Below are positions 1 through 37,274 of a stretch of 37,274 nt of DNA, piece after piece. The DNA comes from Patescibacteria group bacterium (GTDB lineage Bacteria > Patescibacteriota > Patescibacteriia > 2-12-FULL-60-25), in contig JAKLEH010000007.1 of assembly GCA_022703155.1 (NCBI GenBank), forward strand, positions 1 through 37,274, written 5' to 3'. The notes below the pieces were generated by a model, which ran no database searches, was not told the DNA's origin, and worked only from the letters and a program-made list of their open reading frames with translations. Every line of letters begins with the position of its first letter. Position 1 is the first letter of the stretch. The position numbers and the translations under genes are program-made.

Positions 1-842
1 ATGACCATGTTGGCGTTCTGCAGGCTGAAGCGGTCGAACAGGATGAGCGAGTTGTTGTGGCGGTTGATGCCGAACAGGATGCCTTCGTCGCTCGTCAGGT
101 CGGCCGAAGTGAACGGGAACGACGACGCGATGGGCGACGTGCTCATGTTGAAGGTGATGGAGAGCTCGTCGTTGCCGAGCGGCATGGTGGAACTGAAACC
201 CTGTTCGGATTGGAAATACGAACGCCGCGTGTAAATCAACATGGAGCCGAAAGTGGATTCCACGTGCGACGAGAGGCGTTCGAGTTCCTCTTTGGAGGAG
301 GAATAGAAGGTGACGTAAAACGCGAACTGGTAGAAGTGTTCTATACCCTGGGTCAGGTCGTCGCGCAGCTGTTCGATGTCGCGCAGAGCCGTCTCTTCGG
401 CCGGATCGCGCGGTTTGCCTTCGCGCGCCGCCATGTTGATGTTGGCTTCCAAGATGCCGACTTTCTTTTTGAGCTGCTTAAGGATGATGTCGGATTTGAC
501 CGGATAGAAAAACATGGCGATATCCATCATGGCCGAGAGGTTGATGATGGGCGAAGCCCAGCCCACGGACACGTAACGCGGGTAGGTCACGATGAAGATG
601 GTGCGCGCGAACACGCTGCCCAACGAAATGAAGCTGGGTTCGATCTTCATGGCCGACGGCGCGATCAAGTCCTTGATGGTGGCTACGCCTTTGCGGTATA
701 TCGCCTCTTCTTCCAGGGCGATCTTTTCCTCCTGCGTCTTCTTCTCGAGCTCCTGTTTGGAGGGGCCTTTCTGCAGGCTGACGCCACCGGCCGCGAGTTG
801 CGCCGCGGTCAGCTTCTTCTCCTCGGATGTTTGGAATGCCAT
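1..842 (-). CDS. VirB4/TraC-family conjugation ATPase, N-terminal part (3' end outside window)
   Basis: The first 280 residues are present and no stop is reached at the window edge. The visible part has a charged, coiled-coil-like N-terminus (about residues 1-45), then a segment with ARTIFIVTYPRYVSVGW and later NRHNNSLILFDRF, which resembles the region ahead of the ATPase core in TraC/VirB4 proteins. The Walker motifs would lie outside the window. VirB4 proteins energise type IV secretion or conjugative pilus assembly at the inner membrane. The gene follows a TraC-like protein and PrgI on the same strand, the usual order in Patescibacteria. The ATG at 842-840 is chosen because the segment upstream is a duplicated non-coding repeat. 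The family assignment is strong from context and sequence style; the substrate is unknown. Confidence 0.8.
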   Translation of the reverse strand, partial: MAFQTSEEKKLTAAQLAAGGVSLQKGPSKQELEKKTQEEKIALEEEAIYRKGVATIKDLIAPSAMKIEPSFISLGSVFARTIFIVTYPRYVSVGWASPIINLSAMMDIAMFFYPVKSDIILKQLKKKVGILEANINMAAREGKPRDPAEETALRDIEQLRDDLTQGIEHFYQFAFYVTFYSSSKEELERLSSHVESTFGSMLIYTRRSYFQSEQGFSSTMPLGNDELSITFNMSTSPIASSFPFTSADLTSDEGILFGINRHNNSLILFDRFSLQNANMV

Positions 843-845
843 ATA

Positions 846-1072
846 TTTATAGAATAACCAATCTTCAAACAACAAACAGCAAACTTAATTCATGATTGTG
901 CGCTTATTGTCGTGGGTTCATTGCTGTTTGAAATTTGCTGTTTGCTGTTTTACCCCTCTTTTATAGAATAACCAATCTTCAAACAACAAACAGCAAACTT
1001 AATTCATGATTGTGCGCTTATTGTCGTGGGTTCATTGCTGTTTGAAGTTTGCTGTTTGCTGTTTTACCCCTC
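846..1072. repeat. 113-bp tandem direct duplication made of AAACAGCAAA-type words
   Basis: Two copies (846-958 and 960-1072, offset 114) differ at one position (A933 versus G1047). Each copy has a left arm (864-886, words like CAAACAACAAACAGCAAAC) and a right arm (921-951, words like TTGCTGTTTG) that are inverted relative to each other, so each copy can form a long hairpin. The second copy includes the last codons and stop of the TraC-like gene, and the first copy keeps a remnant of that end, so the unit was duplicated together with the gene terminus. It separates the TraC-like gene from the VirB4 gene. Confidence 0.95.
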
Positions 1073-1756
1073 CAGTTGGAGCCTCCCCACTTCCGTCATG
1101 CGCTGGGATTCGAAGAGTTCGGGATTGTAAACCGTGTAATAAAGTTCGATCAGGCTTTGTGTGTCCAGCTGGATGGCCGTAAGCGACATGCCCTGCAAAC
1201 CGGAGATGATGTTGCCGACGCGCAACTCGAGCGCGGTCTTGTATTTTTGGAACCGGTCGGCGCTTAGCTTGATGGTGACCATGGGCGAGAAGATGGCCGA
1301 AATCTTTTCCCCGATGCCCTTCTGCACCTGTTGCATGGGGTCGTACGGAATGACGATGTAGAAGCGCTTCTGCATGATGTTGCCCAAGTCCACCAACTGC
1401 CGGACGTACGAACGGTAATCCCCGATTTGGTTGCGCAGGAGTTCATTTTTCTGCTGTAATTCGGCGTCCTTCAATTTGGAGATGTAGTCGTCGATGTTCA
1501 GCCGGCGGGTTTGGATGACCACTTGGATGGGAAAATCCAAAGAGTTGAGGAATTGCATGTAGGCCTGCACGATGGCGCTTTGTTCGTCCTCGGATTTGAG
1601 CGCGAAGTTGATGCTCGACACCAACAACACGGCGCGAAGCGTGCCGTCGCGCAACACCACCAAATCCTCTTTGATTTCGGCGATGTCCAGATAACTCTGG
1701 GCCGGGACTCCGGGTTTGGAGCCGGCGAGTTTTTTGCTGTGCATGGTTTCGGGCAT
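1064..1756 (-). CDS. TraC-like N-terminal-domain protein of the T4SS cluster
   Basis: A 230-residue protein with no ATPase motif. It starts with a short basic tail and continues with SYLDIAEIKEDLVVLRDG, a beta-rich segment that matches the TraC/VirB4 N-terminal domain style (AVLLVSSINFALKSEDEQ, then FPIQVVIQTRRLNIDDYI). The middle (about residues 85-130) is helical and charged. In Patescibacteria a short TraC-type protein commonly sits between PrgI and the VirB4 ATPase, as here, so it probably works with that ATPase at the inner face of the membrane. The ATG at 1756 follows a weak purine-rich AAAGAAT. The stop lies inside the 113-bp repeat unit. The family call is from recognised pattern and position; its mechanism is not known. 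Confidence 0.75.
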   Translation of the reverse strand: MPETMHSKKLAGSKPGVPAQSYLDIAEIKEDLVVLRDGTLRAVLLVSSINFALKSEDEQSAIVQAYMQFLNSLDFPIQVVIQTRRLNIDDYISKLKDAELQQKNELLRNQIGDYRSYVRQLVDLGNIMQKRFYIVIPYDPMQQVQKGIGEKISAIFSPMVTIKLSADRFQKYKTALELRVGNIISGLQGMSLTAIQLDTQSLIELYYTVYNPELFESQRMTEVGRLQLEG

Positions 1757-1791
1757 ATTCTTTCAAACAAACTACATTTTTACGTTCAGCC

Positions 1792-1856
1792 AGTCGCAGT
1801 CCTTAGTCACAGTGCGGACGTTCACGACTCCCGACTGCGACTGCGCACTGCGACTA
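1792..1856. repeat. Convergent AGTCGCAGT-word hairpin overlapping the prgI stop
   Basis: AGTCGCAGT (1792-1800) is complementary to ACTGCGACT (1847-1855), and TAGTCACAGTGCG (1804-1816) pairs at 12 of 13 positions with CGCACTGCGACTA (1844-1856), giving two alternative stems. The prgI stop codon (TAG, 1856-1854) is made from the word. The same vocabulary recurs between scpA and scpB. Confidence 0.85.
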
Positions 1857-2315
1857 ACCCTTGTTTTTAGCGTTATTAGCCAATTCATCCTCTTCCGGTT
1901 TATAGACTCCGCCCGTGTTGACGGTCAGCGCCAGGTCGCGCAAACGGGTGGAGCTGGGCCGGGCCTTGCCTTTGGTCTCTTCGGCCACGGGCAAACCCAC
2001 GACTTTTTCCACGGCCTGGAATTCCTTTTGGCCCGACTTGTTCCAGACGCGCAGTTTGGGCCGCATTTGCGACTGCAGGAAATTGAGGAAAAACAAATGG
2101 AAAGGCTGGCCGTTGACCTTGAGGAAGCCGAAGGTTCCGGCCAAACCGGCCGTGGGAATGAGGGCCAAGACGAAATACGTGGTGGTCAGAATCTTGTATT
2201 CCACGAACAGCAGACCGGCCCCGCCCAACATGATCAAAAATTGGCGCACCGTAATGGGTCCGATGATGCGGTCCTCCTTGTCGATGAATTGCGGAACGAT
2301 GAATTGGCCGGGCAT
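1854..2315 (-). CDS. PrgI family protein
   Basis: A 153-residue protein starting with a PrgI-type signature (FIVPQFIDKEDRIIGPIT), followed by a hydrophobic pair of segments (about residues 25-65: FLIMLGGAGLLFVEYKIL and TYFVLALIPTAGLAGTFG) and a soluble C-terminal half. PrgI proteins are small membrane components of Gram-positive-type conjugation systems and regularly precede TraC/VirB4 genes. The start has a strong Shine-Dalgarno sequence, GGAGG 8 nt before the ATG, and this lies within the AGGAGGGG-type repeat. The role as a VirB3-like membrane partner of VirB4 is inferred from family context. Confidence 0.85.
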   Translation of the reverse strand: MPGQFIVPQFIDKEDRIIGPITVRQFLIMLGGAGLLFVEYKILTTTYFVLALIPTAGLAGTFGFLKVNGQPFHLFFLNFLQSQMRPKLRVWNKSGQKEFQAVEKVVGLPVAEETKGKARPSSTRLRDLALTVNTGGVYKPEEDELANNAKNKG

Positions 2316-2321
2316 ATCCCT

Positions 2322-2404
2322 TTCCTCCCCTTAATAAGGGGAGGTTAGGAGGGGTATCATTTAAGTGACACCACCCCTAACCCCTCCTCGTTAAGGAGGG
2401 GATA
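2322..2404. repeat. CCCCTCCTT/AAGGAGGGG-word repeat carrying the prgI ribosome-binding site
   Basis: Two local hairpins (CCTCCCCTT...AAGGGGAGG near 2324-2344 and CCCCTCCT...AGGAGGGG near 2382-2401) are joined by GGTTAGGAGGGGT and ACCCCTAACCCC, which are also complementary, so the whole gap can fold on itself. On the minus strand the word next to prgI supplies GGAGG at the right distance from its ATG. The same vocabulary occurs at 34437-34525 and inside the glycosyltransferase gene at 28884-28925. Confidence 0.85.
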
Positions 2405-2406
2405 TT

Positions 2407-4245
2407 TTAAAAATGCAGTTGGTTATTCATGCTCACCAGCGCCTCTATTTCCTCGGGCGTAAGCGTGTCTTTGCCGGCCGAACGTTCGGTTTCCGCGATT
2501 TGCGCGATGGGCTTGCCGCTCTTGAAGCTCTTGGCCACCAATTCCATATACGCTTTCATGACCGGCGACTGCTGCCACGACCTGACGCCGTTCATTTTGT
2601 TTTCGAACGATTCCTGCTTGAGCGTTTCCAAACGCTGCAAAATCTTGGCCGTGGCCTCTTGGGGCGTTTTGCCCATGCGCCGGAATTGCGGCAAGCTCAA
2701 ATTCGCCAATTCCCCAACCAAACCCTGGAGCTTAGGCGCGCCCACCGACGGTTTGACCCCGTCCACAGGCTTGGGCGCCCCAGCCGCCTGCGCCGCCATC
2801 TGCGCGGTCACCGCCGAAACTTTAACCACGGGCTCCACCGTCCCGCGTCCCGCGTCCCGCGTCGCAGGCTGCATTCCGACCGTCCCGGTCGCGACTTTCG
2901 ACTTCTGACTTTCGACTACGCCTTGTCCGCTTCCGACATCCGACGTCCGACCTCCGACTCCACCGGTCGCCGGCACCAGCTCCCCCAACTCCTTCTTTTC
3001 CGCGGCCGCGGCTTTTTGTTCCACGGGCGGGGGCGGGGCTTGCGTTTGCCAGCCTTTTTTTATGGCTTCGGCCAACTTCAAACGTTCCTGCTCCTGGGCT
3101 TGGCGCGATTTTATCTTTTCTTGGTACCACTTGGCGTGCGTCTCGGCCTCTTGGCGGCGCCGATCTTCGATTTTGCGCTTCTGTTCGGCCAACTGCGTTT
3201 CCAATTTGCCGCGTTCCTCGGATTCTATCTGCCCGCGATGTTCCTGATACGCTTTTTCGATGATGGCGCTCCACGCGTTGGCCTTGTCGCGGTCCAAGCC
3301 CATGCCGCCGACTTTGGAATCGCGCTGCAATAACGAGAGCAGTTCGCCGGCGTTGCGCACATCGCGCAAGCGTGACGAGACCACGTTCTGCAGGCGGTTG
3401 GCCAGATACGCGTCCGTAGGCCGGTCCGGAATGGCCTCAATCGCGGCTTGCACGGCTTTGTCCAGCTCGGTCACGATTCTTGGCGGCGCGGGTTGCGCGG
3501 CGCGGATGGTGGCTATCTCCGCCTGTTCCGCCGCTTCTTGGCCGCTGGGTTGGCGCAACGATTGGGCCAGTTTTGACGTCTGGGCGTTCAGGTAATCGGC
3601 GTAAGCCTCTTCGGTCAGGATTTCCAAACCCGCCGTCTTAAAACCCTGCAGAATCTCCAAAGCCTTGTCGGCCGCTTTCTCGTCAAAGCCCAAGCCGCCA
3701 AAATCCGGAGTGCGCATCATGGCCTCCTTGATTTGCGACGGGACTGATTTTTGGTTGACGTAGTCGCTCACGAACTGCCGCAGTTGCGTCCTGACATTCT
3801 GCCCCATGGAATACAGACCCAATCGGTTCACGATTTCTGAGGCCACACCAGAAAACGACACGGGCCGGTACAACACGCGCGTCTGGGGCCAAGACGAGGA
3901 CTCTATCTTTTGCTCGCGCAAATACACCGTCAGTTCGTCGCCGTAAAAATCGCGCAGCGGCCAAAAAACGTTTTTCAACAAAAACTCCAATGCGGCTTTG
4001 CGTTTGGCGTCGTCCAAATTGTACGTTTTCAACATCGTATCCAGTTCGGAAAACGTTAGTCCGACGTTTTTAGCGCCCAACGCGCACATCAAAATGGGCT
4101 TCTCCACGTCATCGAACAATTTTTCAGGCGAAAGGCTGTAATCCTTCAACAAAGAATCGTAGGCCGTATCCACGGCTTCCATAAAAAAATTCTGGATGCC
4201 TTGCGGCATATCCATGAATCGAGGGTAGACCTTACGCGTAGTCAT
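2407..4245 (-). CDS. Unknown protein of the T4SS-like cluster (long helical, Pro/Gln-rich linker)
   Basis: I do not recognise this 612-residue protein. It has no signal peptide or membrane segment. The N-terminal third is mixed alpha/beta with FMDMPQGIQNFFM near the start. The middle (about residues 220-400) is a charged helical stretch likely to form coiled coil (SEERGKLETQLAEQKRKIED). Residues about 410-490 are a low-complexity linker partly encoded by repeat words, and the C-terminus returns to helical sequence ending EEIEALVSMNNQLHF. It lies between the VirB6-like gene and prgI with no promoter of its own, so it is probably a cytosolic partner of the secretion machine. I use ATG 4245 (MTTRKVYPRF), just after the upstream stop; an in-frame GTG at 4266 would overlap the upstream gene by 14 bases. 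Confidence 0.75.
   Translation of the reverse strand: MTTRKVYPRFMDMPQGIQNFFMEAVDTAYDSLLKDYSLSPEKLFDDVEKPILMCALGAKNVGLTFSELDTMLKTYNLDDAKRKAALEFLLKNVFWPLRDFYGDELTVYLREQKIESSSWPQTRVLYRPVSFSGVASEIVNRLGLYSMGQNVRTQLRQFVSDYVNQKSVPSQIKEAMMRTPDFGGLGFDEKAADKALEILQGFKTAGLEILTEEAYADYLNAQTSKLAQSLRQPSGQEAAEQAEIATIRAAQPAPPRIVTELDKAVQAAIEAIPDRPTDAYLANRLQNVVSSRLRDVRNAGELLSLLQRDSKVGGMGLDRDKANAWSAIIEKAYQEHRGQIESEERGKLETQLAEQKRKIEDRRRQEAETHAKWYQEKIKSRQAQEQERLKLAEAIKKGWQTQAPPPPVEQKAAAAEKKELGELVPATGGVGGRTSDVGSGQGVVESQKSKVATGTVGMQPATRDAGRGTVEPVVKVSAVTAQMAAQAAGAPKPVDGVKPSVGAPKLQGLVGELANLSLPQFRRMGKTPQEATAKILQRLETLKQESFENKMNGVRSWQQSPVMKAYMELVAKSFKSGKPIAQIAETERSAGKDTLTPEEIEALVSMNNQLHF
2838..2960. repeat. Several repeat words in frame inside the unknown T4SS-cluster gene
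   Basis: This stretch contains CGTCCCGCGTCCCGCGTC (near 2840-2860), CGACTTTCGACTTCTGAC-like words (near 2900-2918) and TCCGACATCCGACGTCCGAC (near 2934-2953). The last vocabulary is also seen between pth and dprA, next to the second tRNA, inside der and at the right end of the window. Here the words are translated as a linker of about 41 residues (about 429-470) without breaking the frame. Confidence 0.8.
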
Positions 4246-4252
4246 AATGACA

Positions 4253-7207
4253 TTACGCACTTCCACTCACCAACTTGGCCCGAAGCTTTTCGCTTATTTT
4301 GCGGGCGTCGTCGGTACTCACATCTACCTTGATCATTTGCTCACGAGCCGATTGGAATTTCGTACCCTTCAAGCCAGCCGCGTCGTCTTTTTGGGCGCGT
4401 GAAATGATGTTCATCAGGCTAGTCTGTATCTTTTTCTGTTCTTCAGCGGTCCCAGCTTGCATGGCATTCAAAATCGCCGCTCTATCCATGGCGCCAACTG
4501 AATCCGCCACCTGCTCAAACGCTTTGCCCTTGGTGCCAGCTTGGCTTACCATGCCCGCAAAAGCGCTTGCCGTTTCCGACCTGATACCGCCAGAGCTCAT
4601 CTGCGCAGTCAATTCGGTGCGCAAATTATTAAGCGCCAACTTATGCGAGATTTCACTGTTACGATCCTGAAAATCACCGCTATTCGCATCGTATCCGAAT
4701 AGCGCCTTAGTCGAAACATGTGCCGCGTACTTTTGCGCCATTTGTGCGCGATGCCTAATTTGCTCTGATTGCGTTTTGCCAGCAAAACCCTTGAGATCGG
4801 CCTCGAAATCCCGAGCCACGCTAATCGGCAATTCGCGCCCTATGTCACCAACAGTAACTGCGCCTCCACCGGCCACGTTTCCCAGATTACCGACGTTGCT
4901 CTTGATACTCGCGGCCACGCCCGGTTCCACCGCCTTCACGTTACGTAGGACCGCTTCCGGATCGCTGGTGGTGCGGTCATAACGACCTTGGGCCAAAGCG
5001 GCAGCACCAGATACCACGCCCCATGATTCATTATCCTTTGAAACCTGCAATGTATAATTGTCTTTTGCGGTGGCGGTTCCCGTGATAAGCCTTTGTGCTC
5101 TCGCCTGATTTTCGGGATTCTGACGCGCATATTCCAAATGCCCCTTAGCCAGTTTGCCTTGACGACCACGCATGAAAGTCTTGTAATCAGAATCGTTTTC
5201 CACACCCACATTCAGCTCACCGACGTCGTTGATCCAACCCTTGCCCTTCATGTAATTCAACGCGAACTCTCCATCCATGAAAGCGTCATCCTGAATTTTG
5301 CTCAAAGCTTGCGGATCTGAGGCCAGCTTGGCGGCCATCTCGCGCTTCTTGCTTACGCCTTTATCATCAACCCCCATAAAGTGCGCCGGGTTCTTTTCGC
5401 GCGCCTCATTTATTTCCTTCAACAAATCCGTATCGTTCCTGGCAACCGCAGCATTCTCCAAACCTGATAAAGTCGCGGCAATCTCGGAATTAACCATGTG
5501 TCGCGCAGCCGCGTCCTTCTGTTCCTTGGTCGCGTTTTTCCATGGCGACTTGTCGGCGTCCATCTCTTCACGAACACGCTTGGTCCGTTCTTTCTGATAC
5601 GGAGACCCGGTCACTAGTTTCGCCTGCATGGTATTGGCGGCCATCACTTCGGCCTGCGTGGCAAACGTCGAGCCTTTGACCTTGTTCAGCATCTTCATCT
5701 GATCCTCGGGCGCCATCATGCCAATAGCCTTCTTGAATTCACCTTCCTTCTCGACCGCTTCACGTTTGTGGAACGTCGAGGCCTTGGCCAAACCCGTGCG
5801 CATGCCCATGGTCATAGGCATGCCGCTGACTGCCATTTTGCCGGCCAATTTCGCGCCGATTCCGGTTTGCCGTTCCACGGCCATGGCACCCTTGCCCACC
5901 GCCGCGCCCCCATATCTTGCAGTGATGGCGCCCAAGGCCGCGCCAGCGCCAAACATACCACCGGCTTCGCCGACCTTACCCACCAAACCGCCGATTTGCG
6001 GCACGGCCTCTCTGGCCATGCTTACGGCAGTCTGCACGCCCATGAGCATGAAGGCGATCATGACGATGAACTGCGCAAGCTTATCCGGCGCACCGATTTT
6101 GGTGATGACCACATTTTTGCCGGTTGCGCTAGCCTGCGTAGTTTCGCTGCTTTTGGAAGGTGAATATAAGGAACTGACTGTGCCGTTGTCTTGCGCCATG
6201 GCGAGCGCCAACCACAAAAAGAAAGCCATGATGGGTCCGCCGACCAAGGCCGAAGACAGCCGCTTCCACCAGTCGCTGGCGAAAGCGGAAAAAGCCTTTT
6301 GCATCTTTCCGGGCAAAGCCCATGCGAAAAACATGACCGGCGACGTGATGAGCAACATCCAGAGCACGATGATGCGGGCCAAAAAGAAGATGATCATGAT
6401 GATCAGCAGCGTCATGGAGATGGACATGATCCATAACGCAAAAACCGACGCCGCGAAAATCGAAACCATGGTCAAAGGAGTGACTTCGGATACGTCGCTC
6501 CAACCGATTACGATTTTGCCGCCTTCCTCTTTGACCACTTGGTCGCCACCCTCATTCAACTTCATGATGTTTCCGATCTGCAAGGCTTGGATGAAGTTGT
6601 TGCCGGCTATCTGTTTAAATCCGTTGACGAACGTCAGCACGATAACCTGCGAAAAATCTATCATCAGGCCGATCAATGTTTTTGAAAAATTGATGAGCAC
6701 GGCCATGAGCAGCAGCTTTGGCAGAACGCTCTTGTAGTGGAAATCCTTATAACCCACGATGGTGGAAAAAGCCGAAACCAACACCACGATGATGAAGAAC
6801 ATGTTCACCGTGTCGCGCATGATGGGCCAACCGACGGACACGGGATAGGCTTTCACGAAATTGTTGTACTGCGTGATGCTGACCAAGAAATCCACCAAAA
6901 TAAGGATGAAGAAGCCTAAAATTTCGCACAACACCAAAACGAGACTTGTCAAAAGACCCATCACGATATTCACGAAAGTGTCGATGAAACCTTCAGCGGA
7001 CGCGGGAACCGCCACAACGAATACCGCCAGGAACGCCACCGCGAGCCCGGCTAAAGCCAACTTGCGCCGGCGGCGCCTCATCAACAAAAGCGGATCTTCA
7101 ATAATTTTTTTAGTGCGGTTTTTGGGGAAAAAAACCTGACGCAAAAACCTAAACGGCGACCCGCCGGCTCCTGGTTCACCCTCGCCCCAAAATATCCTCC
7201 TATACAT
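4253..7207 (-). CDS. VirB6/TrbL-like polytopic membrane protein with large soluble C-terminal region
   Basis: A 984-residue protein with a basic N-terminus (RRRRRK at about 44-49), a first hydrophobic segment ending in an Ala-x-Ala-like site (VVAVPASAEG), and about six to eight further membrane segments between residues 75 and 430 (for example FFIIVVLVSAFSTIVGY, LLLMAVLINFSKTLIGLMI, LLIIMIIFFLARIIVLWMLL). A soluble, Ala/Lys-rich region of about 550 residues follows. This layout, with SPVMFFAWALPGKMQKAFSAF after the central membrane block, matches VirB6/TrbL-type channel proteins. It is the first gene of the T4SS-like operon and ends 7 nt before the next ATG. ATG 7207 lies 7 nt after a TGcTACAAT -10 element; an alternative start is Met43 at 7081, directly before the signal-like segment. 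The soluble tail has no motif I recognise. Confidence 0.75.
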   Translation of the reverse strand: MYRRIFWGEGEPGAGGSPFRFLRQVFFPKNRTKKIIEDPLLLMRRRRRKLALAGLAVAFLAVFVVAVPASAEGFIDTFVNIVMGLLTSLVLVLCEILGFFILILVDFLVSITQYNNFVKAYPVSVGWPIMRDTVNMFFIIVVLVSAFSTIVGYKDFHYKSVLPKLLLMAVLINFSKTLIGLMIDFSQVIVLTFVNGFKQIAGNNFIQALQIGNIMKLNEGGDQVVKEEGGKIVIGWSDVSEVTPLTMVSIFAASVFALWIMSISMTLLIIMIIFFLARIIVLWMLLITSPVMFFAWALPGKMQKAFSAFASDWWKRLSSALVGGPIMAFFLWLALAMAQDNGTVSSLYSPSKSSETTQASATGKNVVITKIGAPDKLAQFIVMIAFMLMGVQTAVSMAREAVPQIGGLVGKVGEAGGMFGAGAALGAITARYGGAAVGKGAMAVERQTGIGAKLAGKMAVSGMPMTMGMRTGLAKASTFHKREAVEKEGEFKKAIGMMAPEDQMKMLNKVKGSTFATQAEVMAANTMQAKLVTGSPYQKERTKRVREEMDADKSPWKNATKEQKDAAARHMVNSEIAATLSGLENAAVARNDTDLLKEINEAREKNPAHFMGVDDKGVSKKREMAAKLASDPQALSKIQDDAFMDGEFALNYMKGKGWINDVGELNVGVENDSDYKTFMRGRQGKLAKGHLEYARQNPENQARAQRLITGTATAKDNYTLQVSKDNESWGVVSGAAALAQGRYDRTTSDPEAVLRNVKAVEPGVAASIKSNVGNLGNVAGGGAVTVGDIGRELPISVARDFEADLKGFAGKTQSEQIRHRAQMAQKYAAHVSTKALFGYDANSGDFQDRNSEISHKLALNNLRTELTAQMSSGGIRSETASAFAGMVSQAGTKGKAFEQVADSVGAMDRAAILNAMQAGTAEEQKKIQTSLMNIISRAQKDDAAGLKGTKFQSAREQMIKVDVSTDDARKISEKLRAKLVSGSA

Positions 7208-7214
7208 TGGCCCT

Positions 7215-7223
7215 ATTGTAGCA
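7215..7223 (-). promoter_or_regulatory. Extended -10 element for the T4SS-like operon
   Basis: TGcTACAAT (minus strand, TACAAT at 7220-7215) ends 7 nt before ATG 7207, so transcription would start at or next to the start codon. No convincing -35 is seen at the right distance. Confidence 0.55.
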
Positions 7224-7254
7224 CAAAAGAGGTCTGCCTAGCGGAAAACAATCC

Positions 7255-7376
7255 ACAACCCACAAGGGAATAACCAAACCGGCAATAACCAATAACTAAA
7301 AGACCCGTCATTCGCAATTAATAATTGAATTTCCCCTTTGGCCATTGGAATTTGGTCATTGGTCATTCCCCGATAT
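7255..7376. repeat. ATAACCAAT / ATTGGTCATTGG word repeats in the divergent intergenic gap
   Basis: The gap between the T4SS-like operon and the LytR gene carries AATAACCAA, CAATAACCAATAAC, then CGCAATTAATAATTG (a short palindrome) and TTTGGCCATTGG, TTTGGTCATTGGTCATT. The left words (..ACCAAT..) and right words (..ATTGG..) are inverted relative to each other. The right words reappear in frame inside the glycosyltransferase gene (28516-28543). Confidence 0.75.
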
Positions 7377-7394
7377 TCGCAGCTTAAACAATGA

Positions 7395-7423
7395 TTGATT
7401 AAACCCCGTTTATCTGCTAATTT
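7395..7423 (+). promoter_or_regulatory. Promoter of the LytR-der operon
   Basis: TTGATT (7395-7400), a 17-nt spacer and TAATTT (7418-7423) preceded by TGC. The -10 ends 8 nt before ATG 7432 and there is no Shine-Dalgarno sequence, so the mRNA is predicted to be leaderless. Confidence 0.65.
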
Positions 7424-7431
7424 ATCCAGAC

Positions 7432-8901
7432 ATGGAAGAACAACACAAAGTCGATTTGCTGGAAACTTCATACGACCGCTATTCACGCAAAAAAACCGCT
7501 GTAGTAGCGGTCGTTTTCGCGTTGGTCGTAGGTTTGTTCGCCACGGTCGGGGCTTGGGCCTCGTACCGCGCCGCCAGCCACGGCACCAGCGTCCTGGCCG
7601 AAGTCGGCCAATTGCCGGTCATAGCGGACATCCGCCGCTTGGCCTTGGGGCAAGAGGCCGGCGCCAACGACCAAATCTCCAAAGACCGCATCCACATCCT
7701 GTTGTTGGGCGTGGGCGGCGAAGGCCATGACGGGCCAGAACTGACCGACACCATCATACTGGCCAGCTTGGACACCAAAAACGAAAAATTGGCCATGCTC
7801 TCCATTCCCCGCGATTTGGCCTTTCCCATGGGCAATAGCCAATTCCGTAAAATCAACAGTTTGAACGCGTTCAACGAAAAAGCCGAACCCGGGGCCGGCG
7901 CGCGCCGCACGGCCGACGAAATCGGCGAATTGCTCAACGTGCGCATCGACCACGTGTTGCGCGTGGATTTTGACGGGTTCGCGGACTTCATCGACACTTT
8001 GGGCGGCATCGACCTGGAGGTCGAACGCGGCTTCACGGACAATTCGTATCCGGCCGCGGACTACAAATACCAGACCGTGACGTTCCAAAAAGGTCCGCAG
8101 CACATGGATGGCGCACGCACGCTAAAATATGTGCGCTCGCGGCACGGCAACAACGGCGAAGGTTCGGATTTCGCGCGCAGCCGCCGACAACAATTGGTCA
8201 TCCAAGCGGTCCGAGAAAAACTCGTGTCGCTCGGCACGCTCGCCAATCCTAAAAAAGTGGCGGATTTGTATTCGGCTTTTTCCAACCACATCCAAACCGA
8301 CATCTCGGCTTGGGACGCGGTCGGCCTGATGCCGCTCGCCACCAAAATCGACCGCACGCGCATGACCATCCGCACGCTGACCGACGCGCAAGACGGCGAG
8401 CTTTCGCCGGCTAACGTAAACGGCGAATACATGTTGTTCCCACGCAAACCCGATTGGTCGGAAATCCGTTCCATCGCGGCCGATCCGTTCGTGACCAAAG
8501 AGGACGAACTCGGCAAACTCAAACCCCAAACCTCGGTCAACGCGGAAATCAAGAACGGCACCAACTACGAAGGCTACGCCTTCCAAGTCACGCAAAAACT
8601 CAAAAGCCTGGGTTATCGCGTGCCGTCGTTCGGCAACGCATCGCACCGCGGCTACGAACGTACGGTCATTTACGATCTGACCGACGGCAAACTGCCCGAA
8701 GAACTCGTACGTCTCAAAAAGATGCTGGACGCGGACGTGGCCACCTCGCCGGCCAAACCCGTGGACGGCACGGGCGAACGCGTCATTTACACGCAAGATT
8801 TGGCCGAAGAGCGCGTCAAGGCTTCGTCCACGCAATTTCTGGTCATCTTGGGCGAATCGTCGCTCGGCATGATCCACCCCTACTATGCAACGCCGCAATA
8901 A
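7432..8901 (+). CDS. LytR-CpsA-Psr (LCP) family protein
   Basis: A 489-residue envelope protein. A cytosolic tail (1-20) is followed by one membrane segment (about 22-43), which puts the rest outside the cell. The LCP catalytic domain spans about 85-270 and shows LLGVGG, TDTIILASLD (Asp106), SIPRDL (Arg127, Asp128), the YVRSRH segment (about 233-238) and SDFARSRRQQ (245-254), the residues that bind the polyprenyl-pyrophosphate substrate in this family. A C-terminal LytR_C-like domain lies at about 360-455 (VNAEIKNGTNYEGYA). LCP enzymes transfer undecaprenyl-linked glycopolymers to peptidoglycan or other surface acceptors; which polymer is used here is not shown. It is the first gene of the plus-strand run and overlaps der by 17 bases. 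Confidence 0.93.
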   Translation: MEEQHKVDLLETSYDRYSRKKTAVVAVVFALVVGLFATVGAWASYRAASHGTSVLAEVGQLPVIADIRRLALGQEAGANDQISKDRIHILLLGVGGEGHDGPELTDTIILASLDTKNEKLAMLSIPRDLAFPMGNSQFRKINSLNAFNEKAEPGAGARRTADEIGELLNVRIDHVLRVDFDGFADFIDTLGGIDLEVERGFTDNSYPAADYKYQTVTFQKGPQHMDGARTLKYVRSRHGNNGEGSDFARSRRQQLVIQAVREKLVSLGTLANPKKVADLYSAFSNHIQTDISAWDAVGLMPLATKIDRTRMTIRTLTDAQDGELSPANVNGEYMLFPRKPDWSEIRSIAADPFVTKEDELGKLKPQTSVNAEIKNGTNYEGYAFQVTQKLKSLGYRVPSFGNASHRGYERTVIYDLTDGKLPEELVRLKKMLDADVATSPAKPVDGTGERVIYTQDLAEERVKASSTQFLVILGESSLGMIHPYYATPQ

Positions 8902-10396
8902 GACCGAAACGCGAAACGCGAAACGCGAAACGCCTGACTATCCAGCCCCAGACCGACAGGACGTCCGACATCCGACGCCTTCGACAGCGAAGCCACCCAT
9001 CGTCGCCCTGGTGGGACGCGCCAACGTGGGCAAATCCACGCTTTGGAACCGCTTGGCCGAAACTTCGCGCGCCATCGTTTCGGACATCCCCCACACCACG
9101 CGCGACCGGAATTACGCCGACTGTTTGTGGCGCGGCCACATCATCCAGATCGTGGACACCGGCGGCATGGACGCGGATACGGATACGGCCATCGGCCGCG
9201 GCATCGTACGCCAAGCCGAAGCGGCCATCCGCGAAGCTGACCTGGCCTTGTTTTTGATCGACGCGCAGACCGGCATCTTGCCCCAAGACGCGGAATTCGC
9301 CGCGCGCCTCAAACGCCTCAACCCGCATTCCCTGCTCGTGTCCAACAAAGCGGACCGCAACTCCATCCTGGGTCAAGGCACGGCGGCCGAAGTCTTCAAA
9401 TTGAACTTGGGCGAACCGTTCCAAGTCAGCGCGGCTAACGGCCGCGGCATCGGCGATTTGTTGGATACGGTCTACTCCGAACTCGAGAAGATGGGCAAGC
9501 CGCCCGCGGAACAAACAGAAAAACCATCGCTCAAAGTCGTGCTTATGGGCCGGCCTAACGTGGGCAAATCCTCGCTCATGAACGCCATCTTGGGCGAAGA
9601 GCGTTCCATCGTCTCGCCCATCGCGCACACCACGCGCGAGCCCGTGGACACGGAATTCGCCTGGAAAGGCCAACCTGTGACGCTCGTGGACACGGCCGGC
9701 ATGCGGCGCCGCGCGCGCATCGATGAACGCATGGAATTCGACGCCATGGACCGCAACCGCCAAGCGCTCGGCCGCGCGGACGTGGCCGTGTTGGTATTGG
9801 ACGCCAATGAGGACCCGCGCAAACAGGACAAACACCTGGCCGGTTTGCTCAAGGATTCGAACCGCGGCCTCATCATCGCGGTCAACAAATGGGACACGGT
9901 GGCGCATAAGACGACGCAGACCGCTGACCAATTCGCCGACGGCATCCGGCAGTCCATGCCGTTCCTGGCGTTCGCGCCCATCGTGTTCGTGTCCGCGGAA
10001 AACAAACAGCGCGTACGCGAGATTTTGGATTTGGCCTTCCGCATCCGCGACGAACGCGAACGTTTCATCCAATCCAACGCCCTGCAAAAATTCCTCAAGT
10101 TCGCCATCGCCAAACAGCCGCCGCGCGCCTTGATGGGCAACAAAAAACCCTACATTTCGCACGCCGAACAAATCGGCACTTCCCCGCCCCGCTTTTTGCT
10201 CACCATCCGCGGCGCGGGCGTGCGTCTGCACGGCGCCTGGCTAAAATTCTTCGAACGCATGGTGCGCGAAAAATTCGGTTTCCTGGGCACGCCCATCGCC
10301 ATCGACACGGAGGTCGACACCACGCCCGTGGAAAAAACCTTCAAAGGCCCGCACCGCCGCCGGAAGCCCATGGGGCGCAGGGTGGGAAGGTATTAA
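8885..10396 (+). CDS. der: Ribosome biogenesis GTPase Der (EngA)
   Basis: A 503-residue tandem GTPase. The first G domain starts at about 39 (P-loop GRANVGKST, 44-52, with SNKAD as G4). The second starts at about 220 (P-loop GRPNVGKSS, 222-230; DTAGM; NKWD, 334-337), and a KH-like domain fills the last 100 residues and ends in a basic tail (GRRVGRY). Der binds the 50S precursor and is needed for its maturation. Residues 1-35 are not conserved Der sequence: they are translated from GCGAAACGC and GACGTCCGACATCCGAC repeat words. No other ATG, GTG or TTG is available in frame between the LytR stop and the G domain, so ATG 8885, overlapping the upstream gene by 17 bases, is the only standard start. 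Confidence 0.96.
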   Translation: MQRRNKTETRNAKRETPDYPAPDRQDVRHPTPSTAKPPIVALVGRANVGKSTLWNRLAETSRAIVSDIPHTTRDRNYADCLWRGHIIQIVDTGGMDADTDTAIGRGIVRQAEAAIREADLALFLIDAQTGILPQDAEFAARLKRLNPHSLLVSNKADRNSILGQGTAAEVFKLNLGEPFQVSAANGRGIGDLLDTVYSELEKMGKPPAEQTEKPSLKVVLMGRPNVGKSSLMNAILGEERSIVSPIAHTTREPVDTEFAWKGQPVTLVDTAGMRRRARIDERMEFDAMDRNRQALGRADVAVLVLDANEDPRKQDKHLAGLLKDSNRGLIIAVNKWDTVAHKTTQTADQFADGIRQSMPFLAFAPIVFVSAENKQRVREILDLAFRIRDERERFIQSNALQKFLKFAIAKQPPRALMGNKKPYISHAEQIGTSPPRFLLTIRGAGVRLHGAWLKFFERMVREKFGFLGTPIAIDTEVDTTPVEKTFKGPHRRRKPMGRRVGRY

Positions 10397-10400
10397 TTAA

Positions 10401-10522
10401 TAAGATTCATAAGATTTTTAAGATTCATAAGATTGGGACAATCTAAATTTACTTCAAATATATTAAATTTATTTTTTCCGAAAATCTTATGACTTTTATG
10501 AATCTTAAAAATCTTAAAAATT
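10401..10522. repeat. TAAGATTCAT-word hairpin between der and pth
   Basis: A perfect 21-bp stem joins 10410-10430 (starting TAAGATTTTTAAGATTC) to 10496-10516, with extra copies of the word on both arms and an AT-rich spacer containing AATATATTAAATTTATT. The right arm ends 11 nt before the pth start. The same vocabulary fills the truD-rsh gap. It could act as a hairpin attenuator or processing site between der and pth. Confidence 0.85.
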
Positions 10523-10527
10523 GATTT

Positions 10528-11142
10528 ATGAAGCTCATCCTCGGCCTAGGCAATCCGGGCAAAGAGTACGCCAAGACGCGGCACAACGCGGGCTTTTGGG
10601 TCGTGGACAAGTTGGCCGACGATTGCGGAGCAGTTTGGGAAAACGACAAGCGTTGCGAATCCAAAATCGCCAAATGCCGGATGGGCAGGCAGTCGGTCAT
10701 GCTGGTCAAGCCCCAGACCTACATGAACGAAAGCGGCCGGGCTTTGGCGTTGCTGGCGGGTTATTACAAACTCGACGCCGCCGACGCGCTCGTGGTCCAA
10801 GACGAAATGGATTTACCGCCCGGATCTTTGGCTTTGGCGTACGGCGGGCGCGCGGCCGGCCACAACGGATTGGCCGATATCCAACAGCACTTCAAAAACC
10901 AAGACATCCAACGTTTGCGTTTGGGCATCGGCAAACCCGAGCGCTCTTCCGAGCGCAAGGATTGGGTCTTGGCCAAACCTTCCGCAGCCGACGCCCAAGC
11001 GCTGGAAACCGCCGTGGACTTTGCGGCGCAAGCCGCGGCCGATTGGGTCAAAGACGGCATCGAAGCGTCCATGAACAAATGGAACCGCCTCAAGAAGCAA
11101 CCGGAAAAACAACAAAATCCAAACAGCCAACAGCAAAGTTGA
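10528..11142 (+). CDS. pth: Peptidyl-tRNA hydrolase
   Basis: A 204-residue protein that recycles peptidyl-tRNA released during translation by cleaving the ester bond. It begins MKLILGLGNPGKEYAKTRHN with Asn9 and the catalytic His19. It then shows Asn67 (TYMNESG), Asp92 (VQDEMDLPPG) and Asn113 (GHNGL), all at the positions expected for bacterial Pth. The last 12 or so residues (KQQNPNSQQQS) are beyond the usual end of the enzyme and are encoded by the AACAGC-type repeat words that continue into the gap. No Shine-Dalgarno sequence is seen; the AT-rich right arm of the upstream hairpin directly precedes the ATG. Confidence 0.96.
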   Translation: MKLILGLGNPGKEYAKTRHNAGFWVVDKLADDCGAVWENDKRCESKIAKCRMGRQSVMLVKPQTYMNESGRALALLAGYYKLDAADALVVQDEMDLPPGSLALAYGGRAAGHNGLADIQQHFKNQDIQRLRLGIGKPERSSERKDWVLAKPSAADAQALETAVDFAAQAAADWVKDGIEASMNKWNRLKKQPEKQQNPNSQQQS

Positions 11143-11197
11143 TTTGATTGTCGACGACCAGCAGTCTTGCTGTTTGGGATTTGCTGTTTGCTGTTTT
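11105..11197. repeat. CAAACAGC / GCTGTTTG convergent word repeat at the pth 3' end
   Basis: The left arm (11105-11139, words ATCCAAACAGCCAACAGC) lies within the last codons of pth and the right arm (11166-11197, words TTGCTGTTTGGGATTTGC) lies after the stop. They are complementary over the CAAATCC-CAAACAGC core. The same vocabulary occurs at 846-1072, 12624-12705 and 29085-29145. Confidence 0.85.
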
Positions 11198-11207
11198 TAT
11201 CAAAAAA

Positions 11208-11293
11208 CCGCTCGGATCTGCTTACGAAGAAACTGTTGCTCCGGGATTGGAGGGGCGCTCCCGGGACAGCCGTCCGTAAGCAGACCTGAGCGG
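11208..11293 (+). ncRNA. Candidate structured RNA element upstream of dprA
   Basis: CCGCTCGGATCTGCTTACG (11208-11226) pairs with 11275-11293 over 19 positions, with one G-U and one A-C. Inside, CTGT...CCGGGA and TCCCGG...ACAG extend the stem around an internal loop and cap it with a GGAGGGGC-containing loop. A small CCGATGTAACGG hairpin follows. Unlike the other gaps, the arms here are not repeated words. I do not recognise a known RNA family; it could be a leader element of dprA or an independent small RNA. Confidence 0.45.
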
Positions 11294-11321
11294 ACCACCG
11301 ATGTAACGGTGACGACGCACC

Positions 11322-11420
11322 AAGGTCAGATGTCGGAAGTCATTTTTCAGGAAGTCGACGGGAGTCGGGATTTAATACCTGACCACCGGATCACTGACGT
11401 CAGACGTCCGACGAGGCTTC
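11322..11420. repeat. GTCGGAAGTC / GACGTCCGAC word repeat before dprA
   Basis: Left words (GGTCAGATGTCGGAAGTC, 11324-11341) and right words (GACGTCAGACGTCCGACGAG, about 11397-11416) are inverted relative to each other around a GGGAGTCGGGATTTAATACC core. The vocabulary is also found at 25313-25345, 37231-37274 and inside two coding regions. Confidence 0.75.
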
Positions 11421-11443
11421 GCCTCATTTCTTACCCCACCTCC

Positions 11444-12619
11444 ATGAACCCTGTCAAGAGCCAGACAAACGCTAAAAACCCGGTCTGGGACGAGTCGCGC
11501 AAGGGCTGGTTAGGTTGCGCTTGGTTCGAAAAAACCGGCCCGGCCAGCTTGTCCAAACTCCAATCCGGTTTTGGTCAAGACGGCGGCATGCAGGCTTTCG
11601 CGGCCAAGCGCGAGCAGTGGCTAGCCACGGGCCTGCAACCGAACCTAACGGACGAATTCATGGAATGGCGTGCCAAAATCGAGCCTGACGCTTTGGTTGC
11701 CCGCTTGGCCCAGGACGGCATTGATTTTGTTTTGCCGTGGGACGCTGGATATCCTGCGGCTTTGCGTCAAAGTTCTTCTCCCCCGGCGGCGCTGTTTTGG
11801 CGTGGGGCGCACGTGCCGGCCAAAATCTGCGTGGCCGTGGTGGGTACGCGCAAGATGAGCGCTTACGGCCAACGCGCCACGCGTGACATCGTCGCCCAGC
11901 TGGCCGCGCGCGACGCTTGCATCGTTTCGGGTTTGGCTTTAGGCATAGACGCCGCGGCGCACGAAGCGGCGCTGGACGCAGACGCGCCCACCGTGGCCGT
12001 CTTGGCCGGCGGCTTGGATACGAACAGCCTGTATCCGAGGACCAACGCGCCGCTTGCCGAACGTATTCTGCTTTCCGGCGGCGCGCTGATTTCCGAATTC
12101 CCTCCGGGCACGGCTTGCCTTAAACACCATTTTCCGCAACGCAACCGTTTGATCGCGTCCTTGGCCAAAGCCGTGGTCGTGGTGGAAGCCGGCCAGGATT
12201 CGGGTTCGGTGCTAACGGCCAAGCTGGCGCTCGACGAAGGCCGCGAAGTTTTTGCCGTACCCGGCCCCATCACCAGCCAGACAAGCTTGGGCTCCAACCT
12301 GCTCATCAAAAACGGGGCGCACGTTTGCCTGACTGGGGATGACGTGATCCATGAAGCCGCGGCCGCGTCCGACGCCGGCGGCGAATACGAACGTCAGCTG
12401 TCCAAAGACGAACGCAAAATCCTTGACCTGTGCCGCACGCCCACGCACGCCGACGATTTGGCCCGGTTCTTGAATTCCCCGTCCGCGGCCGTGTCGTCGG
12501 CCTGCATGCAGCTCGAACTCATGGGCGCACTCCAAGACGCAGGCGGACACGTGTACGAAATGACGGCCAAAGGGCAGAGGCTTTTGAAGGCGAGAAAGGA
12601 AGAAACGAAAGAGGCATAA
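11444..12619 (+). CDS. dprA: DNA-processing protein DprA/Smf
   Basis: A 391-residue protein that binds single-stranded DNA taken up by the cell and loads RecA on it. A poorly conserved N-terminal region (1-100) precedes the DprA Rossmann-like domain at about 105-310, with VAVVGTRKMSAYG (about 130-142), SGLALGIDAAAH, AVLAGGLD, LISEFPPGT, FPQRNRLIA and EAGQDSGSV, all hallmark motifs. A C-terminal winged-helix (DML1-like) domain follows at about 320-385 (LSKDERKILDLC...THADDLARFL). I start at ATG 11444 because everything upstream is repeat DNA. It lies just before topA, a pairing common in bacteria. Confidence 0.93.
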   Translation: MNPVKSQTNAKNPVWDESRKGWLGCAWFEKTGPASLSKLQSGFGQDGGMQAFAAKREQWLATGLQPNLTDEFMEWRAKIEPDALVARLAQDGIDFVLPWDAGYPAALRQSSSPPAALFWRGAHVPAKICVAVVGTRKMSAYGQRATRDIVAQLAARDACIVSGLALGIDAAAHEAALDADAPTVAVLAGGLDTNSLYPRTNAPLAERILLSGGALISEFPPGTACLKHHFPQRNRLIASLAKAVVVVEAGQDSGSVLTAKLALDEGREVFAVPGPITSQTSLGSNLLIKNGAHVCLTGDDVIHEAAAASDAGGEYERQLSKDERKILDLCRTPTHADDLARFLNSPSAAVSSACMQLELMGALQDAGGHVYEMTAKGQRLLKARKEETKEA

Positions 12620-12623
12620 CCAG

Positions 12624-12705
12624 AAAACAGCAAATTCCAAACAGCAAACAGCAAGAAAACCGGGTCCTCAACCTTGCTGTTTGTGTCTTTGCTGTTTGTT
12701 GTTTT
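12624..12705. repeat. AACAGCAAA / TTTGCTGTT convergent word hairpin after dprA
   Basis: Left arm 12624-12654 (AACAGCAAATTCCAAACAGC and further copies) and right arm 12673-12705 (CTTGCTGTTTGTG...TTTGCTGTTTG) are complementary at their ends and irregular in the middle. The right arm ends in TTTT, so it may terminate the dprA transcript. Confidence 0.85.
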
Positions 12706-12755
12706 AAAAAATAGCTTCATTAAGCCTCAAATCATCAAAAATCCCCCCTCCACCT

Positions 12756-12784
12756 TTGCCATATCGCGCCCAGTCTGGTATCTT
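12756..12784 (+). promoter_or_regulatory. Promoter of topA
   Basis: TTGCCA (12756-12761), a 17-nt spacer and TATCTT (12779-12784) with TGG directly before it. It ends 12 nt upstream of ATG 12797, predicting a leader of only a few bases. Confidence 0.6.
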
Positions 12785-12796
12785 CGGTTACATTAT

Positions 12797-15028
12797 ATGC
12801 ATCTAGTGATAGTCGAATCACCCACCAAAGCCAAAACCATCACCCGATTTTTGGGAAAACAGTACCGGATCCTGGCCAGCATGGGCCATATCCGCGATCT
12901 GCCCAAATCCAAAATCGGCGTGGACATTGAACACGGATTTGAACCACAGTACGTGATTCCGCCGGACCACAAAAAGACGGTCAAAGAGATAACCGACGCG
13001 GCCAAAAAAGCGGACGACGTCTATTTCGCGACTGACGAAGACCGTGAAGGCGAGGCCATCAGCTGGCACTTGGCCAATGTTTTGGGCGTCCAGCCCGAAG
13101 CGGCGCGCCGCATCACGTTCCACGAAATCACCAAAGAAGCCATCGAACACGCGCTCAAACAACCGCGGCCGTTGGACATGAACCTGATAAACGCGCAACA
13201 GGCGCGCCGCGTGCTCGACCGCTTGGTGGGTTACAAACTCTCGCCGTTTTTGTGGCGCCATGTGCGCCGCGGGCTCTCGGCCGGGCGCGTGCAATCCGTG
13301 GCCGTCAGGCTGATCGTGGAACGCGAACGCGAAATCACGGAGTTCAAACCCGAAGAATATTGGACCATCGAAGGTTTATTCGCGGCCAAAAACGGCGGCG
13401 AATTGGAAGCCAAACTCAACTCCATGGACGGCAAAGCCGTGGACAAGATGGACATCAAAGACAAGGACGCGGCCGACAAGATCGCGGAAGAATGCCGCAA
13501 GGCCGAGTGGATCGTGGGCGGCATCGAACAGAAGCGCAAGGAAAAGACGCCTCCCCCGCCGTTCACCACGTCCACGCTGCAACAGGAAGCCAACAACCGT
13601 TTGGGTTTTTCGGCCAAGCAGACCATGACGCTGGCGCAAAAACTTTACGAAGGCATGGAATTGGGCACCGAGGGTTCGATAGGCCTCATAACCTACATGC
13701 GTACGGACAGCGTGAATTTGGCGCAGAAGTTCATCGACGAAGCCAACCAATTCATCCTCAAGGAATTCGGCAAGGATTACGTGCTGCCCGAAGCGCGCAA
13801 GTACAAGACCAAATCCAAAGGCGCGCAAGAGGCGCACGAAGCCATCCGCCCGACCGACCCGTCGCGCACGCCCGAGATGATCGCGGCTTTCGTGGACAAG
13901 CAGATGCTGCGGCTTTACACCCTGATTTGGCAACGCGCCGTGGCCACGCAAATGCCGCCCGCGATTTTGAACGCCACGCGCGTGGATTTGGAAGGCGGAC
14001 GTTTTGGTTTCCGCGCCACGGGCCAACAAGTGGTGGAACCTGGCTACCTCAAGCTTTATCCGGACCAGGACGCGGACAAGACGTTGCCCGAACTCACGGA
14101 AAAGGAAAAAATCCAAGCCAAAAACATCGACGGCAAACAGCACTTCACCGAACCGCCGGCGCGTTATTCCGACGCCACGCTGGTCAAAGCGCTCGAAGAG
14201 GACGGCATCGGCCGCCCGAGCACCTATGCTTCGACCATCTCGACCATCATCGACCGCGGCTACGTGGAGCGCGACGACAAGAAGCGTCTCAAACCGCTGG
14301 ACATCGCGTTCGACGTGGTGGATTTGCTCATCAAACGTTTCCCGGACATCGTGGATTTGGAATTCACGGCGCGCATGGAATCGTCGCTCGACCATGTGGC
14401 CGAAGGCGTGATCCAATGGCAGCCTTTGCTCGAAGCGTTCTACGGGCCGTTCAACATGCGTTTGACGCAACAAGAAGAGGAATTGGAAAAAGAGTCGGAA
14501 GCCGCGGCCGAAGGACAAGTGTGCGAAAAGTGCGGCAAACCCATGGCCATCAAGCGCGGCCGCTTCGGCAAATTCCTGGCCTGCACCGGTTATCCGGAAT
14601 GCAAAAACACCAAACCGTTGGAAGGCGACAAAAAACCTCCGGTCTCCGAACCCACCGACCAGATTTGTCCGACCTGTAGCGCGCCCATGGTCAAGAAAGT
14701 CGGAAAATTCGGACCGTTCCTCGCATGTTCGCGCTATCCGGACTGCAAAACCATCGTGAACATCGAAATTCCGGTCAAGGACCAGAACGGCCAACCCATC
14801 CAGTGCCCCAAATGCAAACAAGGCACCATCCTGGAACGCAAATCCAAAAAAGGCAAGATGTTCTATTCATGCAACCGCTACCCCGAATGTGACCAGGCCT
14901 TCTGGGACCGCCCGACCGGCGAACCTTGCCCCGAGTGCGGCTATGCGACGTTGACGGTCAAAGGCAAAAACATCGTCTGCCCCAACAAGGAACACTGCAA
15001 ATACAAACGGGCGCTGGATAGTGAATAA
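12797..15028 (+). CDS. topA: DNA topoisomerase I
   Basis: A 743-residue type IA topoisomerase that relaxes negative supercoils by single-strand passage. The TOPRIM domain is at the N-terminus (MHLVIVESPTKAK with Glu7; TDEDREGE with Asp80, Asp82 and Glu84 for metal). The active-site tyrosine is Tyr300 in GLITYMRTDS, and the family segment EEDGIGRPSTYA lies near 475. The C-terminus carries four Cys4-type zinc-binding repeats starting near residues 575, 622, 673 and 712 (CEKCGKPM, CPTCSAPM, CPKCKQGT, CPECGYAT); the last is degenerate, ending CPNKEHC. I chose ATG 12797 because the conserved TOPRIM motif starts there; a longer open frame upstream is repeat DNA. Confidence 0.97.
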   Translation: MHLVIVESPTKAKTITRFLGKQYRILASMGHIRDLPKSKIGVDIEHGFEPQYVIPPDHKKTVKEITDAAKKADDVYFATDEDREGEAISWHLANVLGVQPEAARRITFHEITKEAIEHALKQPRPLDMNLINAQQARRVLDRLVGYKLSPFLWRHVRRGLSAGRVQSVAVRLIVEREREITEFKPEEYWTIEGLFAAKNGGELEAKLNSMDGKAVDKMDIKDKDAADKIAEECRKAEWIVGGIEQKRKEKTPPPPFTTSTLQQEANNRLGFSAKQTMTLAQKLYEGMELGTEGSIGLITYMRTDSVNLAQKFIDEANQFILKEFGKDYVLPEARKYKTKSKGAQEAHEAIRPTDPSRTPEMIAAFVDKQMLRLYTLIWQRAVATQMPPAILNATRVDLEGGRFGFRATGQQVVEPGYLKLYPDQDADKTLPELTEKEKIQAKNIDGKQHFTEPPARYSDATLVKALEEDGIGRPSTYASTISTIIDRGYVERDDKKRLKPLDIAFDVVDLLIKRFPDIVDLEFTARMESSLDHVAEGVIQWQPLLEAFYGPFNMRLTQQEEELEKESEAAAEGQVCEKCGKPMAIKRGRFGKFLACTGYPECKNTKPLEGDKKPPVSEPTDQICPTCSAPMVKKVGKFGPFLACSRYPDCKTIVNIEIPVKDQNGQPIQCPKCKQGTILERKSKKGKMFYSCNRYPECDQAFWDRPTGEPCPECGYATLTVKGKNIVCPNKEHCKYKRALDSE

Positions 15029-15037
15029 GGCACTTCA

Positions 15038-15178
15038 TGTAGCATGTAACATGTATCAGGGAATGTAAAAAATTCAAAAAGAGACTCAGCAAGGCGTCTC
15101 TTTTTATTTTTTCTTCAACCCTTTACCCCGTCCCCATCACCTGACGCATGCCACATGCCACATGTTACATGATACATG
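15038..15178. repeat. CATGTAACATGTATC / ACATGTTACATG words flanking a terminator
   Basis: Words at 15038-15058 (GTAGCATGTAACATGTATCA) and 15147-15178 (CATGCCACATGCCACATG then TTACATGATACATG) are inverted relative to each other and enclose the topA terminator. This vocabulary is not seen in other gaps of the window. Confidence 0.75.
15076..15115. terminator. Bidirectional Rho-independent terminator between topA and the 887-residue gene
   Basis: AAAAAGAGAC (15076-15085) and GTCTCTTTTT (15096-15105) form a perfect 10-bp stem with a 10-nt loop, followed by TATTTTTT. The A-run on the left gives a U-tract in the other direction, so both convergent genes can use it. Confidence 0.88.
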
Positions 15179-15181
15179 AAC

Positions 15182-17845
15182 TCACCCCGTCTTCTCCTTA
15201 CCCTTATTGGCCCAAGCGTCCAACCTCTTGATCGTATCGTCCCACATGTGGCTGACGGCGTCGCCGAACGTCTTGGCCTTCATGAAGCTCCCCAAAAACC
15301 AACCCACGCCCTTGGCGATACCGCGGAATGCCTTAAATACCGGCAAGCCCACCGCGGCCCCAACCATGGCCCCGCCCCACATCCCCCGCTTCAACAAACC
15401 GGGCTTGGCGCCTTCTTCTTTCTTTGCGGTTTGGGCTTCGGCCCGTGTTTGCGACGTGGATTGGACCGTGGCTGTTTCAATGGCGCTCTCTGCTTGTTCG
15501 GCCTGTTCGATGCGTTCATTGGCCTTGGCCAATAAAGCCTTTTCCGCGGTTTCAGTCTGCGCATTCAACTCTTCGACCTTACGCTGTTCCATGAGCATGT
15601 CGTTTTCCTGACGTTTCAGTTTTTGCATTTCAAGGGATTCGGCGCCCGTGGCTTCGAGCGCCTTCATCTTGGCCCGGACGACCTTCAAATGCTCATTCAA
15701 TTGCATCAGTTGATGTTCGCCGCCCAGGGCTTGTAAACGCAACTGTTTGAAAGCCTGCTTTTCGGTGAACGGCGCGTCGGGGCTTTGGTCGGACGACAAC
15801 GCCTCCCATTGCGATTTGGTCCATTTGACGCCATAACCCAAATATTGGTCGTTCCACGTGTTGAGATCAAAATTTTCCAACGCGTCGAATTTCGCCTCTA
15901 AGGATTTCAAACCTTGTTCAGCGTTTTCGCGCGCGCTTTCCACGCCCTTCAGTTCCCTTTCGGCCACGAGTTGTTCGGGCGTGACCGCCGATTCGAGCGG
16001 GGCTTCGATGGCGGCCCTGGCCGCCGCCTCGTCTTTGCGGCGCTGGTCCAACGCCTTTTCTTGCAGGCCTTTATTCGACTCCAACGCGCCGGCGAGCTTG
16101 GTGATTTCGTCGCCAAACGAACCGGCCACGTCCGGATTGGCCTTCAAATGTTCGGACAGGTTTTTGAGCATCTCGCCCAATTTGTCGATGTGTTGTTGGC
16201 GCTCCTCGATGCTTTCTGACGATGAATATTGCGCCAAATCGGCCAAGCCTTGGACTATTTCGCGGCCTTTGTCCATCTTCTCTTTGCGGATGGCGCGTTT
16301 CTCCTCCATGGAAAGAGTCTTGGCCTTGTCCTCGGTCCTGACCGTAGGCGCGGCTTCGGCGACCATGGCAGCAGCCGCGGCTTCGGTAGTGCCGGATACG
16401 ACCGTGTTCGCTTCGGTGGCCGGGACAGATTCGGGTTGCGTCGACGGAACCGGCTGTTCCATAACCAATGTACCATTCGGACCCAATGACGGCGCCTGCT
16501 CCGACCGCATGCGCAACGTACCCTTGGCCGTGTAATCCGGCAATCTGGTGGTGACGGCCTGGTTTTCAGGGATTGTTCGCGGGGCTTCTGACGTAGGCTG
16601 CGTCGCGGGTGCGCTTTCCGGACCGACCCCGAGCAGCGTACCCGTAACCGCGCGTTCGGTGGATGCGGGAGGCGCTTCGGAAGCCGGCACCACGCCAATC
16701 AGCGTACCGGTCTTTTCCGTAGCCGGAACGCTTTCCGGTCCCACGCCAACCAATGTCGCGGATCGTTCGGTGGACGCCATGGGTTCGGTCGCGGGAGCGG
16801 CTTCGACCGCGGTCGGCGCTTCCGAAGTCGGTTGGGTTGCGGGCGCGTTTTCTAAAACAAAATCTTGACGCAAAGTGGTTCGTGAAGATGGCGCGGTTTC
16901 GGCCACGGTAACAGACGCGGTTTCGGCGGTTTTGGCCATGGGCGTGGAGGGCAAAGTGGCAGGACCTTCAACGGCTTGCGGAGCCGTCGCTTCGACTCCG
17001 GCGCTGCGCATAGTCGACACGCCTTCGCTTCGCATGGTTTTGACGGCTTCCGCAGAAACAGCTTGAACCACCGACGGAGTTTCCATCCTCACGGATTCGG
17101 CCAAAGGCGAAACCTGGGCTTGCGGTCTTTCGGTCGCCGCCATGCCGACCAAGGTTTCCCCGCCGGTTTGTGTGGCTGGCGCTTCGACGGACAACGCCTG
17201 CATCCTGACGATTCTGGAGGTGGGTATTTTTTCGGTTGACGGTTGCGTCGGGGCCGGCGCCTCGGCCGCAGACGCTTTTGGTTTGACCGCGCTGGAAAGC
17301 GAATCCAATTCGTACTTTACGACCAAATTCTTTTCGTCCTGACCCAACACCGTACGACCCAATTCTTTCTGCAGCATGTCCAGGTCCACGGCTTGCGGCG
17401 ACGACAGCCCTTGCTCCATAGTCAACTTGCTCATGGCGACCGCGATTTTTTCCGCCGTCACGGGATTGGCTTCCGTCTCGTCAGCCAGGATGGCTTCTTG
17501 CGCTTCCGCCGCGGACGCTTCGGCTGACTCGATCGCTGGCGCCTCTGGTGCTCCGGCGACCTCTTTGATTCTTACCCCGCTGGTCTGCGCCAATTCTTCC
17601 AGCTGAGTCTTGGCCTTCTCGGTCACCGGTCCAGCGACTTCCAATTTTGACAAAGGGCTTTCCGTCAGGGCCTGTTCCTTTTGGCCACGGACACCTTCCA
17701 GGACCTTCAAAGCGTCTTCAGCACTGACGAATCTGAACACCTCCGCGACTTTGGCGGTTTTTTCCTTTTGTCGTTCCGCGGCTTCGGCTTGTGCCGCCTG
17801 CTCTTGGACGAGCGGTTTGGCCAATTGGGCTTCGTTGGTCGACAT
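15182..17845 (-). CDS. Unrecognised 887-residue low-complexity protein with TL-x-G-V repeats and C-terminal hydrophobic segment
   Basis: I do not recognise a family. Residues 1-190 are acidic, Ala/Glu-rich and helical. Residues about 190-500 are Pro/Ala/Thr/Ser-rich and disordered-looking, with repeats of the form TL-[V/I/L]-G-[V/M] (ETLVGMA, ATLVGVGPES, GTLIGVVPAS, GTLLGVGPES) and related GTLRM and GTLVM, many followed by PATxPTSEAP. Residues about 500-820 are charged coiled coil (AIRKEKMDKGREIVQGL; LEMQKLKRQENDMLMEQRK). Near the end, a Gly-rich hydrophobic stretch (about 828-865, MVGAAVGLPVFKAF and GVGWFLGSF) suggests a membrane anchor, then a basic tail. It has a near-consensus promoter and is divergent from the 219-residue gene. 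A structural or adaptor role at the membrane is only a guess. Confidence 0.8.
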   Translation of the reverse strand: MSTNEAQLAKPLVQEQAAQAEAAERQKEKTAKVAEVFRFVSAEDALKVLEGVRGQKEQALTESPLSKLEVAGPVTEKAKTQLEELAQTSGVRIKEVAGAPEAPAIESAEASAAEAQEAILADETEANPVTAEKIAVAMSKLTMEQGLSSPQAVDLDMLQKELGRTVLGQDEKNLVVKYELDSLSSAVKPKASAAEAPAPTQPSTEKIPTSRIVRMQALSVEAPATQTGGETLVGMAATERPQAQVSPLAESVRMETPSVVQAVSAEAVKTMRSEGVSTMRSAGVEATAPQAVEGPATLPSTPMAKTAETASVTVAETAPSSRTTLRQDFVLENAPATQPTSEAPTAVEAAPATEPMASTERSATLVGVGPESVPATEKTGTLIGVVPASEAPPASTERAVTGTLLGVGPESAPATQPTSEAPRTIPENQAVTTRLPDYTAKGTLRMRSEQAPSLGPNGTLVMEQPVPSTQPESVPATEANTVVSGTTEAAAAAMVAEAAPTVRTEDKAKTLSMEEKRAIRKEKMDKGREIVQGLADLAQYSSSESIEERQQHIDKLGEMLKNLSEHLKANPDVAGSFGDEITKLAGALESNKGLQEKALDQRRKDEAAARAAIEAPLESAVTPEQLVAERELKGVESARENAEQGLKSLEAKFDALENFDLNTWNDQYLGYGVKWTKSQWEALSSDQSPDAPFTEKQAFKQLRLQALGGEHQLMQLNEHLKVVRAKMKALEATGAESLEMQKLKRQENDMLMEQRKVEELNAQTETAEKALLAKANERIEQAEQAESAIETATVQSTSQTRAEAQTAKKEEGAKPGLLKRGMWGGAMVGAAVGLPVFKAFRGIAKGVGWFLGSFMKAKTFGDAVSHMWDDTIKRLDAWANKGKEKTG

Positions 17846-17857
17846 AATGTTAAAAGC

Positions 17858-17886
17858 ATTATATCAAGCCAAAAAAAGATTGTCAT
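17858..17886 (-). promoter_or_regulatory. Strong promoter of the 887-residue gene
   Basis: On the minus strand ATGACA (17886-17881), 17-nt spacer, TATAAT (17863-17858) with TGA directly before it. The -10 ends 12 nt upstream of ATG 17845 and no Shine-Dalgarno sequence is present, so initiation is probably on a near-leaderless mRNA. Confidence 0.8.
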
Positions 17887-17914
17887 TTTAGGCCAAAAAA
17901 CGCGTCCGCCACCC

Positions 17915-17943
17915 TTGACAAAAAGCCGAATTTGTGCTATATT
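17915..17943 (+). promoter_or_regulatory. Consensus promoter of the 219-residue gene
   Basis: TTGACA (17915-17920), 17-nt spacer ending TGC, TATATT (17938-17943): the best promoter in the window. In contrast to most others here, the start codon is about 140 nt downstream. Confidence 0.85.
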
Positions 17944-17949
17944 AGCTCG

Positions 17950-18085
17950 TTATCTGCCAAGTGCGGACAACCTTTCGTCCAGCGAGACCGACATATGGCT
18001 CAACCATGCGCCGATCCAGCCGGACGAATGTCGCTATTTCAACCCAAAACAATCTAGCCAACCAACGCAAAGGAGCGTTCGAAAA
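17950..18085 (+). promoter_or_regulatory. Long structured 5' leader with a loop-presented Shine-Dalgarno sequence
   Basis: AACGC (18064-18068) and GCGTT (18075-18079) form a stem whose loop is AAAGGA, so the AAGGAG at 18070-18075 sits in a hairpin 10 nt before the ATG. Upstream, TTCGTCC (17974-17980) pairs with GGACGAA (18022-18028), enclosing ATGG...CCAT, while CGACAT (17989-17994) can pair with ATGTCG (18028-18033). The last two pairings cross, so the leader could switch between folds or form a pseudoknot. No known riboswitch class is recognised. Confidence 0.55.
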
Positions 18086-18745
18086 ATGGCCAAAGCGATT
18101 CTCATCAACTTCCACGTCAAATACCCCTCCACGTGCGCGCCCGACTCCGAGGCGGCCAAACCCGACGACAGGGACCCGATTGCGGCTTTCGGCGAGGCTC
18201 TCGGCCTCGAACTGCAGAGCCGCACTTCGGAAGAGATGCAGAAGAAGGAGGACGCCAACCGCGCCGCGCAGAACCCAGAAGTCAAGTCGCGCGACAAGGC
18301 CGATTCCGGAACGCTCGTGATGGACGCCGAACAGCAGGTCAAGCTCGAAGAGTTCGTTCGCGACCTGACTGCTTCCGGCTACAGGCTCGTGGACGCGTAC
18401 TGGCAACACAAGCACGAATTCATTAAGGGCCAGGCCACGGGCAAGGTCAACGGCAGGGTCTACCGCCTGGTGTTCGCCATGAATCAGGAACAGATCATGG
18501 ACGAGCGCGACGCGCTCGAACTGTCCGAGGATTTCCTCGAGGCCTGCAAGACCTTCACGGCACCGTGCCTCAACGTGTGGGACAACGCCACGTCCCAGAC
18601 CGTGAACATCGGCAAGAGCTTCAAGCGCCAGGGAGCGCCTTCGCGCCACCACGGCGACAAGTCGCTGCGGTTCCGGCAGGGCGAGTACCACTACGAACCA
18701 GCGTATCGCCGCAAGCCGTACGTGGCTCCACCGCGCATGGGCTAG
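18086..18745 (+). CDS. Unrecognised 219-residue basic protein behind a strong promoter
   Basis: No known family recognised. The protein begins MAKAILINFHVKYPS, has a charged helical middle (about 45-100), a mixed region with KVNGRVYRLVFAMNQEQ (about 117-133), and a C-terminus rich in Arg, His and Tyr (FKRQGAPSRHHGD, YHYEPAYRRKPYVAPPR). It could bind nucleic acid, but that is a guess from charge only. Codon choice (many AAG, GAG, CTC) differs by eye from the AAA/GAA/TTG-rich neighbours, which with the consensus promoter and clear AAGGAG fits high expression. A longer frame is open upstream, but ATG 18086 is the one served by the Shine-Dalgarno sequence. A strong terminator follows. Confidence 0.82.
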   Translation: MAKAILINFHVKYPSTCAPDSEAAKPDDRDPIAAFGEALGLELQSRTSEEMQKKEDANRAAQNPEVKSRDKADSGTLVMDAEQQVKLEEFVRDLTASGYRLVDAYWQHKHEFIKGQATGKVNGRVYRLVFAMNQEQIMDERDALELSEDFLEACKTFTAPCLNVWDNATSQTVNIGKSFKRQGAPSRHHGDKSLRFRQGEYHYEPAYRRKPYVAPPRMG

Positions 18746-18750
18746 AGAGC

Positions 18751-18815
18751 GAAACGCAAAAACGCGCAACGCGAAACGCCAGATTCTTTCCGGCGTTACA
18801 CGATGCGCGCTACGC
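18751..18815. repeat. GCGAAACGC / GGCGTTACACG word repeat
   Basis: Left words (GCGAAACGCAAAAACGCG, AACGCGAAACGCC) face right words (GGCGTTACACGATGCGCG). The core AACGCC...GGCGTT stem also occurs at 35965-36034, and single-arm copies (GCGAAACGC) are translated in der. Confidence 0.75.
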
Positions 18816-18832
18816 GTCCCGCGCTACACTCA

Positions 18833-18892
18833 AAAACCCCACCGCAACACGACAGACCTTGTCGCTCGTTCGGTGGGGTTTGTCGTTTCTTT
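18833..18892 (+). terminator. Rho-independent terminator of the 219-residue gene
   Basis: AAACCCCACCG (18834-18844) pairs perfectly with CGGTGGGGTTT (18871-18881); the loop contains a second hairpin (CGACA...TGTCG), and a T-rich GTTTCTTTTTG follows. Confidence 0.85.
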
Positions 18893-18894
18893 TT

Positions 18895-19009
18895 GTCATG
18901 CCGAACTTGTTTCGGCATCTATTTTAGATGTCTTCATGCCGCATCGACTTTATTATCATAACTTTATAACGATTATTTTAAGGAGATGCTGAATCGAGTT
19001 CAGCATGAC
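18895..19009. repeat. Inverted pair of a 26-bp GTCATGCCGAAC-type hairpin element
   Basis: The copy at 18895-18920 starts GTCATGCCGAAC and ends TTCGGCATCT; the copy at 18984-19009 is its reverse complement with five differences (AGATGCTGAA...TTCAGCATGAC). Each copy is itself an 8-bp hairpin (ATGCCGAA/TTCGGCAT and ATGCTGAA/TTCAGCAT). Similar sequences occur in genomes of unrelated phyla. The copy near truD may act as its terminator. The AT-rich spacer between them contains no gene. Confidence 0.85.
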
Positions 19010-19029
19010 GGACGGTTGGAATAGGGGGT

Positions 19030-20430
19030 CTATTCCCCTTCTTCGTCTTCATCTACCGCGTCGCGCCTTACCATGAATTTACCAAACTTTTTCCTAAGAC
19101 TTTCGACGCTTCCCTCGCCCATGGCCGCCAGCGCGTCCACCTCGCCATCCGGCACCCAACCGGGAACGGGCAAACCTTCGTACATGCGAACCAGATGCGA
19201 CAAGAGGGACGTGGCGTACGCGCCTTTGCCCAATTCAAAACGCACGATCCAACCTTGGTCGATTTCCTTAGCCTCCAGATTTTGCGGCATCATCACTGTC
19301 GGGATGGTGCGGTCAGCGAGATTGATGTACGGATATTGCGACAACGTTTGGACGTAGCCGGCCGTGCCGTCGGCTTCCATGAACTCCTTATACAAAGGCA
19401 ACGGACCGCGCGGCGAAAACGGCATGGGCAATTGCGCGGGCAACGTTTCGCCGTTCAAAATGGCGCGCGAGATGGCGCGGTTGACCAGCCAGGAACCGTA
19501 AGCGTAAACCCACAAGCGCACCTGTTCCTTGATGCGCGACAGAGCCATGCGGGTTTTGCGCGGATCTTCCTGCAAGGCCAAAATGACTTGGGTTTCGTCT
19601 TTGAATGTAAACGGGAAATGCTTGGAAAGTTCCAGCATCTGGCCCCAATCGCCGTACGCCGCGTCCATGGCTTGGCGGATTTCGCGGTACAACGGCACGT
19701 CGAACGGACCGGGTTCGCCCATATAGGCGCGGATGGCGCCGTCCACGTCGCCTTGGATCAGGCGTTTGCCCAGATGATGCACGTTCAACCGCGAACCGAA
19801 GCGTTGCGGACCGAAAAAATTCAAAAAGCCGTTTTCGCGGATATAGTTGTAGGCGCGGTCGAACATCTTGCGCGACGCCTCGACCTGCCCGCGGATGGTG
19901 ATGGTGAAGCGGTTGCCTTTGAGCTGGCCGATCTGCAACGCGCCGCTGCCGTAAGATGCCGGGCGCAGAAAATAATTGGGGTTGTCTATGGCCAAGGCTT
20001 GTTCCTTGGTCACACCGCGCAGGCTCAAACGCTGGGCCGTGAGCGCCACCGCGTCCTTAATGCCCGCGGCCATGACCTGCTTCTCGTCCAAATTCAACGC
20101 GCGTCGCACTTCGTCGAGCGCATTGGGGCCGGAAAGGTTGGCTTTGACCAAATCCGCCCACAAGGTGCGGCGGTCTTCCGAATCGGCGAACTCCGCAGCC
20201 GCGTCCAAACGCACCAGCTCGCCGCCTTCGGTTATTTCTTCCACGATGAAATCCTGCGGGTACAGGCGGATGTAACCGTCGGCGCGTTCGGGCGACAGGT
20301 AGGTGACGCCAATCAAACCCATGACCAAATCCGGATTGGGCACCTCGGCGCGTTCCACACGCGACGGATCTTGGGAACGCATGGCGTCCACGGTCTGTTT
20401 TTCGGTTTCGCGCATTTGAGCGATGGTCAT
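19030..20430 (-). CDS. truD: tRNA pseudouridine synthase TruD
   Basis: A 466-residue enzyme converting U13 of certain tRNAs to pseudouridine. The family motifs are present: FIVEEI (Phe61 onward), AGIKDAVALTAQ with the catalytic Asp126, and NFFGPQRFG (204-212). The length exceeds that of E. coli TruD (about 350), because of a longer N-terminus and C-terminal region. The last residues are acidic (VDEDEEGE). I start at ATG 20430 because a promoter lies right before it; a frame open to 20490 would include that promoter. The gene is divergent from the RelA/SpoT homologue. Confidence 0.92.
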   Translation of the reverse strand: MTIAQMRETEKQTVDAMRSQDPSRVERAEVPNPDLVMGLIGVTYLSPERADGYIRLYPQDFIVEEITEGGELVRLDAAAEFADSEDRRTLWADLVKANLSGPNALDEVRRALNLDEKQVMAAGIKDAVALTAQRLSLRGVTKEQALAIDNPNYFLRPASYGSGALQIGQLKGNRFTITIRGQVEASRKMFDRAYNYIRENGFLNFFGPQRFGSRLNVHHLGKRLIQGDVDGAIRAYMGEPGPFDVPLYREIRQAMDAAYGDWGQMLELSKHFPFTFKDETQVILALQEDPRKTRMALSRIKEQVRLWVYAYGSWLVNRAISRAILNGETLPAQLPMPFSPRGPLPLYKEFMEADGTAGYVQTLSQYPYINLADRTIPTVMMPQNLEAKEIDQGWIVRFELGKGAYATSLLSHLVRMYEGLPVPGWVPDGEVDALAAMGEGSVESLRKKFGKFMVRRDAVDEDEEGE

Positions 20431-20441
20431 AGATTTGAAAT

Positions 20442-20470
20442 ATATTATCAAGGATATTTCCAAATGTCGA
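20442..20470 (-). promoter_or_regulatory. Promoter of truD
   Basis: TCGACA (20470-20465), 17-nt spacer, TAATAT (20447-20442) preceded by TGA, ending 11 nt before ATG 20430. A near-leaderless start is predicted. Confidence 0.65.
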
Positions 20471-20489
20471 AAAGGAGTCGATTCATACA

Positions 20490-20577
20490 ATTTGTAAGAT
20501 TTTTATGATTCATAAAATTAAGGGAACGGGGTCGAAAAATCTTATGAATTTTATGAATTTATGAATCTTATAAATCC
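20490..20577. repeat. TAAGATT / AATCTTATGAATT word repeat between truD and rsh
   Basis: Left words (GTAAGATTTTTATGATTC, about 20491-20508) and right words (AATCTTATGAATTTTATG and ATGAATCTTATAAATC, about 20538-20577) are complementary around AAGGGAACGGGGTCG. It is the same vocabulary as the der-pth gap. A pyrimidine-rich stretch (CCCCTCCCCTTGCC) follows before rsh. Confidence 0.8.
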
Positions 20578-20627
20578 ATCCCCTCCCCTTGCCTTTTCCC
20601 CTCCCCGAATCTATTGTTATTAAACCT

Positions 20628-22157
20628 ATGCCAGCGGCAGAAGTGACATTGGACGACCTCCTGAACGAACTCCGGGCCCAGCGGCCGGACGCGGACATCG
20701 CGCTCATCGAGCGCGCTTATGCATTTGCCGACGCGGCTCACAAGGGCCAGCTGCGCATGTCGGGCGAACCCTACATCACCCATCCGCTGCACACGGCCTA
20801 CCATCTGGTCGAGATGCACGCCACGGACCCGATAATCGTGGCCGGCCTGTTGCACGACGTGGCCGAAGACACGCCCGTGACGTTGGACCAAATCAAGGAG
20901 GAATTCGGCGAGGACGTGGCCAACATCTGCAACGGCATCTGCAAGGTAGGCAAAATCAAATACCGCGGCGTGCAGCGCTACGTGGAAAACCTGCGCAAGA
21001 TGTTCCTGGCCATGGCCAGCGACGTGCGCGTAATCATCGTCAAATTCGCGGACCGGCTCCACAACCTGGAAACGCTCGAATCCATCCCGCAAAAAAAGGC
21101 CTACCGCATCGCGCTCGAAAGTTTGGAGATTTACGCGCCCATCGCCAACCGTTTGGGCATGGGCGAAATCAAAGGCCGGCTCGAAGACGCGGCATTCAAA
21201 TACGTCATGCCCAAAGAATTCGAATGGGTCAAACAGATTTCGGAACAGTCCATGCGCAACCAAGCGCCGCACATCCAAAAAGTCATCGACAAGGCGCGCG
21301 AAGAACTGACGGCCAGCGGCGTATCGTTCGTGGACGTGCACGGGCGCCGCAAGCAGCTGTATTCCTTGTACTTGAAGCTTCTGAAGCACGACCGCGACAT
21401 CAGCAAAATCTACGACCTGACGGCCATTCGCGTAATCGTGCCGTCGATCGCCGACTGCTACGCCGCGCTCGGCGTGGTGCACAGCAAATGGACGCCGCTC
21501 AAAGGCCGCATCAAGGATTACATTTCCCAACCCAAACCAAACGGCTACCAATCCCTGCACACCACAGTGTTTTATGACCGCGGCGCCATCGTCGAATTCC
21601 AGTTCCGCACGGCCGAGATGCACGAAAAAGCCGAATTCGGCATCGCGGCGCATTGGAAGTACGACGACGATAAGGGCAAAAAGGAAACTGCCCTGCGGGT
21701 CAAACAAATTCTGGACGCCAAAGAATTGGAATGGATGGAACAATTGGTGACCACCCAGTCGGCCATCAAACAGCCCAAGGAATTTTTGAAGACGCTCGAG
21801 GAACTCAAACTCGACGTGTTCAAGGACCGCATCTTCGTGTACACGCCCAAAGGCGACGTCATCGAATTGCCCGAGGAATCCACGCCCATCGATTTCGCTT
21901 ACGCCATCCATACGGACATCGGCAACAAATGCGCGGCCGCCAAGGTCAACGACACCATCCACCCGCTCGACATGCCGCTTAAATCCGGCGACATCGTGGA
22001 AGTCGTGGTGGACAAGAACCGCAAAGGCCCGAATCCGGATTGGCTCAAATTCGCCAAAACGCGCCACGCCAAATCAAAAATTCGCCAATTCGCGCGTATC
22101 ACCATCGCGGATTGGATCAAAGCCGCCATCCCGTCCCCGCTCCGGAAGAAGACCTGA
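20628..22157 (+). CDS. rsh: Bifunctional (p)ppGpp synthetase/hydrolase, RelA/SpoT homologue without ACT domain
   Basis: A 509-residue stringent-response enzyme that makes and degrades (p)ppGpp. The HD hydrolase domain covers about 25-175 with an intact HDVAEDT (His76, Asp77, Glu80, Asp81), so hydrolysis should be active. The synthetase domain follows at about 215-335 (GRRKQLYSLY, YDLTAIRVIV, KPNGYQSLHTTV, VEFQFRTAEMHEKAE). A TGS domain is at about 390-455 (DRIFVYTPKGDVIELPE). The protein ends soon after, lacking the zinc-finger and ACT domains of full-length Rel (about 700 residues or more). ATG 20628 is preferred over an in-frame TTG at 20589. Confidence 0.94.
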   Translation: MPAAEVTLDDLLNELRAQRPDADIALIERAYAFADAAHKGQLRMSGEPYITHPLHTAYHLVEMHATDPIIVAGLLHDVAEDTPVTLDQIKEEFGEDVANICNGICKVGKIKYRGVQRYVENLRKMFLAMASDVRVIIVKFADRLHNLETLESIPQKKAYRIALESLEIYAPIANRLGMGEIKGRLEDAAFKYVMPKEFEWVKQISEQSMRNQAPHIQKVIDKAREELTASGVSFVDVHGRRKQLYSLYLKLLKHDRDISKIYDLTAIRVIVPSIADCYAALGVVHSKWTPLKGRIKDYISQPKPNGYQSLHTTVFYDRGAIVEFQFRTAEMHEKAEFGIAAHWKYDDDKGKKETALRVKQILDAKELEWMEQLVTTQSAIKQPKEFLKTLEELKLDVFKDRIFVYTPKGDVIELPEESTPIDFAYAIHTDIGNKCAAAKVNDTIHPLDMPLKSGDIVEVVVDKNRKGPNPDWLKFAKTRHAKSKIRQFARITIADWIKAAIPSPLRKKT

Positions 22158-22186
22158 CGGATTGCGCAATTTGCCACTGCCATTCT

Positions 22187-22290
22187 GTCATTCCGCCAGA
22201 GGCGAATGCGCCTCCGTGGCAGAGGAATCTCGATTTTTTAGAGTTGTGCACGCACTAACTTGGAAGATTTCTCCACTACACTCGCCTGAC
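22187..22290. repeat. GTCATTCCG...GAGGAATCT hairpin element between rsh and parB
   Basis: The element at 22187-22230 starts GTCATTCCGCCAGAGGCG and ends CAGAGGAATCT, with inner inverted arms (GAGGCG...CGCCTC). After CGATTTTTTAGAG comes a diverged inverted partner (AGATTTCTCCACTACACTCG, from about 22266). It resembles the GTCATTCCG / AGATTCCTC elements found in many unrelated genomes. No clear terminator for rsh or parB is otherwise seen in this 158-base gap. Confidence 0.75.
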
Positions 22291-22315
22291 TCTTTGCGGT
22301 CTAAACGACAAAAAA

Positions 22316-23296
22316 TCAATTGAACAAATCAATGTCGCCGTTGGGCGACGTTTTTTGCAGCAAACGCTTGAGGTCTTCGTCGTTCTGGAATTGGATGCGC
22401 GCTTCGCCTTGGCCGTCGGGCTTGCGTTTGATTTGCACCTTGAGCCCGAAAAACGCGCGCAAACGTGATTCGAAATCCAAAATATTGGGGTCGATTTGGC
22501 GCTGGCGCCGCCTTTCCATGGGTACGTTCTCCTCGGCTTGGCGGACCGTAAAATTGCCGGCCAACATGCGCTTGAGCAACTCCAAACGCTGCGCCGCATC
22601 CGGAATGGAAAGCAACGTGCGCGCGTTGGAGCGCGAAATTTTTTCTTGCGCCAAGGCGTCTTGGATTTCCGGTTCCAGCTCCAGCAGCCGGATGGTGTTG
22701 GAAACCTGCGGCCGGCTTTTGCCCACGCGCTCCCCCACTTGGTCCTGCGTCAGGTTGAACTCGCCGCACAAACGCTGGTAGGCGCGCGCCTCTTCGATGG
22801 GGTTCAAGTCGCGGCGCTGGACGTTTTCGATGATGGCCAATTCCAATTTCTGCTGTTCCGTGGCGTCGCGCACGATGGCCGGCACTTCGGCGAACTCCGC
22901 GATCTTGGCCGCGCGCAAACGCCGCTCGCCCGCAATCAGTTCGAACAAACCGTCCGCGCGCGGCGAAACCACGAGCGGCTGGATGATGCCGTGTTCTTTG
23001 ATGGACGTGACCAAATCCTCCAGTCCCTGATGGTCAAAATGCACGCGCGGCTGGTGCGGATTGGGCACAATCCGTTCTACGGGCACGAAACGGATGCTGG
23101 GCGTTTTGTCCGCAGCTGCGTCGACCGGGGCTTCGTGTTCCGGCTCAACCCTTCGCTCCGGCACCGGCTCCGCGTCACGGCCTTGATCGTGGCCGATGTC
23201 GTATTCCAAAGGCGGCGGAACGTCTGGCGCGTCGGACTTGGGCGGAATCAGCGCACCCAAACCCCGGCCCAAACCGGATTGGCGTTTAAACATCAT
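22316..23296 (-). CDS. parB: Chromosome partitioning protein ParB
   Basis: A 326-residue centromere-binding CTPase. It starts with a basic motif (RQSGLGRGLGALIPP) that in this family contacts ParA. The ParB/Srx domain is at about 70-160, with NPHQPR, a GIIQPLVV segment and GERRLRA, which bind CTP. The helix-turn-helix domain follows (LTQDQVGERVGKSRPQVSNTIRLL, about 177-200), and a C-terminal dimerisation region covers about 255-326. ATG 23296 overlaps the parA stop in the form ATGA, so the two are co-translated. I found no parS-like TGTTTCACGTGAAACA site in the window. Confidence 0.96.
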   Translation of the reverse strand: MMFKRQSGLGRGLGALIPPKSDAPDVPPPLEYDIGHDQGRDAEPVPERRVEPEHEAPVDAAADKTPSIRFVPVERIVPNPHQPRVHFDHQGLEDLVTSIKEHGIIQPLVVSPRADGLFELIAGERRLRAAKIAEFAEVPAIVRDATEQQKLELAIIENVQRRDLNPIEEARAYQRLCGEFNLTQDQVGERVGKSRPQVSNTIRLLELEPEIQDALAQEKISRSNARTLLSIPDAAQRLELLKRMLAGNFTVRQAEENVPMERRRQRQIDPNILDFESRLRAFFGLKVQIKRKPDGQGEARIQFQNDEDLKRLLQKTSPNGDIDLFN

Positions 23297-24078
23297 ATGA
23301 TGGCGGCTGCCCGGGCGCGTTCCGAGGACATGATTTCCTTAGCCAACCTTTCATAGGCTTTGGCGCCAGGGCTGGCCGGGTCAAAAGCCGCGATGGAACG
23401 GCCGAAGGACGGGGCTTCGGCCAACCGCACGTTGCGCGGTATGACCGACCGAAAAATGTTGTTGGGGAAATATTTGTACAACTCCTGCAGCACGTCGTTG
23501 GAAAGTTTGGTGCGCTTGTCGTACATGGTGAGCACCGCGCCCAAAACCTCGATGTCCGGACGCAGCCGCTCTTTGACCAATTGCAACGTCTTGAGCAGAT
23601 CGGCCAAACCTTCGAGCGCGAAATATTCCGCTTGTACGGGAATCAGGATTTCGTCCGAAGCCACGATGCCGTTGAGCGTGATGTAGCCCAAAGTCGGCGG
23701 ACAATCGATGAGGATATAATCGTAATCGTTGCGCACTTCGAGCAACGCGTCGTGCAGCTTGTATTCGCGGCGGTCCATGGTTGGCAGCTCGGCGTTCAAT
23801 CCGGCGAGCGATCCGGTAGCCGGCGCCACGCGCAACGTTTCGTGCATGGTGGGCTGGATGATTTCCGACATCTTGGCCTTGCCCAACACGGCTTCGTAAA
23901 CGCTGCGTTCGATGGCGTTCTGATCCACGCCGATGCCCGAGGTGGCATTGGTCTGCGGATCCAAATCGATGATCAGCACGAATTTGCCCAAATCGGCCAG
24001 ATACGCGCCCAAATTCACGGCCGTGGTGGTTTTGCCCACCCCGCCTTTTTGATTGACGATGCCGATGATTCTAGCCAT
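23293..24078 (-). CDS. parA: Chromosome partitioning ATPase ParA (Soj)
   Basis: A 261-residue Walker-type ATPase that moves ParB-bound origins. The deviant P-loop KGGVGKTTT starts at residue 11 (KGGVGK, 11-16), followed by IIDLDPQTNATSGIG (switch) and DYILIDCPPTLG. It lacks an N-terminal regulatory helix-turn-helix, as in chromosomal Soj types. ATG 24078 is chosen because MARIIGIVNQKGG is the conserved start and a promoter lies just upstream; a frame open to 24174 is not needed. It is the first gene of the parAB operon. Confidence 0.96.
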   Translation of the reverse strand: MARIIGIVNQKGGVGKTTTAVNLGAYLADLGKFVLIIDLDPQTNATSGIGVDQNAIERSVYEAVLGKAKMSEIIQPTMHETLRVAPATGSLAGLNAELPTMDRREYKLHDALLEVRNDYDYILIDCPPTLGYITLNGIVASDEILIPVQAEYFALEGLADLLKTLQLVKERLRPDIEVLGAVLTMYDKRTKLSNDVLQELYKYFPNNIFRSVIPRNVRLAEAPSFGRSIAAFDPASPGAKAYERLAKEIMSSERARAAAII

Positions 24079-24091
24079 AAAAAGCTTACCA

Positions 24092-24120
24092 ATTTTACGC
24101 ACCAAACCCGTTAAAAACAA
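24092..24120 (-). promoter_or_regulatory. Promoter of parAB
   Basis: TTGTTT (24120-24115), 17-nt spacer, TAAAAT (24097-24092), ending 13 nt before the parA ATG. There is no Shine-Dalgarno sequence (GGTAAGCTTTTT precedes the ATG). Confidence 0.55.
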
Positions 24121-24178
24121 GTGGGCAACTAACCCCCACGACCCAATCCTTCCACAGGCTCGGCCAAAGGTCAAAAGA

Positions 24179-24208
24179 TTGACATTTTAAGCGTCCATAT
24201 GGTATGTT
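24179..24208 (+). promoter_or_regulatory. Promoter of the initiator tRNA
   Basis: TTGACA (24179-24184), 18-nt spacer ending TGG, TATGTT (24203-24208), 15 nt before the mature tRNA. Confidence 0.7.
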
Positions 24209-24223
24209 TCCGGCACAAATTGA

Positions 24224-24299
24224 CGCGGGGTAGAGCAGTTGGCAGCTCGCCAGGCCCATAACCTGGAGGTCGTGGGTTCAAGTCCCACCCCCGCAACCA
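24224..24299 (+). tRNA. Initiator tRNA-fMet (CAT), with C33
   Basis: Acceptor CGCGGGG/CCCCGCA leaves the C1-A72 mismatch diagnostic of bacterial initiators; the D-stem has A11-U24 (GAGC/GCTC). The T-arm is GTGGG TTCAAGT CCCAC and CCA is encoded (24297-24299). The anticodon arm is CCAGG CCCATAA CCTGG: the loop has C at position 33 where U is nearly universal, and the usual three G-C pairs (29-31/39-41) are reduced to two, with A29-U41. Both differences come directly from the sequence. The rest matches initiator tRNAs closely. Confidence 0.95.
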
Positions 24300-24335
24300 A
24301 TTTAAAACCGCCTATATCAAAGGCGGTTTTAAATT
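24299..24335 (+). terminator. Terminator of the initiator tRNA
   Basis: AATTTAAAACCGCCT (24299-24313) pairs perfectly with AGGCGGTTTTAAATT (24321-24335), with a 7-nt loop; the T-run is within the right arm. Confidence 0.8.
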
Positions 24336-24441
24336 GTCCTGAGCGAGCGGAGCGAGTCGAAGGACCCTTGCCGCCGCAAGTACAAGGCGATTTTATTTTG
24401 TCCCGAGCGTAGGCGAATCCGACGAGCCGGAATCGAGGGAC
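24336..24441. repeat. Two GTCC-type palindromic elements (GTCCTGAGCGAGC and GTCCCGAGCG)
   Basis: The first (24336-24365) starts GTCCTGAGCGAGCGG and ends GTCGAAGGAC; the second (24400-24441) starts GTCCCGAGCG and ends AATCGAGGGAC. Each is an imperfect palindrome. The first is nearly identical to elements scattered through genomes of many phyla. Between them are short CAAGTACAAGGCG words. No gene is here. Confidence 0.8.
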
Positions 24442-24454
24442 CCCTTTTTCAACC

Positions 24455-24484
24455 AAACAGAAAACGGTAGCTTGCGGCTACCGT
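24455..24484 (-). terminator. Terminator of the 196-residue orphan gene
   Basis: Read on the minus strand, ACGGTAGC (24484-24477) and GCTACCGT (24471-24464) form an 8-bp stem with a 5-nt loop, followed by TTTCTGTTT. Confidence 0.75.
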
Positions 24485-24549
24485 CATGAAGCGTGGAGAG
24501 AGACCCTTCTCTCGTTAAGATTGTTTGCGCAACTTCATTGGAGCAACCG

Positions 24550-25140
24550 CTAGACCCGCCGCCGCAAACCTTCGCCCTCGTCACGCACGTCGCGGACCAC
24601 TGGAATCACGAAGAGCGGCTTCCGGCGCGGCGCATCCGCATCGCAACCCTTGTGCCTGATGACCAGATTGGCCGTGCCGACGGGCACTTCGTAATCCAGG
24701 CCCAGATACATGGCCACATACCACTGCCCGCCGCGTTTGTGCAGGCTGATCTCGTGCCTGTCGCCGCGACAGCGGAACAACGAACGGAAGGCCGCGTGCT
24801 TGAGCACGTTGCCCTTAGCGTCCGTATAATCGACCGTACAGCAGGCTTGGGGGTCCAGCAGGTCATGCACCAGACTGGATGGAAACAGGTCTTCGAAGGC
24901 CATGGGGTTGGCGACTTCCAACTGTCCCCGCTTGGCTGCCTCTTCGGCCGCGCCGTAAGTACTAACCGGACGCCACAACTTTCGTTGTTCAGGCGGCCGA
25001 GCCTTATCCTGTTCCATGGACTGTTCTATCCAGGGATGAGTCAACACCAAGCTGTGCTGCTCGGTGACGTATGCTTCGAACCCCTGACCCAGGCGCTTAA
25101 GTCGCGCTATAGACAAAGACACCACGACTGCGTCGGCCAT
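24550..25140 (-). CDS. Orphan protein of 196 residues, function unknown
   Basis: No family recognised. The protein is soluble, with no signal peptide, and has a helical N-terminal half and a beta-rich C-terminal half (about 105-175: FRCRGDRHEISLHKRGG, then QWYVAMYLGLDYEVPVGTAN), ending in a basic GLRRRV. It has its own strong promoter, a real Shine-Dalgarno sequence (TTGGAG, 9 nt before the ATG) and its own terminator, and its upstream DNA is clearly more AT-rich than the surroundings. It sits alone between two CAT-anticodon tRNA genes. These points suggest it may have been acquired, but no integrase or direct repeat was seen. Confidence 0.72.
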   Translation of the reverse strand: MADAVVVSLSIARLKRLGQGFEAYVTEQHSLVLTHPWIEQSMEQDKARPPEQRKLWRPVSTYGAAEEAAKRGQLEVANPMAFEDLFPSSLVHDLLDPQACCTVDYTDAKGNVLKHAAFRSLFRCRGDRHEISLHKRGGQWYVAMYLGLDYEVPVGTANLVIRHKGCDADAPRRKPLFVIPVVRDVRDEGEGLRRRV

Positions 25141-25177
25141 TGCTTATGCTCCAATTGGTTGTGCAAGTAACAACTTC

Positions 25178-25206
25178 AATCTAAGCCATACGCAACATTT
25201 TGTCAA
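25178..25206 (-). promoter_or_regulatory. Promoter of the orphan gene
   Basis: TTGACA (25206-25201), 17-nt spacer, TAGATT (25183-25178). The leader is about 30 nt and includes the TTGGAG Shine-Dalgarno sequence. Confidence 0.75.
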
Positions 25207-25269
25207 TGCTTTGACTAATTGTTGACAAATCTTTAATATTTAGCTTCATTTAGCCAAATAATCAATATA

Positions 25270-25298
25270 TTGCCAAATGACAAAATATGGGTTATATT
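25270..25298 (+). promoter_or_regulatory. Probable promoter of the second CAT tRNA
   Basis: TTGCCA (25270-25275), 17-nt spacer, TATATT (25293-25298) in AT-rich DNA. The tRNA starts about 75 nt downstream. Confidence 0.6.
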
Positions 25299-25312
25299 AG
25301 GGCGCGTTACTA

Positions 25313-25345
25313 GTCAAAAGTCAGAGGTCGGATGTCGGAAAAATA
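25313..25345. repeat. GTCAGAGGTCGGATGTCGG word array before the tRNA
   Basis: AGTCAAAAGTCAGAGGTCGG and GATGTCGGAAA use the same vocabulary as the pth-dprA gap, but only one arm is evident. If the promoter at 25270-25298 is real, this array is part of the tRNA precursor. Confidence 0.65.
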
Positions 25346-25375
25346 CACGATCACGACCTAAGCTTTCATACACTT

Positions 25376-25452
25376 GGCGGGGTAGCTCAGTTGGTTAGAG
25401 CGTGGGACTCATAAGCCCGAGGTCGAGGGTTCAAATCCCTCCCCCGCTACCA
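25376..25452 (+). tRNA. tRNA-Met (CAT), elongator type
   Basis: Acceptor GGCGGGG/CCCCGCT (G1-U72 wobble), D-arm GCTC/GAGC, T-arm GAGGG TTCAAAT CCCTC, and encoded CCA (25450-25452). The loop is CTCATAA, anticodon CAT. The anticodon stem TGGGA/GCCCG has three G-C pairs, a U-G pair at 27-43 and an A-G mismatch at 31-39. A CAT anticodon could also be tRNA-Ile2 (lysidine-modified), but the acceptor has G4-C69 and G5-C68 rather than the C4-G69 and C5-G68 pairs described for TilS recognition, so Met is preferred. Confidence 0.85.
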
Positions 25453-25530
25453 TCGCGTTGAACGCGATACATTGTTGGAAAGAATGCGACGTTGAACGTC
25501 GCTACAAAAAAGGCCCGTTTGGGCTTTTTT
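25453..25530 (+). terminator. Small hairpins and Rho-independent terminator after tRNA-Met
   Basis: ATCGCGTTGAACGCGAT and GCGACGTTGAACGTCGC are two hairpins with the same loop (TTGAA-like). They are followed by AAAAAAGGCCC GTTT GGGCTTTTTT (25506-25530), a clear terminator with one bulged G. Confidence 0.8.
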
Positions 25531-25563
25531 GTTTTTCGGGACAATCGGATAAAATTTATAAGT

Positions 25564-25692
25564 ATGTTTTACGTTTATGTCCTTATCAGCCTCAAGGACC
25601 GCAAGCTTTATATTGGGCAGACAAATGATTTGAACAGGAGGCTTCAAGTGGCTGTGACGCCAACGTATGAACCGAATTCGATATTTCGCTAA
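25564..25692 (+). pseudogene. Truncated GIY-YIG endonuclease remnant
   Basis: ATG 25564 opens MFYVYVLISLKDRKLYIGQT followed by NDLNRRLQ, an exact-looking start of a small GIY-YIG (YhbQ/UPF0213-like) protein with both the GIY-equivalent (YVYVL) and YIG motifs. After residue 28 the sequence departs from the family and stops at residue 42, so the conserved His, the Glu and the C-terminal helices are missing. The sequence runs straight into the convergent protease gene, so the rest was probably deleted. An intact relative lies at 26816. Confidence 0.75.
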
Positions 25693-25696
25693 AGCT

Positions 25697-26677
25697 TTAT
25701 TTGACGGTCAATATCCCCAACTCCCCAGGGGCCGGTCTGGATACGCATTTTTTATCCTGACCGCTCCATTCGTAGGCCGGATTGCAATAGCAGCGGTTGT
25801 CGCTGCCCAAATAACCGCGATCCAAATCCGCGCACAGCAAACCCGTTTGTGGCGTGGGCGCGCCCAGGACCTTGTCCAAAAAATAATTCACCACCGGCAG
25901 GGACACGATGTACCCGATGTTGCCGTCGCCCCCGGCCACGGCTTTTGGCAAGCCGACGAAATCGTCATGCGCATCGAACGCGCCGCCGCCCGAATTGCCG
26001 GGATTGATTTTGGCGTCGGTTTTAACCAACCAAGGCAAATCCATGTCTTGCAAACGCGTTTGTTCGAAGCCGCTCACGATGCCACGCGTGACCGTGATGC
26101 TGGAACCGCCCGCATCGGGATAGCCGAGAATCATGATTTGATCGCCCAGGGCCAATCCTTCGTCGTCATCCTTGAACCTGTCCAGCTTCACATGGCCCAA
26201 GCGCAAACGATTTTGTTCCATGAATTGTTTAAAATCAATATATTGACCGTCGTCCTTCAGCACTTTGGTCAGGGCCAACAGGGCCAAATCCAAGGGTTCG
26301 CTATAAGCCACGAGGTCGGCCATGAACAATCCGCAAGTCGGCAATTTTTTCGCGTCCGGCGTGACGCATACGGCCACGGTCCAGCCCTTATTGGTTAAAG
26401 CGCTTTTTATCACGTGGTAATTGGTCAGCACATGCCCGTCCGCATCGATGACCGTACCCGAACCGGATTCGACCAACCGCTGCTTGTCGTTGAACGTTAT
26501 GAGTTGGACGGTTGATTGGATTTCCCTCTCCGCGATGGCCGAAGCGTTAAAGACCGAATAACCGCCCAGCAACAGTGCCAATACGATAAAAACGCCGAAT
26601 GCAAACTGCGCGGGCTTTCCGAGCCCGATTTCTTTTTCTATCCATCTGACCAAACCGTTGATTCGCTTGGCCTTCAT
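25697..26677 (-). CDS. Membrane-anchored trypsin-like serine protease with Cys-rich tail
   Basis: A 326-residue protein with one N-terminal membrane segment (about 25-43) and an extracytoplasmic S1-type protease domain. The triad is visible: His88 (TNYHVI), Asp130 (EPLDLALL) and Ser229 (INPGNSGGGAF). This is a DegP/HtrA-like protease core, but there is no PDZ domain. Instead, after about residue 280 comes a short tail with four Cys (LLCADLDRG, RCYCNPAYEWSGQDKKC), likely disulfide-bonded outside the cell. It could process surface or secreted proteins. The ATG at 26677 follows a TGaTAAGAT -10 by 9 nt. Confidence 0.9.
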   Translation of the reverse strand: MKAKRINGLVRWIEKEIGLGKPAQFAFGVFIVLALLLGGYSVFNASAIAEREIQSTVQLITFNDKQRLVESGSGTVIDADGHVLTNYHVIKSALTNKGWTVAVCVTPDAKKLPTCGLFMADLVAYSEPLDLALLALTKVLKDDGQYIDFKQFMEQNRLRLGHVKLDRFKDDDEGLALGDQIMILGYPDAGGSSITVTRGIVSGFEQTRLQDMDLPWLVKTDAKINPGNSGGGAFDAHDDFVGLPKAVAGGDGNIGYIVSLPVVNYFLDKVLGAPTPQTGLLCADLDRGYLGSDNRCYCNPAYEWSGQDKKCVSRPAPGELGILTVK

Positions 26678-26686
26678 CCAGGCCCA

Positions 26687-26695
26687 ATCTTATCA
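26687..26695 (-). promoter_or_regulatory. Extended -10 of the protease gene
   Basis: TGaTAAGAT (TAAGAT at 26692-26687) ends 9 nt before ATG 26677; there is no Shine-Dalgarno sequence. The -35 is weak (TTGGTT at 18 nt). Confidence 0.55.
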
Positions 26696-26728
26696 TTTTT
26701 TCGCCACGTCAACCAACTTCGCACTTCA

Positions 26729-26790
26729 ATTCGGACCATTCGGGCCATCTGACCCTTCGGACAATCGGACTATTCGGACTATCGGACCCC
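26729..26790. repeat. ATTCGGACTATCGGAC word array
   Basis: About six copies of a TTCGGAC/ATCGGAC word (AATTCGGACCATTCGGGCC, TTCGGACAATCGGAC, TATTCGGACTATCGGAC) in one orientation lie between the protease and GIY-YIG genes. This vocabulary is not seen elsewhere in the window. Confidence 0.8.
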
Positions 26791-26800
26791 GAGCCCGCCT

Positions 26801-26809
26801 TGCTACAAT
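26801..26809 (+). promoter_or_regulatory. Extended -10 of the GIY-YIG gene
   Basis: TGcTACAAT, identical to the element of the T4SS-like operon, ends 6 nt before ATG 26816, predicting a leaderless mRNA. Confidence 0.55.
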
Positions 26810-26815
26810 AGACGC

Positions 26816-27088
26816 ATGAAAGCCGCCAAAAAAATCCCGACATGGCACGCATACATCTTGCGCTGTGCCGACGGTTCTTTGTATACGGGCATAACCACAA
26901 ATCTCTTGCGTCGCAAAACGATGCATGACACGGGCAAAGCCTCAAAATACACGCGTTCGCGTTTGCCGGTCGAGATGGTGTGGCGCGAGCGCTGCAAAAA
27001 CGAATCCGCGGCGCGCAAATTGGAAATCAAAATCAAAAAAATGTCTCGGGCCAGCAAGCTCGCATTGATAAAACCGGAAGCTGGATAA
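26816..27088 (+). CDS. GIY-YIG domain protein (UPF0213/YhbQ-like)
   Basis: A 90-residue single-domain protein of the GIY-YIG nuclease fold. The GIY-equivalent is AYI (12-14), the YIG-equivalent is YTG (23-25), and it has the conserved Arg pair (Arg32/Arg33), His37 and Glu70 (RKLEIKIKK), so the active site looks complete. Members are implicated in DNA repair or exonuclease activity, but most are uncharacterised. It ends 3 nt from the convergent HD gene with no room for a terminator. Confidence 0.88.
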   Translation: MKAAKKIPTWHAYILRCADGSLYTGITTNLLRRKTMHDTGKASKYTRSRLPVEMVWRERCKNESAARKLEIKIKKMSRASKLALIKPEAG

Positions 27089-27091
27089 TCC

Positions 27092-27700
27092 TCACTTCCC
27101 CGCTTCTGGAATCTTCACCCATTTATTGGCGTTCATGTGCCATGCCGCAGGATCGGCAGTTTGCAGGCCGTGCCAAAAATCCTTGGCCGCTTGAGTATAT
27201 AATTTTTCGTCCACGATTTTCTTTCTGAACACCATCCATTTTTCCGGCAGTTTGTGCCCGCGCTCTTCGAGTTCACGCAGCTCCATGTCCACATCCAAAT
27301 TGTCAGCGTCCTTTACCAACTTGGACTCCAGACAGTCGCGCGCTTCGTACTTGGCCGCCACGTCCGTAAAATCGACCAATGACGTGTCGCGGAAAAGATC
27401 GTTGACCGCCCGCTCTTCTTCGGCTCTGACGTAAACCTTTTGGATGTACGAATGGTCGGACGTGCGCGTTTCGCAGACGTCGTGCGCCAACGCCATCTTG
27501 AGCAACAACGTTTCGTCGATTTGCGTTTCCGGACGCAATTCCTTTTCGCGGCGCGCCAAAGCCAAAGCCATCCACGTGACGCGCAACGTGTGCTCCAAAT
27601 CGTTGGCGCAATCCACGCCCAAATGCTGGCGCCAACCGCGTTGCACGTTGCGCAGGCTGCCAAGTTCGTACAAGAATTCGATGTCGCGTTCGAGGCTCAT
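27092..27700 (-). CDS. HD-domain phosphohydrolase (YfbR/5'-deoxynucleotidase-like)
   Basis: A 202-residue soluble protein with the metal-binding HD motif set: EHT (Glu36, His37), ALAHDVCE (His73, Asp74) and DADNLD (Asp131, Asp133). The arrangement and length are those of the HD_3/YfbR group, which hydrolyses deoxynucleoside monophosphates. The extra C-terminal part (150-202) contains FRKKIVDEKLYTQAAKDFWHG. Substrate is not determinable here. The upstream gap is a repeat. Confidence 0.82.
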   Translation of the reverse strand: MSLERDIEFLYELGSLRNVQRGWRQHLGVDCANDLEHTLRVTWMALALARREKELRPETQIDETLLLKMALAHDVCETRTSDHSYIQKVYVRAEEERAVNDLFRDTSLVDFTDVAAKYEARDCLESKLVKDADNLDVDMELRELEERGHKLPEKWMVFRKKIVDEKLYTQAAKDFWHGLQTADPAAWHMNANKWVKIPEAGK

Positions 27701-27716
27701 AGGGATGACTCTAACG

Positions 27717-27795
27717 TTTGTAAAGTTTATAAAGTCAATAAAGTTTATAAAGAATGAACCATCCGACTTTATGAACGTTATAACTTTATGAACTT
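27717..27795. repeat. TAAAGTTTATAAAG / CTTTATGAAC word hairpin
   Basis: Left words (GTAAAGTTTATAAAGTCAAT, about 27720-27740, and a second copy) and right words (CTTTATGAACGTTATAAC and CTTTATGAACTTTGAACG) are complementary around AATGAACCATCCGA. It is similar in style to the TAAGATT vocabulary but uses a different word. Confidence 0.8.
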
Positions 27796-27809
27796 TGAAC
27801 GTTCTCAGG

Positions 27810-29069
27810 TTAAACCGAACGTTTCAAGCCGTCCAATACCGCGCTGGCGGCGAGATTCCAGGAGTAGCGTTTCAAGATCGCGTCCCTAACGCCTTGGGAT
27901 TCGGCGATTGGCGCGGCGGACATGACGGTCGCGGAATGTTGGATTACAGTCGGACCGCCCTTCAACGCATTCACGGCTGCAGCCAATCCGACTGAATTGA
28001 ATATTTTAGGCCGTTCGATTTGGCTGGATTTTACGATTGCCGTCATCCAAGCCGACTCATCCAACGGATCCAGCGACATCGCCCCCGTGCCCACGACTTC
28101 GGGCACAGCGCCGCGGTTTGATGAGATGACTTGCGTGCCGGCCTGAAGGGCTTCGAGCGCCACCAAACCGAAACCTTCATCCAGAGACGGGACCGCGACC
28201 GCGCTCGCGGCCAACAACAATTGGCGCTTTCCGTCGTCGCTGATTTTTTCGATACGATACAGTAGTTTTTTCAAATCCGACGGCAACGATGCGATTTCGC
28301 GTTTAACGTCTTCGCACTTCCAACCCCACGGCCCGGCAACGACTAATTCAATCCTTCCTCCTTCCTTCTGCCTCCTTCCTCCCACATCGTCCTGACTCTT
28401 CGCCCACGCCCGAATCAACATACCCAAATTCTTTCGCGGCTCGACCGTACCCAGCGCCAATACGAATGGTGAATCGATATGCCATTTATTTTTTACGAAT
28501 TCCAGCGCCCGCTTTTTGGTCATTGGCAATTGGTCATTGGCAATTCCTGCCAATGTCTCATCTCCACCTTCACCCGTGACCACGATGCTCTCAACCGGAA
28601 TCCTGGCATGCCGCACGATTGCGGACTTGGTATATTCTGACACGGCAAAAACGACCGGCGCCCGCTTGATGCCGCGCAACACCAAACGTGTGGTGTACTG
28701 GCGCCGCAACCAGGATTCGGGGAACCATTCGGGATGGTCAAGGATGATCAAATCGTGAATCCAAGGCACGGCCGGGACGCCGATGCCCAACGGCACGGCA
28801 CCGGACGGGACGAACGACAAATCGCACGGTTTTTCGCGCATGGCGCGACGAAGCGACGATCCGGACGGGTTGTCAAGTTTTATTACCGAAACCACCCCCA
28901 ACCCCTCCTTATCAAGGAGGGGAAAACTTGCGCCGATCGGCAAGTAAAAGACCCATTCGAACGACCGATCCAAAACAAGACGCGAACACAAAGCCCGCGC
29001 CGCATGCGCGATGCCGCCGCCCGGCGAACCGTCGGCCGGCAAACAACGGAGGTCTAGACCGATTTTCAT
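27810..29069 (-). CDS. Glycosyltransferase family 4-like protein with repeat-encoded loops
   Basis: A 419-residue GT-B glycosyltransferase, likely cytosolic, acting on surface polysaccharide or glycolipid. It starts MKIGLDLRCLPADGSPGGG (donor-side Gly-rich loop). Around residues 200-250 it has FVLALGTVEPRKNLGMLIRA and ELVVAGPWGWK, and near 295-325 VPSLDEGFGLVALEAL with the E-x7-E catalytic-type motif, then GAVPEVVG. Three loops are encoded by repeat words: residues 49-62 (FPLLDKEGLGVVSV), 174-184 (GIANDQLPMTK) and about 226-240 (GGRRQKEGG). ATG 29069 is used (conserved KIGLDLR start) rather than 29087. Confidence 0.88.
   Translation of the reverse strand: MKIGLDLRCLPADGSPGGGIAHAARALCSRLVLDRSFEWVFYLPIGASFPLLDKEGLGVVSVIKLDNPSGSSLRRAMREKPCDLSFVPSGAVPLGIGVPAVPWIHDLIILDHPEWFPESWLRRQYTTRLVLRGIKRAPVVFAVSEYTKSAIVRHARIPVESIVVTGEGGDETLAGIANDQLPMTKKRALEFVKNKWHIDSPFVLALGTVEPRKNLGMLIRAWAKSQDDVGGRRQKEGGRIELVVAGPWGWKCEDVKREIASLPSDLKKLLYRIEKISDDGKRQLLLAASAVAVPSLDEGFGLVALEALQAGTQVISSNRGAVPEVVGTGAMSLDPLDESAWMTAIVKSSQIERPKIFNSVGLAAAVNALKGGPTVIQHSATVMSAAPIAESQGVRDAILKRYSWNLAASAVLDGLKRSV
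28351..28384. repeat. CCTTCCTCCTTCC word array in frame in the glycosyltransferase
   Basis: ATCCTTCCTCCTTCCTTCTG followed by CCTCCTTCCTCCCA, translated as a basic loop between two conserved strands. Confidence 0.75.
28516..28543. repeat. Perfect 14-bp direct repeat in frame in the glycosyltransferase
   Basis: TTGGTCATTGGCAA occurs twice in tandem (28516-28529, 28530-28543). The word matches the 7255-7376 intergenic vocabulary. Confidence 0.9.
28884..28925. repeat. CCCCTCCTT...AAGGAGGGG hairpin word in frame in the glycosyltransferase
   Basis: A 9-bp perfect hairpin (CCCCTCCTT ATC AAGGAGGGG) with flanking CACCCCCAACC, the same element as in the prgI and pyrD gaps, translated as FPLLDKEGLGVV. 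Confidence 0.9.
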
Positions 29070-29084
29070 AAAAACAACAAACAA

Positions 29085-29145
29085 CAAACTTCAAACAGCA
29101 AAAAACTCTCGATGACGTCGTCTTTTTTTGCTGTTTGTTGTTTGA
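29085..29145. repeat. CAAACAGCAAAAAA / TTTTTTGCTGTTTG hairpin
   Basis: A perfect 14-bp stem (29092-29105 with 29124-29137), extended by CAAACAACAAACTT-type words. It has a GATGACGTCGTC loop and a T-run on both strands, so it could terminate transcription in either direction. It lies between the D,D-carboxypeptidase and glycosyltransferase genes. Confidence 0.88.
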
Positions 29146-29158
29146 AAATTGGATTTTT

Positions 29159-30097
29159 TTATTGGTTCAGCCATTCGAAACTATCGAACGCCCAGGCGGT
29201 CATGATTTTGACGTCGCGGTAACGGGAAAAGTGGTTGTCGCTGTCGAGCAGCACGGCCACGACTTCATGGCCTTTGGCGTCGCGCGTGACCTGGGCCAAA
29301 TTGTAACCCGCGTCCGGCAACGAACCGGTTTTGGCGCCGATGATTTTGTACGGGTTTTTATTGAGGAAAGAATCGAGCAATAGGTTCGTGGATTTGATGC
29401 CCAAAGGCTTGCCGCCGCGCGGCGTCACGACCACTTCGGGCAAGTTGGCGGCTTTGCGAATTTCATCTTGGCGCAACGCGATGGTGGTAAGCGCGGCCAC
29501 GTCCGCCGCATTGCCGCGGTTGCCCGTCTCCAAACCCGTGACGTCCACGAACGTGAACGACGGCAAATGCAAATCCTTGGCTTTTTGGTTCATGCGCAAA
29601 ATGAACTGTTCGCGCGAGAGGCCGCTCGTGCGCACCAGCGCTTCGCCTGAGGCGTTGACCGAACCTACCAGCAACGCGGTAAACGCTTCGCGCCGCGTTA
29701 CCGTATCGCCGACCGCGAATACGGGCTTGCTTTGGTTGTCGAAATCGCTAGCTTGGAAGGTCAATTCTCCGTCCAGGCCTTTGTCCGTATCCAAAAGCAC
29801 CAGCGCGGTCATAAGCTTGGTCAAGCTGGCGATGGAATGCACGTCGTGCGGCGCTTTGGCGAATAATACGCCGCCGCTGGCCACGTCGGCCACGAACGCG
29901 CTGTTGCCTGTGACCACCACGCCTAAATTATCCGGGTCCTTGCGGCGCGGCGTGCGCACCACGGTAAGACGGCGCGGCGAAACCATGGCCGCTTGGACGG
30001 GCAAGGATTGCGAAAAAATCGTGGCCGGCGCCGAACCCGGGATGGCGGGCGGCGCAAAAGACATGGCGGCCATCAGGCCGATGAGACTGCCCAGCAT
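29159..30097 (-). CDS. D-alanyl-D-alanine carboxypeptidase (peptidase S11 family)
   Basis: A 312-residue penicillin-binding-type enzyme that trims the terminal D-Ala of peptidoglycan stem peptides outside the membrane. The N-terminus is signal-peptide-like (MLGSLIGLMAAMSFAPPAIP). Active-site motifs are complete: SLTK (Ser91, Lys94), SVN (Ser146-Asn148) and KTGS (256-259). The C-terminal beta domain of DacA-type enzymes is missing. The ATG follows the scpB stop by 2 nt, so it is translated from the scpAB transcript, linking wall maintenance and chromosome segregation by position only. Confidence 0.92.
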   Translation of the reverse strand: MLGSLIGLMAAMSFAPPAIPGSAPATIFSQSLPVQAAMVSPRRLTVVRTPRRKDPDNLGVVVTGNSAFVADVASGGVLFAKAPHDVHSIASLTKLMTALVLLDTDKGLDGELTFQASDFDNQSKPVFAVGDTVTRREAFTALLVGSVNASGEALVRTSGLSREQFILRMNQKAKDLHLPSFTFVDVTGLETGNRGNAADVAALTTIALRQDEIRKAANLPEVVVTPRGGKPLGIKSTNLLLDSFLNKNPYKIIGAKTGSLPDAGYNLAQVTRDAKGHEVVAVLLDSDNHFSRYRDVKIMTAWAFDSFEWLNQ

Positions 30098-30099
30098 AA

Positions 30100-30690
30100 T
30101 CAGACGTCTAAATTGTTTTTAATTTCTTCGGAGGCTTTCTCGTCCGCGGGTTTTGGATTCAACTGGTCAAGCATGTCGGAAATGGCCGCGTGCCCGCGCA
30201 ACTTGTCGTAATCCGGCAAATCGTTGACCGAACGCAAACCCAAATGCTTAAGGAAATCGAAAGTCACGGCGAACGTAGGCTGGCCCAAGCGCTCGTCTTC
30301 CTTGAGTTCGACCAAGCCCTTGATCATGAGGTTGCGCAAAATCAACGCCGATTGCACGCCGCGAATCTGTTCCAATTCGGGACGCGTCATGGGGCCGCGG
30401 TACGCCAAAATGGTCAACGCCTCGAGCGAGGCCCTGGTCAGTTCGCCATACTCCTCGTCCTTGGCCACTTTTTTGACGGCTTCGGCCGCTTCGGGACGCG
30501 TGACCAATTCGAATTCATTGTCGTATTCCTGCAACATGACTCCGCTCCCCTGTTCCAAACGCTCGCCCAAAATCCGCAGCGCTTCTTTGGCGTCGTCTTG
30601 TTTCGCGTCCGCGAGTTCGGCCAGCTTGCGCGCGGAAAGCGGCCGCGCCGCGGCGAACAGGATGGCTTCGATTATGTGTTGGAGTTCCAT
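30100..30690 (-). CDS. scpB: Segregation and condensation protein B
   Basis: A 196-residue kleisin-associated subunit of the SMC-ScpAB complex that compacts and resolves chromosomes. Two winged-helix domains are expected and visible in outline: MELQHIIEAILFAAARPLS at the start and LTRASLEALTILAYRGPMTR with ELEQIRGVQS in the second. The C-terminal tail after about 170 is polar. It lies 122 bases after scpA with a repeat hairpin between them. Confidence 0.95.
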   Translation of the reverse strand: MELQHIIEAILFAAARPLSARKLAELADAKQDDAKEALRILGERLEQGSGVMLQEYDNEFELVTRPEAAEAVKKVAKDEEYGELTRASLEALTILAYRGPMTRPELEQIRGVQSALILRNLMIKGLVELKEDERLGQPTFAVTFDFLKHLGLRSVNDLPDYDKLRGHAAISDMLDQLNPKPADEKASEEIKNNLDV

Positions 30691-30707
30691 ACGATAAACA
30701 TTCGATT

Positions 30708-30792
30708 AGTCGCAGTGCACAGTCGCAGTAACGGACTGATTTATTTTCATTAACGATTCGTTTCCTACCAACTGTGAACGTGCACTGCGACT
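30708..30792. repeat. AGTCGCAGTGCAC / GTGCACTGCGACT hairpin between scpA and scpB
   Basis: A perfect 13-bp inverted repeat (30708-30720 with 30780-30792) has further word copies on both sides (AGTCGCAGT, ACTGTGAACG). It is the vocabulary also found at 1792-1856. It could form a processing or attenuation hairpin within the scpA-scpB transcript. Confidence 0.88.
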
Positions 30793-30812
30793 TATTGAAA
30801 TTTTTATTGTCT

Positions 30813-31553
30813 TCATACAAAGGATTCGGCCAGCGGGTCGTTGTCCGGCGCTTCGGGATTCACGCTGATGTCGATGTCGTGGAACAAGTCGCCTTGCGAC
30901 ACCAACACGAACCGCTGCTTGATGAGTTCGAGCAACGCCAAAAACGAAACGATGGCGTCTTCCTTGTGCTTGGTCCGGCCTACAAAGTCGCGGAACGACA
31001 GCTGCGCATGTTCGCGGATGCGCGTGAACAGGTCACGGATGCGCTCGTGGATGGAGACTGCGCGCTTGACCGCGGCTTTGGGCAACCGCAGGATAGGCTC
31101 GATACGCGCGATGACGCGTTGCATCAGCTCGTGTAAAACTTCGGTCGTGGCGTTGGTGGGCGGCACGAATTTGACTTCGCGCCGACGCGTCACCACCATG
31201 GGCCGCCCAAAAGACGTCAAGCCAGAATTCCACATCTTGTCGATGCTGTGGGAAGCGGCCACGAACATCTGGTACTGCCGCAGCTGCGCCTCCAAATCCG
31301 GACCTTCTTCCATTTCCTGATCCGTGAATCCCGGGAGCAGGAGCTGGGATTTCATGTACACCAGCTTGGACGCCACGACCAAAAAATCGGCCATTTCCTC
31401 GGGCGGCACTGGCTGGGACTTCATGTACTGGACGAACTGGTCGGCAACGGTGGCCAAAGACAGTTTGGAGATTTCCAATTCGTTCTTTTCCACCAACTGC
31501 AAAAGCAGGTCCAACGGACCCTCAAAATGCTCGATGCTCACCGAGTAAGCCAC
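30813..31553 (-). CDS. scpA: Segregation and condensation protein A (kleisin)
   Basis: A 246-residue kleisin of the SMC-ScpAB complex. The N-terminal family motif FEGPLDLLLQLVEKNELEI (about 9-27) is followed by ADFLVVASKLVYMKSQLLLP, and the C-terminal winged helix contains DAIVSFLALLELIKQR. The start codon is GTG at 31553; no ATG precedes the conserved YSVSIEHFEGP. No other SMC-complex gene is in the window. Confidence 0.94.
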   Translation of the reverse strand: MAYSVSIEHFEGPLDLLLQLVEKNELEISKLSLATVADQFVQYMKSQPVPPEEMADFLVVASKLVYMKSQLLLPGFTDQEMEEGPDLEAQLRQYQMFVAASHSIDKMWNSGLTSFGRPMVVTRRREVKFVPPTNATTEVLHELMQRVIARIEPILRLPKAAVKRAVSIHERIRDLFTRIREHAQLSFRDFVGRTKHKEDAIVSFLALLELIKQRFVLVSQGDLFHDIDISVNPEAPDNDPLAESFV

Positions 31554-31612
31554 GAATCAATGATAACCTATCATACTCATTTTGGCTAGGTTGGGGCTTT
31601 TGTGGACTATTT

Positions 31613-32440
31613 TCAGCCTTTCCGTAAGGTTATGACCTCGACGCGCGGTTCGGCGAACAGGCGGATGGGAAAACGGAACGTGCCTACGCCGTTCGTGATG
31701 AGCATTTTGGTGGATGAGGTCTCGGCCCAACCGGACAGGAATTTTTGGCCGAAACGCGACGGAAGAATGGGCGCCCATTTTCCGAACGCCGTTATCTGCC
31801 CGCCGTGCAAATGTCCGGACAGCATCAAATCCACGCGATTGTCCGGCAAGTCCATGAAGTAATCCGGCTGATGCGAGAGCAGGATGACCGTATCCCGCGT
31901 TGTGGCATCGCCCAAAGCCTGATCGTACTTTTGCTCGCCGTAATACATGTCGCCCACTCCGGCGAGGCGAACCCTGGACGAGCCGCGCTCAAGCCACACG
32001 CCGCGGTTGTCCATAAAGTGGATGCCGGCCCGGCGCATGGCCAGGGGCGTGACTTGGGGTCCGCGCAAATAATCGTGGTTGCCCATCACGCCAAAAACGC
32101 CTTCGGCGGTCTGCAGGCGCGCCAATTCATAGAACGCCGGTTCCACATACGCCGAACCTTGTTCCACGTAATCGCCGCCCATGAGCACCACATCCGCTTT
32201 TTCGCCATTCACGCGTTTCACGATGCCACGCAGCCACGCCGAGTCGCACCACGGCCCGAGGTGGATGTCGCTCATGAACACGACCTTCATGCCGTCGAAT
32301 TCCCGCGGCAAATCCTTCAAGGAGATTTCCCGATACGTAAAACGCGGCGTTAAAGCGTACCAATAACCGTAAGCCGAGAGGATGCCGGCCGCAATCAACA
32401 GGCTGACCAAAATCGAAAAACAGATTTTTAAAATCTTCAT
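31613..32440 (-). CDS. Membrane-anchored metallophosphoesterase (YkuE-like)
   Basis: A 275-residue protein with an N-terminal membrane anchor (about 5-27) and a calcineurin-type phosphoesterase domain. The metal ligands are all present: DIHLG (Asp58, His60), GGDY (Asp90), GNHD (Asn121, His122), SHQPD (His190) and GHLHGGQ (His210, His212). This subgroup is thought to hydrolyse lipid-linked or other phosphate esters at the membrane; the substrate is unknown. A Shine-Dalgarno-like AGAGG lies about 7 nt before the ATG. It is the last gene of the aspS-pyrD-HIT run. Confidence 0.9.
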   Translation of the reverse strand: MKILKICFSILVSLLIAAGILSAYGYWYALTPRFTYREISLKDLPREFDGMKVVFMSDIHLGPWCDSAWLRGIVKRVNGEKADVVLMGGDYVEQGSAYVEPAFYELARLQTAEGVFGVMGNHDYLRGPQVTPLAMRRAGIHFMDNRGVWLERGSSRVRLAGVGDMYYGEQKYDQALGDATTRDTVILLSHQPDYFMDLPDNRVDLMLSGHLHGGQITAFGKWAPILPSRFGQKFLSGWAETSSTKMLITNGVGTFRFPIRLFAEPRVEVITLRKG

Positions 32441-32477
32441 ATCACCCTCTTAACGGCCCAAACCGGGCCGCATGACA

Positions 32478-32933
32478 TCAGGCGGCGTTGGACTCTTTGA
32501 TTTGCCGCGCTATTTCCATCCGCTCTTCGAGCGGCATGGCCGGACCGAGTTGCGTGGAAACGTAACCGTCGTATTGGTCGAACCAGACTCTGTCCTTGGC
32601 CCACATTTCCTTGAATTTTTCGGTCACCCCGTGCAACGGATAAAGCTTGATGTGCGCATGGTTCACGCCCATGCCTTCCATGACCATAGCCACGCGGCTA
32701 ATGCCGAACGCCTTTTCCAACATGCGGGCGCCATTTTTTGCGGCCAAGTAAAACCGCGCAGCCACGTCTTCCTGCATGTCGAAAACGTACGAGTCATGAT
32801 GATTTTTTGGCATCACCAAAGTCATGCCTTTGACATTGGGCGATCCGTCCAGAATCGCCATGAACTCTTCGTTCTCCCAAATTTTGGCGCTCGGCAATTC
32901 GCCGGACGCGATCTTGCAAAATACGCAGTCCAT
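32478..32933 (-). CDS. HIT family protein
   Basis: A 151-residue histidine-triad protein. It starts with CVFCKI (Cys3, Cys6). The triad segment reads NHAHIKLYPLHG, that is His92-Ala-His94-Ile-Lys96. The first and the nucleophilic (second) His of the usual H-x-H-x-H motif are kept, but the third is replaced by Lys. Catalysis as a nucleotidyl hydrolase or transferase is therefore plausible but not certain. It is tightly packed (3 nt) behind the nucleotidyltransferase-like gene. Confidence 0.9.
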   Translation of the reverse strand: MDCVFCKIASGELPSAKIWENEEFMAILDGSPNVKGMTLVMPKNHHDSYVFDMQEDVAARFYLAAKNGARMLEKAFGISRVAMVMEGMGVNHAHIKLYPLHGVTEKFKEMWAKDRVWFDQYDGYVSTQLGPAMPLEERMEIARQIKESNAA

Positions 32934-32936
32934 AGG

Positions 32937-33317
32937 TCATTTCGATAAATAATTTTCTATCAACTCCAAATCCTTTATGTCCTTTTCACGGCCCATGGCA
33001 CTTTTCCAACTTACGACGTGCTCGAGGCGCACGAACGGCAAACCGTCGATGACCTCGGCCGTGTCGATGAGTGCGTCGGGATCGTCAAACCACGGCGACC
33101 ATTGGCAAAACGCCTCGATGTTGCCGATTTGCAATCCCGTACCCTTTACGTTTCTGGTATATTTTTTGGCCAATTCGTCCCACACGTCTTTTCTGACCAG
33201 TACATCCAAATCCTTGGCTTCGCGTATGCCGCGGACCGCAAGCGGACCGCTGCCGAAAATGGCGTAAGAACCGTCCGGCAAATTAAGCGCCTTGAGCTCG
33301 TCGATGAAAGGAAGCAT
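32937..33317 (-). CDS. Nucleotidyltransferase-fold protein
   Basis: A 126-residue protein with the minimal nucleotidyltransferase pattern: AIFGSGPLAVRG (Gly22-Ser23) followed by AKDLDVLV (Asp37, Asp39). This matches the G-S ... D-x-D core of MNT-type domains, such as those in toxin-antitoxin or aminoglycoside-modifying systems. No HEPN-type partner is next to it, so an antitoxin role is not supported. It lies 12 nt after pyrD and 3 nt before the HIT gene. Confidence 0.75.
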   Translation of the reverse strand: MLPFIDELKALNLPDGSYAIFGSGPLAVRGIREAKDLDVLVRKDVWDELAKKYTRNVKGTGLQIGNIEAFCQWSPWFDDPDALIDTAEVIDGLPFVRLEHVVSWKSAMGREKDIKDLELIENYLSK

Positions 33318-33329
33318 CGGAATGACAAA

Positions 33330-34433
33330 TTATTTTATATCTACCCCGACCGCTTCGTTAACGTTCTTGAAACCGTCGGCGCGCAACTTTGCGGCCAGGC
33401 CGCGCATGAGGCGCGAGGGCCAAAGCGGGCCGTTGTAAATCAATGACGTGACGATCTGCAGAGCCGTGGCGCCCAGGCGGATGCGGCGATACGCGTCTTC
33501 GACCGAGTCGATGCCGCCGCAGCCGATGAACTGGAAGCGGTGTCCGCCGTTCTTGTACGCCACGGCCAACGACTGCTCGGCCAAACCCTTAAGCCGCGGA
33601 CCGGACACGCCGCCGGATTTGGCGCGTTCGAGGTTTTTGGATTTCAAACCCGACCGGTCGTGGGTCAAATTAGTCAGCACGAAACCCTTGGCCCAGGCGT
33701 AGCCGTCCGTGTCCTGCATGAGATGGAGAAGTTGGTCGGACGTGAGGTCGGGAGAGATTTTGAAAAACACGGGTTTGATGGGTTGGAGCGCGTCCAAGCG
33801 GTTCAGCACTTCGCGGTACATGGCCGGGTTTTTGCAGTACTGCTCGCCGTCCCCCGTGTTGGGACACGACACGTTGACCGTCATATAATCCGCGAACGGC
33901 TCCATGGTTTTGAATGCCGTCGTCAAATCCTCCAGTCCCGCCTCGCCAGACAGGCCTGGTTTGTTTGATTTGGCGACCGAGATGCCCACCGGAATGTTCC
34001 AACGGCCACGTCGACGATACGAGGCGAAACGCGGCTCCATGGCCGGCGCGCCAGTGGACCGCAAACCGTAATTCACGACCAACGCGCGGTCTTCGGGCAA
34101 ACGCCACAGCCGCGGCTTGGGGTTGCCTTCGTATGGCAGGTTGGTCACGGTGCCCACTTCGGCGTACGCAAAACCAACTTCCTTGAGAATCGGAATTTCC
34201 CTGCCCTCTTTGTCGAAGCCCGCACCCACGCCCAACGGATGTTCGAGTTTGATGCCCGCGAGTTCCGTGGCCAGAACCGGATCGTGGACCGGGCGGCAAG
34301 CCGCGCGCGTGGCCCAACGTGCAGCTCCGTAACGGCCCAAAACCTCGCCCACGCCGTTAAACAAGTGGTGCATGGCTTCTGCGTCGAAGGCGAAGAAGGT
34401 GGGTTTGAGGATGTGGTCGTAAATAAGGGGCAT
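33330..34433 (-). CDS. pyrD: Dihydroorotate dehydrogenase, class 2 (quinone-type)
   Basis: A 367-residue FMN enzyme of pyrimidine synthesis (dihydroorotate to orotate). The N-terminal amphipathic helix region typical of class 2 is present (MPLIYDHILKPTFFAFDAEA). Other features are AGFDKEG (Lys75), EVGTVTNLPYEGNPKPR, VNVSCPNTG with the catalytic Ser189, and GGIDSVEDAYRRIRLGA for FMN phosphate. The canonical NRMGFNN segment is altered to NYGLRSTGAP. Class 2 enzymes pass electrons to membrane quinones, so the acceptor in a reduced genome is an open point. AAGGAGG 9 nt before the ATG is part of the CCTCCTT repeat. No other pyr gene is nearby. Confidence 0.94.
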   Translation of the reverse strand: MPLIYDHILKPTFFAFDAEAMHHLFNGVGEVLGRYGAARWATRAACRPVHDPVLATELAGIKLEHPLGVGAGFDKEGREIPILKEVGFAYAEVGTVTNLPYEGNPKPRLWRLPEDRALVVNYGLRSTGAPAMEPRFASYRRRGRWNIPVGISVAKSNKPGLSGEAGLEDLTTAFKTMEPFADYMTVNVSCPNTGDGEQYCKNPAMYREVLNRLDALQPIKPVFFKISPDLTSDQLLHLMQDTDGYAWAKGFVLTNLTHDRSGLKSKNLERAKSGGVSGPRLKGLAEQSLAVAYKNGGHRFQFIGCGGIDSVEDAYRRIRLGATALQIVTSLIYNGPLWPSRLMRGLAAKLRADGFKNVNEAVGVDIK

Positions 34434-34436
34434 ATC

Positions 34437-34525
34437 ATTCCCCCTCCTTTTTAAGGAGGGGTTAGGGGTGGTAAAAACCTTAACAAGAGACCCCTTTTAA
34501 CTCTCCCTTATAAAGGGGGAGAAAA
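34437..34525. repeat. CCCCTCCTT/AAGGAGGGG-word repeat carrying the pyrD ribosome-binding site
   Basis: CCCCCTCCTTTTTAAGGAGGGG-type arms (34440-34461) give a near-perfect hairpin, followed by GTTAGGGGTGG, then ACCCCTTTTAACTCTCCC and TTATAAAGGGGGAG, which also pair. On the minus strand the arm near pyrD gives AAGGAGG (34449-34443) 9 nt before its ATG. Confidence 0.88.
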
Positions 34526-34526
34526 A

Positions 34527-35918
34527 TTATTTTATGATTTTAATATGCGCTTCGGCGATTTGTTCGGCCGGAAGCTCGGACGGCGCGCCCGTCATGGGGT
34601 CGCGCGCATCGCCGGTTTTGGGGAACGCGATGACTTCGCGGATGTTGGGTTCACCGGCCAGCAACATGACCAGACGGTCGATACCCGGAGCCATGCCGCC
34701 GTGCGGCGGCGCGCCGTACGTGAACGCTTCCAACATATGGCCGAAACGAGCCTGAATATCCGCGTCCTCCAAACCCAAAATCTGGAAAATTTTGTTTTGC
34801 AGTTCGCGTCCGTGGATTCTGATGCTGCCGCCGCCCGCCTCATAGCCGTTAAGCACCAAATCGTACGCCTTGGCCCGCGCCTTAAGCGGTTGGTCTTCCA
34901 ATAAACCGACATCTTCATCGAGAGGCGCGGTGAAAGGATGATGGCTGGACACCAAGCGACCCTGTTCCGAATATTCGAACATGGGAAAATCCACGACCCA
35001 ACAAAACGCCAATTCATTGGGGTTGTTTTTGTCTTCGCGCATGTCCGGTTTGTCGTTGCCGTATTTTTCCATGGATTCGGCGTAAGTGACGCGCGGAAAC
35101 TTTTGGAAAGTCAATTTTTTATCCGGCGTCACGGACCTGACCAATTCCAGCATCATCCGCTCGACCAATTCCATGACCTCCTCCTGTTTTACGAACGACA
35201 TCTCAAAATCCAATTGCGTGAATTCCATCTGCCGGTCGCCGCGTGCGTCCTCGTCGCGGAAACATTTGGCGATTTGGAAGTATTTCTCCACGCCTGCGAC
35301 CATTAGCAATTGTTTGAACTGTTGCGGCGACTGGGGCAATACGTAAAACTTACCCGGATGGACGCGCGACGGCACCAGATATTCGCGCGAACCTTCGGGC
35401 GTGCCTTTGGTCATGTTGGGCGTCTCCACCTCCAAAAAACCGTTGGCGACCATGAAGTTCCTCATGAAACCTACGACCTTGCACCGCAAATCCAAATTCC
35501 GAATCATGCGTTCGCTGCGCAAATCCAGATAGCGGTATTTCAAACGCAATTCCTCGTTGACCGCGGACGTGTCTTTGTCGATTTCGAACGGCGGGGTCTG
35601 CGCGTGGTTGTAGACTTCGATGTCCTTGGCCAGCATCTCGACCGTGCCGGTCGGCATGTTGGGGTTGATCTGCTTTTCGCCGCGCTGGTTGATGACGCCG
35701 GTCACCGCGATGCAATCCTCGGGCCGCAGGCTGTCCATTTCCGCCTTCGCGTTATCCGAGAGTTCGGACGGCACGAGCACGACCTGCAGGATGCCCGAGC
35801 GGTCGCGTACGTCCAAAAACGCCAATTTGCCCATGTTGCGGCGCGTGTGAATCCAACCTTTGACGGTCACCGTTTGGCCGATTTTGCCCACGGTTTCCAA
35901 GTTCATGGTCCTTTCCAT
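34527..35918 (-). CDS. aspS: Aspartyl-tRNA synthetase lacking the GAD insertion domain
   Basis: A 463-residue class II synthetase that attaches Asp to tRNA. An OB-fold anticodon-binding domain covers about 1-110 (VKGWIHTRRNMGKLAFLDVRDR). The catalytic core has motif 2 (FRDEDARGDRQMEFTQLD, 220-237) and motif 3 (GGMAPGIDRLVMLLAG, 407-422). Bacterial AspRS has a GAD domain of over 100 residues between these; here KYGNDKPDMRED (286-296) runs into NELAFCWVVDFPMF (301-314), leaving no room for it. This gives the short length, versus about 590 in E. coli. The residue after RRN, Met29, is at a site where Leu or His is linked to tRNA discrimination, so Asp-only versus Asp/Asn charging cannot be predicted. 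ATG 35918 is chosen as the first in frame. Confidence 0.93.
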   Translation of the reverse strand: MERTMNLETVGKIGQTVTVKGWIHTRRNMGKLAFLDVRDRSGILQVVLVPSELSDNAKAEMDSLRPEDCIAVTGVINQRGEKQINPNMPTGTVEMLAKDIEVYNHAQTPPFEIDKDTSAVNEELRLKYRYLDLRSERMIRNLDLRCKVVGFMRNFMVANGFLEVETPNMTKGTPEGSREYLVPSRVHPGKFYVLPQSPQQFKQLLMVAGVEKYFQIAKCFRDEDARGDRQMEFTQLDFEMSFVKQEEVMELVERMMLELVRSVTPDKKLTFQKFPRVTYAESMEKYGNDKPDMREDKNNPNELAFCWVVDFPMFEYSEQGRLVSSHHPFTAPLDEDVGLLEDQPLKARAKAYDLVLNGYEAGGGSIRIHGRELQNKIFQILGLEDADIQARFGHMLEAFTYGAPPHGGMAPGIDRLVMLLAGEPNIREVIAFPKTGDARDPMTGAPSELPAEQIAEAHIKIIK

Positions 35919-35964
35919 AGTCGTTTTAGGGTACTAACCCAGCGAAAAAAAGTCCAATATCGGG

Positions 35965-36034
35965 ACGTGAATCGTGAAACGCTAACCGTGTAACGCCGGA
36001 ATCGCTCTGGCGTTGCGCGATGCGCGTTTCGCTC
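35965..36034. repeat. GTGAAACGC / GCGTTTCGC word repeat
   Basis: AATCGTGAAACGC, CGTGTAACGCC, then GGCGTTGCGCGATGCGCG and TTTCGC. The AACGCC...GGCGTT core matches the repeat at 18751-18815. It lies between the Cys-rich gene and aspS, next to GGGTACTAACCC, a small palindrome. Confidence 0.8.
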
Positions 36035-36035
36035 C

Positions 36036-36317
36036 TTACGGTTGTACGGCTGGCGCCTTGTCCAACACTTTGACGCACACGCCTTTGCCCGCCGCCGCGT
36101 CGGTAATTCTGCAGTCGTTGCCCGGTTTGCACGGCAAGCGCAATTCACCGCCGCATTCGGCGCCCACCTCACCCAAACCGGCGTTCGCATTAACGACTGG
36201 GACAGCGGGAGATTTTTGTCGCGACAGCAAATACGCGAAAGTTACGATAGAAATCAAAATTATGGCAGCGACGATTATGGCGATTATGCGATGGGGCTTT
36301 TGGCGGTCTTTGTGCAT
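36036..36317 (-). CDS. Small membrane-anchored Cys-rich protein
   Basis: A 93-residue protein with a basic N-terminus, one membrane segment (about 10-31, IIAIIVAAIILISIVTFAYL) and a short extracytoplasmic domain with four Cys (55, 63, 69, 81) in the pattern C-GGELRLP-C-x5-C-x11-C, probably two disulfides. I have no family name for it. It starts 1 nt after the propeller-like gene stop, so both are one transcript. The protease at 25697 carries a comparable Cys-rich tail, so such modules may be a surface theme in this organism. Confidence 0.75.
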   Translation of the reverse strand: MHKDRQKPHRIIAIIVAAIILISIVTFAYLLSRQKSPAVPVVNANAGLGEVGAECGGELRLPCKPGNDCRITDAAAGKGVCVKVLDKAPAVQP

Positions 36318-36318
36318 A

Positions 36319-37274
36319 TCATTGAGTCGATGTGGCTAAGCCGAAATCAAAATCATCCAAAACGAAGATCGAGGCGTCGAGCGGCAGGTCGGTTTTTTTG
36401 GAAGACGCGTCGGTGCCCGACAGCACGTACAGGCCGTCTGGCCGGCGCACCAAAATGCCAAGCTGCCCCAGATCCAAAACCGGAATGCCGTTTCCGGCCG
36501 CCGAAGTCAACGAATCCTTAACGGCTTTAAGCGAACCGTCTTCGAGCGAATAAACCGCGCGCCCTCCGGAAACGACGAAGGCCTGAATCACGCCGGACGT
36601 CTCATTGGCCAATTTTTCCGCTTTGCCGCCCAAACCGACCTTCCAAATCGCGGATGGCGGTTGCTGGGGCGCTTCGATGCCTTCGCCGGTCTCGGCCGTG
36701 GAATAATACACCGCGCCGTCGGACGCGCGGAACAGCCAAGCCTGTTCGGGCACGGTCGCGAACTGCGATACCGAACCGTCCATGTCCAACAAAAAAATCC
36801 AACGCGTATCCGTGGCCGCGCCCACAAAAGCCAATTCCTGCGGACCGGTCCAGCCCACGAGCTGCACGCCGGCGATGCGACGTCCGTTGCGCAAACGTAA
36901 AGCGTAAGCCGTCTGTTCGTTGCCCAATTGCACCAAAACCGTGGCTCCGCCATCGCGCTTGTCCGAACCCAACCACGCAGTGCGCCGCCCGTCGGACGAC
37001 CTGACCGCCGTGGAGCTGGCGCGTTTAAAACCAGAATCCAGCCACGCGTCTTGGCCGCTGCGCCCGTCCGCGCCCTTGAGTTGCGACAATGGTTTGCCAA
37101 GCGACGAAACGTCATCCGGCCAAACGGCTTTGCGCGATCGTGCGCCGTCCAAAGACACGAACCTGGCACCGTCCGCATCCACCGCTAAAAACCCCGGCCC
37201 TTTGTTTGCTTGCACGGCGCCGCGGCTCGATTCGCCTCCGACTTCCTGCTTATCGACCTCCGACTTCCGACTCC
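36319..37274 (-). CDS. Repeat-containing, probable beta-propeller protein (5' end outside window)
   Basis: At least 318 codons are open to the window edge; there is no stop between the GTG at 37215 and the end, so the true start is probably outside. The visible sequence consists of repeated beta-type blades with Asp/Gly-rich turns (FLAVDADGARFVSLDG, FLLDMDGSVSQFATV, GLYVLSGTDASSK), like TolB/WD40-type propellers, but I cannot name a family. The first residues in the window are encoded by GTCGGAAGTCGGAGGTCG repeat words. An upstream signal peptide or membrane anchor is likely given the membrane-anchored partner downstream, but it is not visible. Confidence 0.65.
   Translation of the reverse strand, partial: SRKSEVDKQEVGGESSRGAVQANKGPGFLAVDADGARFVSLDGARSRKAVWPDDVSSLGKPLSQLKGADGRSGQDAWLDSGFKRASSTAVRSSDGRRTAWLGSDKRDGGATVLVQLGNEQTAYALRLRNGRRIAGVQLVGWTGPQELAFVGAATDTRWIFLLDMDGSVSQFATVPEQAWLFRASDGAVYYSTAETGEGIEAPQQPPSAIWKVGLGGKAEKLANETSGVIQAFVVSGGRAVYSLEDGSLKAVKDSLTSAAGNGIPVLDLGQLGILVRRPDGLYVLSGTDASSKKTDLPLDASIFVLDDFDFGLATSTQ

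Follow-up and report, generated by a model that had tools for sequence, protein, structure and literature searches.

The anticodon loop of the metazoan initiator tRNA reads CCCAUAA. Certain mycoplasmas are said to possess unconventional initiators with an AU/GC/GC anticodon stem, and some of these reportedly accompany changes in IF3 and uS9; C33 is reportedly not part of their description. The presence of C33 in the metazoan cytoplasmic initiator tRNA-Met is documented (PMC9023262), and initiators have been named among the exceptions to U33 (PMC11096365). In the literature searched, which comprised for the most part papers accessible without a subscription, we found clade-wide C33 nowhere described for bacterial initiators.

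An initiator tRNA gene with C33

The gene described here (Table 1) was found in a window of 37,274 nucleotides, a term used below for the whole stretch of DNA that was analysed. ARAGORN and Rfam agree exactly on its boundaries and identity, tRNA-Met(CAU), and its cloverleaf is intact. Its acceptor stem (CGCGGGG..CCCCGCA) lacks a Watson-Crick pair at 1-72, where C1 is opposed to A72, a mismatch also marked in the Rfam alignment. The D stem (GAGC/GCTC) contains the purine-pyrimidine pair A11-U24, the anticodon stem keeps G30-C40 and G31-C39, and A37 as well as A73, followed by an encoded CCA, are present. All these features are shared with the canonical bacterial tRNA-fMet. Two are not: C33 stands in the place of U33, and A29-U41 (positions 24252 and 24264) in the place of G29-C41, so that two of the three G-C pairs that mark initiators (29-41, 30-40, 31-39) are retained. 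Because the 29-41 pair is variable in this phylum, membership as a bacterial initiator rests on the other marks. The locus encodes a bona fide bacterial initiator tRNA with C33. Judging from its sequence, the product is likely to be a functional formylmethionine initiator tRNA that is ordinary apart from the change of U33 to C.

Table 1. Positions in the window of the initiator tRNA gene, its relevant parts and the elongator tRNA-Met gene.
Feature	Position	Strand	Basis
Initiator tRNA-fMet gene, CCA encoded	24224..24299	+	ARAGORN; Rfam RF00005, 61.5 bits; C1·A72 and A11-U24 from sequence
Anticodon arm CCAGG-CCCATAA-CCTGG	24250..24266	+	Sequence, Rfam alignment
C33 (usual base U33)	24256	+	Sequence; conserved across the genus and family and in most of the class
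Elongator tRNA-Met(CAU), U33	25376..25452	+	ARAGORN; Rfam, 68.7 bits

With the metazoan initiator the gene shares C33 and the loop around it, and differs from it in a bacterial acceptor end (C1·A72) and a normal T-loop; the likeness is a case of convergence, not of descent. The resemblance to the unconventional initiators of mycoplasmas lies in the A29-U41 pair next to two retained G-C pairs.

Two side observations concern other tRNAs encoded in this genome. In the anticodon stem of the elongator tRNA-Met (GGGA-CTCATAA-GCCC), A31 is opposed to G39, a feature common to several relatives (L086, L087, L088 and L097). Two very different tRNA-His(GTG) genes are also found (L024, C23:6875-6949, and L028, C31:6498-6568), one of which may be additional or of foreign origin.

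Distribution of C33 among bacterial initiators

The CCCATAA loop is found in all nine genomes sampled in the genus and in nearly all genomes of the family, where the U33 exceptions seen belong to a single genus (g19). When the class was scanned using an initiator pattern that accepted C or U at position 33, matches were obtained in 299 of 381 genomes, and the remaining 82 matched no initiator pattern. Our class figures for base 33 and for pair 29-41 are based on the 149 matches listed from those 299 genomes; among these, C33 was found in 118 and U33 in 31. When the pattern required a purine at position 33 instead, it gave zero matches in these 381 genomes. In a sample of 287 genomes from the phylum, C33 was detected in 17 of the 22 class members and in 9 of the 265 genomes outside the class; U33, the usual state there, was detected in 141 of the latter, and 115 matched no pattern. 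C33 is heritable, as comparison across related genomes makes clear, and extends to the genus, nearly the whole family and most of the class. The simplest reading of these sequences is that U33 would be ancestral in the phylum and that the class acquired C33 close to its base.

Two peculiarities were observed in relatives. One member of the genus (G005) harbors, besides its own C33 initiator, a second CAU tRNA (C10:5693-5727) with an initiator-like loop, U33 and C29-G41. In another member of the class, a group I intron-like element (L138; G044 contig 37, 247-445, minus strand; RF00028, 46.2 bits, just under the gathering score) adjoins a T-arm-like tRNA 3' end.

C33 initiators are also found in unrelated bacteria. 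They were sought in one genome per species across 84,980 species using a pattern that required the D-arm GGTAGCTCG; such a scan misses the GGCAGCTCG type, to which the initiator under study belongs, and yields no frequencies. The matches listed include Weissella, Leuconostoc, Convivina, Periweissella, Fructilactobacillus, Erysipelotrichaceae and other Bacilli, Christensenella, Elusimicrobia, Omnitrophota, Phycisphaerales, Lentisphaeria, Saccharibacteria, Azambacteria, Stahlbacteria and Vermiphilus. Nearly all listed records were typed by ARAGORN as tRNA-Met(CAU) with a C33 loop. Every initiator copy detected in the whole genomes of W. confusa, W. minor and W. halotolerans has C33. When any base was allowed at position 33 in 251 Lactobacillaceae genomes, the matches listed contained C or U only, and C33 was present in several separate groups among them. 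On the sequences compared, C33 is a minority state in bacterial initiators that has arisen repeatedly. The first-pass annotation had considered this base unusual in bacteria, a view that holds insofar as C33 belongs to a minority but is overstated, as it recurs in many lineages from several phyla.

Base 33 and pair 29-41 in the P site

In an archaeal initiation complex, with contacts stated likewise for bacteria, the C-terminal arginine of uS9 binds phosphates 32, 33 and 35 (PMC7005279), and G1338 and A1339 engage pairs 29-41 and 30-40 by A-minor contacts (PMC7005279; see also PMC5037330). G30 has been named the most crucial base, and no demand for the base U33 itself was seen among the P-site contacts described there (PMC7005279). 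A eukaryotic U34-modifying enzyme needs U33 (PMC11096365), a requirement that is irrelevant here because the tRNA under study has C34.

In our opinion, C33 is probably tolerated through a relaxed constraint at position 33 and has been fixed by descent. The initiator enters the P site directly, unlike elongators, and the demand for U33 that elongators face in the A site would therefore relax to a demand for a pyrimidine. The P site touches position 33 via its phosphate, and the choice of the initiator depends mainly on G30-C40 and C1·A72. C33 would have arisen early in the class and become fixed by descent, with occasional reversion to U33, and it would have appeared separately in other bacterial lineages and in the initiators of metazoans. 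This explanation presumes that C33 preserves a U-turn-like bend of the loop, is nearly neutral and stays unedited in the transcript.

Tolerance is consistent with several observations. The host genome (1,234,304 bases, 55 contigs, 97.9% complete), probably a reduced one of the Patescibacteria type, contains 42 tRNA genes, all of which could be typed: U33 is present in 41 of them, and C33 is confined to the initiator. The lack of purines at position 33, both in the 381 class genomes and among the listed Lactobacillaceae matches, points in the same direction, as do the recurrence of C33 in several phyla and the P-site partners, which are alike in C33 and U33 relatives (see below). F. lindneri has one C33 copy and one U33 copy of the initiator gene, as expected if both work. 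Against neutrality stand the near-fixation of C33 across the class, with few reversions, and a co-occurrence of U33 with U29-A41, described below. Both observations hint that more than neutrality may be involved.

An alternative is that C33 is a selected tuning: an altered turn of the loop would shift P-site affinity for the initiator or its discrimination there, in coupling with the 29-41 pair that G1338 and A1339 read from the minor groove. Besides the near-fixation of C33, and the fact that several phyla have converged on the identical loop CCCATAA, the distribution of pair 29-41 argues in its favor. Among the 149 class matches listed, 79 have A29-U41, 52 G29-C41, 17 U29-A41 and one C29-G41. 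U29-A41 is accompanied by U33 in 16 of its 17 occurrences, and the other pairs are accompanied by C33 in 117 of 132; the association yields a Fisher p of 4e-12 in these listed matches, a value inflated by shared ancestry. Furthermore, bases 33 and 29-41 switch together inside three families (f1, f156 and f23). Counterexamples exist, however: C33 is combined with U29-A41 in Saccharibacteria and in one class member (G386), and outside the class U33 occurs with all three pairs among the phylum matches listed. No matching change was seen in uS9, IF3 or 16S rRNA (see below). Altogether, we consider selected tuning rather unlikely, and we regard the coupling between base 33 and pair 29-41 as a lead, not a result. 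Also unlikely is a broader formulation, in which base 33 of bacterial initiators acts as a switch with two states, C and U but no purine, is functionally coupled to the 29-41 pair that 16S G1338/A1339 read, and by way of C33 tunes P-site acceptance in a large class and in lactic acid bacteria.

A strict link between C33 and A29-U41 was discarded, as C33 frequently accompanies G29-C41 in the class and U33 frequently accompanies A29-U41 in the rest of the phylum. A29-U41 is a common variant separate from C33. The weakened anticodon-stem signature to which attention had initially been drawn is real in the sense that the A29-U41 pair is there; its importance was overstated, since U33 initiators of the phylum often have this pair as well.

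Start machinery, remaining alternatives and implications

The first-pass annotation had considered an altered start apparatus conceivable, in association with apparent leaderless initiation. We examined the P-site partners of the initiator, numbering 16S rRNA with E. coli rrsB as ruler. The uS9 protein of the genome ends in PQWSKR, and its relatives end in SKR, AKR or QKR irrespective of whether they have C33 or U33. In IF3 of the genome, the residue at E. coli position 131 is R; K is found at this position in one C33 relative (G043) and in two U33 relatives (G045 and G054). R133 is kept in all the IF3 proteins compared, and other substitutions are common to the C33 and U33 groups. All 42 genomes with a 16S match have G1338 and A1339. 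In short, no differences between C33 and U33 relatives were seen in the uS9 tail, IF3 or 16S G1338/A1339. Coupling of C33 to changes in any of these was accordingly rejected, and the partners checked, being alike in both groups, give no support to a start apparatus altered together with C33. Where it could be checked (uS9 tail, IF3, 16S), the start machinery appears otherwise ordinary. Unlike the mycoplasma systems said to have changes in IF3 and uS9, the genome combines A29-U41 with an intact SKR tail and R131, without the substitutions at either site.

Near G1338/A1339, the 16S rRNA of the genome (L334, C45:6690-6715) reads GGAUU at E. coli positions 1337-1341, which amounts to an A1340U change. 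Almost every member of family f1 that was sampled has the change (G023 lacks it, and G031 has one copy of each kind), and it is absent from the other families of the class. As A1340U also occurs in U33 members of f1, and C33 families outside f1 keep A1340, the change is not linked to C33.

The impression of SD-poor and perhaps leaderless starts in the window was reasonable. An SD-like 4-mer is found at 4 of 25 chosen starts, equal to background (15%), and a TANNNT box lies at most 20 nt upstream of 11 of 23 starts; shuffled sequences give 6.6, and 16 of 500 of them reach 11. These figures suggest that mRNAs of the window may be leaderless. Examples of SD-poor starts with −10-like boxes are 4253-7207 (−), 15182-17845 (−) and 26816-27088 (+).

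The idea that C33 and A29-U41 belong to a start apparatus adapted to leaderless mRNAs, for which the scarcity of SD motifs and the excess of TANNNT boxes in the window speak, is nevertheless very unlikely. The anti-SD of 16S rRNA (GGATCACCTCCTTT) is intact in the genome, and the P-site partners are unchanged. In addition, SD-like motifs were found in 10% of 20 ORFs from U33 class relatives, and in 54% (Lactobacillaceae) and 47% (Elusimicrobia) of ORFs at C33 loci, a comparison made on small samples with crudely chosen start codons. Since U33 relatives are equally SD-poor and C33 Lactobacillaceae often have SD motifs, C33 is not tied to leaderless starts: within the limits of these samples, SD content does not follow base 33, and the proposed link between C33 and leaderless initiation lacks support. 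C33 is not the marker of SD-poor, perhaps leaderless starts.

Editing of the transcript from C33 to U33, which would render the working tRNA canonical, seems highly improbable. C-to-U editing of tRNAs exists in some organelles; we know of none at position 33 in bacteria, and several unrelated lineages would each need it.

The suspicion that the C33 gene might be an assembly error, a pseudogene or a spare copy can be dismissed, as the same base is found in independent genomes of the genus (every one sampled), the family and the class, the cloverleaf is intact in the Rfam alignment, and a DNA search of the 55-contig, 97.9%-complete genome found no second initiator gene, canonical or otherwise.

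Tolerance of C33 through relaxed constraint in the P site remains the explanation that we favor. U33 has been treated as nearly invariant; C33 initiators recur in bacteria. In tRNA annotation, such genes should not be thrown out as damaged. Culturable Weissella and Leuconostoc, together with Fructilactobacillus and its two initiator copies, make the role of U33 in the P site versus the A site directly testable.
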